DNA of 64,000 nt from Candidatus Manganitrophus morganii (GCA_021651055.1 JAJHOH010000001.1:682001-746000); one strand, 5' to 3'. Shown: positions 1 to 64,000, counted from the first letter of the stretch. A program made the numbers and translations. Notes: generated by a model not told the origin, from the letters alone.

Positions 1-697
1 TCGCGACAAGGATCGGCTTGCTGATCCGGGCCTCCCCCTCCGAGCTGTCGGCCGGAGTCACAACGGCATAAATTGTATCTCCGCTTCGGAACAGCTTCCC
101 ATCCAAAGCCTCCCCCTGATCTCCGTCGACGAGTTTGTTGTTCACATACCATTGATAGCGATACTCGACAAAGTTCCCATCGGCGTCGAACGATTCTGCT
201 GCGACCCGGACCGGCTCGCCTACGGTCGGTGCGTCCGGAACCAGTTTGAGGGCCGTTAACTTTGGCGGACGGTTGCCGATTCGAACAGGCATACTACGGA
301 CAGGAACTCCAACACTGGTTCCGCTTGTGGGAACAACCTCCACTTCAACAAGGTCTCCTTGCCGAAACCCCGCTAACGGAAGAACCGGCTGATCGCTTAC
401 CTCTTTTCCATTCACCCGCCAGAGGTAGCGATACAAGACCTCTTCTTGACTCGCGTGCTCGCTTGTGATCTCCGCTTGTAGAACCGAACCAAGGTCGGGC
501 TCGGCGGGGAAAACCCGAATCTTTCCGAGTCTTGAGAGGGCAATCAAATTCGACGCCCCGGCGGCCTCCTCCCTCTCCTCGTTTATCGGAAGATCCTTTT
601 TGCTTACGGAAGCGTTTTCTCCTCCTCTTGGTAGAACGAAGAAGAGAAGCAGGAGCAAGAGTCCTCCCATCATTGCCAGACGCACTTTACCCTTCAT
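1..697 (-). CDS. Membrane-anchored protein with Ig-like repeats (partial, runs off left edge)
   Basis: The reading frame opens at ATG 697 and stays open to base 1, giving at least 232 residues, so the C-terminus is missing. The N-terminus (about residues 1-25) is a lysine/arginine-capped hydrophobic segment followed by PRGGEN, which looks like a signal anchor rather than a cleaved lipoprotein signal. The rest has two or more repeats of an Ig/PKD-like fold: each contains a Y-x-YxWxVN(G/N)K strand and a GD-x-(V/I) strand (LYRYLWRVNGKE near residue 92, EYRYQWYVNNKL near 185). It lies 35 bp after pilY1 on the same strand, so it probably belongs to the pilus operon. Such domains usually bind other proteins outside the cytoplasm. 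I do not recognise a named family; a pilus accessory role is inferred from position only. Confidence 0.75.
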   Translation of the reverse strand, partial: MKGKVRLAMMGGLLLLLLFFVLPRGGENASVSKKDLPINEEREEAAGASNLIALSRLGKIRVFPAEPDLGSVLQAEITSEHASQEEVLYRYLWRVNGKEVSDQPVLPLAGFRQGDLVEVEVVPTSGTSVGVPVRSMPVRIGNRPPKLTALKLVPDAPTVGEPVRVAAESFDADGNFVEYRYQWYVNNKLVDGDQGEALDGKLFRSGDTIYAVVTPADSSEGEARISKPILVA

Positions 698-732
698 CAC
701 CCCTATCTTCCCTTGCTGACTTCTCTCCGGGC

Positions 733-3700
733 TCATTCTGCCGATATCTCCTTAAAGACCTTTGTCCCCTGCCGGACGGAGCTACTGGTCTTGATATCAT
801 TGATCTGTAGAATCTCTCCCGTGCTACTCTGGACGAACCCGGTAATCGTATTGTCGCTGACGACGACGTTCACCTTGGATGCAACCCCCGTCCCCAGGTC
901 TAATTTCCGTTTAACGGTGGTGCCGTCCGACTCTAAACCGATGATGCTGGTCGCCGTCGAGCCGGTAAAAGCGGTTCCTGTTTGGAAATACATCGCATAG
1001 AGGGCGTTTGTCCCCTGGACCGAACAGACATCTGTCGCGTTCGGCTTAAAGGTGGTCGCCGCGACGATCCCTCCCAGGATGGTCGCTTCATGGAGCACCC
1101 TTTCCCCTCCTGTGAGGGTGATATACCATCCCTGCTTTGATGCCATCGCAGTCACCAAACTTGTCAAGGTCGTCGCGCTACCGCAGGACGCACACGCGCC
1201 TCCGACGGAAATGGACGCGCTGGTTGCATCGAAGAGATCGGTCGACGGCACCGCGGTGGTGGGACAAGATGGCTCCCAATCACTTCCGTCCCAACACCCA
1301 TTTGTTCCGCTTTCCTTGATTCCGTAAAGCCCATGATTGCTGGTGTCGGTTTGATCGCTCGACGTCCCGGTGCTGAAATATCGGCCGGTGCCAAAAAAGA
1401 TCCAGAGCCGGTTGTTGTTATCCATCGTCGCCGTCGGCTTGGATAGGACCGGCTGTCCCGGATTATACAAGACGTTTAAATCATAGGATGAAAAGTCGGC
1501 CGATTTCATGACAAGGCGGTAGACCTTTCCTTTCCACCCGCTTGAATAGTAGGTCTTCCCGATGTAGAGAACATCGGTATCGTAATCGCGCGGAAGATCA
1601 AAGGATGAGGGATCTCCCATGAATGCATTCGTATCGGCCGACGAACCGTCCGCCTGAATTTTTTTGACCAATGCACCGGTCTTCAAGTTGACGATATAAA
1701 TCCAGCCTTTATCGCTGATGGTCGTCTCAAATTTGTTTGTCGATCCGCTGGTAGCCCGCTCTCCTCTGTACGTGGTCGGACCCGATCCGAAGGCCGCGTA
1801 CCAGACCGGGGTGCCCGAATTATCCATCCGAATGACTGCCGGCCAACTGCCGGTAAAGCCCATGTCTCCTTCTTTGTAAACCCAAAGGAGCGTCGGGGTC
1901 GCCTCCGGATCGGTGATATCCAAAGCAAAATAGGCGGAGCGGAACCGATTCTCGCCTGCATCGGTCGTGTCTCCATCTCCATTCAGATCGACCTTGAGTA
2001 CCCCTCCTCCCAGCCGCATGCTTCCGATGAGGATTGTCGCCCACCCCCCCGGATGAACGCAGGTGGGGTCGTTGATATCCGTGGCGCATGCCGCTTCTTG
2101 TGTATAAATCTGCACGTCCGCGATTCGGGGGCTCCCATCGACAAAGTAGACATGCTTGTTCCGATCATAGTCTGTTCCGGTCAGCCACTTCAGATGGGGA
2201 AGCAGTTCTTGAGGGATGAATGCCCAGAGTTCCTCTCCCAACAACTCTCCGCCATTCCCGTCCTCGTCGGTGAGCGTAAACCAACTATGTTCCACATCAT
2301 CCGGGGTATCGGGATCATCTCCTCTGTGGAAGAATCCGGCATTAAAAGCATGGAGCATGCCATCGTTGGCTCCCACATAGACGACATGCCGCCGGTCTTT
2401 ATACTTCTGATAAAATCGATTGTACGTGGTATCCTGATAGCGGAGATCAAAACGCTCCGACGGGCCGCCGACCGAGACCGGGCTGGAATAAACGATGTCT
2501 CCCAACCGCCATGTTGTGTCGGCGGTTCCCGACACGGTCACTTCCCGCGCCCGGTATCCCGTCACCTTTTCTCCTCGAATAAAGTTGATGATGTTGGTCC
2601 CCTCTGTCGAATTCGAAGCCCGGAGGTAAGGCCGCAGCGTCGCCTCGTTTGCGGCATTGAATTCGATAAATTCACCATCAGCGTAATCCACAACCCCGTC
2701 GGGGGACGTGAGTGAGTCGGTCCAGGTATAAATTTTCCGGGGGTTCGTGGAGGTGTCCCGCTGCGCCAGCTTTTTCCCCGCCTCCCAGATCGGGTTCATC
2801 TCACTCAACGTGATCACCTCGGGGGTTCCGGTCGGATCTCCGTTCGCGTCGACGTTGTAGCGGCGAACCCGCGTCTCCTGGTTGGTGCTATCAAAGAAGG
2901 TCTGCACCACCTTGTCCGCATTGGTACCCGATAAGACAAGCGCTCCGTCTTGATTGCTATCTTCCCGAAGCTGGCCGTCGGCATCGAAGAAAAGCCCCTG
3001 AAGATAGCCGAGCCAGGCAATCTCCTCGGTTCCCTCGAAGATGGAGGGATAGAAGTAGGCTTGATAGATCGCCCCCTCTCCTCCGGAAGAGGTGGCCAAC
3101 ACCGAAACCGATGTTCCGGAAGAGGACTTGGAGAGGATGTCGGCCAGCGCCTCGGTCAGCTTCGCCTCCAGCTGGAGCGGATTGTCGGCGCGGTAGAAAG
3201 TGTCCGGGACGCCATCATTGTCTTCATCCCATTCTTTCTGAAGATCCGGAGTGCCGCTGGCGTTCGAGTCTTCGAAACCGCCATACTTCGCCGCATACCA
3301 GAGGGGATCTTTAAGAAATCCGGAGGACGAACTAACCGCCGTAAAGGTCCGCTCGACGGAGGCGGTTTCATTCCCATCCGATGCACGGTCGCAGTCGGTG
3401 CCGCCGGCCAAGGACCCGCCGCAACGGAGGTCATAAATATCATCTGCAGTGACTGAGGCTGAGATGGAGACACCCGAGATAATGTAACCCATGAATCCGG
3501 TATGCCCCGCATTCGCGTATAATCCCTTCGTCTTCACCGTGATCGTCGTGTTGGTCTTTTTGACGTAGATCCGATAGCGTGTATCAAGGTCATAATCGCC
3601 CCCCTCCTCGGAATCGTCCCAGAGGATGTCGAAGCAGTCTGTATAGCCGTTCCCCTGCTCCGTCGTCCAATCGGCATCGTTCTGGCAATACTGAAAATCG

Positions 3701-5520
3701 GCGATCTGCCCCTTCGAGTTGTCGCCATGCTGCCCCAGCGACGTACATCCGGCCAGAGTTGTATCCGGACAGCCGTCATGAAAGATCGGAAGAATTTGAA
3801 CCGGGAAAGCCGTAGCCGGATCCGGACCCACCTTGAATTCCAAGGTCGGAACGCTCGACCCCGCCGCCACCACATAGGTGGTCATCTTCTGATCTCCCTG
3901 GATCGCATTCAGATCGGTGGTCTTCGCGTAATGCGCCAGGCCGGCGATGTAAAAAGATCCCTGTCGCGTCGGCTCTTCAACACAGACCCCTCTGACTTGT
4001 CCGAAATTGACAACACCTGATGCGGGCCCTTTAGGGGTGCATTTATTATCGGCGGTTCCCTGATATTGGCCGACAAAAGCCTGGTTGACCCCATCCAACG
4101 TATTAATACCTGAATTGGTAATTAACGTTTGTACACTGGGCGTATCACTGGTGCTGATGGTTGTCGGCCAGTAGGAGCCGGGGAGATGATCCGAATCGTA
4201 GGAAGGGGTTAGATCGCTAAAGATCAAAGTAAACGGCTTCGTACAGTAAGGGCACTTGGCACAATTGGTACAAGTGCCATATGGATCATACCATTGGGTC
4301 TCTTCATTAAAGTTCGCATCATTCACATAAAATTGAGAGGTATCGTCGCTTCGCCCCTGATAATACCGGATGGTTTCATAAAGCATCTCCCCGATCGGAT
4401 TTCCCCAAATATTGGTGCTGGTGTAGCTCCCCCCCGCGGATACGCCATAAGGGCTGCTGCTGCTCACGGTTGGGAAAGTGTAATTCGTCGTCGCCTTGAA
4501 GCCGTTGAGCGTCTTGATGATTTCCGATGAACTTTTGATCATTCCGTTCGCATTATCGATCTCTGCAAGCATATCGGACATATTGCTTCGGAGAACACCT
4601 CCCGCCTTGCTCGCCCCGTAGGAACCTGTGAGTAGGCCAAATTTCATTTGGGAAACATCGTCGGAGGTATCCACTGTCCCCTTTCGATCCACTCCCAACT
4701 TCTGCAACACTCCCACCGGTTTGTACCCGGACGCCGAACTGCCTTGTTTGTATTCCTGGCAGTTTGGATCGAGCAAAGACGTAACGCAAACCAGAACATC
4801 GACGTTATACGTATAGGTCGGACCCAATGCCGTTGGTGATGCCGCCTGTTCCCGGATACGACACTGGGCCACCTCCGTGCTCGCCGAATAGGGGAAAGCG
4901 CCGTTCACGATCATGACCAACGAGCTCGTCGCCTGCGAGCCGGTACCGGAGGTATTCGTGTTACAGAAGGTAATTGCGGTCCAAGCGTTAGGGGTGAGGT
5001 CACCGATGTCGGAACCGGTATAGACCTTCGCCCAAGAGTGGGCATCCCGCGGAAGGGTCGCTCGGCTCAGGACGGTCGTGGTGCTCGTATCGACCGTCCT
5101 ATACCCTCCATAGAGAACCTTTCGTATAATGTCGATTCGCGCCATCGTAGCCCAGTTGAGAAAGTTCCCGCTCCATTTGGCGGAGCAGTAATGCAAGTTC
5201 GCCCCCGTCGCCGCGGCAGACGGCTCAAACCGACTGCTGGAATAGACATAACACTTGTTGCTGTCAAAATAGCCGTAGTAATCGATCGTGTCTTTATAGG
5301 TCGTATCAATTGTACCGTCTTCATCAAGGTCGATCAGATCATTGTAAGCCTTGTAGAAGAGCTTGTGATCCTTCGACATCATGAACATGACCCCAGGAGG
5401 AACGCTTGCGGAGACAAAAGGGGGAACCGACGAGTAATCGGACAGGACCTGAGATGAGGCCGGGGTACTAAACGCCACCACCCCGACTGCAATGAGAAAC
5501 GCGCTGATGATTCTTTTCAT
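733..5520 (-). CDS. pilY1: Type IV pilus tip adhesin / assembly protein PilY1
   Basis: PilY1 sits at the pilus tip with the minor pilins, promotes pilus extension and often adheres to surfaces. The 1595-aa reading starts at ATG 5520, because a strong GAGGAGGGA site precedes it and a signal peptide (MKRIISAFLIAVGVVAF) follows; an in-frame upstream extension to 5799 has no such support. The C-terminal PilY1 beta-propeller is recognisable from YVGANDGMLHAFNAG (about residue 1045) onward. Calcium-loop-like sequences are DLNGDGDTTDAGE (1178-1190) and DEDNDGVPD (near 765), and LDEDGTID lies near the N-terminus. An unusual CTNCAKCPYC motif occupies 417-426. The protein is clearly longer than Pseudomonas PilY1 (about 1160 aa). 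It is last in the fimT-pilV-pilW-pilX-pilY1 order, 70 bp after pilX. Confidence 0.95.
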   Translation of the reverse strand: MKRIISAFLIAVGVVAFSTPASSQVLSDYSSVPPFVSASVPPGVMFMMSKDHKLFYKAYNDLIDLDEDGTIDTTYKDTIDYYGYFDSNKCYVYSSSRFEPSAAATGANLHYCSAKWSGNFLNWATMARIDIIRKVLYGGYRTVDTSTTTVLSRATLPRDAHSWAKVYTGSDIGDLTPNAWTAITFCNTNTSGTGSQATSSLVMIVNGAFPYSASTEVAQCRIREQAASPTALGPTYTYNVDVLVCVTSLLDPNCQEYKQGSSASGYKPVGVLQKLGVDRKGTVDTSDDVSQMKFGLLTGSYGASKAGGVLRSNMSDMLAEIDNANGMIKSSSEIIKTLNGFKATTNYTFPTVSSSSPYGVSAGGSYTSTNIWGNPIGEMLYETIRYYQGRSDDTSQFYVNDANFNEETQWYDPYGTCTNCAKCPYCTKPFTLIFSDLTPSYDSDHLPGSYWPTTISTSDTPSVQTLITNSGINTLDGVNQAFVGQYQGTADNKCTPKGPASGVVNFGQVRGVCVEEPTRQGSFYIAGLAHYAKTTDLNAIQGDQKMTTYVVAAGSSVPTLEFKVGPDPATAFPVQILPIFHDGCPDTTLAGCTSLGQHGDNSKGQIADFQYCQNDADWTTEQGNGYTDCFDILWDDSEEGGDYDLDTRYRIYVKKTNTTITVKTKGLYANAGHTGFMGYIISGVSISASVTADDIYDLRCGGSLAGGTDCDRASDGNETASVERTFTAVSSSSGFLKDPLWYAAKYGGFEDSNASGTPDLQKEWDEDNDGVPDTFYRADNPLQLEAKLTEALADILSKSSSGTSVSVLATSSGGEGAIYQAYFYPSIFEGTEEIAWLGYLQGLFFDADGQLREDSNQDGALVLSGTNADKVVQTFFDSTNQETRVRRYNVDANGDPTGTPEVITLSEMNPIWEAGKKLAQRDTSTNPRKIYTWTDSLTSPDGVVDYADGEFIEFNAANEATLRPYLRASNSTEGTNIINFIRGEKVTGYRAREVTVSGTADTTWRLGDIVYSSPVSVGGPSERFDLRYQDTTYNRFYQKYKDRRHVVYVGANDGMLHAFNAGFFHRGDDPDTPDDVEHSWFTLTDEDGNGGELLGEELWAFIPQELLPHLKWLTGTDYDRNKHVYFVDGSPRIADVQIYTQEAACATDINDPTCVHPGGWATILIGSMRLGGGVLKVDLNGDGDTTDAGENRFRSAYFALDITDPEATPTLLWVYKEGDMGFTGSWPAVIRMDNSGTPVWYAAFGSGPTTYRGERATSGSTNKFETTISDKGWIYIVNLKTGALVKKIQADGSSADTNAFMGDPSSFDLPRDYDTDVLYIGKTYYSSGWKGKVYRLVMKSADFSSYDLNVLYNPGQPVLSKPTATMDNNNRLWIFFGTGRYFSTGTSSDQTDTSNHGLYGIKESGTNGCWDGSDWEPSCPTTAVPSTDLFDATSASISVGGACASCGSATTLTSLVTAMASKQGWYITLTGGERVLHEATILGGIVAATTFKPNATDVCSVQGTNALYAMYFQTGTAFTGSTATSIIGLESDGTTVKRKLDLGTGVASKVNVVVSDNTITGFVQSSTGEILQINDIKTSSSVRQGTKVFKEISAE

Positions 5521-5590
5521 GTTCCATCCCTCCTCATGCCGGCTGTCCAACTTCAATTCATTCCTCACCGCCGGCATATCAGTAACACTC

Positions 5591-6190
5591 CTATGAGCAA
5601 TTAAAATAGGCGGACCCCACGTTCGACTGCGTGGACAGGGGACCGGAAGCGACAACATTGATGTTGTAAATGGTTCCGGTGGTGCACCCTGTTCCCCCTG
5701 TTTTCTTGTGATAACCGATCGAGAATTCGTCCAACTCGGAACCGGGAAGCGTGGCGGGCCCCTCGTAGTCAATGTCAACCCGGAGCGTCTGACCGTCAAG
5801 CGCCGTGATCGTCAAGTCTGGATTGCTCGCGGCCGCATCATCGGACAACGTTCCACCTCCTGTGGCGAGTTCCTCGATTAAATCGACGACGCCGGCATCC
5901 CCGCCCGTTGCGGTATTGTCGAGAACGATTGTGGCCGGATACCCGGTGGGAAGGGCATTGTCCTCAAGGATCTCTTTGATCACCGTGGGAGCGATCTCCA
6001 CCCCTGCACCGGCCGCCTGAAAGGTTTGGGTCGTCCGTCGATTGGTCGCCGAGAGAGTCATTTCGATTCCGCTGATGTTCAGGGCCATCATCAGAAGCGC
6101 GGTCACCAGAACAATCATCAAGACGACCGTGATCAACGCGGCCCCTCTATTTTCTTTCAAACCGGAAAACTTATTAATAAAGAACCCCAT
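5591..6190 (-). CDS. pilX: Minor pilin PilX (set 1)
   Basis: 199 aa. The start chosen is ATG 6190 (MGFFINKFSGLKENRG), which puts a prepilin-like cleavage site (ENRG before AALITVVLMIVLV) about 16 residues in. A longer in-frame reading to 6301 lies inside pilW and lacks a recognisable start. The N-terminal helix has the PilX hallmark: a hydrophobic helix without the GFTLxE glutamate, followed by a SGIEMTLSATNRRTTQTFQAAGAG-like segment (residues about 40-62). PilX belongs to the PilVWX priming complex that recruits PilY1 to the tip. The gene overlaps pilW by 17 bp, indicating translational coupling, and is followed by pilY1. Confidence 0.88.
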   Translation of the reverse strand: MGFFINKFSGLKENRGAALITVVLMIVLVTALLMMALNISGIEMTLSATNRRTTQTFQAAGAGVEIAPTVIKEILEDNALPTGYPATIVLDNTATGGDAGVVDLIEELATGGGTLSDDAAASNPDLTITALDGQTLRVDIDYEGPATLPGSELDEFSIGYHKKTGGTGCTTGTIYNINVVASGPLSTQSNVGSAYFNCS

Positions 6191-7109
6191 GATTCCTGAC
6201 CTCCACCACTTTCGTGACCCACCGACGGTGATACCGATCCGCCGCCGTCCCCGCCGCATGATCCTCCAGGGCCGGACGGGCCGAGATCGTCGCCGTTGCA
6301 CTTGTATCCTGCTGCCTTGCCAGCATCGAGATCCGTACTGCCCGGATTAACGTCGCCGCTCCGGCCGGATTGTCTACGATCGTTCCATTATTCATCAGAT
6401 AGGCAAATTGCAAATCTTCTACACCGGACGCGATCAGCTGGGCCGCACCTCCATTCACCGTTCTAAAGAGCGCCGGCTCCGTCCCATTCATCTGAACCCG
6501 GTAAGCCACCTGCTGTAGCAACATGACGGAATTAGACGAGGTGTAATCCCGATTCAATGGCGTAGCTAAACCAAGACGGTAAGAGCCATTTGCTTCATCC
6601 GTAACAGCGTTCACCACGCCAGTGTAAAAACCATCTAATGTAATCGTCCCACCATTTATGGTTGGGCTTGTAGGATTCGTTCCGGCAAGAGGGGTCACCC
6701 AGATCTCAGCGGCCCCCTCAGCGGCCACCGGGTTGGTGCAGGGAGGGGTCTCGCAGGTGAGCGTTCCGACGAACTGATATCCTCCCCAGAGGGTGATCCG
6801 GTCAAGCCTGCTTGCCACCCCTTCGGGGTCTGCATCGGCATTATTGCTCGGCGTAATACTCGATAACCCAGCGGTCGTCGCATGACTTTCTCCAGTCAAA
6901 GGGTCGAGGAGGCCGAAACCGGCGATCCGAACCTCCCGGCTCAGGATATCGATGGCAACACGCGTTTCACGTTGCATTCCCGTTTTCCGGCTGTGGACCA
7001 CCGAGAAATTGAACGAGTTCGTGAAAAAGCTATACCCCGCCGCCATGACGAATATCGTAATGGCCATCGCGATCAACAGCTCCAACAATGTAAATCCTCT
7101 TTCTTTCAT
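6174..7109 (-). CDS. pilW: Minor pilin PilW (set 1)
   Basis: 311 aa. The start MKERG places the PilD cleavage site after G5 (MKERG/FTLLELLIAMAITIFVM), with the glutamate at mature position 5 needed for pilin assembly. The globular part contains the typical PilW run RETRVAIDILSREVRIAGF (about 45-63). Length fits the family. PilW helps initiate pilus assembly at the inner membrane together with FimT, PilV and PilX. It lies 14 bp after pilV and overlaps pilX. A paralogue lies upstream at 9573-10313. Confidence 0.92.
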   Translation of the reverse strand: MKERGFTLLELLIAMAITIFVMAAGYSFFTNSFNFSVVHSRKTGMQRETRVAIDILSREVRIAGFGLLDPLTGESHATTAGLSSITPSNNADADPEGVASRLDRITLWGGYQFVGTLTCETPPCTNPVAAEGAAEIWVTPLAGTNPTSPTINGGTITLDGFYTGVVNAVTDEANGSYRLGLATPLNRDYTSSNSVMLLQQVAYRVQMNGTEPALFRTVNGGAAQLIASGVEDLQFAYLMNNGTIVDNPAGAATLIRAVRISMLARQQDTSATATISARPALEDHAAGTAADRYHRRWVTKVVEVRNHGVLY

Positions 7110-7123
7110 AAGAGATCCTCTGA

Positions 7124-7597
7124 CTACAAAAGCGTTTCGATCGTAACGCTCCGCGCCGGTGTGCTCGTCCAGGCGACCGTAACGGTGATCAGTTGAACGG
7201 AAGAAATCGGCCCGGCCGCCACAGTGACGGTTCCCCTTCCCCCCGGCAAGCCATAGGGCCCCGCTCGCTCGATCTGCGCCTTCCAGTCGTCATAATCGGT
7301 CTGAAGCATCCCCGCCGAGCCCGGCCGCGTGGTTGAATCGGTTGTGTCAAAACCGTTGTAGCTGGCCAGATTGTCCCGATTGCGGCGCATCTGCTCCACG
7401 ATCCGCTCCGCCGCTGCGGTTGCGGCGGAAACATCGCGGCCGACACGGCTGTTTGTCACCGAAATGGTTTCTCCCGTCGCAATCGCCAGCAGACCGATGC
7501 CGAGGAGGACGGAAGCGATCATCACTTCCAAAAGGGTAAATCCCCTTTCATCCGTCCGCCGAAAAATCTTCCGACTTCTTTTATAAAGGCACCACAT
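7124..7597 (-). CDS. pilV: Minor pilin PilV (set 1)
   Basis: 157 aa from ATG 7597 (MWCLYKRSRKIFRRTDERG). Other in-frame starts at 7603 (ATG) and 7612 (TTG) add only two to five residues, so the exact start is uncertain; 7597 is best spaced from the upstream GGGGG. The leader is long and basic, with cleavage after G in DERG/FTLLEVMIASVLLGIGLLA, followed by the PilV feature AAAERIVEQMRRNRDNL (about residues 62-78). It is a minor pilin of the initiation complex. It overlaps the end of fimT by 17 bp and precedes pilW. Confidence 0.88.
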   Translation of the reverse strand: MWCLYKRSRKIFRRTDERGFTLLEVMIASVLLGIGLLAIATGETISVTNSRVGRDVSAATAAAERIVEQMRRNRDNLASYNGFDTTDSTTRPGSAGMLQTDYDDWKAQIERAGPYGLPGGRGTVTVAAGPISSVQLITVTVAWTSTPARSVTIETLL

Positions 7598-8054
7598 CGA
7601 CATCCCCCACAAAAGTTACACTAACCTGGTATTCTTTCCCGTGGCTGCTCTGAAGGACCACGTTCGCCGGGTTGGCCAGCGGCAGCCCGCGCAGCCCTCT
7701 TCCGTTAAAGAGGATCCCATTGCTCGCCACGTTGACTTGAGACAAGGTCACCCCGCTGCTGAGCTCTCTCACAACAAGAGCCGTCTCCGCCCCGGTGAGG
7801 GTCAGGCTGCGGTCCGTGTCGACAAAAATGGTGTATTCGCCTGCCGCAGCGTCAAATAACACCGTCACCGGCTGGTTTCGATTGATTGCCGTTATCCTTG
7901 CAAACTGAAGATCCCCCTCCAGCTGTGCCATATCCCCCCGGGCTCTTTGGTTCACGACCCAAACCTGAAAATTGGGAATGGCGATCATGACCAAGACACC
8001 GAGGATGGCCACGGCCACCAGCATCTCAAGCAAACTAAAACCTTTCTGATTCAT
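7581..8054 (-). CDS. fimT: Minor pilin FimT/GspH family (set 1)
   Basis: 157 aa. Start at ATG 8054 is supported by AAGGAG six bases upstream and by the leader MNQKG/FSLLEMLVAVAILGVLVMIAIPNF. A longer in-frame reading to 8117 crosses the sigma54 promoter and is rejected. The body has the GspH/FimT pattern: a DLQFARITAINRNQPVTV helix-strand segment (about 43-60) and IxFNGRGLRG toward the end. FimT starts the minor-pilin operon and in some bacteria also binds DNA during uptake. This is the first gene downstream of the sigma54 promoter at 8082-8097. Confidence 0.88.
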   Translation of the reverse strand: MNQKGFSLLEMLVAVAILGVLVMIAIPNFQVWVVNQRARGDMAQLEGDLQFARITAINRNQPVTVLFDAAAGEYTIFVDTDRSLTLTGAETALVVRELSSGVTLSQVNVASNGILFNGRGLRGLPLANPANVVLQSSHGKEYQVSVTFVGDVDVVPL

Positions 8055-8081
8055 TCCGATTCTCCTTGTGCGGAAAGGATG

Positions 8082-8097
8082 TGCAACTCCCATACCA
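8082..8097 (-). promoter_or_regulatory. Sigma54 (-24/-12) promoter for fimT-pilV-pilW-pilX-pilY1
   Basis: Minus-strand sequence TGGTATGGGAGTTGCA fits TGGCACGN4TTGCA, with invariant GG and GC separated by exactly 10 bases. The predicted start of transcription lies near 8071, about 17 bases before the fimT start codon and just upstream of its AAGGAG site. PilR, the likely activator, is encoded at 11391-12770. Confidence 0.82.
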
Positions 8098-8234
8098 GGA
8101 TACCGGATAAGTATCACTTATACTATTTCAATGTAAACAATACTTTAGAGGAATTGCTTAAAGGAGATCTTGTTTGAGGACCTGCTATGAGCCTTAAAGA
8201 TAGGAATCCATTGGGATAGGAACTATGTAATCGG

Positions 8235-9572
8235 TTACATACCGGGAGGGATATATCGCCACGTTCCTTTTAGCCGGACCATCGGGGGCATATTGGGATA
8301 ATGAGCAGAGGCAAATTCTTTGTTATACCAGACTTGTAAGTGTTCCGCGCCGGGGCCGGTGAATCCTTGTCCTGCATAGACGGCTCCGTATGCTGAAAAG
8401 GGCCCTTGCAGATCGATCACACCCGGCGTAAAGAAAAATCCATCAAGGCGGATATGATCGAGCGCAATCGGGAAAGGATGCGAGGCAGACCAGGGATGCG
8501 CATGCGCTTGAACCGTCATTCCGATCTGAGACCGCTCTTCTTGAATGTGAATGTCTTCGGAAAAATAAAAATATCCCTTATAGTTTTTACGACCCAACCG
8601 GATCGGCCCCGAGCGGCTGTACCCGGGAAGAACGTCGATCCATACCAAAGCATATTCACCTCCAGGGTTCCCGAATACTTCGTCGAATTCTCCCCGGTCG
8701 GCCCCGTTTTGCTCCAGTCGGCCCGACGGGGAGACAACGTAGTAACCTCCCCGCTTCTTGATGAAATTTTTGATCTCGGTTAATTGGTTCGGCGTGAATG
8801 AATCAAGGCGCACGGCGCTGTCGTTTTCATAGACATTGGGACGCCGGCCGATTGGAGGGCCTGTAATCCCCCTTTCAGTATGAATCTCCACGACCGGATC
8901 CTCGTTCAACCCTTCTTCTCTATAAGGATGGGAATGCGGCGAGAGGATCGGATTGATCGTCGGAATTCGATCCGGACGCGGGCCCAATCGAACCCCTCCG
9001 ATATACCGGATCGGCCCCCAGTGTCCCCAGACCGGGACCGAGACCCCCGTCTCGCCGAATCCCTGAATCGCCGCCGTGATCGGCGGCATCGGATTTCGTG
9101 CAATCTCGACCTGGACGACCTTAGCCGCCCCTTTCCCGGCGACCGCCCCGCTTTGAATTGTGCAAATTCCATCCGGATGAGACGGTTTGTAGAGACGCAG
9201 ATCGACGATCTTCCCCCGCTCGCTTATCTCGGCAAAGGGGCCTTCTCCGTGATCGTCCATGTGCGCCTCCGAGAGCTGGAAATCGGGAGAGGTCCTCTCC
9301 CCGGCACAGCGCCGGGTCGGCAGTTCGGCAAAAAACGCCGGATCGGGAGATCGGGCCGGTTCGGTCACCCAGGAGAGGACCTTCTCCACACCCGATTCAG
9401 CCAGATAGGTCGATGCAAGCGCACGGCCGGCATAGGCGGAGATCTGAAGCTCCCCGGTGGAAACATGGAACGCAAGTAATCCAAGCCCGGTGGCGAGGAC
9501 CAGGAGTATGAGAGCGGCAAAAATCGCCGTCCCGTTTTCATTCTTCACAGATTTTGCAAGGTGCCTTCCCAT
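8235..9572 (-). CDS. Large PilX-like minor pilin (set 2)
   Basis: 445 aa, more than twice the length of the set 1 PilX. The N-terminus MGRHLAKSVKNENG/TAIFAALILLVLATGLGLLAFHVSTGELQ has a basic leader, a G-T junction and a hydrophobic helix lacking the conserved Glu, as in PilX. STGELQISAYAGRALASTYLAESGVEK (about 37-63) is the PilX-type post-helix segment. The long C-terminal region (about 150-445) is rich in Gly, Pro and aromatic residues and predicted beta strands, with an unidentified domain that may form an exposed pilus head. The ATG follows the pilW stop codon directly, so translation is coupled. It ends the second minor-pilin operon, which has no PilY1 of its own. Confidence 0.8.
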   Translation of the reverse strand: MGRHLAKSVKNENGTAIFAALILLVLATGLGLLAFHVSTGELQISAYAGRALASTYLAESGVEKVLSWVTEPARSPDPAFFAELPTRRCAGERTSPDFQLSEAHMDDHGEGPFAEISERGKIVDLRLYKPSHPDGICTIQSGAVAGKGAAKVVQVEIARNPMPPITAAIQGFGETGVSVPVWGHWGPIRYIGGVRLGPRPDRIPTINPILSPHSHPYREEGLNEDPVVEIHTERGITGPPIGRRPNVYENDSAVRLDSFTPNQLTEIKNFIKKRGGYYVVSPSGRLEQNGADRGEFDEVFGNPGGEYALVWIDVLPGYSRSGPIRLGRKNYKGYFYFSEDIHIQEERSQIGMTVQAHAHPWSASHPFPIALDHIRLDGFFFTPGVIDLQGPFSAYGAVYAGQGFTGPGAEHLQVWYNKEFASAHYPNMPPMVRLKGTWRYIPPGM

Positions 9573-10313
9573 CTACATGTTCCTCAGCCGCACTTCGAAC
9601 GTGACTTGGCGCGTTCGAAAGCCTTCGCCGGAGGGATTGTTCGGATCTCTTCGCTCCGACCGGGCGCGCAACGTCATCGCCACTTTTCGAATGCGCGTCC
9701 GCTCGTCTTGACTCAGCGCCCGTTCGGGAAGAGCACGCCCCTGTTCATTAAAATAAACCAATTTAAATTGATCGATCGTAAAGGCGACCTCCTGCCCCCC
9801 TCCGCCCCCTCCCGTATCCCTATAGAGGGTGAACGGCGCTTTTCGAATCCCGCAGGAATCGATCCCGCTCGCCCCGACCCATTCATAACGGACATCTTCA
9901 TCGATATCCTTTAGTGTGGAAATAGAATCATCAAGGACGGTGTTTCCATTCAGGTCGGCCAAAAGGTGAAAAACAACAGGGGTCGCCTCCAGAATTCGCT
10001 CGGCCGGATGAGCCCTCCGTTCACAACCGACCCGGCTCATCGCTTTGGTCAGCTTGTTTTCGTTCGGGAGACCTTCCGGCAAAAAGAGCGATCCCGTCGG
10101 ATCGTATCCGGCCACCTCGATCTCCCTCGACAAAAGGTCCGCGGCCACGCGCGCCTGCTGCTGCATCTCCGCGATCTCCTCCTGGTTCTGGTAGTTTTGG
10201 TAAAACGCAAGGAGCAATCGATAAAACGAGGCGGTCACAACGATGAGAATGATCGAAGAGAACAACAGCTCGATCAGGGTCGCCCCCTCCTCATTCTGCG
10301 AGATTCGGTACAT
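9573..10313 (-). CDS. pilW: Minor pilin PilW (set 2)
   Basis: 246 aa from ATG 10313 (MYRISQNEEG/ATLIELLFSSIILIVVTASFYRLLLAFYQNYQN), preceded by an AGGGA site. An in-frame extension to 10385 lies inside pilV and is not used. Cleavage would occur before Ala rather than Phe, which is acceptable for PilW-like minor pilins, and the Glu at mature position 5 is present. QQQARVAADLLSREIEVAGYDP (about 45-66) is the PilW signature. It differs substantially from the set 1 PilW and lies 11 bp after pilV. Confidence 0.87.
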   Translation of the reverse strand: MYRISQNEEGATLIELLFSSIILIVVTASFYRLLLAFYQNYQNQEEIAEMQQQARVAADLLSREIEVAGYDPTGSLFLPEGLPNENKLTKAMSRVGCERRAHPAERILEATPVVFHLLADLNGNTVLDDSISTLKDIDEDVRYEWVGASGIDSCGIRKAPFTLYRDTGGGGGGQEVAFTIDQFKLVYFNEQGRALPERALSQDERTRIRKVAMTLRARSERRDPNNPSGEGFRTRQVTFEVRLRNM

Positions 10314-10324
10314 CGTTGTCCCTG

Positions 10325-10696
10325 TTAATGGAACACGAAGCTTTTGAGCAAAACGGTCCGGTTCGGCGCCAGGCTGTCTCCCCAATCGACCTGGACTTCT
10401 ACGATCCAGATCCTCGGATCTCTCCCGCTCCGCTCAATCGTCCAACGCCTTGGCATTCCTTCCGGTTCATCTTGTCCCCCGGAGAGGAGGGACGGGTCGG
10501 CGGAGCGAAACGCTTCCATCTTCTCTTGCGCCAACTGCGCCGCAAGACCTTGCCTGTTTCCGGCTCGAAGCGCCTTGAAGCCGACTTCGAAAAAACCGAT
10601 CACGCCGAGCAGCCCGACCGACAGGATCGACATTGCGATGAGAACCTCAAGGAGCGAGAAGCCGCTCTGGTCCTTTTCAGCGCCACGCATTTCCAT
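10325..10696 (-). CDS. pilV: Minor pilin PilV (set 2)
   Basis: 123 aa from ATG 10696 (MEMRGAEKDQSG/FSLLEVLIAMSILSVGLLGVIGFF); ATG 10690 is equally possible. A longer in-frame reading to 10753 lies inside fimT. Features are the GFSLLEVL cleavage site and helix, then AAQLAQEKMEAFRSADPSLL (about 42-61), typical of PilV, and WTIERSGRDPRIWIVEVQVDW toward the end. It overlaps fimT by 20 bp and is followed by pilW, so it sits in a coupled operon. Confidence 0.86.
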   Translation of the reverse strand: MEMRGAEKDQSGFSLLEVLIAMSILSVGLLGVIGFFEVGFKALRAGNRQGLAAQLAQEKMEAFRSADPSLLSGGQDEPEGMPRRWTIERSGRDPRIWIVEVQVDWGDSLAPNRTVLLKSFVFH

Positions 10697-11180
10697 TCCA
10701 CTTTCGAATTTTGACCCGCCCGGTGGTGACGACGGAGACCGCAACCGTTTCATGATGGACCGAATCGTTGGTCAGGTAGACCGTCCCGCCAAGCCCCATG
10801 ATCGTTCCGTTCGGCTGGAAAGTAATCGTATTCTCCCGAAAGCTGATCCCATCGTCGGGAAGGACGGCATCGGGTAGAGGTGGGACCCCCTCTCTGAGAC
10901 CGAACCGGATCTGAGGGGGGAGGGTCCGCTCCCCTGCACCGGGGACGCTGTATTTTCGACCGTCCGGATGGAACTGAATCGGGCCGGCAATCCCCTCCGC
11001 GATCGCCTTCTGACGAATCAGCCTCAAATCAGAGATGATCTGGCGGCCGGCGTCGGTCAGATGGTTGTGCGCAATTTGGTTGGAGAACGAGGCAACCCCC
11101 ACCACCGATAAAGAGGTAGTAATCGCCAACACCACCATCGTTTCAATCAAGGTGTAACCTTTCTGGGATAAGTGGACCAT
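10677..11180 (-). CDS. fimT: Minor pilin FimT/GspH family (set 2)
   Basis: 167 aa. ATG 11180 is preceded by GGAGGGAG. The leader MVHLSQKG/YTLIETMVVLAITTSLSVVGVASF has a Tyr at mature position 1 and Glu5. RQIISDLRLIRQKAIAEG (about 46-63) followed by PIQFHPDGRKYSV is the GspH/FimT pattern, and ITFQPNGTIMGLGGTVYL follows near residue 120. It is the first gene of the second minor-pilin operon, about 32 bases downstream of the predicted start from the sigma54 promoter at 11223-11238. Confidence 0.87.
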   Translation of the reverse strand: MVHLSQKGYTLIETMVVLAITTSLSVVGVASFSNQIAHNHLTDAGRQIISDLRLIRQKAIAEGIAGPIQFHPDGRKYSVPGAGERTLPPQIRFGLREGVPPLPDAVLPDDGISFRENTITFQPNGTIMGLGGTVYLTNDSVHHETVAVSVVTTGRVKIRKWNGNAWR

Positions 11181-11222
11181 GTCGCTCCCTCCGAGTGATC
11201 TCTCTGATACTCGAAGAGCATT

Positions 11223-11238
11223 AGCAACAAGGGTGCCA
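11223..11238 (-). promoter_or_regulatory. Sigma54 (-24/-12) promoter for the second minor-pilin operon
   Basis: Minus-strand TGGCACCCTTGTTGCT carries the complete TGGCAC and TTGCT elements with GG and GC ten bases apart, essentially the sigma54 consensus. Transcription would start near 11212. A single TGTC lies about 16 bases upstream on the minus strand. Together with the promoters at 8082 and 53137 it defines a pilus regulon. Confidence 0.87.
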
Positions 11239-11328
11239 ACTTAATCGGAGACACCTAAGTATCATAAATCGAAGAAAATGAAAAGCTTTTGATAGAGAAT
11301 CGTCGAGGAAGGTCTTTAAGGAGGGGAG

Positions 11329-11362
11329 AGCCGGAGGACTGAACAGATACAGTCCCCCGGCT
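11329..11362 (-). terminator. Hairpin terminator after pilSR
   Basis: Arms AGCCGGGGGACTG and CAGTCCTCCGGCT (minus strand, one G-U pair) enclose an 8-base loop, giving a 13-bp stem 29 bp after the pilR stop codon. No strong T tract follows on the minus strand, so termination may be partial or may act as an RNA 3' end. Confidence 0.55.
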
Positions 11363-11390
11363 GATTGTATTTAAAAAGATTCAGAAGATC

Positions 11391-12770
11391 TCATGCATCT
11401 CCTTTCTCCAAACCGTAATCTTTGATCTTCGTCAGCAGCGTTTTATAGCTCACCTGCAGGATCTCCGCCGCGCGGGTTTTATTCCCGCCGGTTTCATTTA
11501 AAACTTTTCGAATCATTTTTGATTCCACCAGGCGCGTTACATTCTCGCTGACCTCTTGGAGGGTCCCTTCGATCGAGACATCTCGAAGAGAGAAATCGCC
11601 TGGAGGCTTTGTCTTCAAACCGAAGTGCTCGGGAAGGAGTTCGTTCCCGTCACTGAGGATAATCCCCCGCTCAATAGCATTCTGCAGTTCTCGGACATTC
11701 CCGGTCCAGGGGTGGGTCATCAACAGATCCATCGCCTCGGGGGAGACTTTCTTCACCTCTTTCTTCATTTCCTTGGAATAATAAGACATAAAATGATCGA
11801 CCAGGGCCGGAATATCCTCGCGGCGGTCGCGAAGGGGAGGGATGACGATCGGAAAAACATTCAGGCGGTAGTAGAGATCCTCTCTGAACGTCTTTTGCTG
11901 AATCAGCTGCATCAGATCACGATTCGTCGCCGCCACCACACGGACATCGATCTTCACTTCGACGGTCCCCCCCACCCGCATCATCTCCTCTTCTTCCAGG
12001 ACCCTCAGCAGCTTGGACTGAAGCGACAGGTCCATCTCCCCGATCTCGTCCAGGAAGATCGTTCCCTTATCGGCCAGCTCGAACTTTCCGATTTTTTTCC
12101 CGACCGCTCCCGTGAACGCTCCTCGCTCATGGCCGAAGAGCTCGCTTTCCAAAAGGTCATGCGGAATAGCGGCGCAATTGATCGCGACAAAGGTCTTATC
12201 TTGGCGGGGGCTCAACATGTGAATGGCGCGCGCAAAGAGTTCTTTCCCCGTCCCGCTCTCCCCGCCGATGAGAACTGTCGTTTTCCCCGGAGCGACCTTC
12301 CGCATCTGCTCCACCACCTGGTTCATGGCGGGGGTCTTTCCGATAATCTTCGGGAACCGGAGCTGATTGGTAAAGTCCTCCTTGAGGATGATATTCTCCG
12401 TCACCAAGCGCTGCTTCTCCAACGCCTTTTCGATTTGGAGCAAAAGATGGTCCGGGTCAAACGGCTTGGCGATGAAATCATACGCCCCTTCTTTCACCGC
12501 CTTGACCGCCGTCTCGATACTTCCATAGGCGGTCATGACGATGACCGGAATAAATGTGTTCTGCTCCTTCACTGCATGGAGCACATCAAGGCCGCTTTTA
12601 TGGGGCAGCTTCAGATCGGTCACGACAAGGTCGATCTTCCCCTCTCTGATTTTGGCGATCCCTTCGCGACCATCTTTAGCCCAAACGACCTGATAGCCAG
12701 CCCCTGTGAGGGCCTGCGAAAGCATCTGCGCGAGACTTTCCCGATCTTCGACGATTAAAATGTTCTCCAT
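11391..12770 (-). CDS. pilR: Sigma54-dependent response regulator PilR (NtrC family)
   Basis: 459 aa, usual length for NtrC/PilR. The receiver domain (1-115) has phospho-acceptor D52 in VVTDLKLP. The AAA+ domain carries Walker A GESGTGKE (170-177), the sigma54-contacting GAFTGA loop (217-222) and Walker B FLDEIGEM. The C-terminal Fis-type helix-turn-helix includes [20 protein letters not shown]. It hydrolyses ATP to open sigma54 promoters. It lies 13 bp after the sensor kinase gene, and three sigma54 promoters at pilin genes in this window are its probable targets. The direct assignment as PilR rather than another NtrC member rests on the pilus context. Confidence 0.93.
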
Positions 12771-12783
12771 GATTACTCCATCA

Positions 12784-14583
12784 TCACTCGTTGATCTTGA
12801 GGGGAGACATCTGAAGGGGCAGGTGAATCGTAAAAACGGTTCCGCTCCCTTCCGTACTCTCTACCGATATTTGTCCGTTATGCGCCAGGATAATTTTATG
12901 AACCAGGGCCAGCCCCAAACCGGTTCCCTTCTCTTTGGTGGTATAAAACGGGAGAAAAATTTTATCGATGTGTTCCTTGGCAATGCCGAGCCCGGTATCG
13001 GAGATCTTCACCGCCAGCATCCCCGCCGGCCGATTCGAAATACGGATATGGATCTCCCCCGTCCCTTCCATTGCCTCCAAGGCATTTTGAATTAAATTGG
13101 AAAAGGCCTGCCGAATGAGGGTCGGATCGACGGCAATTTCAGGGGCCTCTTTCAATGAAAGAAACCACCGGACATGGGGATAACTTCCCGATGAAACAAA
13201 CTGCTCTTTCAACTCCTCGATAAGCGGGGGAAGGGGGGTCGTCACCGGATGGATGACCGTCTTCCGGCCGTAGGAGAGAAGCTCCGTAATCAACCGCTCC
13301 ATCGCGGAGAGTTCGGCCATGATCGCTTTGATCATCTCTTGGCGCGGGTCGTTCGGTTCGATCTTCTTGGAAAGGAGCCGGGAGAAGCCTAAGATCGTCC
13401 CCATATAATTCCTAAATTCATGGGCGATCCAAGCCGACATCTCCCCCATCACGGTCAGCCGTTTCTTCAACTCCACCTGGTCTTGCAACATCTTCATTTC
13501 GGTCAAGTCGGTGAAAACCAGGGTCGCGCCGATCGTCGAATTATTTCGGTCCCGAAGGACGGAAGTGTTCAGCCCCAGCCAAATTTTCCTTCCGTCCGAT
13601 CGTTCTACCTCGCACTCTTCGCGCGCCACCTCTTTTCCCAGATCGACCGTCTCCTGGAGCAGCCGGGTGATCTTCTCTTCCCCTCCGAAGATCGCTTCGT
13701 ACGACTTCCCGAGGACCTCCTCGGGAGAGAGATGAAGAATCATCCCCGCCGTCGCGTTAAACGTGGTAATTCTCCGTTCGCAATTAAAGGTCAAGACACC
13801 GCTGGTGACGCTCTGGAGAATATTTTCATTATAACTTTCGACGTTTTTTGCGTATTCTTCCGCCCTTCCCTTCAACTGCTCCAGCGCTTGCTCTTTCTGT
13901 TTTAATTGCTGGATCAGACCCTGAAACGTGTGGATGACGAATCCCGTTTCTGTGGCGGGGTTTTCAGGAACGGCATGAAAGTACGAGGGCGAAGGAACCA
14001 TGAACAATCGGAGGAAATAATATCCGAACATTCCGGCGCCCATCACTCCAAACACATTCATAAACAAAAGAAGCAGGCGGGCCTTTGGATCGGTTCTCGA
14101 CGGGAGCGCCACGAGGAGTTGGGCCGCCCGGCCGTTCAACGGAAGCCATATCTTTCCGACAAACTCTCCAGACGCCTCCTCCGCCGTCTCCATGACGATC
14201 TCCCCCGCGAGCGCGGTCCGCCAGGCGGCGCCCCCCTTCCCCGAAGGAATCTTCTCCTTTGTCTTGATCTCACGATGAGAATCGGCCAGAAGGGTGCCGT
14301 CGGAATCGACGAGAATGATCCGCTTGAGGTTTTTCTCCGCAGCGATATCATAAAGAAAGGCGGGGTCTTCCCCGACCTGATCGAGAGAGCCCAATAAGAC
14401 CGGCTGAACCGAATCCCCGAGAAGCTTCAGCCGTTCCTGATCGCTTACCTCGAGGGCTGATTGAAAAGCGCGAAATTGCAGAAGGCGATAACTCGCGAAG
14501 AGAACCAGGAATAATAAGAATAGCCCTAAGAAGAGAAAAGCAAAAAAGCGAATTTGACGCGGTCGGCTTGTAGGGATGAGCAC
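12784..14583 (-). CDS. pilS: Sensor histidine kinase PilS-like
   Basis: 599 aa, starting with GTG 14583 behind an AAGGAGACAG site. Transmembrane helix 1 (about 11-32) and helix 2 (about 178-196) flank an extracytoplasmic sensor region. Then come a coiled segment, a PAS domain (about 255-365, GVLTFNCERRITTFNATAGMI), a HisKA domain with H in WIAHEFRNYMG (phospho-acceptor, followed by R/N as in NtrB/PilS) and a HATPase with DTGLGIAKEHIDKIF and KGTGLGLAL. It phosphorylates PilR. Canonical PilS has six transmembrane helices and senses PilA; this one has two with a periplasmic loop, so its signal may differ. Confidence 0.87.
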   Translation of the reverse strand: MLIPTSRPRQIRFFAFLFLGLFLLFLVLFASYRLLQFRAFQSALEVSDQERLKLLGDSVQPVLLGSLDQVGEDPAFLYDIAAEKNLKRIILVDSDGTLLADSHREIKTKEKIPSGKGGAAWRTALAGEIVMETAEEASGEFVGKIWLPLNGRAAQLLVALPSRTDPKARLLLLFMNVFGVMGAGMFGYYFLRLFMVPSPSYFHAVPENPATETGFVIHTFQGLIQQLKQKEQALEQLKGRAEEYAKNVESYNENILQSVTSGVLTFNCERRITTFNATAGMILHLSPEEVLGKSYEAIFGGEEKITRLLQETVDLGKEVAREECEVERSDGRKIWLGLNTSVLRDRNNSTIGATLVFTDLTEMKMLQDQVELKKRLTVMGEMSAWIAHEFRNYMGTILGFSRLLSKKIEPNDPRQEMIKAIMAELSAMERLITELLSYGRKTVIHPVTTPLPPLIEELKEQFVSSGSYPHVRWFLSLKEAPEIAVDPTLIRQAFSNLIQNALEAMEGTGEIHIRISNRPAGMLAVKISDTGLGIAKEHIDKIFLPFYTTKEKGTGLGLALVHKIILAHNGQISVESTEGSGTVFTIHLPLQMSPLKINE

Positions 14584-14665
14584 CTGTCTCCTTAAATAGG
14601 CGTTCGAACGAACTCCGCCCGGACATGAGGAAAAAACTCAGAGGCATCCAATCCGGATCGATGCC

Positions 14666-15430
14666 TTACGTCCGGCCGAGGAGTAAATACCATTGAAGGA
14701 TCTCCGGCCCCCAGAAAAGGCTGACCATCGCTCCCAGCGCCAGGAACGGACCGAAGGGGATCGGCTCCGCGCGGTTCTGCCCTCGAACGAGAACCAGGAA
14801 CAGGCCGATGACGGAGCCGGACAACGCGGCCAAGAAGATCGTCAGGAGCATTCCCTTCCAGCCGAGAAAGGCCCCGATCATCGCAATCAACTTAATATCG
14901 CCTCCCCCCATCCCCTCTTTCTTCAAGAGGGCGATCGACAAAACCGCCACCAGGTAAAAGAGGCCTCCGCCCAGAAAAAGGCCGATGAGCGAATTGATCG
15001 GGCCCGGCGGAAGCACGGTGGAAGCGGCCAGAAGGCCAAGGACCATCCCGGGAAGGGTGATGACATCGGGTACAATTTGATGAGAAAGGTCGATGAAGGT
15101 CACCGCCATTAATGAGGAGAAAAAGAGCGCATAAATGACTGCGGCGAAAGAGGGACCGAATTGATGCAGGATAAAGAGGTAGCCGAGGCCGTGGACCAAT
15201 TCCACCAATGGATAACGCCAAGAGATCGGCGCCCGGCAGGATCGGCAGCGTCCCCTCAAAAAGAGGAAGCTCAAGAGGGGAATGTTGTCATAAGGCCGGA
15301 TCGGTTGCTCACAAGAAGTGCAGTGGGAGGCGGGGAAAACAATCGATTCTTTCCTCGGCACGCGATAAATACAGACATTGAGAAAACTGCCGATGAGCAA
15401 TCCGAGAATAAAAACAATGGCTTCCAACAT
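14666..15430 (-). CDS. pilD: Prepilin peptidase / N-methyltransferase PilD
   Basis: 254 aa from ATG 15430 (MLEAIVFILGLLIGSFLNVCIYRVPR); ATG 15439 is in frame, but the AAAAAGGA site is better spaced for 15430. The GSFLNVCIYRxP motif and two zinc CxxC pairs (CTSCEQP and CRSCRAP, about 35-62) show the methylase-type N-terminal domain. The catalytic aspartates are in FIDLSHQIVPD and GGGDIKLIAMIG, within about eight membrane helices. It cleaves prepilin leaders and methylates the new N-terminus for all the pilins in this window. It is the only peptidase gene seen here and is upstream of pilS on the same strand. Confidence 0.95.
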   Translation of the reverse strand: MLEAIVFILGLLIGSFLNVCIYRVPRKESIVFPASHCTSCEQPIRPYDNIPLLSFLFLRGRCRSCRAPISWRYPLVELVHGLGYLFILHQFGPSFAAVIYALFFSSLMAVTFIDLSHQIVPDVITLPGMVLGLLAASTVLPPGPINSLIGLFLGGGLFYLVAVLSIALLKKEGMGGGDIKLIAMIGAFLGWKGMLLTIFLAALSGSVIGLFLVLVRGQNRAEPIPFGPFLALGAMVSLFWGPEILQWYLLLGRT

Positions 15431-15607
15431 AAAGATCATTCCTTTTTGCCGGTAAGTCTAACACAAGATCCGAACACCAGCAAGAGATCGTTGATCGGCT
15501 TCTCCTCCTGAAAGTGAGCATACCGAAGACCTCTAAAACAAGTGCGAACGTTTCTGATGATCGTCTCCGATGCCGAAGGTCTTCCTTCAGAAATTCAAGC
15601 CGTTTCC

Positions 15608-15636
15608 TTGACAAGGGTTTGAAAAGGAAATAGGAT
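15608..15636 (+). promoter_or_regulatory. Sigma70 promoter for gpsA
   Basis: TTGACA (15608-15613), a 17-base spacer and TAGGAT (15631-15636). It lies 33 bases before the gpsA start. The interval 15431-15669 between divergent pilD and gpsA holds nothing else recognised. Confidence 0.7.
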
Positions 15637-15669
15637 AATTTACAAGTGGCATAGGGTAACGGAGTGCGC

Positions 15670-16701
15670 ATGAATATTGCCGTGATCGGCGGAGGAAGTT
15701 GGGGAACGGCGCTGGCGGGCCTGCTGGCCCGAAAAGGTCATTCGGTCTCCCTCTGGGTTTATGAAAAAGAGGTGGTCGAATCGATTCAACGTCGCCATGA
15801 AAACAGCCTCTACCTCCCCGGGTTTTCCCTCCCGAAGAATCTCTCCGCCCGCACCGATCTGGGGAAGACCCTTTTAGGGGCCCGATACGTCCTCTTCGCC
15901 GTCCCTTCCCATGTCGCGCGGGACATCCTGGTTCAAATGCGCCCCCTTCTCCCCCCGGAGATCCCGGTGATTAGCGCGACGAAAGGGATCGAGCGGAAAA
16001 GCCTGAAGCTGATTTCCGAGGTGATCTGTGAAGCCCTCCGGAGAAAGAATGCCGATCGGATCGCCGTCCTCTCCGGACCGAGCTTCGCGAAAGAGGTGGT
16101 GCTTGAACACCCGACCGCCGTGGTCTTGGCCGCCACCGACACCCGTCTGGCCGCCCGGGTTCAAAATATCTTCTCGACCCCTTTCTTCCGGCTCTTCTTA
16201 AGCGCCGACCTGATCGGCGTCCAGCTCGGGGGGGCGATCAAGAACGTGATCGCCCTGGCCGCCGGCGGCTCCGACGGGCTCGGCTTCGGATACAATACGA
16301 AGGCGGTCTTGATGACGCGGGGCCTCTCCGAAATGGCCCGCCTCGGTCTCGCCATGGGGGCGGACATCAACACTTTCTATGGTCTCTCCGGCATGGGTGA
16401 TCTCTTTCTGACCTGCAGCGGCGCACTCTCCCGCAACCGAAGGGTCGGCGAGGAGATCGGGAAAGGGGTCCCTTTGCCCCAGATTCTCAAGCAGACCCAA
16501 ATGGTGGCGGAAGGAGTCCATACGACCGAGTCGGCGTATGCCCTCTCGCTGAAATACAAGGTCGAGATGCCGATCGTGCGGGAGATTCATCGAATTCTTT
16601 TTGAAGGAAAACCGATCAAACAGGCGGTGATGGATCTGATGAAGATCGCGCGGGGGGGAGAGATCCCGCTGAAGGTAAAGCGGACGAGAGAGAAGCGATG
16701 A
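15670..16701 (+). CDS. gpsA: Glycerol-3-phosphate dehydrogenase [NAD(P)+]
   Basis: 343 aa from ATG 15670 with GGAG five bases upstream; a GTG at 15664 adds two residues. The N-terminal Rossmann motif is GGGSWGTALAGLLARKGH (about 8-25). The catalytic domain has SGPSFAKEV (about 139-147), GGAIKNVIALAAGGSDGLGFGYN with the active-site Lys, and GLSGMGDLFLTCSGALSRNRR. It reduces dihydroxyacetone phosphate to sn-glycerol 3-phosphate for membrane phospholipid synthesis in the cytoplasm. It overlaps the next gene in an ATGA junction. Confidence 0.96.
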   Translation: MNIAVIGGGSWGTALAGLLARKGHSVSLWVYEKEVVESIQRRHENSLYLPGFSLPKNLSARTDLGKTLLGARYVLFAVPSHVARDILVQMRPLLPPEIPVISATKGIERKSLKLISEVICEALRRKNADRIAVLSGPSFAKEVVLEHPTAVVLAATDTRLAARVQNIFSTPFFRLFLSADLIGVQLGGAIKNVIALAAGGSDGLGFGYNTKAVLMTRGLSEMARLGLAMGADINTFYGLSGMGDLFLTCSGALSRNRRVGEEIGKGVPLPQILKQTQMVAEGVHTTESAYALSLKYKVEMPIVREIHRILFEGKPIKQAVMDLMKIARGGEIPLKVKRTREKR

Positions 16702-18347
16702 CGGAGGATTTCGGATCGGCGCTCTTTGTCCTCTTTCTCCTCGCGGGAGGGGTTGCCATTCTCCTGCACGGGCTTCAGTTGGCGGGAAGCGGTCTCCAGG
16801 ATCTCGCCGGAAAAGGGCTGCGGTCGCTTATCAGCTCGGTCACACGAAATAAAATCTTGGCGACCGGATTCGGCGCTTTTCTCTCCGCCGTCATGCAGAG
16901 CAGCAGCGCCACCACCATCCTGCTGGTGGGATTGACCCGGGCCGGTTTGATCTCCCTCTCCCAGGCAATCCCGATCATCCTCGGGGCCGATATCGGAACG
17001 ACCCTCACCGTCCAGTTGATTGCATTTGAGATCCACCGGCTCTCGCCGCTGATTATCGCCGCCGGTTTCCTGATCCAAGCGATGGCAAAAAGGAAAAAAG
17101 CCAAATCAGCCGGCATCTCCATTTTAGGATTCGGATTTATCTTTCTGGCGCTCGACATGCTGACCCAGGGAATGCGGCCGATCCAGTCCCAGCCCTGGGT
17201 TCAGGAGATGTTGCGATCGGTGGAGGACGCTCCCCTGATTGGAATCGTCGTGGCGGCGGCCATTACCGCCCTTCTGCACAGCAGCGCCGCGACCCTCGGA
17301 ATCGCCCTGGCGATGGGAGGAGAGGGACTCCTCACATTGAAGGGCGCCTTGCCGATTATCTTGGGGGCGAACATCGGGACCTCCGCCCCCGCCTGGTTCG
17401 CCAGCTTCGGCGCTTCGGTCGAGGCGAGACGGGTCGCGATGGCCCATGTTCTCTCCAAGCTGATCGGCGCCTTGTTGATCTACCCGTTTCTCTCTCCGTT
17501 CGCATCGTGGATCACCGAAACGGCATCGACTCTTCCCCGCCAGATCGCAAACGCCCACACCTTTTTTAATCTCGGCCTCGCCGCCCTCTTCCTTCCCCTG
17601 ACCGATCCCCTCGCACGCGGGATCTCATGGCTGGTGAGTCCTCCGCCCCCTCATGAAGATCCGGCCAAGCCGAAATACCTCGATCCCCAGCTTTTGGGGA
17701 CCCCTTCGTTTGCCTTGGAGCAGGCGGCGCGCGAAGCGTTGAGGATGGCGGGGTTCGTTCAGGGGATGTTCAAACAGGTTCCCCGCATCTTCACCGAAAA
17801 CGATGAATCGCTCCTCGAAGAGATCGAACGGCAGGAAGAGGTGGTCGATCATCTCAACCGGGAAATCAAACTCTACCTAACCCGGCTTTCGCAAAATGCG
17901 TTGACCGACGAGGAGTCCGACCGGGAGATCGCGATCTTGGATCTGACGAAGGACCTCGAAAATATCGGTGACATCATCGACAAAAACTTGATTGAGCTGG
18001 CGCGAAAACGGATCTACAGCGGCCGCCGCTTCTCCGGGGTCGGCCTGAGGGAGCTGATCGACTTTCACAAGCTGATCTCGGATGATCTCGATATGGCGAT
18101 CAATGCTTTCGAGCGGCAAGACCTGGAGATGGCCGAACAGGTCATCAAAGAGAAAACCCGCATCCGCCAGCGGGAGCGGGAGCTCTCGGCTTCTCATATC
18201 CGCCGCCTCCATGAGGGGATCTCCGAGACGATCGATTCGAGCTCCATCCACTTGGATATTCTGACCAACTTAAAACGAATTACATCGCACATCACCTCAA
18301 TCGCCCATAGTGTCATCGGAACAGGACCGGCCGCCCATGAATCGTGA
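16698..18347 (+). CDS. Na/Pi-cotransporter family protein with PhoU-like C-terminus
   Basis: 549 aa. The N-terminal half (about 1-310) contains two Na_Pi_cotrans repeats with the motifs MQSSSATTIL and LLHSSAATLG, each followed by ILGADIGTT or ILGANIGTS, the duplicated QSS substrate/sodium sites of NptA/YjbB proteins. The C-terminal part (about 345-549) is helical and charged (DLTKDLENIGDIIDKNLIEL), a PhoU-like domain. Bacterial members move phosphate with sodium, sometimes outward. It overlaps gpsA by 4 bp and larB by 11 bp, so the three are co-translated. Confidence 0.9.
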   Translation: MTEDFGSALFVLFLLAGGVAILLHGLQLAGSGLQDLAGKGLRSLISSVTRNKILATGFGAFLSAVMQSSSATTILLVGLTRAGLISLSQAIPIILGADIGTTLTVQLIAFEIHRLSPLIIAAGFLIQAMAKRKKAKSAGISILGFGFIFLALDMLTQGMRPIQSQPWVQEMLRSVEDAPLIGIVVAAAITALLHSSAATLGIALAMGGEGLLTLKGALPIILGANIGTSAPAWFASFGASVEARRVAMAHVLSKLIGALLIYPFLSPFASWITETASTLPRQIANAHTFFNLGLAALFLPLTDPLARGISWLVSPPPPHEDPAKPKYLDPQLLGTPSFALEQAAREALRMAGFVQGMFKQVPRIFTENDESLLEEIERQEEVVDHLNREIKLYLTRLSQNALTDEESDREIAILDLTKDLENIGDIIDKNLIELARKRIYSGRRFSGVGLRELIDFHKLISDDLDMAINAFERQDLEMAEQVIKEKTRIRQRERELSASHIRRLHEGISETIDSSSIHLDILTNLKRITSHITSIAHSVIGTGPAAHES

Positions 18348-19092
18348 TTTACTGGAAAGGTTATTGAGAGAGGTCCAGGAGGGAAAACGCCCGATTGAAG
18401 AGGCGCTTGAAAGATTACGCCATCTCCCCTACGAGTCGTTGGGATTCGCGCGGCTCGATCACCATCGAACTCTCCGGCAAGAGATGCCGGAGGTGGTCTT
18501 CTGCCCCGGCAAAACCGAGGCACAGGTTCTGACGATCCTGCAGAAGCTCGACGCTTCTGAAGTTCCGGTCCTCGCCACCCGGGTAGAGCCGGCGCTGGCT
18601 CGGAAGATCCTCAAGAAGCTCCGGAAGGCCGAGCACAATCCCGTCGCCCGGACGATCGTTCTAAAAAAGAAGCGTGTCGCGCGGCGGCCGGGGGAGATCG
18701 CTCTTCTCACCGGCGGGACCGCCGACCTTCCGGTCGCCGAAGAAGCGAAGGTCACCGCGGAACTGCTCGGTTATCGGGTCCTCCCCTTTTACGACGTCGG
18801 CGTCGCCGGGGTCCACCGTCTCCTGGACCAGCGGGAGAAAATCGAGAAGAGCGATCTGATGATCGTGATCGCCGGAATGGACGGCGCCCTCTCGAGCGTC
18901 GTCGGCGGGCTCTTCGGTCAACCGGTCATCGCCGTTCCGACCAGCATCGGCTACGGAACAAGCTTCGGCGGGATCGCTCCCCTCCTCACCATGCTCAACT
19001 CCTGCGCCGCCGGCCTCGCCGTTGTCAACATCGACAACGGATTCGGCGCCGCGATCTTGGCCCACCGGATTTTAAAAGACCGCAAATCGTAA
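18337..19092 (+). CDS. larB: LarB, pyridinium-3,5-biscarboxylate mononucleotide synthase
   Basis: 251 aa from ATG 18337 (MNRDLLERLLREVQEG); an in-frame GTG at 18310 lies deeper in the preceding gene. The C-terminal two-thirds is the PurE/AIR-carboxylase-like domain: LLTGGTADLPVAEEA, DVGVAGVHRLL, VIAGMDGALSSVVGGL and PTSIGYGTSFGG. LarB carboxylates nicotinic acid adenine dinucleotide and releases AMP, the first step of the nickel-pincer nucleotide cofactor. LarC, for the last step, is encoded 0.8 kb downstream. LarE and a LarA-type enzyme are not in this window. Confidence 0.94.
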   Translation: MNRDLLERLLREVQEGKRPIEEALERLRHLPYESLGFARLDHHRTLRQEMPEVVFCPGKTEAQVLTILQKLDASEVPVLATRVEPALARKILKKLRKAEHNPVARTIVLKKKRVARRPGEIALLTGGTADLPVAEEAKVTAELLGYRVLPFYDVGVAGVHRLLDQREKIEKSDLMIVIAGMDGALSSVVGGLFGQPVIAVPTSIGYGTSFGGIAPLLTMLNSCAAGLAVVNIDNGFGAAILAHRILKDRKS

Positions 19093-19101
19093 CAAGACAC
19101 C

Positions 19102-19131
19102 TTGGCAATCCTCCCCCGCTTTTGATATGAT
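19102..19131 (+). promoter_or_regulatory. Sigma70 promoter for the DUF3047 gene and larC
   Basis: TTGGCA (19102-19107), an 18-base spacer and TATGAT (19126-19131), 38 bases before the next start codon, which has its own AAGGAG site. It would let the DUF3047-larC pair be expressed apart from larB. Confidence 0.6.
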
Positions 19132-19169
19132 GTGCTCCGAATCATTCTATATAAGGAGATCGGATTGCC

Positions 19170-19802
19170 ATGAAACGGAGCGTTCTCTTCATTATCGTTA
19201 ATCTGTTTGTCTTCCTTCATTCAATAAACGGCTTCGCGGAAGAAAGACCCGCCTCCGTCGTTCTAGAGGACTTCTCCGGCCCGGATGAGAAGGGACTGCC
19301 AAAAGGATGGATCGCGCAAAACGAGAACCCCGATCCCGCCCAGGTTTATCGGATTCAGAAAGAGGGGGACCGCTTTTACATCTCGGCCAGCGGCCGCCCC
19401 AACCGGATCTTCAAGAAGATCCAGTGGAACCCGAATGAATATCCCTTTCTGAGCTGGAAGTGGCGGATGAAGAACGTCCCGGTCGATCCGCAGAAGGAGC
19501 GACGCGCCTCCATTTATGTCTCTCTCGATCGCGATTTCTTCGGCATCCCCGTGATTACGAAGTATCTCTGGAGCAGCCTGGCGCCGGCCGGAGAGGAAAC
19601 CTCAGGCGGGTTCTTCGGCGCTTCCACCATTGTCGTCCGGAGCGGCGCGGACCAGGCCGGGGAGTGGATCACCGAGAAGATCAATGTTCTGGAGGATTTC
19701 AAGCGGCTCCACGATGGAAAACTTCCTCCGGAAGACGCCTATGGAATCGGCATCATGACAAGCATCGAGGCCGACTTTGCCGATTTCATTGCCCACAAAT
19801 AA
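19170..19802 (+). CDS. DUF3047 family secreted protein
   Basis: 210 aa with a cleavable signal peptide (MKRSVLFIIVNLFVFLHSINGFA), so it is probably periplasmic. The mature part matches the DUF3047 pattern: EDFSGPDEKGLPKGWIAQN (about 32-50), FLSWKWRMKNVPV, RRASIYVSLDRDFF, and a C-terminal AYGIGIMTSIEADFADFIA. The fold resembles a carbohydrate-binding beta sandwich; the function is unknown. It lies between larB and larC behind its own promoter. That position recurs often enough in lar regions to be worth testing, but I cannot verify it here. Confidence 0.82.
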   Translation: MKRSVLFIIVNLFVFLHSINGFAEERPASVVLEDFSGPDEKGLPKGWIAQNENPDPAQVYRIQKEGDRFYISASGRPNRIFKKIQWNPNEYPFLSWKWRMKNVPVDPQKERRASIYVSLDRDFFGIPVITKYLWSSLAPAGEETSGGFFGASTIVVRSGADQAGEWITEKINVLEDFKRLHDGKLPPEDAYGIGIMTSIEADFADFIAHK

Positions 19803-19855
19803 GAATATCGCAGAACGCGGATTTCGGATTGCTGAATAAAAAAGAGAAGGAACAG

Positions 19856-21013
19856 ATGCGAATCGCCTATTTTGATTGTTTCTCCGGGATCAGCGGAGAT
19901 ATGATCCTCGGCGCCATGATCGACGCCGGATTGGATCTGGACGCATTTCAGAAAGAACTCTCCAAGCTAAAACTTCCCGGCTGTGCGATCGAGGTTCATC
20001 GCGTCCGCCGAGGGGGAATCTCGGCCGCAAAAGTCGATGTCCTCAACCGGAAAAATCTCCCCCCGTTGACGACCTTTCCTGAAATCGAGCGCCAGATTCG
20101 CAAAAGCGCCCTTTCCCGGCCGATACAAGATCGGTCGTTGGGGATCTTCAATCGCATGGTCAAAGCCGAAGCGGCGGTGCATGGGCGAAAACGCCATCAG
20201 ACCCATCTGCATGAGGTCGGCGAGGTTGATACTCTGGTCGATGTGACCGGCGCCGTGATCGGACTCTCTCTCCTGAAGATCGATCGGATCATCGCCTCTC
20301 CGATCCACGTCGGGACCGGGGAAGTCGAAACCCGGGCCGGCCTTTTTCCGATCCCCGCCCCGGCCACCGCGGCCCTCCTTCGCGGGACGCCGATCTATGC
20401 CACCGGCCTCCGGGGGGAATTGACCACACCGACCGGCGCGGCGATCATCACCACCCTCGCCTCGGCGTTTACTTCTCTTCCCCAAATGACTGTCGAGAAA
20501 ATCGGCTATGGCGCGGGAAGCGCCGAGCGGACGACGCCGAATCTCCTCCGGCTTTTTATCGGCCTTCAAGCGTCTCCCCTCTCCGAAGATGAAATCGTTC
20601 AGATCGAAACCAACATCGACGATATGAATCCGCAGATGTACGAACATGTCATGGAAACCCTCTTCCAGGCCGGCGCGCTCGATGTTTTTTTAACCCCGAT
20701 CATTATGAAGCGGAGCCGGCCCGCGATCCTGCTGACCCTCCTCAGTCCCGTCTCCGCACAACACAATCTCCTCCAGACCCTCTTTACGGAGACAACTACG
20801 TTGGGAGCCCGGATCCTCCGGGTCGGACGGAAGAAGCTGGAGCGGGAGATCCGAACGGAGAAGACCCCTCATGGATCGATCCGCGTGAAAACCGCCTCTC
20901 AAAACGGACGGGTCGTTCGGAAACGGCCCGAATTCGAAGATGTCCGCCGGCTCGCCCGAAAAAGCGGCCGGCCCTTACAAATATTATGGGAAGAGATCAC
21001 GCGGGATGTGTAG
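19856..21013 (+). CDS. larC: LarC, nickel-pincer cofactor cyclometallase
   Basis: 385 aa from ATG 19856 (MRIAYFDCFSGISGDMILGAMIDAG), preceded by AGAAGGA. The reading frame is open further upstream to 19460 but only across the preceding gene. Family landmarks are FDCFSGISGDM, HLHEVGEVDTLVDVTGA (about 119-135), PAPATAALLRG, and the C-terminal ETNIDDMNPQMYEHVMETLFQAGALDVFLTPI. LarC inserts nickel into P2TMN using CTP. In Lactobacillus larC is made by programmed frameshift; here N- and C-terminal parts are one uninterrupted frame. Cofactor supply for a lactate-racemase-like enzyme encoded elsewhere is the likely role. Confidence 0.94.
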   Translation: MRIAYFDCFSGISGDMILGAMIDAGLDLDAFQKELSKLKLPGCAIEVHRVRRGGISAAKVDVLNRKNLPPLTTFPEIERQIRKSALSRPIQDRSLGIFNRMVKAEAAVHGRKRHQTHLHEVGEVDTLVDVTGAVIGLSLLKIDRIIASPIHVGTGEVETRAGLFPIPAPATAALLRGTPIYATGLRGELTTPTGAAIITTLASAFTSLPQMTVEKIGYGAGSAERTTPNLLRLFIGLQASPLSEDEIVQIETNIDDMNPQMYEHVMETLFQAGALDVFLTPIIMKRSRPAILLTLLSPVSAQHNLLQTLFTETTTLGARILRVGRKKLEREIRTEKTPHGSIRVKTASQNGRVVRKRPEFEDVRRLARKSGRPLQILWEEITRDV

Positions 21014-21106
21014 TGCGATGGCAAGCGTTGCACTTACAGATAAGGCGGGAAGAACCCTCACGATGAGATGCGCCTCCCGAAATCATTGAGGGCGACACAA
21101 GCCGTT

Positions 21107-21607
21107 CTATGGCGGGGCCGGAAAGGACTCCTCATCAAGGTAGAGGGTCTGTGTGTCGGGATTGTACCCCAATAATTCCGCATACCGCCCCCAATTCACG
21201 ATCGTCTTAAAGAGCACCTCGGCATTTTCATGAGGATAAAGACGGGCAAGCTCTTCTAAAACAACCTCCCGGCCGAGACGTCCCTCCTCCGATTTCTGCA
21301 AGGTCTCGATGAGGTGCTGGAAAATCTTCAGCTTCTTCAATTGCTCTCGAATGATCAGTTTCCGCTGCGCGACCTTGCTCTTGAGAATCTTCCTCCCCAA
21401 ATCGGTGATGACGACATCTCCCCCCGGGGTCTCCACCAAGCCGAGCATCTCGGCCATCTTGATCACCGAGAGGAGCTCTCCCAATTCGTAATGAATCGCC
21501 TCTGCCAGTTTATAGATATCTTCCTTCCCGTGATGGTCATCCAGGTATTCCAGCAGTCCAATCACTTTGCTCGACGTAACACCGTGGGGCAAAGGTTCCA
21601 CTTCCAT
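21107..21607 (-). CDS. Stand-alone AAA-associated (NitT/TauT ATPase C-terminal) domain protein
   Basis: 166 aa from ATG 21607 with a TAGGAGAAAG site; the frame is open to 21667 without a better start. It is built of winged-helix-like helices: SSKVIGLLEYLDDHHGKEDIYKLAEAIHYELGELL (about 11-45) and MLGLVETPGGDVVITDLGRKIL (about 52-74). This matches the AAA-associated C-terminal domain normally fused to the ATPase of nitrate/taurine-type ABC importers. Here it is a separate gene 70 bp after the ATPase. It probably binds the ATPase or senses a ligand to control transport. Confidence 0.8.
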   Translation of the reverse strand: MEVEPLPHGVTSSKVIGLLEYLDDHHGKEDIYKLAEAIHYELGELLSVIKMAEMLGLVETPGGDVVITDLGRKILKSKVAQRKLIIREQLKKLKIFQHLIETLQKSEEGRLGREVVLEELARLYPHENAEVLFKTIVNWGRYAELLGYNPDTQTLYLDEESFPAPP

Positions 21608-21677
21608 ACTTTCTCCTATAAGAAAGCGATTGATCTCGGCTCCGAAGGCTGGAGAAAAACCGATCACAGATCGCTGT

Positions 21678-22427
21678 TTATGCCATCAATGAAAAGATCC
21701 GGTCACTGAACTCACTCAGGACCGGATCTTTCCGGTCGCGAGGACGGGGCGCATCGATGGGGATATCGGCCACCAAAGTCCCCGGATGGGGCGACATGAC
21801 CAAGACACGATCGGCCATGAAGACCGCCTCTTCAATAATATGGGTTACCATGATAATCGTATTGACCGGCATCGACTTGTCCTCCCACAACATCAAGACC
21901 TCCTCCCGCAACGCCAGCGAGGTGAGGGGATCGAGAGCGGAGAACGGCTCATCCATGCAGAGGAGCTTCGGCTCCACAGCCAGGGCGCGGGCGATGCCGA
22001 CCCGCTGTTTCATCCCCCCGGAAAGCTCCCTGGGATAGGCCTCTTCGAAGCCGTCGAGACCGACCTTCTCGATGAAGTGAATCGCCTTTTTTCTCCTCCG
22101 CTCAACCGGAAGCCCGCGCGCTTCGAGGCCCAATTCGACATTTCCCAACACGGTCAACCAGGGAAAAAGCGCAAACGATTGGAAAACGATGGCCGAATCG
22201 AGATTGACGGAGCGGAGTTCTCTTCCTTGATAGAGGATCCTCCCCTCCGTCGGCGGAATCAGGCCGTTGATGATTCTCAAGAGGGTGCTCTTTCCCGAGC
22301 CGGAGGGACCGACCAAAGCGACAAATTCCCCCTCCCTGACGCTGAAAGAGATTTCTCTCAGAACCGGCATCGGCAGCCCGTTCTGATGAAATGATTTGGA
22401 GATCTTTTCTACTTCGAGCAATTTCAT
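21678..22427 (-). CDS. ABC transporter ATP-binding protein, nitrate/sulfonate/bicarbonate type
   Basis: 249 aa. Walker A is GPSGSGKST (about 39-47), the Q-loop QSFALFPWLTV, the signature LSGGMKQRVGIARAL, Walker B LLCMDEPFSALD and the switch His in MVTHIIEEAVFMADRV. The FALFPWLTVLGNV stretch is typical of NrtD/SsuB/TauB. It powers the fused permease whose gene ends one base upstream of this start. No periplasmic binding protein gene is adjacent, so the substrate is not determined. Confidence 0.92.
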   Translation of the reverse strand: MKLLEVEKISKSFHQNGLPMPVLREISFSVREGEFVALVGPSGSGKSTLLRIINGLIPPTEGRILYQGRELRSVNLDSAIVFQSFALFPWLTVLGNVELGLEARGLPVERRRKKAIHFIEKVGLDGFEEAYPRELSGGMKQRVGIARALAVEPKLLCMDEPFSALDPLTSLALREEVLMLWEDKSMPVNTIIMVTHIIEEAVFMADRVLVMSPHPGTLVADIPIDAPRPRDRKDPVLSEFSDRIFSLMA

Positions 22428-22428
22428 T

Positions 22429-24144
22429 TTAATAGTCGATCTTATACCGCTCTACGGCATAGATAAAGAGTCTTCGCCAGAAAAACCGATTGAGCAATGT
22501 GATGGCGAGGACCATTGTCACCAGGGTTAACAAGATCATCTGCCCGTTTCCGGATTCATAGATCGCCCGGTCGAGCATCGCCCCGATCCCGGTCACGGAA
22601 TAAATTTCGCGCTGATAGACGACATATTCCGAAACGATCAGTGCGTTCCACCCGCCTCCCCAGGCGGTGATGCTCCCGGTAATGAGGGCGGGGAAAATGG
22701 CCGGGAGATAAAGCCGCTTCCAATAGAGCCACCTTGAAACTCCCAACCCCTTTGCCGCTTCTTTGAGGTCGCCCGGGATATTTTGAACCCCCCCGATCAA
22801 ATTAAAGAGAAGATACCATTGCATCCCGGTCAAGATCAATAGAATGGCGGCGCCGTTCATCCCTCCCAGCACATGAACGGCCAAGACAATGAAGAAGGGG
22901 AAGAGGGCCGTGGCCGGAATCGACGCGCCGATCTCGGCGATCGGGGTGACGATTCGGAGGGCGCGCGGATTCTCTCCCACCCAGAAGGCGACCGGAAGGG
23001 TCCAGGAGAGCGCGATCAGATAGGCCACCGATAATCGCAAAAACGAGGCGAGAAGGGCCACCGGGATTTGCCTCGCCTCGGTAGGAAACGGTTGCCCCAA
23101 TCCGTTCACAAGCAGAACGAAGCTCCACCCGATCAGAAGGAAGAGCCCTCCGAGGAGGAGATAACCGATCCCTTTCCGGAGACGGGGCCAGATCCGCTTG
23201 CGGGTCTCTTGGACCATCCTTTTCCCGGTCGGCGGAAGATACCGGCGGGGATCGATGAGGAAGATTGGTTTTGCCATAACCCGTCTGATCCTTCGCCATC
23301 GCTTCGTCACCCGGAGCCTGCGGTACCACTGAAGCGCAAAGGACTCGGGAGGGGCCGTCTCCGAGGAAATGTTTTCATACCGGAATTTTTCTCCCCAAAC
23401 CGAGAGCGGCCTCCAAATAAAAAGATCGAGAAGGACGATGATCACGATCAACATGAACAATCCATAGAAGGTCCGTCCTAGCTCTCCCTCCTCGACCGAT
23501 TCGATCAAAAAGCTCCCCAAACCGGGGAGATGATACCGGATCGAACCGATAGCGATAATCTCGCAGGCGATCAGAAAATACCAGCCGCCGGCCCAAGAGA
23601 TCATGCTGTTATAGATCAACCGCGGGATGCAGATCGGAAAGAGGGCCTTTTTAAATTTGGGCCAACCTTGAAGGCCGAGCCCGTCGGCGGCCTCGATCAG
23701 ATCGTTCGGAACGGTTTTGAACGATTCGTACGTGCCGAAGGCCATGTTCCATGCCATCGACGTGAAGATCAGGAGGACACTTGCAAGTTCGACCCCCAAC
23801 CGGCTTCCCTGAAAAAGATTGACGAAGAAAAAGACGGCCACCGGGAAAAACCCGAGGATGGGAATCGATTGGAGAACATCAAGGATGGCGATCATCGGTC
23901 CCTCCGCCTTCGAAACGGTTGCAGCGATGTACCCGTAGAAGACGGAGAACAAAAAGGCAAGGAGATAGGCGGAAAACATCCGGAGGAGCGAATAGACCGC
24001 ATAGAATGGAAGGCGAGAGAGGCCCGTATCGAGCTCGATCTTTACCGCTGGGAACTCCAACCGCCGGCCGATCGCATACGTGAGTCCCACTATCAGAAGC
24101 AGGGTGACCCCGAAAACCACTCTTCTTTTCCCCTCTTTCGACAT
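22429..24144 (-). CDS. Fused double-domain ABC permease, NitT/TauT type
   Basis: 571 aa from ATG 24144 (MSKEGKRRVVFGVTLLLIVGLTYAIG), preceded by GAGGTGA. Two BPD_transp_1 domains are joined by a roughly 60-residue cytoplasmic linker. EAA loops appear in domain 1 (LIEAADGLGLQGWPKFKKALFP, about 165) and domain 2 (LKEAAKGLGVSRWLYWKRLYLP, about 465), each followed by IPRLIYNSMISWAGGWYFLIA- or IFPALITGSITAWGGGWNALIV-type helices. The duplication means one polypeptide replaces the usual homodimer. It forms an importer with the downstream ATPase; nitrate, sulfonate, cyanate or a metal chelate are all possible. Confidence 0.88.
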   Translation of the reverse strand: MSKEGKRRVVFGVTLLLIVGLTYAIGRRLEFPAVKIELDTGLSRLPFYAVYSLLRMFSAYLLAFLFSVFYGYIAATVSKAEGPMIAILDVLQSIPILGFFPVAVFFFVNLFQGSRLGVELASVLLIFTSMAWNMAFGTYESFKTVPNDLIEAADGLGLQGWPKFKKALFPICIPRLIYNSMISWAGGWYFLIACEIIAIGSIRYHLPGLGSFLIESVEEGELGRTFYGLFMLIVIIVLLDLFIWRPLSVWGEKFRYENISSETAPPESFALQWYRRLRVTKRWRRIRRVMAKPIFLIDPRRYLPPTGKRMVQETRKRIWPRLRKGIGYLLLGGLFLLIGWSFVLLVNGLGQPFPTEARQIPVALLASFLRLSVAYLIALSWTLPVAFWVGENPRALRIVTPIAEIGASIPATALFPFFIVLAVHVLGGMNGAAILLILTGMQWYLLFNLIGGVQNIPGDLKEAAKGLGVSRWLYWKRLYLPAIFPALITGSITAWGGGWNALIVSEYVVYQREIYSVTGIGAMLDRAIYESGNGQMILLTLVTMVLAITLLNRFFWRRLFIYAVERYKIDY

Positions 24145-24221
24145 TCCGGTCACCTCATGAAGCGGACGAAGCCTAACAGAAACAAAGGGTAAATTCAAAT
24201 CAGAGATGCTCCCCTGTCATT

Positions 24222-24250
24222 TTGACATCTCCCATCTTGAATGATAGAAT
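24222..24250 (+). promoter_or_regulatory. Strong sigma70 promoter for the sensor kinase gene
   Basis: A perfect TTGACA (24222-24227), a 17-base spacer and TAGAAT (24245-24250). The predicted 5' untranslated leader before ATG 24310 is about 53 bases. It lies in the divergent interval with the ABC transporter operon. Confidence 0.75.
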
Positions 24251-24309
24251 GAGGACATTTTACACGCCCCGCTTTTTACGTAGAAATTAGTCCCCGGGAT
24301 ACCGTTCGC

Positions 24310-26811
24310 ATGATAAAAATCACCCGAAGTTTTCAGGCCCGGATGATTTTTTCCATCCTCTTGATCGCCGGGCTGACCTGGGTCCTGGGACTGACGGTGA
24401 TCTATATCGTCGGCAAGCGCGCCATCGAAAAAAGCATCGGGCTCGAATTCCAGCATACCGCCGAAGAAACCAGCAAGAACTTTACCCGGCTTCTGGAACA
24501 TCACGTCGAAGAAGCTTACGCCTTCACCTCCTCTCCCGACGTCCTCGATATTCTCCACCAATCGAACCGAGCGTACGATCTTCCCCCGCCGAAACAGCAC
24601 CCCGACCGGGTCGCTCACATGCGGGCCGAATGGAGCGATGCGTCGACCCGCTCCCTTCTCGTCGCGCATTTGCTGCAAAACCCGGCCTCCCACCACCTTC
24701 AAACATTCCATCTCAAACCGGGACGGACCGAGGAAGATTTGGGAACGCTGGTCATCGACGAGAAGGGAATCGTCGTGGCGGCGACCGCGGAGCCGATGGA
24801 GATTTATTATGGAGACCAACCCTGGTGGAAGGACGTTCTCAATGTATCGGAAGGGAAACAGTATATCTCGGATATCGAATTATCCAGTCCCTTTAAAAAC
24901 GTTCCGACCATGTATACCCTCTCCATCGCGACCCCGATTTATGATTTAAAGGGAGAGCGGCCGATCGGCGTTCTCCTGATGGTCCAATCGGTCAAGGATT
25001 TTTTTGAACTGGTCACCCAGGTCAAACTCGCCAAAACCGATCATACGATGCTGGCCGGCTCGGACGGCAACCTTCTCTTCTGCCCGATCTTCCTTGTAAA
25101 AAACCACACGCTCGAGCCGGAGTTGGTCCAAAAGGTCACGCAACCGCAACCCGGATGGGGAAGCAGCCATGCCGATGTTCACCACCCGGGAGAGCGATCG
25201 ATCAACGGCTTCGCCCCGGTCGTCGTTCCGAGCGCCATCCGGGGGAGCTTCGGCGGCCACCGATGGTATATCTTCACGAGCCAAGACCCGAAGGAGACCT
25301 ACGCCCCCATCCAGACCCTCCTTTCCTGGGTCGCCGGGCTGGGGCTCCTCGGAATGGGATTGCTCGCATTCTTCATCTCCTATGCCACAGGAAGGCTCGT
25401 TCAGCCGATCATGCAGCTCCGAAAGGGAGCCAAACAGATCGCCCAGGGCGAACTTCAGGCGCAGCTCGATATCCGAACCGGCGATGAGATCGAGGAGTTG
25501 GCCGCCGACTTTAATGAGATGGCGGCCAAAATCAAAGTCTCCTATACCCAGCTCGAACAGAAGGTGGCGCAACGAACCCATGATCTGGCGGCGAAGAACA
25601 AAGAGCTCTCCGCCCTCTACATGATCGCTTCAACCCTCAGCAAATCGCTCAATCTGAAAGAGCTGTTGGACGAGGCGCTTTCCACCGTTCTCAAAATTTT
25701 CGGCACGGAGGGGGGGATGATTCATCTGCTGGAAGAGGCCGGCCGACCGCCCCGGCTGACCTCCACCTGGGGCTTTTCAGCGGACGGGCTGGATCCGGAC
25801 CAAAAACAAAAGGACAGCGAAATTCTCTACCGTCAGGTGATTGAAAAGGAGGTGCCGATCTCCTCCATCGAAGAGTCGCTCGAAGAGGTCCCGTTCAAGG
25901 AGACCCCCTATCCGAATTTCATCACCATCCCGATCCGCTCCAAGGGGAAAATCCTCGGGACCCTCACCCTCCTTGATCGCACCTCTCAGCCTTTCATCCG
26001 GCAAGATCTGGGACTTCTGGTGGCGATCGGAAATCAGATCGGCGTCGCAGTGGAGAACATCCGGCTTTATGAAGAGACGAAAAAGGTCGATCAACTGAAG
26101 TCCGATTTCGTCTCAAAGGTTTCCCATGAATTTCGCACGCCGTTGACCTCCATCAAAGGCTTCATCGAAATCCTCCTCTCCTACCAAGATATCGCCGCCG
26201 AGAAACAGCAGGAATTCTTGCAGATCATCAACCAAGAGTCCGATCGTCTCATCCGGTTGATCAATGATGTGCTCGATATCTCGAAGATCGAGGCGGGAAA
26301 AATCGCTTGGAGGGTCGAGCCGCTCGACCTGGTCGATCTGATCGATTCGACGGTTCGCGCCACCCATTCGCTGGTCGACCCGAAAAAGATCGCCCTTTTG
26401 GTCGAGATCGAACCCGATCTTCCACCCGTTTTGGGCGACCGGGACCACCTCATTCAGGTTCTGAACAACCTCCTCTCCAACGCGATCAAATTTACGGAAC
26501 GGGGGCAGATCGCTCTCTTTGCGCGGCGCTCCGGAGAAAACGAGATCCTCGCCGGGGTCCGCGACACCGGGATCGGCCTGCCGCAGAGTGAGACAACGAA
26601 GATCTTCAACAAATTCTATCAGGTGGCCCGGCCCGAGAAAGGTTTGCCGAAAGGAACCGGCCTCGGGTTGGCGATCTGCCGCGAGATCATCAGCCATCTC
26701 AACGGGAAAATCTGGTGCGAGAGCGCGCCCGGAGAGGGATGCACCTTTTATTTCACCCTCCCGACGGCGGCGCACCAGCCGGAACGGGAAACGGAACCCT
26801 CTCCCTCCTAA
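24310..26811 (+). CDS. dCache-HAMP-GAF sensor histidine kinase
   Basis: 833 aa. Transmembrane helix 1 (about 12-35) and helix 2 (about 338-360) enclose a roughly 300-residue dCache sensor (IVVAATAEPMEIYYGDQPWWKDVL near 155). Then come HAMP (LVQPIMQLRKGAKQIAQGELQAQL), a coiled coil, GAF (about 435-590), HisKA with KVSHEFRTPLTSIKGF (about 603) and HATPase with NLLSNAIKFTERG, DTGIGLPQSE and GTGLGLAICREI. It senses an extracytoplasmic small molecule and phosphorylates an unknown regulator; no receiver gene is adjacent. The pre-helix segment SQDPKETYAPIQTLLSWV closely matches QEPKETYEPVQSLIRTV in the 34402-38205 kinase, so the two are paralogues. Confidence 0.93.
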   Translation: MIKITRSFQARMIFSILLIAGLTWVLGLTVIYIVGKRAIEKSIGLEFQHTAEETSKNFTRLLEHHVEEAYAFTSSPDVLDILHQSNRAYDLPPPKQHPDRVAHMRAEWSDASTRSLLVAHLLQNPASHHLQTFHLKPGRTEEDLGTLVIDEKGIVVAATAEPMEIYYGDQPWWKDVLNVSEGKQYISDIELSSPFKNVPTMYTLSIATPIYDLKGERPIGVLLMVQSVKDFFELVTQVKLAKTDHTMLAGSDGNLLFCPIFLVKNHTLEPELVQKVTQPQPGWGSSHADVHHPGERSINGFAPVVVPSAIRGSFGGHRWYIFTSQDPKETYAPIQTLLSWVAGLGLLGMGLLAFFISYATGRLVQPIMQLRKGAKQIAQGELQAQLDIRTGDEIEELAADFNEMAAKIKVSYTQLEQKVAQRTHDLAAKNKELSALYMIASTLSKSLNLKELLDEALSTVLKIFGTEGGMIHLLEEAGRPPRLTSTWGFSADGLDPDQKQKDSEILYRQVIEKEVPISSIEESLEEVPFKETPYPNFITIPIRSKGKILGTLTLLDRTSQPFIRQDLGLLVAIGNQIGVAVENIRLYEETKKVDQLKSDFVSKVSHEFRTPLTSIKGFIEILLSYQDIAAEKQQEFLQIINQESDRLIRLINDVLDISKIEAGKIAWRVEPLDLVDLIDSTVRATHSLVDPKKIALLVEIEPDLPPVLGDRDHLIQVLNNLLSNAIKFTERGQIALFARRSGENEILAGVRDTGIGLPQSETTKIFNKFYQVARPEKGLPKGTGLGLAICREIISHLNGKIWCESAPGEGCTFYFTLPTAAHQPERETEPSPS

Positions 26812-26837
26812 GATCTAAAAGGAAGCGCAAACCAACG

Positions 26838-27728
26838 ATGCCTAGAACCATGGAAACGAACACCGGCCAGGTCAAGAAGATCTTGATCGTGATCCTCGGT
26901 CTGAATCTTCTGACCGCTCTTGCGAAGTCGTTCTGGGGATATTGGACCGATTCGATCAGCATGCAGGCAGACGGCTTTCACTCCTTCCTCGACGCGGCAT
27001 CGAATGTGATCGGACTGGTCGGCGTCTGGTTCGCCTCTCGCCCCCCGGACGACACCCATCCCTACGGCCACCGCAAGTTCGAAACCTTCGCCTCGTTTTG
27101 CATTTCTGTTTTCCTTTTTCTCGGATGCTTCGAAATCCTAAAGAGCAGCTACACCCGATTTCAGGATGGAATCATACCCGAGGTGACGGCGACGAGTTTC
27201 GTTATCATGATCCTGACGATCGGGATGAACCTCTCGATCAGCCGATGGGAGAGACGGAAGGGGGATCTCCTCAAAAGCGAAGTCCTGATCGCCGACTCAT
27301 TGCACACCAAGAGCGACGTCTTCGCCTCTCTCTCGGTGATCGTCAGTCTGGCGGCCGGCTGGGCCGGCTACCCGATCCTCGATCCGCTCATTGCGGTGGT
27401 CATCGCCTTCATCATCGGGAAGGTCGGGATGCAGATCTTGATGGAAAGCTCAAAGGTCTTGACCGACTACTCCCGAATCCATCCACGGGAGATTCACGGC
27501 TTGGTGATGCAAATCGACGGGGTCGAAGAGTGCCATGCCGTCCGAACCCGCGGGAGCATGAACCACATCTACGTCGATCTCCACATTCATGTCAATCCCC
27601 AGATGCATTTGGAAAAGGCCCACGTTCTCGCCCATCGTGTGGAAGCCGAGATCATGAAGAAATTCTCCGACGTCATCGAGGTGGTCGTCCACCTCGAACC
27701 GCACCTTCCGGAGCTTGAGAACGACTGA
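26838..27728 (+). CDS. Cation diffusion facilitator (CDF) metal transporter
   Basis: 296 aa from ATG 26838; the frame is open further upstream only inside the kinase gene. There are six membrane helices and a C-terminal ferredoxin-like dimer domain (about 210-290, VDLHIHVNPQMHLEKAHVLAHRVE). The metal site is HxxxD in helix 2 (ADGFHSFLDAASN) and HxxxD in helix 5 (ADSLHTKSDVFASL). HD-HD composition is typical of zinc/cobalt/cadmium CDFs rather than the DD-DD manganese group. It exports the metal using the proton gradient. It starts 26 bp after the kinase gene. Confidence 0.92.
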   Translation: MPRTMETNTGQVKKILIVILGLNLLTALAKSFWGYWTDSISMQADGFHSFLDAASNVIGLVGVWFASRPPDDTHPYGHRKFETFASFCISVFLFLGCFEILKSSYTRFQDGIIPEVTATSFVIMILTIGMNLSISRWERRKGDLLKSEVLIADSLHTKSDVFASLSVIVSLAAGWAGYPILDPLIAVVIAFIIGKVGMQILMESSKVLTDYSRIHPREIHGLVMQIDGVEECHAVRTRGSMNHIYVDLHIHVNPQMHLEKAHVLAHRVEAEIMKKFSDVIEVVVHLEPHLPELEND

Positions 27729-27743
27729 AAGGATTTCATTAGA

Positions 27744-28742
27744 ATGAAGCCGATCATCGCTGTCACGATGGGCGATCCGTCCGGGATCGGCCCGGAGGTG
27801 ATTGTTAAAGGACTCCTGGAAAAAACAACCTATACCCGCTGCCGTCCCTTCGTCGTCGGAGATCCGAACCGGATGTCGGAAGCGGCGGCCCGTTTTGCCC
27901 CCGAGCTATCGACTCGCCGAATCAAAACACTTTCCGAAGCGCGCTTTCAGGAGGGAACCGTTGAAATCCTGGAACCCCCTGGGAAACCGCTTCCGTCGTT
28001 AGAATACGGAAAAACCCACCCCGAAGCGGCCCGCGCCGCCTTCCAGGCGATCAAGCAGGCGGCCGAGATGGCGTTGCGCGGGGAGATCGACGGGATCACC
28101 ACCGCTCCGATCAACAAAGAGGGGATGAAGACGATCGGCTTTGCCTTTCCCGGCCACACCGAATTTCTGGCCGATCTCGCCGAGACCGACCGGTTCGCGA
28201 TGATGATGGTCGGCGGCGGATTAAAAATCACCCTGACGACGATCCATCTTCCCCTCCGGGAGGCGATCACAACGATTCGGAAGGAGATCATCGTCGAGGC
28301 GATCCGCCTCACCGACGGGGCAATGAAACAAGACTTCGGCATCGAAACCCCAAAAATCGCCTTGGCGGCGCTGAATCCGCACGCCGGCGAGCGGGGCATC
28401 TTCGGCGATGAAGAAAAGCAGCATGTCGTCCCTGCCGTCGAAGCGGCCCGGCTGGAGAAAATCAATGTCCTCGGCCCGTTTCCGGCCGATACCCTTTTCT
28501 ATCAATTAAAAACGGGACGGTTCGATGCCGCCGTCGCCCTCTTTCACGATCAGGCGCTCATCCCGATCAAGCTGTTGGCCTTCGGCAACGCCGTCAACGT
28601 CACCATCGGCCTCCCCTTCATTCGAACCTCCGTCGATCATGGGACGGCGTACGACATCGCCGGCAAAGGGGTCGCCGACCCCGGCAGCCTCCGCGAGGCC
28701 TTGAAGCTGGCGGCCGAGATGGCGGAGAGCCGAAAGCGATGA
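27744..28742 (+). CDS. pdxA: 4-hydroxythreonine-4-phosphate dehydrogenase
   Basis: 332 aa, family length. Landmarks are VTMGDPSGIGPEV (about 7-19), GDPNRM, ITTAPINKEGM, GHTEFLAD (metal His), LNPHAGERGIFGDEE and PADTLF, then RFDAAVALFHDQALIPIKLL. It oxidises 4-phosphohydroxy-L-threonine in pyridoxal-phosphate synthesis (DXP-dependent route), in the cytoplasm. It begins 15 bp after the CDF gene and overlaps rsmA in an ATGA junction, a pdxA-rsmA pairing seen in many bacteria. Confidence 0.96.
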   Translation: MKPIIAVTMGDPSGIGPEVIVKGLLEKTTYTRCRPFVVGDPNRMSEAAARFAPELSTRRIKTLSEARFQEGTVEILEPPGKPLPSLEYGKTHPEAARAAFQAIKQAAEMALRGEIDGITTAPINKEGMKTIGFAFPGHTEFLADLAETDRFAMMMVGGGLKITLTTIHLPLREAITTIRKEIIVEAIRLTDGAMKQDFGIETPKIALAALNPHAGERGIFGDEEKQHVVPAVEAARLEKINVLGPFPADTLFYQLKTGRFDAAVALFHDQALIPIKLLAFGNAVNVTIGLPFIRTSVDHGTAYDIAGKGVADPGSLREALKLAAEMAESRKR

Positions 28743-29530
28743 CCGAAACCACCCCCCGCCCTCGAAAATCGTGGGGCCAAAACTTCCTGATCGATTACAA
28801 CATCCAGCGAAAGATCCTCGATACGGCTGAAATCGGGCCGGGAGAGCGGGTCGTCGAAATCGGGCCGGGCCGCGGCATCCTCACCAAAGGGCTGTTGGAG
28901 CGCGGGGCCGAGCTCCTGGCCATCGAAATCGACCCGCTTTTGGTCGCCACGCTCCGGCAAGAGATTCCCTCCCCCCATCTTCACCTCCTCCAGGAAGATG
29001 CGCTTCAGTACCCTTATCATCAGATCCCGTCCCCTTATAAAGTGGTCGCCAACCTTCCCTATTACCTCTCGACACCGCTCCTCTTTCGCCTCCTCGAAGA
29101 GCGACAACGGATCTCGCGAATGGTCCTGATGCTTCAGAAAGAGGTCGCCGAAAGACTCGTCGCCCCCGTGGGAGAAAAAAACTACAGCGTCCTCTCGGTC
29201 ATGGCTCAGCTTTATGCCGACATTCGGATTGCCTTTCATGTCTCGCGGGGCTGCTTCCGTCCCCGTCCCGATGTCGACTCTTCGGTGATCTCTCTCACCC
29301 CGCTTTCCCATCCCCGGGTTCCCATCAGAGATGAAGCGCTCTTCGGGCGGATCGTTCGAGGGGCCTTCGGGCACCGGCGGAAACGCCTCGCCAACGCCCT
29401 CGCCGACGCCGGCTTTCCGAGAGATCAGGTAGACGCCGCCCTTCAGAAAATCGGCCTCGATCCGGCCCGCCGGGGGGAGACCCTTTCGATCTCCGAGTTC
29501 GCCCTTTTGGCCGATACTTTGTTTGATTAA
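28739..29530 (+). CDS. rsmA: 16S rRNA dimethyladenosine methyltransferase RsmA/KsgA
   Basis: 263 aa. GQNFLID (about 13-19), the SAM motif VVEIGPGRGILTKGLLERGA, EIDPLLVATLR, and catalytic motif IV NLPYYLSTPLLFRLL (about 103-117) are all present, with the C-terminal basic FGHRRKRLANAL segment. It dimethylates two adjacent adenosines near the 3' end of 16S rRNA during 30S maturation. It overlaps pdxA by 4 bp; its end lies 40 bp before the RNase J start. Confidence 0.96.
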   Translation: MTETTPRPRKSWGQNFLIDYNIQRKILDTAEIGPGERVVEIGPGRGILTKGLLERGAELLAIEIDPLLVATLRQEIPSPHLHLLQEDALQYPYHQIPSPYKVVANLPYYLSTPLLFRLLEERQRISRMVLMLQKEVAERLVAPVGEKNYSVLSVMAQLYADIRIAFHVSRGCFRPRPDVDSSVISLTPLSHPRVPIRDEALFGRIVRGAFGHRRKRLANALADAGFPRDQVDAALQKIGLDPARRGETLSISEFALLADTLFD

Positions 29531-29570
29531 GAAGCCGATCTATGCTATAGTCCAGTGTTTGAGAAACCTG

Positions 29571-31301
29571 ATGTCGAAAGAGCAGTTAGAAAAAAATGTC
29601 CATCCTCTCCGGGTGATCCCTCTCGGAGGACTGGGGGAGATCGGCATGAACATGATGGCCTTCGAATATGAAGGATCGATCGTGCTGGTCGATGCGGGAC
29701 TGATGTTTCCCGAGAACGATATGTTCGGGGTCGACATCGTCATCCCCGACTTCTCCTTCCTCCTCGATCCGAACAAGACCGTTCTCGGCGTTTTCCTCAC
29801 TCACGGACATGAAGACCATATCGGCGCGGTTCCTTACCTTCTCCGGGAAATGAACGTCCCGATTTATGGAACGCCGCTGACCCTCGGCTTTCTTGCGGAC
29901 AAGTTTAAGGAACATCGGTCCGAATTCTTGCGGGAAGAGGACGGATCGCCGATCACCCCCCGTTTGATCACCGTCAAGCCGAGGGAGCCGATCTTTGTCG
30001 GACCGTTCTGCATCGAGCCGATCAGCGTGACGCACAGCATCTCCGACAGCGTCGCCTATGCGATTACGACGCCGGTCGGCGCCGTCATTCATACCGGCGA
30101 TTTTAAGATCGATCCGGAACCGGTCGGCGGAAGCTACTTCGATGTCGAGCGCTTCAAAGCGTATGGCGAGAAAGGGGTGCTCGCCCTCTTCTCAGACAGC
30201 ACCAACGCCGAGCGCGAAGGGCACACCGGATCGGAAAGCCGCGTCGGCGAGAATTTTGAAACGCTCTTCGCCGAAGCGGAAGGAAGGATCATCGTCGCGA
30301 CGTTCTCATCGAACATCCACCGGATCGATCAGATCGCGCAAATCGCCAGCCGGCTCGGCCGAAAGGTCTTCCTCTCGGGAAAGAGCATCATCGGCAACGT
30401 GAAGATTGCCCGGGAGCTCGGCTATCTTTCCTTTCCACTCGACCAGATTGCCCCGCTGGAGGAGCTGAGCCGGACCCCCGATCCCGAGGTGGTCCTGATT
30501 ACCACCGGCAGCCAGGGGGAACCGATGTCGGCCCTCTACCGGATGGCGACCGACGACCACAAGCAGATTCAGGTCAAGCCGGGCGATACGGTGATCCTCT
30601 CCGCACGCGTGATTCCGGGAAACGAAGAAGATATCTCGCGCGTCATCAATCATCTCTTCCGGAAGGGAGCCATCGTCCTGCACGAGAAGATCGCCCGTGT
30701 CCACGTTTCGGGACATGCCAGCCGGGACGAACAGCAAAAAATGATCGAGTGGGTCCGGCCCGAGTTTTTTGTCCCGGTCCACGGCGAATACCGCCAGATG
30801 GTCTCTCACGCCGCGCTCGCGGCGAAGGCCGGGGTTGATCCCGGAAATATCTTGGTCATCGAGGATGGGGACGAGCTCGTCTTTAGGCAGGGGCACTGCG
30901 AAAAGGGAAATGCGATCCCCGCCCGACGGATCTACATCGACGGGAAGGGAGTCGGAGACGTTGAGCAGACCGTCCTGAAAGACCGCAAACACCTCGGCTC
31001 GGACGGGGTCATCGTCGTGACAGTGGCGGTCGATCGGGAGGGGCGAAAAGTGCGATCCGGCCCGACCCTTCTCTCGCGCGGCTTCACCGGAAACGATATC
31101 GAACATCCCCTCTGGGAAGAGATGGCGCTCTCCCTCCAAACGCTCCTTCGCGAAGTGGAAACCGATCCCGCCTGGGGAGATCATTTTGCCGCCGACCTAC
31201 AACAGGGGATTGAGACGCGGATCAAACAGACCTTGAAAAAGATCATCTCTAAGAAAATGAATCGTTATCCGATGATCATTCCCAATGTGATTGTGATCTG
31301 A
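29571..31301 (+). CDS. rnj: Ribonuclease J
   Basis: 576 aa from ATG 29571 (MSKEQLEKNVHPLRVIPLGGLGEIGMNM). An in-frame TTG at 29523 would overlap rsmA and lacks a site. The metallo-beta-lactamase motif THGHEDHIGAVPY is at about 76-88. The beta-CASP part has LFSDSTNAEREGHT, HRIDQIAQIASRLGRKVFLSG and TTGSQGEPMSAL. The VHVSGHASRDEQQKM and PVHGEYRQ motifs and the C-terminal RNase J domain follow. It is a 5'-3' exonuclease and endonuclease of mRNA turnover and rRNA processing. Confidence 0.96.
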   Translation: MSKEQLEKNVHPLRVIPLGGLGEIGMNMMAFEYEGSIVLVDAGLMFPENDMFGVDIVIPDFSFLLDPNKTVLGVFLTHGHEDHIGAVPYLLREMNVPIYGTPLTLGFLADKFKEHRSEFLREEDGSPITPRLITVKPREPIFVGPFCIEPISVTHSISDSVAYAITTPVGAVIHTGDFKIDPEPVGGSYFDVERFKAYGEKGVLALFSDSTNAEREGHTGSESRVGENFETLFAEAEGRIIVATFSSNIHRIDQIAQIASRLGRKVFLSGKSIIGNVKIARELGYLSFPLDQIAPLEELSRTPDPEVVLITTGSQGEPMSALYRMATDDHKQIQVKPGDTVILSARVIPGNEEDISRVINHLFRKGAIVLHEKIARVHVSGHASRDEQQKMIEWVRPEFFVPVHGEYRQMVSHAALAAKAGVDPGNILVIEDGDELVFRQGHCEKGNAIPARRIYIDGKGVGDVEQTVLKDRKHLGSDGVIVVTVAVDREGRKVRSGPTLLSRGFTGNDIEHPLWEEMALSLQTLLREVETDPAWGDHFAADLQQGIETRIKQTLKKIISKKMNRYPMIIPNVIVI

Positions 31302-31306
31302 ATCTT

Positions 31307-31334
31307 GTAGGGGCGACGCATGCGTCGCCCCTAC
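31307..31334. repeat. Perfect 28-bp palindrome, REP-like
   Basis: GTAGGGGCGACGCA is followed directly by its exact reverse complement. It sits five bases after the rnj stop and could fold into a 14-bp stem acting as an RNA 3' end or terminator. Related sequences starting GTAGGGGCG or GTAGAGGCG occur in other gaps at 38611 and 44928. Confidence 0.8.
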
Positions 31335-31376
31335 GGTAATCATGTCCTACCGTAACAATGTCCAAGGAAACCAACG

Positions 31377-33566
31377 ATGGCCTCCAGCAAATCCCATAAC
31401 GGCTACACTGACGAAATCATCGGCATTCTCCTGATCGTCCTCGGACTTCTCCTCGGCATCAGTCTTTTGACCTATCACGCCGATGATCTTTCATTCTCGA
31501 CCATCTCCTCCGATCCGAAGGTGCAAAACGCGATCGGACGGGTCGGCGCCAATCTCTCCGATCTCTTCTTTCAGTTGTTCGGAATCTCCTCTTATCTCTT
31601 CCCGATCTTTTCAATCATTATAGGGGTCCGGTTCTTCAGGGAAGGACGCGGCCTCCTCACCAAACAGGGCCTCGCCGGATCGGCCCTTCTCCTCCTGACC
31701 CTCTCCTCCCTGGCCGAATTGGAATGGGGAGGATCGACTTCGATCACCTCTCCCAACCTGAAGGGAGGGGTGATCGGGCGAATTCTCTCCCGCTTCTTCC
31801 TCGACTATTTTGCCTCGATTGGAAGCCATATCATCCTCCTTTTTCTTTTCCTTCTCGGGTGGATGTTGATCTCTCCCTTTTCCCCCCGCGCGGCGTTGAG
31901 CCGATTGCAAGAGCGACTCTTGGAGGCCCGACAATCGATCCTGGAGCAGATTGTGATCCGGCAAAGTAAAAAGAAGCGCCGCGCCGCGGCGCCGCCGGCC
32001 CCTTCCAAAGCGCCGGAAATCGCCCGGACGCCGGCCGTCGAGCCGCCGCCGCCGAAGATCACGATCCCCCCCCAGCAAGAGGTTTTTCCTTTTATCCGTC
32101 CGGAAGAAGGAGACTACCGGCTTCCCCCCCTTTCCCTCCTGGCCGACCCGTCCGGGGCGGCCAAACGAATGACCGAGGAAGAGTGGGTCGCGCAGTCTCG
32201 GATACTCGAAAGAAAGCTGCTCGATTTCGACGTGGAGGGAAAGGTCACGCAAGTCCATCCCGGACCGGTCGTGACGATGTTCGAGTTCGAGCCGGCCCCC
32301 GGCATTAAACTGAACCGGATCACCAATCTCGCCGACGACCTCGCCTTGGCGATGAAAGCGATGCAGGTCCGCATTGTCGCCCCCCTGCCGGGGAAATCAA
32401 CCGTCGGGATTGAGATCCCGAACGTCGTTCGCGAAGAGGTGCTGTTGAAAGAGATCCTCTCCTCCCCCTCGTACAACCAGATCGGCTCCAAGCTTCGGCT
32501 GGCCCTCGGCAAAGATATCTTCGGGAATTCGGTTTCCGCCGATCTGGCCACGATGCCGCATCTGCTGATCGCCGGCTCGACCGGCTCCGGAAAAAGCGTC
32601 GGGTTGAACGGCATGATCCTCTCGCTTCTTTACTCGGCCACGCCGTCCGAGGTCAAGATGCTGATGATCGACCCGAAGATGCTCGAGTTTTCGCTCTACG
32701 ACGGCATCCCGCATCTGGTCGCGCCGGTAATCGTTCGGGCCAAGGCGGCGTCCGATGCGCTTCGCAAGATGGTCGCCGAGATGCAGCGCCGCTATCAGCT
32801 CCTCGCGGAGAAGGGGGTGCGGAACATCGACGCGTACAACAAGCTCTTGAAGAACAGCCCTCCCCCGCCCCCCAAAACGGAGGAAGCGGTCCCGGGCGGA
32901 AAGCCGCCGCTGGAACATGGCCCCCTCCCCTATATCGTGATTCTCATCGACGAGCTGGCCGACCTGATGATGGTGGCGCCGCGCGATGTGGAAGATTCCA
33001 TTACCCGCCTCGCGCAGATGGCCCGCGCCGCCGGGATCCACCTGATCCTGGCCACGCAGCGCCCCTCGGTCGATGTGATCACCGGCGTGATCAAAGCGAA
33101 TTTCCCGGCGCGCATCGCCTTTTGTGTTTCATCAAAAACCGACTCCAGAACCATCCTCGACGCCAACGGCGCCGAGCAGCTCCTCGGAAAAGGGGACATG
33201 CTTTATCTCTCCGCCGGAACCGGAAAGATCCTCCGCGTTCACGGCTCCTACGTATCGGAAGAAGAGATTAAGAAGGTGACCACCTTCGTGAAGGAACAGG
33301 CTTCTCCCCATTATGAAGCCGCGTTGTCCGAAGAAGACTCCTCCCCGGAGGAATCTTCTTTGAGCGAGCGCGACGATCTTTACGAACAGGCGCGAGAGCT
33401 GGTGATCTCCACCGGGCAGGCCTCCGCCTCTTTCATTCAGCGCCGGATGCGGGTCGGCTACCCCCGCGCCGCCCGGATGATCGAGATGATGGAGGAAGAC
33501 GGCGTCATCGGGCCGGCGTCGGGCGGAAAACCGAGGGAAATCCTCGTCAAGAAGGACGCCAACTAA
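31377..33566 (+). CDS. ftsK: DNA translocase FtsK/SpoIIIE
   Basis: 729 aa. There are four predicted membrane helices in residues 10-165, then a short proline-rich linker (about 195-230), shorter than in E. coli. The motor follows: alpha/beta domains (about 275-690) with Walker A AGSTGSGKSVGLNGMIL (about 398) and Walker B YIVILIDELADLMMV. A C-terminal gamma winged helix (LYEQARELVISTGQASASFIQRRMRVGYPRAARM) recognises KOPS-type sequences. It pumps chromosomes through the closing septum and activates XerCD. It is followed by lolA 45 bp later. Confidence 0.96.
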   Translation: MASSKSHNGYTDEIIGILLIVLGLLLGISLLTYHADDLSFSTISSDPKVQNAIGRVGANLSDLFFQLFGISSYLFPIFSIIIGVRFFREGRGLLTKQGLAGSALLLLTLSSLAELEWGGSTSITSPNLKGGVIGRILSRFFLDYFASIGSHIILLFLFLLGWMLISPFSPRAALSRLQERLLEARQSILEQIVIRQSKKKRRAAAPPAPSKAPEIARTPAVEPPPPKITIPPQQEVFPFIRPEEGDYRLPPLSLLADPSGAAKRMTEEEWVAQSRILERKLLDFDVEGKVTQVHPGPVVTMFEFEPAPGIKLNRITNLADDLALAMKAMQVRIVAPLPGKSTVGIEIPNVVREEVLLKEILSSPSYNQIGSKLRLALGKDIFGNSVSADLATMPHLLIAGSTGSGKSVGLNGMILSLLYSATPSEVKMLMIDPKMLEFSLYDGIPHLVAPVIVRAKAASDALRKMVAEMQRRYQLLAEKGVRNIDAYNKLLKNSPPPPPKTEEAVPGGKPPLEHGPLPYIVILIDELADLMMVAPRDVEDSITRLAQMARAAGIHLILATQRPSVDVITGVIKANFPARIAFCVSSKTDSRTILDANGAEQLLGKGDMLYLSAGTGKILRVHGSYVSEEEIKKVTTFVKEQASPHYEAALSEEDSSPEESSLSERDDLYEQARELVISTGQASASFIQRRMRVGYPRAARMIEMMEEDGVIGPASGGKPREILVKKDAN

Positions 33567-33611
33567 CGAACGGGCAAGCATAGAGCAACCCCCTCCCGAG
33601 AAAGGACAACC

Positions 33612-34274
33612 GTGAAAATCTTATCGATCATTGTGACGCTGCTGAGCCTCTGCGTCCTCGCTCCCCACGTCGCGGCCGAAGAAGACCCTGCCGCCGTGGC
33701 GGCCAAGATTCAAAGCGCATACGAAAAGATAAACGACCTGCAGGCCGACTTCGTGCAATCGGTCCGCTTCGAAGATTTCGACACCCCTTATGTCTCCAAA
33801 GGAAAGCTCTTCCTCAAGAAAGGGAAGATGCGTTGGGATTATCACGAGCCGAGCCGCCAGCAGATTGTCGTCGACGGAGAGCGCCTTCTTTTCTACATCC
33901 CCGAGCACCAACAGGCCGTGAAGAGCCGGCTCGGAGGGGAATCGGACGGCCATCTCCCCCTCCAGCTCCTCTCCGGCGCAGGCCGCCTCGACCAGGATTT
34001 CCAAATCTCCATCGAAGAGGAACCCCGGTCGGATCGATCGATCGCGCTTCGCCTGATTCCGAAAAACAAGCAGTCGCAATTGACCAAAGTCGTCGCCTCG
34101 GTGGCCCCTTCTCCCCAAGTGGAAGGATTGGTCATCCAAAAGGTGACCCTCTTTGAACGGAACGGGAATGTCTCGACCTTTTCATTTGAAGGAATTCAAA
34201 TCAATAAAGGTTTTTCGGAGGATGTTTTCACCGTAAAATATCCGAAAGGAACGGAGGTCATCGAGTCCCCCTAG
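33612..34274 (+). CDS. lolA: Outer-membrane lipoprotein carrier protein LolA
   Basis: 220 aa, GTG start with AAAGGA six bases upstream. Signal peptide about 1-22 (KILSIIVTLLSLCVLAPHVAA). The mature part shows LolA family features: KIQSAYEKINDLQADFVQSVRF (about 31-52), KGKLFLKKGKMRWDYHEPSRQQIVVDGERLLFYIPEHQQ and the C-terminal GIQINKGFSEDVFTVKYPKGTEVI. It ferries lipoproteins from LolCDE across the periplasm. It follows ftsK, an order also known in gammaproteobacteria. Confidence 0.94.
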   Translation: MKILSIIVTLLSLCVLAPHVAAEEDPAAVAAKIQSAYEKINDLQADFVQSVRFEDFDTPYVSKGKLFLKKGKMRWDYHEPSRQQIVVDGERLLFYIPEHQQAVKSRLGGESDGHLPLQLLSGAGRLDQDFQISIEEEPRSDRSIALRLIPKNKQSQLTKVVASVAPSPQVEGLVIQKVTLFERNGNVSTFSFEGIQINKGFSEDVFTVKYPKGTEVIESP

Positions 34275-34401
34275 CCCGTCAGACCCTTCGGTCCGGATCG
34301 ACTCTGACCGATCCTCTCTCCTCACCCGCCAGTACAGGGAAATCAGGTGACAAGTTGGATTCATTCGAGTATACTTTAGAAAACTTTCCGTCGAGGAGCC
34401 G

Positions 34402-37400
34402 TTGGTCGATACGTCGAGAAAGACGGGACTGCGAAAAAAAATCGTTTCAGCGATGGTCATCATGGCCATCCTCCCCGTTCTTCTCGGACTGATCGTCACA
34501 TCCTGGAGAGGAACGACCGAGCTTCGCAAAGCGATCGGCAACAACTTCGAAGGGCTTGCGAAAGAAGCGGCCAGCAAAACCGACCTCGGCGTCCAGAAAG
34601 AGATCGCCGAGCTCCATTTTCTCGGCGATTCGGTCGAGATTCAAGAAGCGCTTCAAAATGCGCTGAGTCCCGCTCCCAAAGGAACCGCCGCCCAAGCCGC
34701 CCTTCCCACAATCCCGTCGGACCCGAAAGTTTCCGCCTTTCTGAATCGCGCCATGCGCCTTCCTGAAACGCAAGCGGTCCTTCAGTCTTTGGTCATCACC
34801 AACAATGTCGGCCAGCAAATCGCCTCTTCCGCCGCGGCACCGGCAAACAGTTCCTTTCTCGCCGACGAAATCTGGTGGAAAGAAAGCGCGCGGGGGGAGA
34901 AGGGAGCGGTCTACATTGGAGCGCTCTACCAGCACGATCAGGATGCAACCGACTTTCTCTTTGATATCGCCATGCCGGTCCTTCACAAAGAGTCGGGGGA
35001 TTTTTTAGGGATCTTAAAAGCCACCCTCCATCTCAAACCCTTTTTGCAGCCGTTCATCTATCCGATCCGGTTCGGCTCGACGGGCCATGCGATGCTCATC
35101 GACTCCTCCGGCGTGGTCCTGATCTGCCCGATCCTTCCGACCGGAAGTCATGTCGCCGATCCGGTCCTGCTGCAGCGGATCACCGAAGATCGTTCCGGGT
35201 GGATGACCGCCCAGAATGACGGCCACGGCGGGACCAATTCGATCGTCGGTTTTGCGCCGGTGTCGGCGGTGAATCAACTGGTCTCTTCAAAGGGGGGAAA
35301 GCAGTGGCACAGCTTCATCCGGCAGGAGCCGAAAGAGACGTATGAGCCGGTCCAGTCACTTATTCGGACCGTCTTCCTTTACGGATCGCTTCTGGTCGGC
35401 TTCACCGGCGCCCTCGGCTTCGTTGTCGCCGGAAAACTCGTTCGGCCGCTTCTCCTTCTGCACGAGGGGGCCGAGCATATCCGGAAGGGAGATCTCGGGT
35501 ATCGCCTCCAGGTCAAAACGGATGATGAGATCGAAGCGCTGGCCGACAAGTTCAACGAGATGGCGGAAAAACTCTCCGAATCGTATGCGACCTTGGAGCA
35601 CAAGGTCCTCTCCCGGACGCGGGAGCTTCAAGCGCTCAATCAGATCGCGACCACCGCAAATCAGTCGCTGGAGCTTCAGGGACTGCTCGATACCACACTG
35701 GAGAAGGTAATTGAGGTCACGGGATTCGAATCGGGTTATGTTGAAATCTTCAATCCCTCGGAGAGCCGGCTGGTGATGAAGAGCCATTTCGGCATCTCCT
35801 CCCCTTTGTTGAATGAGCTTCACGCCGCTGGAAATCTGCAGATTTCACTGGAAGTCGTCGACACCCGGGCCCCGGTCATCTTGGAGCAGGCCGATGTTTC
35901 CGAAACGACCAATCCGTTGATCAACGCGGGATACCAAACGCTGATCGTCTTTCCGGTTCAGTCGAAAAACAAAATTATCGGCGCCTTCACCCTCGCGAGC
36001 CGCACCGCCCGCAACTTTACCGCGCAAGATCTCCAGCTTCTCTCCTCCATCGGAAATCAGGTCGGAACCGCGGTGGAAAATGCCCATCTTTTCCAAAAGG
36101 AGCAGGAGACCGTCGAGAAACTGATGGAGATGGACCGGATCAAATCGGAGTTTCTCTCGAACGTCTCACACGAATTGCGCACCCCCCTCACCTCGATCAT
36201 CGGTTTCTCGGAGATCCTGCTCGACCGGCTGGCCGGAGCGTTGTCCCCCGATCAGGAGTCCTACGTCCGCAACATGAACACCAGCGGCCAGCACCTCCTG
36301 GAGATCATCAATAACCTGCTCGACCTCTCAAAAATCAAAGCGGGCAAGATGGAGATTCATCCCCACCTCTTTAGCCTTCGCTCCCTTCTCGAAACGATCC
36401 AGCAGACGGTGATTCCGATGACTTACAAGAAGGGGCTCCATTTTGACCTTTCCGTCGATGAAGGGGTCGATATGGTCTACACCGATGAGGGAAAAGTTAA
36501 ACAGATCCTTTTAAATATCCTTGGAAACGCCATCAAGTTTACCCCGGCGAAGGGCTCCGTCCAGCTCCAGGTCCGCGCCGGACGGCTGGGACGCGCCCGG
36601 GCGATCGAGATATCGATCCGGGATACCGGAATCGGCATCCCGACCCACGCGCTGAGCAAAATCTTCGATGAGTTCCAGCAGATCGACGGTTCCTACACGC
36701 GGGATTACCCCGGCACGGGACTCGGCCTGGCGATCACCAAGCGTTTCGTCGATATCCTGGGGGGGGAGATCCATGTGGAGAGCCGATCGGGTTCCGGAAG
36801 CACCTTCCGGGTCTCCATCCCGATCCCAGAGGAGCGCGACGTACAACCTCCGCCGATCCAGACATTCAGCTCCTCGGAAATGACGGCCAGGGCCGATGCG
36901 ATTCTCAACATACCCGCCCTTTCGGAAGGGGCCGAAGAGGACCGGCCCCGTATTCTGGTCGTCGAGGATGATCCCGCCGTCGCAAAATTGCTCGCCCTTT
37001 ATCTGACCCAAGAGGGCTACGCCGTCGTCCATGCTTATGACGGACAGGACGCCATCGAGAAGGCACAGGAGATCAAACCGTTCGCCATTACCCTCGATAT
37101 CATGCTGCCACGGATCGACGGATGGGAAGTGCTCAAGAAATTGAAAACCCTTCCCTCCACCAAAGATATTCCGGTGATCATCGTTTCGATCGTGGAGAAT
37201 CCGACGCTCGGATTCAGCCTCGGCGCGGTCGATTATTTCACCAAGCCGATCAATCGCAAGGGACTGATCGACAGCCTGAAAAAATACAGCATCACCCAAT
37301 CGGTGATCCGCAAGCCGATCAACTTCCTGGTGATCGAACAAGACACCGTCGTCATGGAACAGATCGGATCGATCTTGGATGAAGAGCACTTCGGGGTGAT

Positions 37401-38205
37401 CAAGACCAACAACGGTGAAGAAGGGATCGCTTTGGCGGTCGAAATCCAACCCGACCTGATTCTGCTCGACCTGATGCTGAACAACATCTCCGGTATTGAA
37501 ACCATCCATCGCCTCAAGCAGCATCCGACCGCCCGGAACATCCCGATCATCCTCTTTGCTTCGAGAGAGCTGACCGCGGAAGAGAAACAGATCCTGGACG
37601 GTCAGGTCCGCGAGATCATCTACAAGAACCCTTCCCTCAAGGAGACGCTGATTCAGGAGGTCCGGAAATTCGAGAAGCTCTATCCCGACAAGGCCAAGAT
37701 GATCGACGGCCTCACCGGTCTTTACAACGAACGTTATTTGAACAATCGCCTCGCGGATGAGGTCAGCCGGGCATTCCGCTACAAACGCCCTTTTTCCATT
37801 CTCATCTCGAATGTGGACCAGTTCCGCCTCTTCAACCGCCGCTACGGAACCGAAGCGGGAAATCATGTCCTCCGCGAAATTGCCATCATCTACAGAAGGA
37901 ATACGCGGTCGTCCAACCCGCTCTGCCGGGGGGGCGGAAGCACCTTCATCCTGATGATGCCGGAGACAACCCGCGAGTCGGCGAAGATGGCCGCCGAAAA
38001 GCTGAGGCGTCTTGTGGAGAGTTACGACTTCTCCATCCCCGGAAAACAGAGCATTGAAATGGTCACGGTGAGCATCGGAACCGCCACCTTCTTTGACGAC
38101 GCCGATACCGCCGAAAGGATGATTATTCATGCAAGCAACGCATTAAAAAACGCGCAGGAGCAAGGAGGCAATTGCACGATGTCGCTAGACAGGGTTCGCA
38201 CATGA
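34402..38205 (+). CDS. Giant hybrid sensor kinase: dCache-HAMP-GAF-HisKA-HATPase-REC-REC-degenerate GGDEF
   Basis: 1267 aa with a TTG start behind GAGGAG. Domains in order: helix 1 (about 16-38), dCache sensor, helix 2 (about 325-347), HAMP, GAF (about 420-565), HisKA with NVSHELRTPLTSIIGF (about 583), and HATPase (NILGNAIKFTPAKG, DTGIGIP, GTGLGLAITKRF). Receiver 1 (about 850-965, acceptor Asp in LDIMLPRIDG), receiver 2 (about 973-1090, LDLMLNNISG) and a GGDEF-type domain (about 1105-1265) follow. The signature GGDEF is replaced by GGSTF (1178-1182) and the first metal Asp by Asn (LISNVDQFRLFN), so no diguanylate cyclase activity is expected. Its stop overlaps the next receiver gene. Confidence 0.92.
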   Translation: MVDTSRKTGLRKKIVSAMVIMAILPVLLGLIVTSWRGTTELRKAIGNNFEGLAKEAASKTDLGVQKEIAELHFLGDSVEIQEALQNALSPAPKGTAAQAALPTIPSDPKVSAFLNRAMRLPETQAVLQSLVITNNVGQQIASSAAAPANSSFLADEIWWKESARGEKGAVYIGALYQHDQDATDFLFDIAMPVLHKESGDFLGILKATLHLKPFLQPFIYPIRFGSTGHAMLIDSSGVVLICPILPTGSHVADPVLLQRITEDRSGWMTAQNDGHGGTNSIVGFAPVSAVNQLVSSKGGKQWHSFIRQEPKETYEPVQSLIRTVFLYGSLLVGFTGALGFVVAGKLVRPLLLLHEGAEHIRKGDLGYRLQVKTDDEIEALADKFNEMAEKLSESYATLEHKVLSRTRELQALNQIATTANQSLELQGLLDTTLEKVIEVTGFESGYVEIFNPSESRLVMKSHFGISSPLLNELHAAGNLQISLEVVDTRAPVILEQADVSETTNPLINAGYQTLIVFPVQSKNKIIGAFTLASRTARNFTAQDLQLLSSIGNQVGTAVENAHLFQKEQETVEKLMEMDRIKSEFLSNVSHELRTPLTSIIGFSEILLDRLAGALSPDQESYVRNMNTSGQHLLEIINNLLDLSKIKAGKMEIHPHLFSLRSLLETIQQTVIPMTYKKGLHFDLSVDEGVDMVYTDEGKVKQILLNILGNAIKFTPAKGSVQLQVRAGRLGRARAIEISIRDTGIGIPTHALSKIFDEFQQIDGSYTRDYPGTGLGLAITKRFVDILGGEIHVESRSGSGSTFRVSIPIPEERDVQPPPIQTFSSSEMTARADAILNIPALSEGAEEDRPRILVVEDDPAVAKLLALYLTQEGYAVVHAYDGQDAIEKAQEIKPFAITLDIMLPRIDGWEVLKKLKTLPSTKDIPVIIVSIVENPTLGFSLGAVDYFTKPINRKGLIDSLKKYSITQSVIRKPINFLVIEQDTVVMEQIGSILDEEHFGVIKTNNGEEGIALAVEIQPDLILLDLMLNNISGIETIHRLKQHPTARNIPIILFASRELTAEEKQILDGQVREIIYKNPSLKETLIQEVRKFEKLYPDKAKMIDGLTGLYNERYLNNRLADEVSRAFRYKRPFSILISNVDQFRLFNRRYGTEAGNHVLREIAIIYRRNTRSSNPLCRGGGSTFILMMPETTRESAKMAAEKLRRLVESYDFSIPGKQSIEMVTVSIGTATFFDDADTAERMIIHASNALKNAQEQGGNCTMSLDRVRT

Positions 38206-38588
38206 ATCCTAAAAAAGTATTGATCGTCGATGATGAAGAGTTCGTCCGTCAGCTCATCCAGATCAAGTTGAAGTTCTGCGGGATTGAGACGGTCGAAGCG
38301 GGAAACGGCGTCGAAGCGATCGAAAAAGCCGTTTCCGAGAGGCCCGATCTCATTCTGCTCGATGTGATGATGCCGAAGATGAACGGATTTGAAGCTTGCC
38401 AACGGCTGAAGGCCAACCAGGAAACCTCCCACATTCCGATTATCATGTTGACCGCCCGCGGCGATCCCTCGGCGAAGGAGCGGGGTGAAAATGCGGGCGC
38501 CCTCGAATATCTCACCAAACCCTTCTCGCCCCAGAAACTGGCGGAGAGGGTCCTTGAAATCTTAAAAGAATTCGAAACCCGGACGTAA
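38202..38588 (+). CDS. Single-domain CheY-like response regulator
   Basis: 128 aa from ATG 38202 (MNPKKVLIVDDEEFVRQLIQIKL), which overlaps the hybrid kinase stop in ATGA; a longer in-frame reading lies inside that gene. The receiver fold is complete: acidic pair DDE, acceptor Asp in LILLDVMMPKMNG, Thr in IIMLTARGD and Lys in YLTKPFSPQ. There is no output domain, so it acts through protein contact or as a phosphorelay intermediate for the upstream kinase. Confidence 0.93.
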   Translation: MNPKKVLIVDDEEFVRQLIQIKLKFCGIETVEAGNGVEAIEKAVSERPDLILLDVMMPKMNGFEACQRLKANQETSHIPIIMLTARGDPSAKERGENAGALEYLTKPFSPQKLAERVLEILKEFETRT

Positions 38589-38610
38589 CATCTTCGCCTT
38601 GACTCATCCT

Positions 38611-38638
38611 GGAGGCGACCCCGGCGGGTCGCCTCTAC
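38611..38638. repeat. REP-like imperfect palindrome
   Basis: GGAGGCGACCC, then a short centre, then GGGTCGCCTCT followed by AC; on the minus strand it reads GTAGAGGCGACCC at its start. It is 22 bp after the receiver gene and just before the yajQ promoter. Same family as 31307-31334; it may end the upstream transcript. Confidence 0.65.
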
Positions 38639-38642
38639 GCCA

Positions 38643-38670
38643 TTGACAATCCGATCTGCCCCATTGTATT
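38643..38670 (+). promoter_or_regulatory. Probable sigma70 promoter for yajQ
   Basis: TTGACA (38643-38648), a 16-base spacer and TGTATT (38665-38670); TATTTT from 38667 with an 18-base spacer is an alternative -10. The leader before ATG 38766 is about 90 bases with nothing recognisable in it apart from the AAAGGAG site. Confidence 0.5.
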
Positions 38671-38765
38671 TTGAAGCCATCTCCCTTTATCATTGGGAAT
38701 GATCTTCATTTAAGAATCCCGCAACTTCCTCTGATCACCCATTCATCGAAAGAAAGGAGTATTCC

Positions 38766-39260
38766 ATGGCGGAGACAAGCTCATTTGATGTGGTTTCGAA
38801 GATTGATATCCAGGAAGTTAAAAACGCGGTCGAGCAAGCGATGAAGGAGGTTCGCCAGCGCTTTGATCTGAAAGGAACCAAAAGCGAGATCCGGCTGGAG
38901 GAGGAGAAAGAGGTGGTCGTCACTTCCGAGGACGAGTATAAACTCAAGGCGGTCCTCGATGTCTTTCAAACGAAGTTGGTGAAACGCAATGTCTCGCTCA
39001 AGGCACTGGTCTATGAGAAAATCGAAAAGGCGCTCGGCGGGGCCGTCCGGCAGAAGATCACCCTGCAGCAAGGAATCCCCTCCGAGAAGGCCAAGGAGAT
39101 CAGCAAGGCGATCCGGGACGGCAAGTTCAAAGTACAGGCCCAGATCCAGGCAGACCAGGTCCGCGTCCAAAGCAAGAGCAAGGACGAGCTTCAGTCGGTG
39201 ATTAACTTCTTACGCTCACAAGACTTCGGGCTCGATCTACAGTTTCTTAATTATCGATAA
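38766..39260 (+). CDS. yajQ: YajQ family nucleotide-binding protein
   Basis: 164 aa, full length. Start at ATG 38766 with AAAGGAG. SSFDVVSKIDIQEVKNAVEQAMKEVRQRFDLKG (about 5-37), GGAVRQKITLQQGIPSEKAKEISKAIRDGKFKVQAQIQ (about 91-128) and the closing DFGLDLQFLNYR are diagnostic. YajQ proteins have two ferredoxin-like folds, bind nucleic acid, and in Xanthomonas bind cyclic di-GMP to control gene expression. It is a separate transcription unit, convergent with the kinase gene at 39310. Confidence 0.94.
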   Translation: MAETSSFDVVSKIDIQEVKNAVEQAMKEVRQRFDLKGTKSEIRLEEEKEVVVTSEDEYKLKAVLDVFQTKLVKRNVSLKALVYEKIEKALGGAVRQKITLQQGIPSEKAKEISKAIRDGKFKVQAQIQADQVRVQSKSKDELQSVINFLRSQDFGLDLQFLNYR

Positions 39261-39309
39261 GGCCGTAGGCGCCTTGCTTCACACCGGAATTATTTTAAGA
39301 TCCCCTTGT

Positions 39310-40569
39310 TCATTCAGTCTGCAAGGTCACACGATAGGGCAGGGAGATAATAAAGGTCGTTCCGGCTCCGACGGTGCTCTCCACGCCGACGCTCCCCTTT
39401 AAGAGAGAGACGATTTCTTTCACGATGGCAAGGCCGAGCCCCAGCCCCCCGAATTCCCGGGTCGCCTTCCGGTCGACCTGATGAAAAGCATCAAAGATTC
39501 TCGCGATCTCTTCCGAAGGAATTCCAATTCCGGTATCTTGAACGACGATTTCGACCCCTTCACCTTGTGACTTCATCCGCACCGAAAGGGTGACCCCGCC
39601 TTTCTGCGTAAATTTCAATGCGTTTGAAAGAAGATTTACGACGATCTGCCGGATTTTATAAGGATCCGACTCGATCATCGGAAGCGTTGCCTCGATATTC
39701 CAAAGAATCGAGAGGGACTTCTTCTCGAAGAGCGGCTGCATCGTCAGACAGACCTCCTCGACTAACTTCGTGAGATCGATCTCTTCAACATCGACGACCA
39801 TTTTTTTTGATTCAATTTGCGTCAGATCCAGCAAGTTACTCACCAGCTTCGATTGATCATTTGCATTTCTTAATATTCCTTCCAACGGCTTCCGTTGGTC
39901 TTCGGGAAGAGGACCATACGTGCCATCCATTAAAAGCTGAGTGTAGCCGAGAATGGCATTGAGCGGCGTTTTCAGCTCGTGGGAGACCGAGGAGAGAAAA
40001 TACGATTTTGTTCGATTCGCCTCCTCGGCTTCCATCGTTTTCTGCTTCAGCTCCGCTTCGGTCCGGATCCGCTCGGTGATCTCATGTTTGAGCTTCGTAT
40101 TGGCCTGAAGCAATTCTGCAGTCCGCTCCTCGACCCTTCTCTCAAGCTGAGCGTGGGCCTCGCGGAGGGCCTTCTGCGCCGCTTCATATTCTTTGCGTAA
40201 CCTCTCCTTCTCAAGCGTCTCCTTCACCCCCAGCGAGAGCTGAAAAAGATACTTCTTAAGGATATAGTCACTTAACCCGGCTTTCATCCCCTTTACGGCG
40301 ATCTCCTCATTTCCGGTATCGGTGACCATAATGACAGGGATGTGAGGGTGATGCGCCTTGAACTGCGAGAGGACCCAAAGACCGTCGGTCCAGTTGAGCC
40401 GATAGTCGGTGAAGACAATGTCGAAATCTGCCTCCGCCAGGGCGGTCTCAAAATCACGCCTCCGAAAGACCTCGGAATAAACCGCATTCCGATATTCTTT
40501 CTTTAATTCCTGAATAATCAGTTCCCGGTCGTCCGGATTATCGTCAACGATAAGAAACTTCAATTTCAT
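39310..40569 (-). CDS. Response regulator-histidine kinase hybrid (REC-coiled coil-HisKA-HATPase)
   Basis: 419 aa from ATG 40569 (MKLKFLIVDDNPDDREL); ATG 40581 adds four residues. The N-terminal receiver (about 1-125) has acceptor Asp in VFTDYRLNWTDG. A coiled coil follows (about 126-185, ALREAHAQLERRVEERTAELLQA), then HisKA with SSVSHELKTPLNAILGY (about 195) and HATPase with NLLSNALKFTQKGG, DTGIGIPSEEIA and GLGLGLAIVKEI. It has no membrane helix, so it is a cytoplasmic relay. The start lies inside the upstream kinase gene (26-bp overlap), so the two proteins are made together. Confidence 0.9.
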   Translation of the reverse strand: MKLKFLIVDDNPDDRELIIQELKKEYRNAVYSEVFRRRDFETALAEADFDIVFTDYRLNWTDGLWVLSQFKAHHPHIPVIMVTDTGNEEIAVKGMKAGLSDYILKKYLFQLSLGVKETLEKERLRKEYEAAQKALREAHAQLERRVEERTAELLQANTKLKHEITERIRTEAELKQKTMEAEEANRTKSYFLSSVSHELKTPLNAILGYTQLLMDGTYGPLPEDQRKPLEGILRNANDQSKLVSNLLDLTQIESKKMVVDVEEIDLTKLVEEVCLTMQPLFEKKSLSILWNIEATLPMIESDPYKIRQIVVNLLSNALKFTQKGGVTLSVRMKSQGEGVEIVVQDTGIGIPSEEIARIFDAFHQVDRKATREFGGLGLGLAIVKEIVSLLKGSVGVESTVGAGTTFIISLPYRVTLQTE

Positions 40570-41647
40570 CCTGATTTCCATGTGCTTCTTCGTTCTGGAG
40601 ACCCAGTTCGATCCAAAAGAGGCTCCCCTGGTCCGGAGCCGATTCGACGCCGACTTGCCCCCCCATCAGTTCGACCACTTTCCGGACGGTCGAAAGCCCC
40701 AATCCGATCCCCGGATATTCCTCCACACTGTGAAGCCGGACAAATGGTGAAAAAATACGTTGTTGGTTTTCGGACGAAATGCCGATACCATTGTCCTGGA
40801 TGTGAATGCGGCAACGTCGTTGGTGGATCGACGTAGAAAGAATGACATGCGGCTGCGTCCCGGGGGATACATACTTGATGGCATTCGAGAGAAGATCATT
40901 TAAAGCCATCTTCAGCAGGGTGGGATCGGCCTGAACGGACGCGAGCTCTCCTCGGATGACGATTTGTGCGTTGGCTGCTTCGATCTCTTCTTGCAGATTC
41001 CTCAGACAGGATTCGATGACGGAATGAAGGCGAACCCTCCGGAGAGTGATCTCTTTTCGTCCAAGGCGGGAAAAGTTGAGCAATGCGTCGATCATGTCCC
41101 ACGCCTGCTCTGCGACCGACTGAATCCGGTCGAGATGGTGTTTTCCCCGCTCATCGAGTTTTCCTTTCTGCTCCTGGACCAATAATTTCGCAAAACCGCC
41201 GATGGCCCGGACCGGTGCCCGAAGATCATGCATCAGTGCTTGGGAATACGCCTCCAGATCATCATTACGCAACTTGAGCTCCGATGAAAATTGCCGCGAA
41301 CGCAAAAGCACTTCGATCCGGACCTGCAATTCTATCTGATCGACCGGATGAATGATCAGCTCGTCTACACTCTCCCAAAGATGCTGCTTGAAGAGATTGA
41401 CATCCGGTCGGGATACGGCGAGGATAAATGGAAGAAAGCGGGGACGCTCCGCCGCTTTTCTCGTTTGGACCTCTTTCGATAAACGGCTGAGCGCCGGGCC
41501 GTCGATCATCCCCAAGTCAAAGGGTTGGTGGAGTTCCTCTTTCGAATCGGCCGGAATGACCTGATACCATTTCCCCAGCCACGCCGCCAGCAAACGGCGA
41601 TTCTCAGGATGATCGATCAGAAGCAAAATGCGGTTCATAAGGCTCAT
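40544..41647 (-). CDS. Cytoplasmic histidine kinase with receiver-like N-terminus
   Basis: 367 aa from ATG 41647 with GGGAG upstream; ATG 41638 also possible. The N-terminal part (about 1-120) resembles a receiver but begins ILLLIDHPENRRLL and lacks the acidic pocket and a clear acceptor Asp (LGMIDGPAL is the nearest), so it is probably a pseudo-receiver. HisKA is QALMHDLRAPVRAIGGFAKLL (about 140), of the bacteriophytochrome type. HATPase has NDLLSNAIKYV, DNGIGIS and GIGLGLSTVRKV. It overlaps the downstream REC-kinase and lies 143 bp after the KaiC-like gene; a joint signalling unit is inferred. Confidence 0.88.
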   Translation of the reverse strand: MSLMNRILLLIDHPENRRLLAAWLGKWYQVIPADSKEELHQPFDLGMIDGPALSRLSKEVQTRKAAERPRFLPFILAVSRPDVNLFKQHLWESVDELIIHPVDQIELQVRIEVLLRSRQFSSELKLRNDDLEAYSQALMHDLRAPVRAIGGFAKLLVQEQKGKLDERGKHHLDRIQSVAEQAWDMIDALLNFSRLGRKEITLRRVRLHSVIESCLRNLQEEIEAANAQIVIRGELASVQADPTLLKMALNDLLSNAIKYVSPGTQPHVILSTSIHQRRCRIHIQDNGIGISSENQQRIFSPFVRLHSVEEYPGIGLGLSTVRKVVELMGGQVGVESAPDQGSLFWIELGLQNEEAHGNQDEIEVSYR

Positions 41648-41790
41648 TGAAGCTCCCGCAGCAAGCTGCGGGGAATCTTCGACCCGAAAAGAGAGAAAGA
41701 CTCTATTTGTATTCGCGCGTCTAACCTTCGCAGCCAGGTGCGAGGAATGCGACGCGCGTGCGTGTTCAAAACATTCGGACCGGCGGCGGG

Positions 41791-43341
41791 CTACCTTTCC
41801 CGGTGTCCCCTCGGATCTTTTGGATTGGATCGGGAGGCCTCTTTTGTTGGATTAGAAGCGGGACGGCGGGCCCCCCTTCTATCATCTCTTTTCTTGGGAG
41901 CATTAATCCATTCAGGAATACCCCTCAGGATGCCCCGCAGCTCGATCATCGGCGCACCAATCTTGACCCCCTCCTTGGTAATCTCCATCTCTCGAAGGGT
42001 CTTCTCGAAATCGGTCAGACGTTTCTTCAAGACCCCGATGGCCTTTCGCAGCTCGCCGTTTAATTCCAGGTAGCGAAGAAAGACCACGTTGTCGGCCAGG
42101 TAGCTGATTCCCTTTTCGGTCGCGCGAAAGTCGCCGGTAATCTCCTCGGTCTCATTCATCAGAATGATCGTGACCCCCATGTTTTTTAAATACCGGCAGA
42201 CGGCGTGCAGATGGCTGATTAAATCTTCTCCCCGGACGGAAAGCCGATAGCCGGAAACCCCATCGATCATGACGATCCGTGTATTTTTTTCCTCGACCTC
42301 TTTCCGGACCAGGTTTGCAAACTCATCCGGAGCAAACTGAAGCGGCTCGACCTGAACCACCGAGAGGGTCCCCCGATCGAGCATTTTTTTAATCGGGACA
42401 CCAATCGACTCCGACCGGTGCAGGAGCGTCTCCGCAGCCTCCTCAAAAAGGTAGATGACTGAGCGCTCGCCCCTGGCCGCCGCTTCCTTCATGAACTGAA
42501 CGCCAAGGGTCGTTTTGCCGACACCGCTGGGACCGGTCACCATGGTAATGGTGCCGCGCTCCAGACCCCCGTGCAGAAGATCGTCCAGGTGGGAGACCCC
42601 CGAAGAGATCGACTCGGCGATGAACTCCCTCTGGTGCGCTTCCGGAATGAGGCGGGGCGAAACGACGATCCCCGAATCGGTCAGCCGGAGGGTGTGGCAG
42701 CCGCCTCGGAAGCCGGAGCCTCGGAATTTGGTCACGCAGAGACTCCGTTGCCGGTCCGACATTTCGAGGTGGATCGCCCCATCACACATAAACTCCAAAT
42801 CATCATCCGGAACCGAGGCGGTTCCCTCGGAGGTGAAGAGAACGGTGATCTTTCGAGAGGTGAGAAACTGAAGAAAGGAGAGGACCTGTTTTCGGAACTG
42901 GAAGGAGTCGGGGGAGAGATACCGGAACTGTGTGATCGCGTCGATCAGAACGCGTTGTGGTTTGATTTGTTCGATTTTTTCAATAATCTTTTGGGTGGTC
43001 GGCGCTCTTTCCACATCGGCGGGGGAAAAGATGTCGTACGTTTTTACTTCGGAGAAAAATTCAGGGGAGGGACTCAGATCGAGAAAAGAAACGCCGGATA
43101 GATCCAACCCCAAGGTCGATGCGTTTTTACGGATCTGCCCCTCCGCTTCCCCCAGGGTAATCAGCAGCACCTTTTCCCCTTTTGTCGCGCCGTCTGTGAG
43201 GAAATGAAGGCCGAGGATGGTTTTTCCCATTCCCGGCTTTCCGCGCACCATATAGGTCCTGGCGGGGATCAGCCCTCCCTGGAGAATTTCATCCAGGCCG
43301 ACAATGCCGGTCGACAAACGGACGGATGGTTGCTGGGTCAT
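41791..43341 (-). CDS. kaiC: Double-domain KaiC-family ATPase
   Basis: 516 aa from ATG 43341 (MTQQPSVRLSTGIVGLDEILQGG), preceded by AGGGAGAA; ATG 43377 lacks such a site. Two RecA-like KaiC domains are present. CI Walker A is GKPGMGKT (34-41) and CII is GPSGVGKTT (near 267). The CII catalytic glutamates are in YLFEEAAE. At the phosphosite of cyanobacterial KaiC (S431-T432) the aligned residues are S413-Y414 (KGISYLADNVV). A 50-residue charged tail follows, ending in HRER. No kaiA or kaiB is nearby, but two kinase genes follow. Non-cyanobacterial KaiC proteins act in stress or signalling; a clock role is not implied. Confidence 0.9.
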   Translation of the reverse strand: MTQQPSVRLSTGIVGLDEILQGGLIPARTYMVRGKPGMGKTILGLHFLTDGATKGEKVLLITLGEAEGQIRKNASTLGLDLSGVSFLDLSPSPEFFSEVKTYDIFSPADVERAPTTQKIIEKIEQIKPQRVLIDAITQFRYLSPDSFQFRKQVLSFLQFLTSRKITVLFTSEGTASVPDDDLEFMCDGAIHLEMSDRQRSLCVTKFRGSGFRGGCHTLRLTDSGIVVSPRLIPEAHQREFIAESISSGVSHLDDLLHGGLERGTITMVTGPSGVGKTTLGVQFMKEAAARGERSVIYLFEEAAETLLHRSESIGVPIKKMLDRGTLSVVQVEPLQFAPDEFANLVRKEVEEKNTRIVMIDGVSGYRLSVRGEDLISHLHAVCRYLKNMGVTIILMNETEEITGDFRATEKGISYLADNVVFLRYLELNGELRKAIGVLKKRLTDFEKTLREMEITKEGVKIGAPMIELRGILRGIPEWINAPKKRDDRRGARRPASNPTKEASRSNPKDPRGHRER

Positions 43342-43499
43342 CGACTTCTCCCTTTGTATGAGATTTTCGACATTCAATTATCCTAATACAATCCCCTCAA
43401 AACAATCAACTTATGACACGAAGGTTGAGCTTGAGGCATACCCGGTCGGTGTGCTCCATACCCACCCTATCCTTCATTGGCAAAAGGGGAAAAGTTGAA

Positions 43500-44843
43500 T
43501 CAATCTAAATTCTCCTCAGCGGAAGCGCTCGGGATGAACAAAAGATAAAGATCGTTCAGGTGGGTTCGCGTCGGACCGGTTCGGATCAGATCCCCGAGCG
43601 CATCAAAGAAGGGATACGCGTCGTTCTCAGCCAGCGCCATCCGAGGGTCCATCCCCTTCCGTGTCGCCCGCTGCACCGTCTCCCCGGTGGCGACCGCCCC
43701 CGCCGCGTCGGTGGGCCCGTCGGTCCCGTCCGTCGAGAACGCCGCCGCCGTGATCCCTCGCGTTCCGGCCAGCGAAAGAGCGGCGGAAAGCGCAAACTCC
43801 TGACACCGGCCTCCCTTCCCATTGCCTCGGACAGTCACCGTTGTTTCACCCCCGGCAATGAAGCAAACCGGTTTTCCCTTTCGACGAGATTGGATCTCCT
43901 TGGCCAGCGCAACAAGGACCTTGGCGACTTCGCGTGACTCCCCTTCAAGGACACTTGTGAGAATGTGAGGATGAAATCCCATCCGCCTCAATTGCCGGGC
44001 CGCTTCGTTCACAGCCGCTTTGCCGTTTCCGATCAGAATGTTTTCAATCCAACGGCCGAGCCGCTTCGGCGTTTCGGGCCGCTCCCCCCGCACTCCTTCC
44101 TCTAAGGCGAGCCGGACGGAGGAATCGATCTTTTCCCAAAGACGATACCGTTTCAAGATCTCGATTCCATCGTTGAAAGTCGTCGGATCGCGCACGGTCG
44201 GACCGGAGGCGATGACATCGAGCCGGTCTCCAACCACATCGGAGAGGATGAAATTGACCATCCGGGCGTTGCCGACCGCTCGGGCAAGTTGACCTCCTTT
44301 GATTTGCGAGAGATGCTTCCGAACGGTATTGATCTCGCCGATCACCGCACCGGAGCGCAAGAGGAGATCGGTCACCTGCTGCTTGGATTCGAGAGAAATC
44401 CCGGAAATCGGCAACGGGAGAAGAGCGGATCCTCCACCCGACCAGAGACCGATGACGAGATCGCCCCGGTTTGCGCGACTCAGCAGCGCGAGGATCTCCC
44501 TGGCCCCCGCCTCCCCTGCTCTATCGGGAATCGGATGGCCGGCCTCGATGATGCGAATCCGCCGACAGGGAAGACCGTATCCGTATTTCGTGATGACGAT
44601 CCCATCGGTGATTGCATCTCCCAAAAGCCGTTCCAATGCTTCGGCCATGCGGGCCGATCCCTTCCCGGCCCCGATGACATAGATGGAACAATCGGGGTTG
44701 AGACGATAGGAGCGGCTGTCCCATTCGATGGTTCCTTTTCGAACACGAATTTTCTTTTGAAGAAGCGCTCCTGGATCGAGCGCATCGAGGAGCGGAAGGA
44801 TGATCTGTTTGAGGTATTTCTTTCCCGAAGGAGGAGGGCTCAT
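43500..44843 (-). CDS. Glycerate 2-kinase (MOFRL family, GckA/TtuD type)
   Basis: 447 aa. The N-terminal DUF4147 domain has YVIGAGKGSARMAEALERLLG (about 54-74), the VIEAGHPIPD-like run, and LLLRSGAVIGEINTVRKHLSQIKGGQLARA (about 168-197). The C-terminal MOFRL domain has CFIAGGETTVTVRGNGKGGRCQEFALSAAL (about 332-361) and AFSTDGTDGPTDAAGA. It phosphorylates D-glycerate to 2-phosphoglycerate, linking C2/C3 acid metabolism to glycolysis. It is downstream of transaldolase on the same strand, separated by palindromic repeats. Confidence 0.92.
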   Translation of the reverse strand: MSPPPSGKKYLKQIILPLLDALDPGALLQKKIRVRKGTIEWDSRSYRLNPDCSIYVIGAGKGSARMAEALERLLGDAITDGIVITKYGYGLPCRRIRIIEAGHPIPDRAGEAGAREILALLSRANRGDLVIGLWSGGGSALLPLPISGISLESKQQVTDLLLRSGAVIGEINTVRKHLSQIKGGQLARAVGNARMVNFILSDVVGDRLDVIASGPTVRDPTTFNDGIEILKRYRLWEKIDSSVRLALEEGVRGERPETPKRLGRWIENILIGNGKAAVNEAARQLRRMGFHPHILTSVLEGESREVAKVLVALAKEIQSRRKGKPVCFIAGGETTVTVRGNGKGGRCQEFALSAALSLAGTRGITAAAFSTDGTDGPTDAAGAVATGETVQRATRKGMDPRMALAENDAYPFFDALGDLIRTGPTRTHLNDLYLLFIPSASAEENLD

Positions 44844-44880
44844 GAATCAGGACGGAAAAAGGAAAGGTTGCGGACGACAC

Positions 44881-44902
44881 GGGCAGGCCCCTGTGCCTGC
44901 CC
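44881..44902. repeat. Inverted repeat in transaldolase-glycerate kinase gap
   Basis: GGGCAGGC, loop CCCTGT, then GCCTGCCC: an 8-bp perfect stem. It is one of two hairpins in this 123-bp gap. Confidence 0.7.
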
Positions 44903-44927
44903 TGTTTCTCAAAGTCAATAAAGGAAA

Positions 44928-44953
44928 GGGCCGCCACGGGGGGGCGCCCCTAC
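44928..44953. repeat. REP-like element (GTAGGGGCG end)
   Basis: On the minus strand it begins GTAGGGGCGCCCC and ends GTGGCGGCCC, an imperfect palindrome of the same class as 31307-31334. It lies 14 bp after the transaldolase stop codon. Confidence 0.55.
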
Positions 44954-44966
44954 AAATATATTAATC

Positions 44967-45611
44967 CTACCCCTTCGTTTTTTCCCAATCGGCAAGGAAC
45001 TTGGCCAGGCCGATGTCGGTGAGCGGGTGTTTGAGAAGCTGCTGTATAACGGCGAAAGGCATGGTGGCGACATGGGCTCCGATCTGGGCCGCCTCGATCA
45101 CATGGATCGGATTTCGAATGCTGGCGACCAGGACCTCGGTCTTAAAATTGTAATTCGAAAAAATCGTGACGATCTGATCGATCAGGTCCATGCCGACCTG
45201 GCCGACGTCGTCGAGCCGGCCGATGAAGGGGCTGACGTACGTGGCGCCGGCCTTTGCAGCCAAAAGCGCCTGGGCCGGAGAGAAAATGAGGGTGACATTG
45301 ACGCGGATCTCTTCTTTTGAAAAGCGACGGGTCGCCTTCAAACCATTCGCCGTCATCGGCACTTTCACCACGACGTTCTTGTGGATCTTTGCAAGGGAGC
45401 GCCCTTCTTCGATCATCCCCTCTTCGTCCGTCGCGACCACTTCCGCGGAAATCGGGCCGTCGACGATTTGGCAGATCTCTTCGATCAGCTTCCTGAAATC
45501 CTTCTTCTCTTTTGCAACCAGGGAAGGATTTGTGGTGATGCCGTCAATCAATCCCAGCGCAACAGACTCTTTAATCTCGGAAATGTTGGCGGAATCCAAA
45601 AAGAATTTCAT
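44967..45611 (-). CDS. tal: Transaldolase, short TalC/MipB type
   Basis: 214 aa, the short transaldolase/fructose-6-phosphate aldolase subfamily. [35 protein letters not shown] (about 1-35), [14 protein letters not shown] with the Schiff-base Lys, [33 protein letters not shown] and [23 protein letters not shown] are intact. It transfers dihydroxyacetone units in the non-oxidative pentose phosphate pathway. AAGGAG precedes the ATG. It starts 10 bp after the TPR lipoprotein gene. Confidence 0.95.
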
Positions 45612-45621
45612 ACAACGCTCC

Positions 45622-46284
45622 TTATTTCGGTTGAGCCGCGGAGGGGGTCGGCTGACTGCCGGTTTGTTTTAACTCGCTGATCTTCTTCTTCAGCTCTTGC
45701 GAAAGGGGATCGTTCGGCTTGAGCTGAACCAGCTTTTCCCAGGCCGCCGTCGCTTTCTCGGCGTCATTTTTATCGTTCAGAAGGATGATTCCGGAATTAT
45801 ATAGCGCGACTTCATGTTTCGGATCGGACTTTAATACCTTGTTCAACTCTTCCAATGCCTGATCGGTTTCGCCGAGACTCCGGTAAGAGGACGCAAGATC
45901 GGTCCGAACGTGGGTGTTGTTGGGATCAACCTCAAGCGCTTTCTGATAGAATTCTTTCGCTTTTTCAAAGCGCTGGATGTCATAATTCGCGTTCCCCATG
46001 AAGACGAGCGCTTCGATATCTTTTGGATCTTTCTCAAGGCGCGCCTTGTATTCGGCCAGCTTCTGCATGAAGGGGACCGGAGCGCCCGATCCATGAGGCG
46101 ACTCCGCGGAGGCTGAGGAGGACGCGGCCTCTCCGACAGGGGCGGGGGCGGAGGGAACCGGGGGAGGGGCGGGGGCACCGGCTCCGACATTCTCGGCCAT
46201 CCCATCTTGTTTTTGGCAGCCGACGAAAGAAAGGGAGGCAAATAATAAGAGGAAGAAAACCATCCACTTTGTGAAATAAAACAT
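45622..46284 (-). CDS. TPR-repeat lipoprotein
   Basis: 220 aa from ATG 46284 with AAGGGGG upstream. The signal is [23 protein letters not shown]; the lipobox SFVGC gives a lipidated Cys23. A low-complexity Pro/Ala/Ser linker (about 32-70) leads to about three TPR repeats ([92 protein letters not shown]). It is probably a scaffold at an envelope membrane. It is first in an operon with transaldolase, an association that says little about its role. Confidence 0.9.
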
Positions 46285-46309
46285 AAAAAACCCCCTTAAA
46301 AGACGCCCC

Positions 46310-46338
46310 ATATTAACCGATCACCCCTCCCCTGTCAA
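46310..46338 (-). promoter_or_regulatory. Sigma70 promoter for the TPR lipoprotein-transaldolase operon
   Basis: On the minus strand, TTGACA (46338-46333), a 17-base spacer and TAATAT (46315-46310), 25 bases before the start codon. Confidence 0.62.
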
Positions 46339-46474
46339 CAAGATTGAAGCCGCGCGCGCTCCCTCTCTCGGTCGGGAAGAAATCTCCGCCGTAGAAAGGG
46401 TTCACCCCGCTTCGCTCCCGTTGGAAAAGCGTCTAACCTCAGGCAGAACCGTAGGAAACGGTCGGGAAGAGGCA

Positions 46475-46504
46475 TTGACACAAATCGTTAAAAGTTGCCA
46501 AAAT
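46475..46504 (+). promoter_or_regulatory. Probable sigma70 promoter for the FmdB-eRF1-like-DUF362 operon
   Basis: TTGACA (46475-46480), an 18-base spacer and CAAAAT (46499-46504), 47 bases before the small zinc-ribbon gene. The -35 is perfect and the -10 weak, which suggests help from an activator. Confidence 0.45.
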
Positions 46505-46551
46505 AAGTCGAACCCATTTGTTAATGTCCTGCTCAGAAGGAGGCATCGATC

Positions 46552-46716
46552 ATGATCTATGAATATCAATGTCGAAAATGTCAGGAGGTCTTCAGCGTAC
46601 AGATGTCGCTCGCCGAACACGACAGGGGCGATCTCATCTGTCCCCGTTGCCAAAGCCGGGACGTCGACCAACGAATGACCGGATTTTTTGCTCAAACCCC
46701 CCGAAAGGCCGCTTGA
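46552..46716 (+). CDS. FmdB-type zinc-ribbon small protein
   Basis: 54 aa, starting at ATG 46552 behind AAGGAGG. MIYEYQCRKCQEVFSVQMSL has the FmdB/CxxC_CxxC_SSSS opening (I-Y-E-Y-x-C-x-x-C). A second pair CPRC completes a four-cysteine zinc site, and RMTGFFAQTP follows. Such proteins are of unknown function; the name comes from a regulator of formamidase genes. It is 17 bp before the eRF1-like gene and clearly in the same operon. Confidence 0.88.
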   Translation: MIYEYQCRKCQEVFSVQMSLAEHDRGDLICPRCQSRDVDQRMTGFFAQTPRKAA

Positions 46717-46733
46717 TTTCGAAAGGAGTGATC

Positions 46734-48017
46734 ATGATCTCATGGAAAGACGTAAAAGAGCTGCTCGCTTATGAAAACGGAAATACATGGGTCAGCACCC
46801 TCAGCCTGAACATCGACGGCCGCCGTTTTCCAAAACGGAAGGAATTCATGGTCGTCCTGAAAAACCTTTTGAAGCAGACGCGGACCGACTTGGAATCGAA
46901 GACGCTCGCCCCGGAAGTGCGGCAATCGATCGAAGAAGATTTGGAAAAAATGGAAGGATACCTCGGCGATCGGTTCGAGCGGAATCATCACCGGGGGGTG
47001 CTGATTTACTCCTGCTCCCAAAAAGGTCTCTGGCTTCCGCTCGCTTTTCCGGTTCCTCTCCGATCGAAGCTGGTTGTCCTTCCGCACCCTTATACCCTTC
47101 CCCTCACCGCCCTCCTCGATCAATATCCGAAATATGCAGTCGTCCTTGTCAGCCAGGAGCGGGCCCGCATTTTTGAAGTTTACCTGGGAGAAATCACCGA
47201 GCACTCTGAAATTTACGACGAGATCCCCGGGAAGGTGCACGATCCTTCCAGCAAGGAATACAAGTCGATGGAAGAGTACGGTCTCGCGGAACGGCGGATT
47301 GAGCGGCGGGGGAGAAGATCGGACAGTCCCGTCGGAGGTGGAAATTCAGAAAGCGGCGTCTACGGACTGGCCGAAAGGAAAATCGAGCGCCACGTTGGAA
47401 GCCACGTCCGGCACCACTTCAAACGGATCGCCGACATCACTTCCACTTATTTTCGGGATCATCACTTCGATTGGCTCATCGTCGGTGGCCAAGAGGAAAA
47501 CCGATCCGGGTTCGAGGAGACGCTCCATCACGATTTAAAGGAGCGGATCATCGGCCGGATCAAATCCGACCCGAAGCTCTCCCTTCCCGAAGTTTATGAA
47601 GAAACGCTGAGACTGATTCAAGAGGTCGAATGGAGCCAGAAGGATCAACTGGTCAAACAGATCGCCGAGGCGAACCAGCCGTATGGGCTGGGGGTCTTCG
47701 GTGTGGGGCCGACCCTGCACGCGTTGGGACAAGGGGCGGTCCAGACCCTGGTCGTTCAGGAAGGGGTCGACTTGGCCGGTGCGCGTTGTCCCTCTTGCGG
47801 GCATCTGAATATGGGCGATTCGGCTTGTCCCGAATGCGGAAGCCCGACCGATCCTGTAGCCGATCTGGTGGAGGAAACGATCGAGCAGGCAATCTCGCAG
47901 AGCGCTCAGATCGCCTATGTGCCCCGCCACCCGCTTCTCGAACAATCGGGAGGGATGGGAGCCCTTCTTCGGTATCAGCCGGCAAAAAACACCAACCTCG
48001 CCAAGGGAGCCGCCTGA
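46734..48017 (+). CDS. Bacterial eRF1-like (baeRF/Vms1-like) protein with C-terminal zinc ribbon
   Basis: 427 aa from ATG 46734, preceded by AAAGGAG; an in-frame extension to 46569 crosses the FmdB gene. The opening VKELLAYENGNTWVSTLSLNIDGR, the middle YAVVLVSQERARIFEVYLGEI (about 135-155) and HVRHHFKRIADITSTYFRDHHFDWLIVGGQEE match bacterial eRF1 domain 2-3 proteins. A GLAERxIERR-type segment occurs twice (about 184-193 and 209-218), a small internal duplication. The C-terminus adds a CPSCGH...CPECG zinc ribbon (about 360-382). The GGQ tripeptide (about 252) is in the wrong place for peptidyl-tRNA hydrolysis. A ribosome-rescue or stress role is inferred. Confidence 0.8.
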   Translation: MISWKDVKELLAYENGNTWVSTLSLNIDGRRFPKRKEFMVVLKNLLKQTRTDLESKTLAPEVRQSIEEDLEKMEGYLGDRFERNHHRGVLIYSCSQKGLWLPLAFPVPLRSKLVVLPHPYTLPLTALLDQYPKYAVVLVSQERARIFEVYLGEITEHSEIYDEIPGKVHDPSSKEYKSMEEYGLAERRIERRGRRSDSPVGGGNSESGVYGLAERKIERHVGSHVRHHFKRIADITSTYFRDHHFDWLIVGGQEENRSGFEETLHHDLKERIIGRIKSDPKLSLPEVYEETLRLIQEVEWSQKDQLVKQIAEANQPYGLGVFGVGPTLHALGQGAVQTLVVQEGVDLAGARCPSCGHLNMGDSACPECGSPTDPVADLVEETIEQAISQSAQIAYVPRHPLLEQSGGMGALLRYQPAKNTNLAKGAA

Positions 48018-48044
48018 GGGGATGATCATTATGGAGGAAGACCG

Positions 48045-48935
48045 ATGGCGACCGTCGCACTGACGCAGCATTCGAAGATCCGGCAGGCCGTTGAAGAGGC
48101 GCTGGGCTTCCTACCGGTGGAGGAGCTTTTCAAGAACAAGATCGTCGCGATCCATCCCAACGACACCTGGGCGAGCAAGGACGACACCTCCGGGGTGACA
48201 CAGCCGGATACCCTTGAAGCGGTCATCCAGTTCGTGAAGCCTTTTCAGCCGAGGGAGCTGATCGTCTCCGGCGGCGCCGGGGCCGCGGAGACGGATGAAG
48301 TCTTCCGGGTCACCGGAATGAAGCAAGTGGTCGAACGGGAGCAGGTCCGATACGTCGATCACAACAAGCCCCCCTTCGCGACCGTTCCCCTCGATTACGG
48401 ACCGATGCGGGAGGTCGTCGTCCACGAGGGGGTGCTCCGCTACGAAACGGTCGTTTCCCTCAGCCAGTTGAAGGTCCACTCTCAGTCGGTGATCGTCGGC
48501 GCCGTCAAGAACATCGCCATGAGCTGGCCCGCCGCCGACTACTACGGCCATCCGAGAATGGCCGATCAGTACGGCCGGAGCGGGATGGTCGAGGACAAAA
48601 ACGGATTTATCGTCGGGATGCTGAAGCGCTTTCCCCCTCACCTGGGGATTGTCACGGGACACCCGGCGATGATCGCCACCGGCCCGACCGGCGGGATCGC
48701 CGTCGAGACCGGATTGGTCGTCGCCGGACGCGACCCGGTTTCCGTCGATACGGTTTGCGCCTCGCTCCTCGGATTCTCGACGATGGGGGTCGAATACCTC
48801 CGGCAGGCAACGAAGCTCGGGCTGGGGGAAGGAGATCTCTCCCGGATCGAAATCAAGGGGGTCCGCCTCGATGAGGCGATGCGGGTCTTTAATGAACGGG
48901 CCTACGGCGTGCGCAAAGCGCTCAAATCGGCTTGA
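48045..48935 (+). CDS. DUF362 family protein
   Basis: 296 aa. The pattern KNKIVAIHPNDTWASKDDTSGVTQPDTLEAVIQFVKPFQPRELIVSGG (about 30-77), then SLSQLKVHSQSVIVGAVKNIAM and VVAGRDPVSVDTVCASLLGFSTMGVEYL (about 228-255), is that of DUF362. There is no ferredoxin domain, unlike longer members. The function is unknown; related proteins occur with iron-sulfur or nucleoside metabolism. It starts 27 bp after the eRF1-like gene behind GGAGG and ends the operon. Confidence 0.87.
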   Translation: MATVALTQHSKIRQAVEEALGFLPVEELFKNKIVAIHPNDTWASKDDTSGVTQPDTLEAVIQFVKPFQPRELIVSGGAGAAETDEVFRVTGMKQVVEREQVRYVDHNKPPFATVPLDYGPMREVVVHEGVLRYETVVSLSQLKVHSQSVIVGAVKNIAMSWPAADYYGHPRMADQYGRSGMVEDKNGFIVGMLKRFPPHLGIVTGHPAMIATGPTGGIAVETGLVVAGRDPVSVDTVCASLLGFSTMGVEYLRQATKLGLGEGDLSRIEIKGVRLDEAMRVFNERAYGVRKALKSA

Positions 48936-48947
48936 AGAAGCGCTGCG

Positions 48948-49160
48948 CTACGCGCGCTTTCGCCGCTCCACCTGCGAGAGAGGCGCCTCCCGATTCTGCC
49001 GAGGCACCGAAAATCCGATCACGCCGGTGATGATGATCAGCATGACGCCGATCACCTCGCTGTTCCAAAATTCGGCCGTATCGTACCTATAGCTGAAGAG
49101 AAACGGCGAGACGATCAACCAGGCCCCGACGATCAGATTGACATAAATGAGCACCTTCAC
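48948..49160 (-). CDS. Small SPW-repeat-like membrane protein
   Basis: 70 aa from GTG 49160 behind GAGGAT; a longer open frame to 49259 overlaps the previous gene and lacks a site. Two membrane helices are seen: LIYVNLIVGAWLIVSPFLF (about 3-21) and VIGVMLIIITGVIGFSV (about 36-52). NLIVGAWLIVSPFLF is the SPW-repeat form. The C-terminus is basic (VERRKRA). It is the last gene of the cbb3 oxidase cluster, 23 bp after it, and may help oxidase assembly; that is inference. Confidence 0.7.
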   Translation of the reverse strand: MKVLIYVNLIVGAWLIVSPFLFSYRYDTAEFWNSEVIGVMLIIITGVIGFSVPRQNREAPLSQVERRKRA

Positions 49161-49183
49161 ATCGATATCCTCTTCTATCGCCT

Positions 49184-49393
49184 CTACTCGCCGGACCAGT
49201 ATCGGATGATATAGTAAATCGCCCAGACAACGAGAGAGACATAAACGACCTTCAACCAAAACGGAACAATACCGGCCCGCTCCACGATCCCCGAGGCGTA
49301 CTCGTAATCTTGGTGGAGATGCGAATCCTTTTCCAGGCCGACCTTCTCCATCAGCCGGTGACGATCTTCTTCATGCTCTTTTTTCGGTTCCAT
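49184..49393 (-). CDS. Small cbb3 oxidase subunit-like protein (CcoQ / CcoP N-terminal type, no haem)
   Basis: 69 aa from ATG 49393 with GAGGGAG. The N-terminal 28 residues are hydrophilic and charged (MEPKKEHEEDRHRLMEKVGL), then one membrane helix IVPFWLKVVYVSLVVWAIYYII (about 42-63). HDxx/GIxExx-like residues before the helix resemble the anchor of CcoP, but no CxxCH is present. Because the cytochrome domains of CcoP are fused to the CcoN-CcoO protein here, this may be the detached anchor or a CcoQ stabiliser. It overlaps ccoS by 23 bp. Confidence 0.65.
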   Translation of the reverse strand: MEPKKEHEEDRHRLMEKVGLEKDSHLHQDYEYASGIVERAGIVPFWLKVVYVSLVVWAIYYIIRYWSGE

Positions 49394-49547
49394 CGGCTCC
49401 CTCTTCGGATACCTCATTCTCGAGCATTCGCCGGGCGGTCTCTTCCGTTTCGCGGAACTGCCCGTCGCGGATGGCCCAAAGAAAAACAAACCAGGCGGCC
49501 AGCGAGACCAGCATCCCGACCAGATAATTGATCCAGGTGATTTCCAT
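49371..49547 (-). CDS. ccoS: cbb3 oxidase assembly protein CcoS
   Basis: 58 aa from ATG 49547. A single membrane helix INYLVGMLVSLAAWFVFLWAI (about 6-26) is followed directly by RDGQFRETEETARRMLEN, the CcoS signature (W-A-x-x-x-G-Q-F-x-D/E-x-E). CcoS, with the copper ATPase CcoI, is needed for haem and copper insertion into CcoN. It lies 21 bp after the fused oxidase gene and overlaps the next small gene. CcoG, CcoH and CcoI are not in the window. Confidence 0.85.
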   Translation of the reverse strand: MEITWINYLVGMLVSLAAWFVFLWAIRDGQFRETEETARRMLENEVSEEGADGTEKRA

Positions 49548-49568
49548 CCGACACCCCGACAGAGCGGG

Positions 49569-52331
49569 TCAGCGCCGCGCCGTCTGCGCCGATGCTCCCA
49601 CGCGTCGCTTCTCCAAAAATTCCTCTTGCGCCTGAAGATAAAGGGACCGGACAAAATAAACGACATCCCAGACCTGCTCCGGCGTCAGCCGCTTTGAGAA
49701 AGCCTCCATCGGCGTTCCGCCGACCCCGGTCATCACCACAGTGAAAAGATGCCTGGCGTCGTGCCCCAGTTTGACTCCTCCCGGCACCCCCGCCGGGAGG
49801 GTGAAGTTCGCCGGACGGACCGGATTTCCCCAGACGTCGCGCAGGATCGGCGCCAACGGGCCGTCCCCTTTTCCCTGAAGCCCGTGGCAGCCGAGACAAC
49901 CCGCCTCGGCATAGACCGCTCTTCCCCGATCAACCGACGCGGAATCGGCCGGCGGCTCAGGCGGAATCGTAATTGGAGGAGGGACGGCCTCGTTCTTCCA
50001 TCGGTCGGAGAAGATCTTGATGTATTGAACGACCGACGCGCGCTCCAGCTCCGAAATCTCATGCCAAGCCGGCATCGCGGTTCCCCACAAGCCGTGCGTG
50101 ACGGTCCGGTAGAGATCGGCATCGAGCGGCAGGGTATTCTCCCCCCCGCCGGTGGAGCGGAACTTGAAGATCCCGCGGGTGAAATCGCGCGGCTTTGGAT
50201 CCAAAAACCGGGCCGACGGGCCGTTGCCGTCCCCTTTCTCCCCGTGGCAGCCGGTGCAGCGGCGCGCATAGACCCGCTTTCCGATTTCGAAGACCTCCCG
50301 CTTCGGATCAAGCGCGGTGCCGGCGTTGACACTGATCGGAAGAAATTCCTCCCGCCAGTCGCCGATTTGAGTGCCAAGCTTTTGGAGATAGGCGATGAGC
50401 GCCTTTCCCTCATCCGTCATCTGCGGAGCGCCGTTCGCATCAGCTGGGTTGAACAGCCACCGAAAGGAGGGCATGATCGAATCGGGAACGACCGCGCGGG
50501 GCTCCCAATGATGGGCGATGTGCCAGTCATCTCCATACTTTCGCCCGACGCGGAATAAATCAGGTCCGATTCGACGGGTCCCAAAGAGATGGGGAATGTC
50601 ATAGGTATACTCGCCCGCCTGAGAAACCGGACCCCAACGGTTGTCCTCTCCGGTCACGGGGCGGATATACTGCGAATGGCAATACCAGCACCCTTCCCGG
50701 ATATAGACCTTCCGGCCGAGCTTTTCTTGCTCCGTATAATCGGTCGGCAAGATTTGTATCCCCTTCACCGTCCGCACGGGCAACTCATAATTCGACTCCA
50801 ACGCAATCGGCATCAGCCATTGAACGGCGATCGCCAGGAGGAAAAACGCCACCCCGGCGATCAGGATGATGGCGGAGGGCCGCTCGAGCGGTCCCGATGC
50901 ATGCATCGGCGCCCGCGCCTCCGCCGTCGGACGGGGAGAAACCGGGGTCGTCTCGATCGGCGCCCCGTCGCGCGCGCTCCGCCAGAGATTGTAGAAAAAG
51001 AGCGCCATCCCGACGTCCATCGCCATACCGGAGAAGGTCCGCGCCTCCCACCACGGCTTCATCGCCACGACACTGTCGGTGAAATGGACCCCATGTTCGA
51101 GCATCGCCCCCTGCATGAAGCCCATCGCGGCCAAAATCACCCCCATCATCCCTCCCCCGAAGAGGACCAGCCAGAAATGCCAACTCGCCAACCGCCAGCT
51201 CCAGAGCTCGCGCCCGGTGATTCGGGGCCAGATGTAATAAAGCCCTCCCATCACCCAAATCACGAATGTCCCGAAGACGGTCATATGAGAGTGGGAGATG
51301 GTAAAGTCGTTGAAGTGGGTCAACTGCTGCATCCGCCGGAGCGCTTCGACCGAGCCTTGAAAACAGCCGACGAAGTAATTCACCGCTCCCAGGATCAGGA
51401 ACTTCGCCGCATAGTCGTACGATCGCTTTCCCGCCAGGAGATGCCATTTCCCGAGCATCGTCCCGAAGAAGTTCGTCGTCACCGTCCAGACCGGGATGAT
51501 GAGAAGAATCCCATAGGCGATGGCGACCGTCTGCGTCCACTCCGCGATCGGGCTGTAGAGGTAGTGGTGGATCCCGAGAAAGGGATAGAGAAAGGCGATG
51601 CTCCAAAAACCGATCAGGGAGAGCTTGTGGGAGTAGAGGGGGTTTCTCACGCTGCTGGGGAGGAAAAAGTAGATCAGCGCCAAACCGGACGGGGTGATCC
51701 AGAGCCCGACGACATAGTGGATATAGAGGCCGTGGAGCGCGGCGCTGTTGACGCCATTGATCCAGAACGGGAGAATGAAATTTCCGAGGGGATAATTCAT
51801 CGCCGTCCAGATCAGAGCGGCCATCGCATACCAGAGGGCGACATAGACCCTGCGTTCCCGCCGCCGAAAGACCGTCCCGTAGACCTGGAGGGTCGTCATC
51901 ACCAAAACGATCATGATCAAGACGCCCACCCAGACGGGATATTCCCCCGCCTCGATCCCTTTGTTGAATCCCGCCATCAAGGCGATGCTTCCCGACAGGA
52001 TCGCGGCATTCCAGAGCCAGAAGGCAAGATATCCCCACTGTTCCTTGTAGAGCCGGACGCCGCAGATTCGGGGAACGAAGTAGTAGAGCAGCGCAATGAA
52101 GCCGGTCGAGAAGGCGCCGAAGATGACGCCGTTGACATGGACCGGACGGAGCCGTCCGAAAGAAAACCAGGAAATTTCGTTGAGGAAGTTCGGATGGTGG
52201 AACTTAATCGAGAGGATCACGCCGACGATCGGGTACAAGGTCAGCCACACCAGTGTCGCATAGGCCCAGCGCTTCACCAGATCGTGATTGACCAATGTCT
52301 CTTCTTGATAGACTTCCCTTTCCTCCGGCAT
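49569..52331 (-). CDS. ccoNOP: cbb3-type cytochrome c oxidase, CcoN-CcoO-diheme cytochrome c fusion
   Basis: 920 aa in one frame. Residues 1-470 are the 12-helix CcoN catalytic subunit. It keeps H65 (HVN, low-spin haem b), H205 and H255-H256 (CuB), Y249 six residues before the HH pair (the cross-linked Tyr), and H347/H349 in SHSHM (haems). Residues about 480-660 are CcoO with one membrane helix, CWYCH (548-552) and axial Met in SIMPSF. Two more c-type haem domains follow, CTGCH (692-696) and CLGCH (812-816), equivalent to the two haems of CcoP. It reduces oxygen with high affinity and pumps protons. Canonical cbb3 uses three polypeptides; CcoNO fusions are known, and the addition of CcoP domains is notable. 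Confidence 0.92.
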   Translation of the reverse strand: MPEEREVYQEETLVNHDLVKRWAYATLVWLTLYPIVGVILSIKFHHPNFLNEISWFSFGRLRPVHVNGVIFGAFSTGFIALLYYFVPRICGVRLYKEQWGYLAFWLWNAAILSGSIALMAGFNKGIEAGEYPVWVGVLIMIVLVMTTLQVYGTVFRRRERRVYVALWYAMAALIWTAMNYPLGNFILPFWINGVNSAALHGLYIHYVVGLWITPSGLALIYFFLPSSVRNPLYSHKLSLIGFWSIAFLYPFLGIHHYLYSPIAEWTQTVAIAYGILLIIPVWTVTTNFFGTMLGKWHLLAGKRSYDYAAKFLILGAVNYFVGCFQGSVEALRRMQQLTHFNDFTISHSHMTVFGTFVIWVMGGLYYIWPRITGRELWSWRLASWHFWLVLFGGGMMGVILAAMGFMQGAMLEHGVHFTDSVVAMKPWWEARTFSGMAMDVGMALFFYNLWRSARDGAPIETTPVSPRPTAEARAPMHASGPLERPSAIILIAGVAFFLLAIAVQWLMPIALESNYELPVRTVKGIQILPTDYTEQEKLGRKVYIREGCWYCHSQYIRPVTGEDNRWGPVSQAGEYTYDIPHLFGTRRIGPDLFRVGRKYGDDWHIAHHWEPRAVVPDSIMPSFRWLFNPADANGAPQMTDEGKALIAYLQKLGTQIGDWREEFLPISVNAGTALDPKREVFEIGKRVYARRCTGCHGEKGDGNGPSARFLDPKPRDFTRGIFKFRSTGGGENTLPLDADLYRTVTHGLWGTAMPAWHEISELERASVVQYIKIFSDRWKNEAVPPPITIPPEPPADSASVDRGRAVYAEAGCLGCHGLQGKGDGPLAPILRDVWGNPVRPANFTLPAGVPGGVKLGHDARHLFTVVMTGVGGTPMEAFSKRLTPEQVWDVVYFVRSLYLQAQEEFLEKRRVGASAQTARR

Positions 52332-52395
52332 CTCCTGCGAATCGACCTCCCCGCCCCAAAGGGGGAATGGAATGGTTACTTATTCCTTAATGAGC

Positions 52396-52450
52396 AAAAA
52401 CAAGACCGCTTCGCCGGGCCTCCTCACCCGCCGATGCGGACGGTCTTTTT
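52396..52450. terminator. Bidirectional hairpin terminator between pilin and oxidase genes
   Basis: AAGACCG (52402-52408) pairs with CGGTCTT (52441-52447), with a GC-rich interior that can pair further. TTTTT follows on the plus strand and GTTTTTG on the minus strand. It is 230 bp after the pilin stop and 65 bp before the oxidase start, so on the minus strand it could also act as a leader attenuator for the oxidase. Confidence 0.55.
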
Positions 52451-52679
52451 GGCATCGCCCGCGGCTTTCTTCAGGGGGACGTAAGGAGGCCGACATTAAA
52501 AAGAAAAGTGAGTTGCAGAAAAATCACACTTCGATTCAGTCCGGGGAGCGTTTCAAAAAGGGTTGGCGTTGATCAGGCAGGATCTCTCCGATCGGTCCTC
52601 CTAAACGGAGGACGGGCTCTCTGAAAATGGCCTCCGGTCGGGGGTTCGGAAAATTTATTCGAAAATGATTTCAGGTTTC
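52451..52679. other. Intergenic sequence downstream of pilin gene
   Basis: The gap from 52332 to 52679 (348 bp) holds the terminator at 52396-52450 and a 7-bp hairpin GTCCTCC-GTTTA-GGAGGAC (minus strand, 52595-52613), probably the pilin mRNA 3' end. A minus-strand frame in this interval ends in LKKAAGDAKKTVRIGG and looks gene-like in composition, but it has no start codon after the upstream stop. It is at best a remnant. No other feature is seen. Confidence 0.4.
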
Positions 52680-53078
52680 CTAAGATGAAAATGAGGTTGG
52701 GTCGACATCTGTGATCGTTTTGTTTTGATCGATTGTCCAGACATCTCCGATTACGCGGCCGGAAATTCCCTGGCCGGATGCTAAGAATGTCGTTGCCGCA
52801 AGGTTAGAGAGGGTATACGAATACCGTGGGGATCCTGATGCCGTGAAATCGATGCCGGCAATCGATGCGCTTGAATAACCGGTATCGACCGCGCCGTAGT
52901 GGACCATCATCCCCGTAAAGATGGCGGCCAAACCGGTCCGGACCTCAGCCTGCTGTGCTTTGGCTTGATAATTTAGAAAATTAGGGATGGCAATCGCCGC
53001 CAAGATGCCGATAATGGCGACCACGATCATTAACTCGATCAATGTGAACCCTCTTTGGCCTTTGATTCGCCCGACCAT
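52680..53078 (-). CDS. pilA: Type IV major-type pilin PilA
   Basis: 132 aa, ATG 53078 behind GGAGG. The short leader [10 protein letters not shown] is cleaved before [24 protein letters not shown], the classical class IVa pilin helix with Glu5, followed by [20 protein letters not shown]. The globular head is small (about 75 residues) and has no cysteine pair, so no disulfide-bounded D-loop, as in short pilins of Geobacter-like and GspG-like types. It may be the main fibre subunit. It has its own sigma54 promoter and lies far from the minor-pilin operons. Whether it forms the main filament needs experimental support. Confidence 0.92.
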
Positions 53079-53136
53079 GATTGCCTCCTGTTACTGAAGA
53101 AAACGATTCTTCTTTCCATCCTCCGATCTCTTCAGT

Positions 53137-53152
53137 AGCAGGTTATGTGCCA
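53137..53152 (-). promoter_or_regulatory. Sigma54 (-24/-12) promoter for pilA
   Basis: Minus-strand TGGCAC (53152-53147) and TGCT (53140-53137), with GG and GC ten bases apart; the T of TTGC is C here. Transcription would begin near 53127, about 50 bases before ATG 53078. Confidence 0.8.
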
Positions 53153-53254
53153 TTCGCCGAGAAATTATTTCTCCTTAAATTTAAAGGGTTTAGATCCTGG
53201 TAATTTACATAAAGGTTCCCCCGTTCCGTAGAATGTCCACGCCGGCCGGTCCGG

Positions 53255-53271
53255 ATGACACTTTTTGTCAT
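53255..53271. promoter_or_regulatory. Inverted repeat upstream of pilA, candidate PilR enhancer site
   Basis: ATGACA-CTTTT-TGTCAT, a perfect 6-bp inverted repeat about 100 bases upstream of the -24 element, within the usual range for sigma54 enhancers. The TGTC/GACA cores match the (C/G)TGTC motif reported for Pseudomonas PilR. A further TGTC is at 53234-53237. Confidence 0.5.
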
Positions 53272-53364
53272 TCCATTAGGGGATGATTAGAGTGCAGAAA
53301 AGACAGGATATCCATACAATGGGGATCAGGCTGATGATGAGACACCGATGACTTCGCCGCTTTC

Positions 53365-53410
53365 GGAGGCCGGTATTCTTTACCCAAAGGATCGCCCCGA
53401 ATCGGCCTCC
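53365..53410 (-). terminator. Possible hairpin after the CARF-HEPN gene
   Basis: GGAGGCCG (53365-53372) and CGGCCTCC (53403-53410), with inner ATTC/GAAT pairing. It is 16 bp beyond the stop codon on the minus strand. No T tract is present. The gap 53079-53425 otherwise holds only the pilA control region. Confidence 0.4.
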
Positions 53411-53425
53411 TTCCGTCCTTCGCAT

Positions 53426-54676
53426 TTAAAATTCCATCTTTGGAAAGTGCAACATCTTTTCCGGGGGCGTCCCCGAAATCTTCAGGGCCAGCTCCCAGAG
53501 TTGCTGATAACGATCGGGCGGCATCGGCGTGAAGCCGTGCCCTAAGATCGAGCGCTCTCTTGCCTCCAGCGGGATTTTGAATGTACTCCACTGTTGATCG
53601 AAGGCGATTCCGAGCGGATCACCGATCTCCTTCAATAGCCGGTAATCCCCGAGCAGGTCCAGCTTGATCCGCCCATCGAGCGGGCTCGTATACTTTTGAA
53701 TGAAATCGGTCTTTAAGGAAGCAGGAAGCGGATCAGGATCAATCCGGTCGAATTGAAATCCTCTCTCCGCTAACCGCGCCTGCGCCAAAACCTCCAGAGC
53801 GCGCAGAAGGCGGACGGTGGCCTCCTCATATTTCTTCTCGGTGTGGGCGCGGCGCTGGGCATTGGCGAGAAGATCGAGAAAGAGCTCCGGCTTGATCTCC
53901 TTGGTTCCCATCACCAGTTTTTCTAGGAAGGAGAGGTTCTCCTTTAATTTCGCGACGACATCTTTCAGGCCGGGCGGCCCGCCGAAGAGGGCCGACATCT
54001 CGAGCCCCTTCTTCGCCGACTGAAGCCGGTTCCACCCCTCCCGATAATCGAAGGCGTCCCAGAAGGCATATCCCTCCGAAAAATCGGCCAAGCTTTTATA
54101 GAGCGGCTTGGATCCGCCGCTCACCCGCTTCTCGATCTTCCGAAAAAGATCGGCCGCCTCGCGATAGCGGGCCTGATTGAATACCGCCGCCGCGTCGCGA
54201 CGCCCGTTTGCAGCCAATTCGTCCCACGGGTTTCCCTGGTAGAGGACCCGCGCTTCCCCACGAACGGCCGTCTCGGTTTCCCCCTTCGCCTGCGCTTTGG
54301 AAACAACCGCGTGAAAGGAGGAGGCGGCATCCACCGCGCAAAGGGCCAAGGCCGCGGCCATCGTCTTGGTCCCGCCGGTGATGTCGATCGTCAACTGGGA
54401 AGGCTCCACCCCCCAACGGGAGAGGAGTCCCGGAATTTCCCGGAGCAACACGCGGCAACATTGCAAAAGATCTTCCGGATCGGGGGTCACGATCTGGTCC
54501 CATTGTCGGGGAGGCTGTTCAATCTGCGGGATGATTTCCCGGTCGATCTCCCCTTGCTCCGCTTCTGCGACGAAGAAGCAGAGGGCCTCGGGGCGCAGCC
54601 GGTTGATAACGAAGATCGTCGAGGCGAGATCTCCCCCCACTGAAACCAGCAGCGCCTTTACCGATGATTGCGACAT
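53426..54676 (-). CDS. CARF-HEPN ribonuclease, TIGR02710-like CRISPR-associated family
   Basis: 416 aa. The N-terminal Rossmann-like CARF domain (about 1-165) starts KALLVSVGGDLASTIFVINRLRP and has DITGGTKT (98-105), the conserved ligand loop of these proteins. A helical middle (about 165-300) leads to a C-terminal HEPN domain with RSILGH (375-380), matching the RxxxxH nuclease motif. Such proteins are switched on by cyclic oligoadenylate made by type III CRISPR systems and cut RNA. No cas gene or CRISPR array is in this window, so it is an orphan here. The family name is from recalled motifs; other CARF-HEPN subfamilies are possible. Confidence 0.78.
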   Translation of the reverse strand: MSQSSVKALLVSVGGDLASTIFVINRLRPEALCFFVAEAEQGEIDREIIPQIEQPPRQWDQIVTPDPEDLLQCCRVLLREIPGLLSRWGVEPSQLTIDITGGTKTMAAALALCAVDAASSFHAVVSKAQAKGETETAVRGEARVLYQGNPWDELAANGRRDAAAVFNQARYREAADLFRKIEKRVSGGSKPLYKSLADFSEGYAFWDAFDYREGWNRLQSAKKGLEMSALFGGPPGLKDVVAKLKENLSFLEKLVMGTKEIKPELFLDLLANAQRRAHTEKKYEEATVRLLRALEVLAQARLAERGFQFDRIDPDPLPASLKTDFIQKYTSPLDGRIKLDLLGDYRLLKEIGDPLGIAFDQQWSTFKIPLEARERSILGHGFTPMPPDRYQQLWELALKISGTPPEKMLHFPKMEF

Positions 54677-54771
54677 GGCACTCTCCGATCGGACATTGAC
54701 ATGAGAATCTCACTTCGATTATTGACTGCTGCTCTAAAACCGATGCTCGATTGACTCATATGGAGGGACCG

Positions 54772-55019
54772 ATGGCCAATGCGATTGAACAGCTCAAAAC
54801 GGGATTAACGGTCGGTTACGCCGGACTCGGCTTTCGAAGCGGAACCACCGGAAGCGTCCGGCAGTAGGCCCACGACGGCGATACACTTCATCCCCGCCCG
54901 CTTTGGAAGAGGTGATGGACCGCTACGGCCGGCTCCTCTCCTCATTTCGAGGATCGCCTCTTCATTCCAACAGAGTATGTTCCCCTCTTTGTCGAAGCGG
55001 GTTGGAAACGGCAGTCTGA
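54772..55019 (+). pseudogene. Possible small gene or decayed coding remnant
   Basis: A 31-codon frame starts at ATG 54772 behind GGAGGGA and ends at TAG 54867 (MANAIEQLKTGLTVGYAG...). After the stop another frame reads ALEEVMDRYGRLLSSF, also protein-like, up to a stop near 55010. No homologue is recognised. The good ribosome-binding site followed by a broken frame suggests a decayed gene, but chance cannot be excluded. The rest of the 54677-55019 gap shows nothing else. Confidence 0.25.
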
Positions 55020-55340
55020 TTAAAACCTCCCTTTGTCGGATCGCCCCTCGGGGATCGCTTCGTAGACGCTGACCTCCGGGGCGCCGGCGACCAACTCGGG
55101 GACGCGGCTTAAGAGCGCTTGAACATGCGGCGCTGCGAAATGTTGATCGATCGTTTCCTTCGATCCCCATCGTTCGATCGAGATCATCACCCCCGGATCA
55201 TCGACTGCGCGATGAAGGATATATTTCAGACAGCCCGGCTCGTTGTGGGTCGGGCCGATGATTGCCCGCCACGCCTTTTCCAACTCCGCTTCTTTTCCCG
55301 GTTTCGCTTTCGCTCTTACCACCACCGTCAACTCCGGCAT
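55020..55340 (-). CDS. Antibiotic biosynthesis monooxygenase (ABM) family protein
   Basis: 106 aa from ATG 55340 with AAAGGAGG; a longer frame to 55406 has no site. MPELTVVVRAKAKPGKEAELEKAWRAII (1-28), HNEPGCLKYILHRAVDDPGVMISIERWGSKETIDQHFAAPH and a final VSVYEAI form a ferredoxin-like ABM dimer fold. Members include YgiN-type quinol monooxygenases and haem-degrading enzymes; the catalytic specificity cannot be read from this sequence. It lies 79 bp after the RNase Z gene on the same strand. Confidence 0.9.
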   Translation of the reverse strand: MPELTVVVRAKAKPGKEAELEKAWRAIIGPTHNEPGCLKYILHRAVDDPGVMISIERWGSKETIDQHFAAPHVQALLSRVPELVAGAPEVSVYEAIPEGRSDKGRF

Positions 55341-55419
55341 GTTCGCCTCCTTTTGGTTGTCGCTGTCACACAAAAGAATCGGGCCGATTCTAAAACTTAC
55401 ACGCAACGCGTGTCAATCT

Positions 55420-56454
55420 TCATTCGAGACCGGTGCTTCCGAACGAACGCGCTCCCCTGAACGCCGCCTCTACCTCCTTAAAAAGTTGCGCTCCTTCGCC
55501 GTTATACTTCGCCGAGAAGTGAAATGGAATCACCTCCTTCACCCCTGCTTCACGGGCGAGACGGCCGGCCTGCTCGGTGGTGAGGTGATATTTCTCCGCG
55601 GCGCGCGCGGCATCTTCTTTGAGGAAGGATGATTCGATAAAAAGGACATCCGATCCGCAGGCCAGGTCGATGATCTTTCGGGCGTTCTCCGGATGGTAAA
55701 CCACATCGGTCACGTAAGTGATCTTCTGTCCAGGGACGATTCGAATGATCTCCCGTTTGAGATCTCCGAGCGGGACGATGCGTGCTTCGATTCTTCCCTC
55801 CACTTTCCACCAAATCCGGAAGGGAGCCTCCTCCGGCTCCTGGCGCAGGACCGCGTCCTTTAATTCCTTGAGCCACGGTCCGATCGGAAACGCCCGCTCC
55901 TCCAATCGGTTTTTTAAGATGTTGATGTGGGCTTTCTCTTCAAGGGTGTAGCCGAGGGAAGGGATCTTGTGGTCGAGGCGCGCGCATCGGATACGGAATC
56001 CCAGCTCATCCAGCAACAGGCCATCCGAGAAAGGAACGACCGTGCTCTCCTCTCGCCGGAAGGCACTGCGGGTGCGGAAGCGGGTGGTCTTCAATTCCCG
56101 CTCGCCGACCTCGGTGACGACGACATGGAAATCGGCCGGATAGTTCTCGACGAGGTTCCACGTGTAGGCGGAAAGTTTATGGGCCACTTGATCGGTAATC
56201 CGGGGCGGGCCGAAGAGATGAAGCTCCTTCTCCCGGCCGAGACAGACCCGAAGCATCTGGTCGAACCCGATGAAATGGTCCATGTGAGCGTGGGTGATGA
56301 AGGCATGGCTCGTCTTGAGGAGCTGACGCGCGGAGAGGGGCCGGAGATCTCCCATGTCGAAGAGAAGCCCCCGCCGCTCGAAGAGCAGCGATACGTAGAG
56401 CCCGGGATCACCGAAGGGGTCGTGGATCAGGCGGGGATGAAAGAGAGGCTTCAT
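55420..56454 (-). CDS. Ribonuclease Z-like metallo-beta-lactamase
   Basis: 344 aa. The zinc motif THAHMDHFIGFDQML (about 54-68), the segment LHLFGPP, YVTDVVYHPENARKIIDLACGSDVLFIESSF (about 248-278) and the late His in KEVIPFHFSAKY are in the right order for RNase Z family enzymes. RNase Z removes 3' trailers of tRNA precursors. It is longer in the middle than short RNase Z proteins, and the N-terminus starts FHPRLIHDPFGDPGLYV rather than the usual LGT opening. An RNase-Z-like hydrolase with another substrate is possible. Confidence 0.85.
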   Translation of the reverse strand: MKPLFHPRLIHDPFGDPGLYVSLLFERRGLLFDMGDLRPLSARQLLKTSHAFITHAHMDHFIGFDQMLRVCLGREKELHLFGPPRITDQVAHKLSAYTWNLVENYPADFHVVVTEVGERELKTTRFRTRSAFRREESTVVPFSDGLLLDELGFRIRCARLDHKIPSLGYTLEEKAHINILKNRLEERAFPIGPWLKELKDAVLRQEPEEAPFRIWWKVEGRIEARIVPLGDLKREIIRIVPGQKITYVTDVVYHPENARKIIDLACGSDVLFIESSFLKEDAARAAEKYHLTTEQAGRLAREAGVKEVIPFHFSAKYNGEGAQLFKEVEAAFRGARSFGSTGLE

Positions 56455-56487
56455 ACGCTTCGACCGGTCGCCTCCGCTTCTTGCTGA

Positions 56488-57396
56488 CTATCCCCCGGCC
56501 TTAAACGCCCGATAGAGCGCGTCGGCCTCGCCGACGAGCGAGCGGTGCCGCGGCTCCCATCCGAGCAGCTGTTGGGCCAGGGCCCCCGAGACCTGCTGAT
56601 CCAATGCCAGCGTATCGGCAAAAGGTCCCATCTGTTTTCTGGCTTCTTCGAGTGGGGTCGTGTTGACCTTGCCGTAGCAACCGGCCGCGGTGCTGAGCGC
56701 CTCGGCAATCGCGCGGAGCGTCAGCCGGGAGCTGTCGCTGGCATTGAAGACCTGTCCCGCAGGGGTCCGCTCGACGCAGCGGACATACAGATCGGCCAGA
56801 TCATCGACGTGCACCAGCGTCCAATGGTTCCGTCCCTCGCCGACGATCCGTACCGCCTTTTCCTTTTCCGCCGACGCCATCAGCATCGCCAGAATGCCGC
56901 CGGCGCCGCCGTAAACGAGAGCGGGACGAATGATGCAGGGAGTGACTCCCCGGCCGGCGGCCTCCAAAACCATCTGCTCCACGGCAGGACGCCAGGCGAC
57001 GATCGGCGCCGCCTTCTCGGTCGACGCGTTCTCGTCGACAAAGCGGCCGCCGGTATCCCCCAAGACCCAGACCCCGCTGGTATAGATGAAGCGACTCCGG
57101 CCCTTGGATTGCGAGAGGGGATCGAGCACCGCCGAGACCCACTGCTGGTCGATCTTCCCGCCATCCGGAGACATCTCCGCCGCCGTATGAACGATGGCAT
57201 CGACCTCTGCGGTCAACGGGATCAAAGGGCCCGGCTTCTTAATGTCCCCCTCTACCGCTTTCGCCCCGAACCGTTCCACCCGTTGGGCCTTCTCCGGCGT
57301 GTGAACCAGCGCCGTCACCGCATGTCCGGCGCGGCAGAGCGCCGCCACCACCGCATTTCCGATATACCCCGATCCACCCGTGACAAAGACTCTCAT
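56488..57396 (-). CDS. NAD-dependent epimerase/dehydratase family protein
   Basis: 302 aa from ATG 57396 behind AGAGGGAGG. The Rossmann motif VTGGSGYIGNAVVAALCRAGH (about 5-25), DIKKPGPLIPLTAEVDAIVHTA, FIYTSGVWVLGDT and the C-terminal QVFNASDSSRLTLRAIAEAL fit atypical (extended) SDRs. The YxxxK catalytic pair is not evident: the expected Tyr position falls near RPAVEQMVLEA. It may therefore be a regulator or an unusual reductase. It lies 33 bp before the RNase Z gene and 54 bp after a cupredoxin-domain gene. Confidence 0.85.
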   Translation of the reverse strand: MRVFVTGGSGYIGNAVVAALCRAGHAVTALVHTPEKAQRVERFGAKAVEGDIKKPGPLIPLTAEVDAIVHTAAEMSPDGGKIDQQWVSAVLDPLSQSKGRSRFIYTSGVWVLGDTGGRFVDENASTEKAAPIVAWRPAVEQMVLEAAGRGVTPCIIRPALVYGGAGGILAMLMASAEKEKAVRIVGEGRNHWTLVHVDDLADLYVRCVERTPAGQVFNASDSSRLTLRAIAEALSTAAGCYGKVNTTPLEEARKQMGPFADTLALDQQVSGALAQQLLGWEPRHRSLVGEADALYRAFKAGG

Positions 57397-57450
57397 GAAA
57401 ACCTCCCTCTGCAACCGTTGGCCCCACTTACGGGAGCAACCAGAACTCGC

Positions 57451-58434
57451 CTACTTCATCTTCTGAATGTCTTTTTTCAATTCGGAAAGCAGCTTTTCCT
57501 TCTCCGACCGAAACGCCGCCTCCGCCGACGGGCCCTCCTTTTGAACCTGTTTGACGAGCGTGTTAAATCGCGCGTCATGCGCCTCAGCCTGGTCCTTTCC
57601 GAGCTTTTGAGAAATTGCGTTCCTCAGCCCCGACTCTCCATAGAGCCGAGAATGGGTGGTCAACACCTTGGTCATCGCCCCGGTCCTCTTCCCCCCTTTC
57701 CAGGTCCGGATGGCCTGATCGAGCGAGACGCCGACTTCATTCAGCACCTCCATCCAATCCTTATCGGGGACTTCGGTCAGATTCGCCTCTTTAGGCGTCT
57801 TCGTCGTCAAACTCAAATCGGCGGAAACTGCCGTCGCCCCGACCGTAATCGATCGGCCTCCCGTCTTGATCTCCTCGGCAGTCAGCCGGGGATGCCACGC
57901 CTCGATCCGATATGTGCCCGGCGGGACGTTCGGAAGCTCATATTTTCCGTTCTTCCCGACCACCGCATAATATTGCGAGGGAGCGACGAAGACCATCCCT
58001 CGCATCTGCGTGTGGATCTTGCACCGGAGCATCACCGCCCCCGGCTTCTCGAAGATGACTGTTTTGATGTCCCCCTTATTATGCGCCCCGATATCGAAAC
58101 GGTTTCCCGGGGTGGTCGAGTGGACATTGTGCATCTCTGTGTCGTGATTCTCAAAGAGAATGGTGGAGCCGACCGGCACGACGGTGAAAAACGGGATGAA
58201 CTCCAAATTCTCCTGCCGAATTGTCGTCTCCTTCGGCGGCGCCGGGGCTGATTTTGGACGGGTGTCCTTCAAATAAATCACCGCCCCCTCCCCCAAATCC
58301 GAGCCGACCCGGACGGTCCCCCGGACCGCGGCCGCCTCCGCGTTGGCCGAAAAACAAACCGCCACCAACCAAAGAGAGAGGATCGATAGGACTCCCCCTC
58401 GAATCGTTCTCCGAACATGATGTACATTCATCAT
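57451..58434 (-). CDS. Periplasmic cupredoxin-domain protein with C-terminal helical extension
   Basis: 327 aa from ATG 58434 (MMNVHHVRRTIRGG) behind AAGAGGT. Signal peptide about 1-34. The plastocyanin-like domain (about 35-150) has copper-ligand-like residues: His in EMHNVHSTTPG, then Cys, His and Met in LRCKIHTQMRGM. VPVGSTILFENHD precedes them. A carboxypeptidase-regulatory-like beta domain follows (YELPNVPPGTYRIEAWHPRL). Unlike its paralogue at 60004-60645 it adds about 110 charged helical residues. A copper redox or metal-binding role in the periplasm is inferred. It is downstream of the Nramp-like gene by 89 bp. Confidence 0.85.
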   Translation of the reverse strand: MMNVHHVRRTIRGGVLSILSLWLVAVCFSANAEAAAVRGTVRVGSDLGEGAVIYLKDTRPKSAPAPPKETTIRQENLEFIPFFTVVPVGSTILFENHDTEMHNVHSTTPGNRFDIGAHNKGDIKTVIFEKPGAVMLRCKIHTQMRGMVFVAPSQYYAVVGKNGKYELPNVPPGTYRIEAWHPRLTAEEIKTGGRSITVGATAVSADLSLTTKTPKEANLTEVPDKDWMEVLNEVGVSLDQAIRTWKGGKRTGAMTKVLTTHSRLYGESGLRNAISQKLGKDQAEAHDARFNTLVKQVQKEGPSAEAAFRSEKEKLLSELKKDIQKMK

Positions 58435-58523
58435 AACCTCTTTATCCTCTCCATGAAAAGACCATCCGCGCAACAATAATCTCTGCCGAAAAAAAGTTCA
58501 AGAGGGGGGGACAATTGATTTTT

Positions 58524-59921
58524 TCAGCCGATCCAGAGATATGCCATCGCCAGTCCAAGGTAGATCACGAAGGAAAAGATCAGGCGCCATGCCGACTCTT
58601 TTGAAGGGCGGGCCCACTCCGGAAGCTGGGGAGCGAGAAACCGATAGTTCAATAAATAGAGCGCTCCCGGAAAAAGGATCGTTCCGGAAAATCCGATCGC
58701 GGCGCTGGTAAGAATCAGCGGTCCCGGCTGATCGAGGAGCATGGTCAACGAGGTGATCACCGTTAAAAGCGCCAGGAAGAAGTAATACCACTGGCGGCCG
58801 GTAAATTTTTTGCTGGCGGGAAAGAGGATCGTGACGATATCAGCCTGCATCCGGCTGACGGCGTCGGCGGTCACGAGCCAGGTGTCGGTGAGAAACGCCG
58901 CGGCAACTATTAAGAAAAGTGTCCGGCCAAATGCTCCCCAGCTCACCTCAAAGAACCGGCTCTGGACCACCGCGAGTTCATAATCTTGAGGGACCAGTCC
59001 CTTCGGAAAGAGCAAGGCATAAGCCAAAAGAGAGGTCATCATCGTCGTCGCGAGGTTGCCGAGAATGCCGATCAACACATCCGTGGAGAGATACCGCTCC
59101 CATTGCCGCCACGCGGCCGCCGATTGCGCCGACGCTTCGGGTAAAAATCCATCGGCGGTGATCGGCTCCGGTTTTCCGGTCAATCCGGTGATCCGGCCGA
59201 TATGCTCCGCCATCGCGCTTCCTTTGTCGCGCAGCCAATAGGAATAGAAGAGAATCCAGAAGCCGCCAAGCCCGGCAAAGGTGATCGCCGTCAAGAGCTT
59301 GGTGTCGTCGTTTCGATCCCAGGGCCGCGGCGGCGGGCCGGTCATGCCGAAGAGTCCGGCAAAAAAGCGGGGGGTCGTCTGAAGGACCTCGGGCTGAAGA
59401 CAAGCCCAGAGGAGCCCCGCCACGGTGGTGATCGCCACGATCTTCATCGACCACTCGATCAGGGTGTAGACCATCCGGCTCAACAGAATCGCAACCAGAA
59501 AGATCGCAATGGTCGAATAGGCCCAGAAGAGGGTTTGGCCGCGCGGGCTCCAGCCGGGAGGAAAGTGGGTCAGCGCCGCCATCGCCGTTCCCCCCGCCGA
59601 GGCGAAGGCGCCGAACCAGAGGAAGGAAAGGCTCATCAAGATCCAGAGGAGGATCCCGAACCCGCGGTGGAGCCGGATGAAACCATGAAAAATGCTCTCT
59701 CCGGTGAGGAGGGTATACCGCCCGATCTCGACCGTCATCGGATACTGAAGCAGACAGGCCGGAATCAGCAGGACGAGAAAGGTCAGTCCATATTTGGCGA
59801 TGAGGTAGGGCCACCAGATCAGCTCTCCGCTTCCCTGCGCCAGCGCCATCCAGACGATCCCCGGACCCAACGCCGCGGCCCAGCCGGGAAAGGGGGGAAT
59901 CGGTTTTCGACCGTACGACAT
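58524..59921 (-). CDS. Nramp-related membrane transporter lacking the canonical metal motifs
   Basis: 465 aa, about 11 membrane helices, ATG 59921 behind GGAGG. It opens GPGIVWMALAQGSGELIWWPYLIAKYG (about 19-45). This is the position of Nramp helix 1, where GPG is usual, but the DPGN metal motif is replaced by GSGE. The MPH motif of helix 6 is also absent near FWILFYSYWLRDKG. The overall hydrophobic profile and LLFPKGL, DTWLVTADAVSRM and QPGPLILTSAAIGFSG segments support the Nramp superfamily. Manganese or iron import by the classical mechanism is unlikely; the substrate is unknown. It is flanked by two related cupredoxin genes. Confidence 0.75.
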   Translation of the reverse strand: MSYGRKPIPPFPGWAAALGPGIVWMALAQGSGELIWWPYLIAKYGLTFLVLLIPACLLQYPMTVEIGRYTLLTGESIFHGFIRLHRGFGILLWILMSLSFLWFGAFASAGGTAMAALTHFPPGWSPRGQTLFWAYSTIAIFLVAILLSRMVYTLIEWSMKIVAITTVAGLLWACLQPEVLQTTPRFFAGLFGMTGPPPRPWDRNDDTKLLTAITFAGLGGFWILFYSYWLRDKGSAMAEHIGRITGLTGKPEPITADGFLPEASAQSAAAWRQWERYLSTDVLIGILGNLATTMMTSLLAYALLFPKGLVPQDYELAVVQSRFFEVSWGAFGRTLFLIVAAAFLTDTWLVTADAVSRMQADIVTILFPASKKFTGRQWYYFFLALLTVITSLTMLLDQPGPLILTSAAIGFSGTILFPGALYLLNYRFLAPQLPEWARPSKESAWRLIFSFVIYLGLAMAYLWIG

Positions 59922-60003
59922 GGGCCTCCGAGAGTCAAAAAGCCGCCCATTTTAACACAAACTGAAAACGTGGAGGAAGGAAAGAAAAAGGGGGGAGATC
60001 CGG

Positions 60004-60645
60004 TCAGGGATTTTTTCGGGTCAGGACATTCCCTTCCCAGTCGAGATCGATCGTCGTGACCCAGGCGCCGATTCGGACGGCGAGACCCTTCGGTTTTTGA
60101 TCGGGAGCGCTCCGCTCCGGGTGCCAGACTTCGATTTCATAATCGCCCGCCGGCACGCCGGAGAATGCGAACTTCCCATCCGATTCGATCAACATAAAAA
60201 AAGGAGAGGGGGAGACGAAAACCATCCCCTTCATATCTGAATGGATTCTGCAACGGAGGTCTACTCCGCCCGGTTTTTTGAGCACGACCTTCCTCGATCT
60301 CCCCGGAATCTGCAACCCAAGATCAAACCGGTTTCCGGGAGAGTCGGACTTGATATTGTGCATCTCAAAGTCGTCGTTCTGGAAGGTGACCGTCGAGCCG
60401 ACCGTGACGATGCTGAACTTCGGTTTGAATTTGAACATTTCCTGGCGGATGGTGATCGGCATCGGAGAAACGGGGGCGGGAGGCTGATTGAGATCACGGA
60501 GGTAGACGACGGCCCCTTCTGCGGGCAAGGTGTCGATGATCAAATTTCCACGAAGGCTGCCCGAAGACTCAGCATAAGTTGAAGTATGGAATAAAAGGAT
60601 AAAAAGGAGGATGATGAGAACACTTCCGGTCTTACGGCAGTCCAA
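60004..60645 (-). CDS. Periplasmic cupredoxin-domain protein
   Basis: 213 aa with a TTG start (60645) behind GAGGT. The first residues form a signal peptide (DCRKTGSVLIILLFILLFHTSTYA), and no ATG exists upstream of it. It shares with the 57451-58434 protein GAVVYLRDL, VTVGSTVTFQNDDFEMHNI, PGNRFDLG and LRCRIHSDMKGMVFVSPSPFF, including the putative copper ligands His, Cys, His, Met. A beta-sandwich tail (GVPAGDYEIEVWHPE) follows. Its start overlaps the HEPN gene by 14 bp, so translation is coupled. The Nramp-like gene follows at 82 bp. Confidence 0.84.
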   Translation of the reverse strand: MDCRKTGSVLIILLFILLFHTSTYAESSGSLRGNLIIDTLPAEGAVVYLRDLNQPPAPVSPMPITIRQEMFKFKPKFSIVTVGSTVTFQNDDFEMHNIKSDSPGNRFDLGLQIPGRSRKVVLKKPGGVDLRCRIHSDMKGMVFVSPSPFFMLIESDGKFAFSGVPAGDYEIEVWHPERSAPDQKPKGLAVRIGAWVTTIDLDWEGNVLTRKNP

Positions 60646-61012
60646 ATCTGGACCTCAAGATTGTCCGGATCATCTCCGCTGTCTTCATGGAATCTTCGGC
60701 GGCCTCGCGGTCAGCCTGGCGACCCGGATAACGAGAGGCGATGCCGAAAACGCTCAGGCGGGCCAGCTGTTCCTTGTGGGCCTTTAAATCCTGAAGCGGC
60801 TCTCCGGAGATATTCAACAGGACGACGAGATCATGCGTTTTTGGAAAGGCAATATTGGATTCTTCTAGGAAAGCCTTCAAATACTTTTCTCCGCACTGTT
60901 GCGCGAGAAAACAGATCACGTTCCAGACAGGATCGACCGCTCCCATCTCCCGCCGCGCCACCTTCAGATCGCCCTCCGCCTTCTCAACCCACTCCAATGT
61001 TTCAGGCTTCAT
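60632..61012 (-). CDS. HEPN-domain protein
   Basis: 126 aa, all helical. ETLEWVEKAEGDLKVARREM (about 4-23), VICFLAQQCGEKYLKAFLEESN (about 32-53), FPKTHDLVVLLNI and SRYPGRQADREAAEDSMKTAEMIRTIL are typical of HEPN proteins paired with MNT nucleotidyltransferases. The toxic RxxxxxxH ribonuclease motif of HepT is not seen, so it may be a non-nuclease HEPN that binds nucleotides or its MNT partner. It overlaps the MNT gene by 11 bp. Confidence 0.88.
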   Translation of the reverse strand: MKPETLEWVEKAEGDLKVARREMGAVDPVWNVICFLAQQCGEKYLKAFLEESNIAFPKTHDLVVLLNISGEPLQDLKAHKEQLARLSVFGIASRYPGRQADREAAEDSMKTAEMIRTILRSRFGLP

Positions 61013-61331
61013 AAAGGACGACCCCTCGGGTGATCACCTCTGTTGCGAAAACTCCTTTTCTCTTCAGGGAAGCTTCTAACTCAGAGGGGGTGAAAACGGC
61101 GATATCGAGAGGAAAAGGATGATCGATCGACGCGGCGATGCGAGCCGCGGTGTGGAGAGGATTTTCGTCCGTCCTCATTACGACTAAAAGATCGACATCA
61201 CTATCCGAGGTCGGTTTTCCATAAGCATGGGAACCGAAGAGAATCACTCTCTCCGGATGAAAATGAGTGGCGATTTGCTGGACGACTTGTCGAATATCAC
61301 TTAAAGTGATCGCTGCTTTTTGTCCGGCCAT
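61002..61331 (-). CDS. Minimal nucleotidyltransferase (MNT) protein
   Basis: 109 aa from ATG 61331 (MAGQKAAITLSDIRQVV). A longer open frame to 61520 overlaps the aldolase/dehydrogenase gene and has no site. The polymerase-beta-like motif VILFGSHAYGKPTSDSDVDLLVV (about 32-54) has GS-x-x-x-G and DxD metal residues, and a third Asp comes in PLDIAVF. MNT antitoxins adenylylate HEPN toxins; here the partner overlaps downstream. Whether it is a toxin-antitoxin or a house-keeping pair is open. Confidence 0.88.
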   Translation of the reverse strand: MAGQKAAITLSDIRQVVQQIATHFHPERVILFGSHAYGKPTSDSDVDLLVVMRTDENPLHTAARIAASIDHPFPLDIAVFTPSELEASLKRKGVFATEVITRGVVLYEA

Positions 61332-61416
61332 GGCTTTATTGTACCTTAAATCATTTTCTTGTTCATGCTGACGAGAAGGCTTTTCTTCTGCGTCGCTTAG
61401 CCCTCTTAAACCTGGA

Positions 61417-63504
61417 CTATCTTGGGAACGCCTCCCGCACCCCCCCATCGACCGGAATGATCGCGCCGGTCGTTTTGGCGGCACGGTCGGAGGCGAGGAA
61501 CAGCACCGACTCGGCGACATCGCGCGCGGTGATCTTCGTCTGGAGCAGGTTTCGCTTGGCGTAGAAGTCTTCCACCTGCTCCACCGGAATGCCGTGGGCG
61601 CGCGCCCGCTCTTCGCGGATCGCCGGCGACCAGAGGCCGGAATTTTCGAAGACCCCGTCGGGATTGACCATGTTGACCCGGATGCCGGCCCCGGCGTTCT
61701 CGATCGCCATGATCCGGGACAGCTGGGTCTGCGCTGCCTTCGACGCGGAGTAGGCGCCGAAGTCTTTTCCGGGGGCCAGGACGTTTTTGGTCGCCACCAC
61801 GACGACCGATCCGCCGACCCCCTGCTCCTTCATGATCCGGAGCGCAGATTGAGAGGTCAGGAAATGGCCGGTGGCATTCACCGCGAGCGACATTTCCCAA
61901 TCGGCGAGCGACAGCGTGTCGACCGAGGCGGTCTTCGCCACCCCCGCGTTGGAGATGAAGATATCAAGCCCACCATAGGCCAGCACCGCCTGCTCGAATC
62001 CGCGGCGGACGCTCTTCGGATCGGTCACGTCCATCGCCACCGCCGTCGCATTCACCTCGCCGGCCTTCTTGTTGATCTCATCGACGAGCATTTGGGTCTT
62101 CTTCAAATCGATGTCGGAGAGAACCACCATCGCCCCCGCCTCGACGAACGCCGCCGCAATGGCGCGCCCGATCCCGCCGGCAGCGCCGGTGACGAGCACG
62201 ATTCTCCGGGAGAATTCTTTCTCCGGCGGCAGGAGCGTCAGCTTGAAGTTCTCCATCGGCCAGTATTCGAAGTCGCAGATCTCGCGGGTGGTGATCGACC
62301 GGTACGCCTCGATCCCGGCGGCGGCCTCGATCACCGACATCGTGTGAAGATAGAGATCGCGCGGAATCCGCGTCGCCCGCCGATCTTTGCCGGTGGTGAA
62401 CATCCCGATGCCGGGGATCAGAACGACGCGCGGGTTCGGATCGAGCATGGTCACCCCGGGTGTCTTATACTTTTCAAAGTAGGAAATGTACTTTTCCCGA
62501 TAAGCCTCGCATCCCTTCCGGATCTTCTCCCGGAGTTTCTCCGGATCGCCCGGCTTCTTCGTATCGACGAAGAGCGGCCACGGCTTGGTGTGCATCAGGT
62601 GATCCGGCGTGAAGGGGCCGATCTGGGTCAGCCGTCTTGCCTCTTCCGAACCGGCAAACTTCAATACCGCCGGCGCATCTTCATACTGCAGCACCATTCG
62701 TTTCTCTGGTGGCCGCCCCTTTACCTGAGCCATTCGGCTCACCTCGCCGCGCAGGGTGGGCGCCACCTCGGCCGCCACGGCATGCCGCTCGGCATGGGAG
62801 AGCGCCGGCACTTTCATTCCACCCAAGGTAAGCTTTCCCCGTCCTTTCTTCGCTGCATACCGCTCGGCTTGGGTGACCATGGAGATTGTGAGGTCATACG
62901 CTTCCTTCGCCGTCTCGCCCCAGGTGATCAGGCCATGTTTGTCGAGGATGATCGCCTTGAGATTGGGATTTTTCTGATAGGCCTCCCCGACCCACTTCGA
63001 GAGGAGAAACCCCGGCCGGATGTAATCGACGACCGCCACCTCCTTTCCATAGACCTCTTCAACCACTTTCGGACTGTCCGGGGTATCGGTGAGGGCACAG
63101 ATCGCGTCGGCGTGGGTATGATAAATGTGTGGAGAAGGGAGGAATGCATGGAGAAGGGTTTCGATCGACGGCTTCGGCGCGCCCGGCTCTAAGACCGACT
63201 TCATCTGGTAGGCGACCATCTCCTCATCGGTCATCGCCTCCCGTTTCATCAACGGAAGGAGATCGTCGAGGCGGAGCGGGGTAAAGTTCTTCGCGGCGAT
63301 CGTCCGCATGTCCGACCCGCTCCCTTTGATCCAGAGAATCCGGACCGGGGCGCCGGTATGATCCTTACCATTCACCTTGATCGACGAATTCCCCCCGCCC
63401 CACAACACCAGGTTGGGATTCGCCCCGATGATCCGGGAGGTATACACGACCAAATCGACCCCCGTCAACCCCTTCGCATCCCGATCCGACCAGAGACTTT
63501 CCAT
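61417..63504 (-). CDS. Bifunctional class II aldolase / short-chain dehydrogenase
   Basis: 695 aa with a GAGGAGGG site. The N-terminal part (about 1-420) is a class II aldolase/adducin domain with zinc His motifs in YHTHADAICAL and DKHGLITWG. The C-terminal part (about 430-695) is an SDR with VLVTGAAGGIGRAIAAAFVEAGA, NAGVAKT and the YSASKAAQTQL catalytic pair; DGGVREAFPR ends it. This fusion (RhaD/YuxG type) cleaves rhamnulose 1-phosphate to lactaldehyde and dihydroxyacetone phosphate and oxidises the lactaldehyde. No other rhamnose genes are near, so the sugar is unproven. The LarBC genes upstream may be relevant through lactate, but that is speculation. Confidence 0.92.
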   Translation of the reverse strand: MESLWSDRDAKGLTGVDLVVYTSRIIGANPNLVLWGGGNSSIKVNGKDHTGAPVRILWIKGSGSDMRTIAAKNFTPLRLDDLLPLMKREAMTDEEMVAYQMKSVLEPGAPKPSIETLLHAFLPSPHIYHTHADAICALTDTPDSPKVVEEVYGKEVAVVDYIRPGFLLSKWVGEAYQKNPNLKAIILDKHGLITWGETAKEAYDLTISMVTQAERYAAKKGRGKLTLGGMKVPALSHAERHAVAAEVAPTLRGEVSRMAQVKGRPPEKRMVLQYEDAPAVLKFAGSEEARRLTQIGPFTPDHLMHTKPWPLFVDTKKPGDPEKLREKIRKGCEAYREKYISYFEKYKTPGVTMLDPNPRVVLIPGIGMFTTGKDRRATRIPRDLYLHTMSVIEAAAGIEAYRSITTREICDFEYWPMENFKLTLLPPEKEFSRRIVLVTGAAGGIGRAIAAAFVEAGAMVVLSDIDLKKTQMLVDEINKKAGEVNATAVAMDVTDPKSVRRGFEQAVLAYGGLDIFISNAGVAKTASVDTLSLADWEMSLAVNATGHFLTSQSALRIMKEQGVGGSVVVVATKNVLAPGKDFGAYSASKAAQTQLSRIMAIENAGAGIRVNMVNPDGVFENSGLWSPAIREERARAHGIPVEQVEDFYAKRNLLQTKITARDVAESVLFLASDRAAKTTGAIIPVDGGVREAFPR

Positions 63505-63619
63505 GAGCCCTCCTCAAGAAGATAGAATGGGGCCTATCGTAGCGGACGGACCGAAGGGTGTCAAGATTTTGATTGGGGGACGATTGCCGGGAGAAAGAGG
63601 AATGAATGAACCGAGCCGC

Positions 63620-64000
63620 CTACTGCGCGACGAGATCAGGCCAAGCGGCGTCGTTGTTGTTGACCATCGCAGCGGTCCATTCGGCCATCGAAATGCCGTT
63701 CAGCCGCAAATCGAAGAAAGCGGGGTCGAGCAGGATGGTATGCATTTCCCCAGAAATGAAAAAACGATGCAGCCGATCTCCGACACGGCTAACCATGTCG
63801 TCGGTGACTTGCCGAAGCAACGCTTCGAACCCAGGCCCATCTAAAAAGAGAAAGGCTTGAAGGACAAGATCCCGAAGAGAAGAGAACATTCCGACACGCA
63901 GGTTCGGATCGCGGCTGAGGGCCCACTCATAAAGATAGGCCGGTTGCTCCGGGCAGCGGGTGCAGCCGGCCGGGAAAAACTGGGGAAAGGACCAGTTCCG
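63620..64000 (-). CDS. Extracellular hydrolase, pectinacetylesterase-like (partial, runs off right edge)
   Basis: The frame is open from base 64000 to the stop at 63620, giving the last 126 residues. It begins RNWSFPQFFPAGCTRC and ends ISMAEWTAAMVNNNDAAWPDL. FISGEMHTILLDPAFFDLRLNGISMAEW resembles the C-terminal catalytic His and following helix of pectinacetylesterase-family (VtpJ-therm-like) serine hydrolases. The substrate cannot be given. The 115-bp gap to 63504 shows nothing recognisable. Confidence 0.6.
   Translation of the reverse strand, partial: RNWSFPQFFPAGCTRCPEQPAYLYEWALSRDPNLRVGMFSSLRDLVLQAFLFLDGPGFEALLRQVTDDMVSRVGDRLHRFFISGEMHTILLDPAFFDLRLNGISMAEWTAAMVNNNDAAWPDLVAQ

Follow-up and report, generated by a model that had tools for sequence, protein, structure and literature searches.

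Transporters with the LeuT/Nramp fold that lack the DPGN (TM1) and MPH (TM6) motifs of canonical Nramp (Slc11) proteins form paraphyletic, largely uncharacterised groups (PMC12873925), among which the Slc11 outgroup and the NRMT proteins have been described (PMC9606685). A transporter of this kind, here termed NRL, was studied in the genome of Candidatus Manganitrophus morganii (G000, a single contig of 4,287,287 bases), where it lies between two cupredoxin genes, cupB and cupA, in a stretch of 64,000 nucleotides (the window). Because PMC12873925 already reports a mostly uncharacterised Nramp-related set, the kind to which NRL belongs is known. NRL shares the fold and the missing motifs with the Nramp-related proteins (Slc11 outgroup, NRMT, YcsG/MntG groups, NF037982), but it stands further out than these, does not match PF01566, and belongs to a clade with invariant QGSGE and AGLGGF motifs of its own. 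It resembles the magnesium transporter EleNRMT by fold only. The products of cupA and cupB have the fold, the H...CxxHxxM ligands and the short amicyanin-type loop of plastocyanin/amicyanin-type cupredoxins; they differ from them in that the cupredoxin domain is joined to a CarboxypepD_reg-like beta domain and, in the case of cupA, also to a C-terminal helical domain. The two genes preceding cupB are like MntA/HepT (type VII) toxin-antitoxin systems in gene order and domains, whereas here the MntA model scores under its cut-off and the HEPN protein lacks the RX4-6H motif.

Five co-oriented genes, MNT, HEPN, cupB, NRL and cupA, were confirmed on the minus strand at 57451-61331 (Table 1), with transcription running in the order RhaD, MNT, HEPN, cupB, NRL, cupA, SDR and RNase Z-like. 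The original prediction of two exported cupredoxin paralogues with a His/Cys/His/Met pattern flanking a transporter was borne out by the gene positions, the fold and the ligands (22/22 homologues). The TTG start proposed for the first cupredoxin gene was also found, overlapping HEPN by 14 bases (60632-60645) and preceded, 7 bases upstream, by GAGG; the same start codon is used in the congeners G002 and G004, in the latter likewise with GAGG. For cupA the most likely start is the ATG at 58434 and not the TTG at 58476, since an AGAGG (SD) sequence stands just upstream of the ATG.

Table 1. Genes of the locus and its flanks in the order of transcription (positions in the window)
Gene	Product	Position	Strand	Basis or remark
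RhaD	RhaD-type aldolase/dehydrogenase, upstream of MNT	61417-63504	minus	
MNT	nucleotidyltransferase, MntA-like antitoxin	61002-61331	minus	PF01909
HEPN	HEPN protein, toxin-like partner	60632-61012	minus	PF05168, 83.1 bits
cupB	shorter cupA paralogue without C-terminal helical domain	60004-60645	minus	TTG start overlaps HEPN
NRL	Nramp-related inner-membrane transporter, LeuT fold	58524-59921	minus	NF037982, AF2, Foldseek, invariant motifs
cupA	N-terminal hydrophobic helix (signal/anchor), plastocyanin-type cupredoxin, CarboxypepD_reg/fn3_3-like beta domain, C-terminal all-helical domain	57451-58434	minus	
SDR	SDR epimerase, downstream of cupA	56488-57414	minus	
RNase Z-like	RNase Z-like protein, after SDR epimerase	55420-56454	minus	

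The MNT and HEPN genes were identified by Pfam matches above cut-off (NTP_transf_2, 39.4 bits, for MNT). Against the MntA equivalog model NF047752 the MNT protein scored 37.7 bits, below the cut-off of 60, and no RX4-6H motif was seen in HEPN by inspection. The original prediction had included this pair in a single system with the cupredoxins and the transporter, which the comparison with the congeners (G001-G005) contradicts: HEPN-MNT is whole only in G000, remnants of the HEPN tail are left in G004 and G005, nothing of the pair was detected at the locus in G002 and G003, and MNT was not found in the locus of the congeners. An arrangement in which MNT-HEPN, the cup genes and NRL formed one defence or stress island, with the toxin-antitoxin pair and the transporter under joint regulation, would be compatible with the overlap of the cupB start with HEPN, which allows translational coupling. 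It is nevertheless extremely improbable, taking into account that four congeners with cup genes have either no HEPN-MNT or a mere remnant of it, and that cupB has its TTG start even where HEPN is missing. HEPN-MNT is a hitch-hiker and not part of the cup-NRL module; it would be a toxin-antitoxin-like pair, unrelated to that module, which was gained and lost again at the upstream margin of the locus. In G002 a 248-aa protein with the look, by eye, of an outer-membrane beta-barrel (L105:6474-7220) replaces HEPN-MNT between RhaD and cupB, and the site between these two genes seems to take up different cargo.

The cupredoxin domains score just below the Pfam Copper-bind cut-off of 21.2 bits (cupA 17.4, cupB 20.5), and a profile built from 22 cup homologues matches blue-copper PDB chains with an E value of 1.5e-7. 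In both proteins the plastocyanin-type domain is followed by a CarboxypepD_reg/fn3_3-like beta domain (Pfam). When an AF2 model of the cup protein (pLDDT 88) was used in Foldseek, plastocyanin, amicyanin and pseudoazurin were retrieved (TMt up to 0.81 for plastocyanin), in agreement with the Greek-key cupredoxin fold of type-1 copper proteins. All 22 homologues have the type-1 copper ligands H102, C138, H141 and M144 (numbered as in cupA). The cup proteins are most likely periplasmic or membrane-anchored proteins that would serve in one-electron redox reactions or hold copper. The predicted copper site is in these proteins and not in NRL, and copper transport by NRL found no support.

Judged from their sequences, cupA and cupB are paralogues (39% identity over the MAFFT alignment, 44% in the local match). 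In the tree the clade of the cupA family (98/98) includes cupB, which is not the sister of Manganitrophus cupA alone and thus looks like an older, shortened paralogue. The C-terminal domain of cupA (residues ~227-326) is all-helical in the AF2 model. It gave no significant PDB sequence match, and no significant second copy of it was detected in the G000 genome. An FTR1 iron-permease-type assignment of this domain was rejected, there being no FTR1 in the genome and no significant PDB match.

NRL scored 188.8 bits against the NCBIfam model NF037982 ('Nramp family divalent metal transporter', curated cut-off 50), and the four relatives tested gave 168-215 bits. The AF2 model (pLDDT 86, pTM 0.88) has the LeuT fold with helix breaks at residues 30-31 (TM1, G30-S31) and 215-219 (TM6), that is, with the broken TM1 and TM6 that characterize canonical Nramp (Slc11) proteins. 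The top PDB folds found by Foldseek were DraNramp, YcsG, EleNRMT and BfraNramp (DraNramp E 3.7e-8, TMt up to 0.79); the APC carriers LAT1, AdiC and ApcT were also matched (TMt about 0.56-0.66). No PDB match was obtained by sequence, either with the profile or with the single protein, and none of 53 family members matched the Nramp Pfam model PF01566, even at E<=10. This model could not be used to place NRL, as both of its matches in the G000 genome are other genes.

Neither DPGN nor MPH is present in NRL. Their places are taken by QGSGE (residues 29-33) in TM1, invariant in 53 NRL sequences except for G32 (S in 2/53), and by AGLGGF (216-221) in TM6, invariant in 53/53; the description of the protein as a transporter of Nramp ancestry without the two motifs was exact. 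The gapless TM1 alignment of DraNramp with NRL pairs D56 with G30, P57 with S31, G58 with G32 and N59 with E33. This register is fixed by a paralogue in the same genome that aligns gaplessly in TM1 (HMMER alignment to DraNramp, E 1.7e-10). The paralogue, a second Nramp-related protein (G000:C1:2849680-2850996, L015), has TGSGE in TM1, matches both NF037982 and PF01566 and is 29% or 25% identical to NRL in two alignments; it is a more typical Nramp-related protein, a bridge between NRL and canonical Nramp. In TM6, aligned without gaps by eye, A227, M230 and H232 of DraNramp correspond to A216, G219 and F221. Canonical Nramp proteins have an acidic residue in TM3 and a proton path in TM3/TM9; the TM3 stretch of NRL, SFLWFGAFASAGGT, has no acidic residue in a register set by eye only. 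The NRMT-type TM1 segment is missing, G30 replacing the TM1 Asp, which the substitutions made to mimic NRMT leave in place (PMC10606218).

Since the Nramp scaffold of NRL is without the Asp/Asn and Met/His metal ligands, the protein is unlikely to be an importer of Mn, Fe or Cu of the canonical type. Its motifs would suit a small organic anion or a hard or hydrated divalent cation better than Mn, Fe or Cu. In the transport direction that we infer, NRL would import such a cation (Mg-like, as EleNRMT) or anion, options suggested by motif resemblance only. Neither the window region nor any of 29 NRL loci yielded a metal riboswitch that could serve as a clue to the substrate. The TM1 GSG and TM6 GGF sequences are similar to the loops with which APC amino-acid carriers bind the backbone carboxylate. 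NRL could accordingly be a carrier of organic solutes, whose adjacency to copper proteins would be accidental. The TM1 break at G30-S31, the invariant GS and GG motifs and the match of the APC carriers to the NRL fold all speak for this, as does the former annotation of the Nramp-related Bacillus YcsG as a 5-oxoproline importer, a protein that has since been assigned to Mn import (PMC10448178). The Nramp and NRMT structures fit NRL better than do those of the APC carriers, however, and the conserved E33, an invariant acidic residue at the substrate break in TM1, would suit a cation. We regard an organic-solute carrier as possible but somewhat doubtful.

Inside the genus the order RhaD-[variable]-cupB-NRL-cupA-SDR is found in G000, G002 and G004, and in G003 cupB-NRL-cupA is kept up to the contig end, which is inside cupA. 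The cupB-NRL-cupA synteny is thus kept in three congeners (G002, G003, G004) across dS values above 1. In G001 the contig ends inside cupB. The NRL gene of G004 is broken across frames (L107:7798-9203); the contig is long, the completeness of the genome is put at 86%, and the break may reflect either an assembly or sequencing error or a pseudogene. G005 has kept cupA and lost cupB and NRL. Five Manganitrophus genomes allow the state of cupB as well as that of NRL to be read, and in each of them the two genes are either both there or both missing; their joint absence in G005, a single event, hints at a working link between these two. All three genes are under purifying selection, with dN/dS values between G000 and the congeners of 0.11-0.15 (cupA), 0.06-0.07 (NRL) and 0.15-0.28 (cupB), and this conservation (0.06-0.28 overall) excludes chance. 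The intergenic gaps are short (82 bp between cupB and NRL, 89 bp between NRL and cupA), and no terminator-like site was detected on the coding strand of either. cupB, NRL and cupA are probably co-transcribed and co-selected in Manganitrophus, perhaps via a shared cue.

The co-orientation, the short gaps free of terminators, the synteny, the joint absence in G005 and the association of cupA, in relatives, with an MnxG-like oxidase cluster (see below) could also be explained by a dedicated metal module, in which the blue-copper proteins would oxidise, reduce or buffer periplasmic metal and NRL would move it across the inner membrane, providing a private uptake or export route for a manganese-oxidising genus. 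This explanation can be judged against the NRL genes of other organisms. Eighty NRL loci were fetched, 79 of them from outside Manganitrophus and from at least seven phyla. No cup homologue was detected by tblastn and a sensitive cup HMM in the available flanks of these 79 loci. Flanks of at least 3 kb on both sides were available for 54 of the 80 loci and of at least 2.5 kb on one side for 73, so that the absence of cup genes near NRL outside the genus is well sampled but not complete. The neighbours of NRL elsewhere are unrelated and, by eye, often housekeeping-like (rlmN-, glnA-, ispG-like and others). Nor was NRL found beside the cupA orthologues read in other Nitrospiria. The co-occurrence in relatives expected by the original prediction therefore holds inside the genus and fails outside it. 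With no cup-NRL pairing outside the genus, with NRL devoid of canonical metal ligands, with cupA persisting without NRL and with NRL occurring without cup genes in many phyla, a dedicated metal module is unlikely. More specifically, that the two blue-copper proteins and the non-canonical carrier make up a redox-assisted module for the import or export of a metal such as Mn is highly unlikely; if true, cupredoxins would here, to our knowledge for the first time, serve an Nramp-type carrier.

Manganitrophus pairs in the NRL tree with Brocadiaceae/Planctomycetota, tentatively (fork 89/68); the larger clade that contains this pair (100/99) is rich in Pseudomonadota, and other Nitrospirota branch elsewhere. 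This placement makes horizontal spread of NRL, in one direction or the other, likely. At the genome level NRL and full-length cupA occurred together in 8 genomes, NRL alone in 1, cupA alone in 10 and neither in 39 (Fisher p 0.0002). The association is confounded by phylogeny: without families f1 and f6 the p value was 0.32.

Full-length cupA orthologues are widespread among the 58 closest genomes. Four genomes of the Nitrospiria families f10 and f11 (G022, G027, G023 and G032; loci L172, L192, L139 and L191) share a cluster in which each has a cupA orthologue together with additional cupredoxins. A MarR gene occurs in G022, G027 and G023, and a gene for a TPR protein in G022, G023 and G032. 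G022 and G023 also encode a giant multicopper oxidase; in G027 the match to it is weaker and partial, at the end of the contig. A protein of ~195 aa is also present where the contig reaches it. The best NCBIfam model for the giant oxidase is MnxG, with a score far under the cut-off. Elsewhere, two genomes that belong to the same taxonomic order have a short cupredoxin of ~195 aa immediately followed by a ~650-aa sensor-like membrane protein (L146:248-2838, L147:408-2988). For cupA the association with the oxidase cluster is more informative than that with NRL, and the cupA family of Nitrospiria is more likely to be partnered by an MnxG-like oxidase cluster than by the transporter.

While in other Nitrospiria families cupA orthologues and related cupredoxins adjoin such an oxidase, in G000 the giant multicopper oxidases are located elsewhere and are distant MnxG relatives only. 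They are encoded at L115:8553-13589 (1678 aa) and L116:1456-6372 (1638 aa), score 133 and 99 bits, respectively, against the MnxG model (cut-off 3100), and share 79% identity with the oxidase in the cluster of G022. Each adjoins cupredoxin-carboxypeptidase-like proteins of ~294-315 aa. The two enzymes may be the 'two novel MCOs' to which PMC9040806 refers. The Manganitrophaceae comparative-genomics paper has no text on cupredoxins, copper or transporters.

We favour, with a probability of roughly 0.6, the interpretation that the locus is a genus-specific gene neighbourhood, in which a pre-existing periplasmic blue-copper redox gene stands beside a horizontally acquired Nramp-related carrier, and not a conserved multi-family system. 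In this genus-specific neighbourhood cupA belongs to a family of exported type-1 (blue) copper proteins that extends across Nitrospiria, with cupB as its shortened paralogue, and the cup proteins may have a role akin to that of the cupredoxins found with MnxG-like giant multicopper oxidases in relatives. NRL would be a free-standing secondary transporter that passed from phylum to phylum and came to lie next to cupA no later than in the ancestor of the genus. The cup-NRL arrangement is a real but modest local curiosity of the genus and does not demonstrate a new system. The NRL clade, defined by sequence, spread over several phyla and marked by the invariant QGSGE/AGLGGF motifs, offers an assayable single-gene unit in the mostly uncharacterised non-canonical groups of the superfamily, and the association of cupA with the oxidase bears on the handling of manganese and copper by Manganitrophus.
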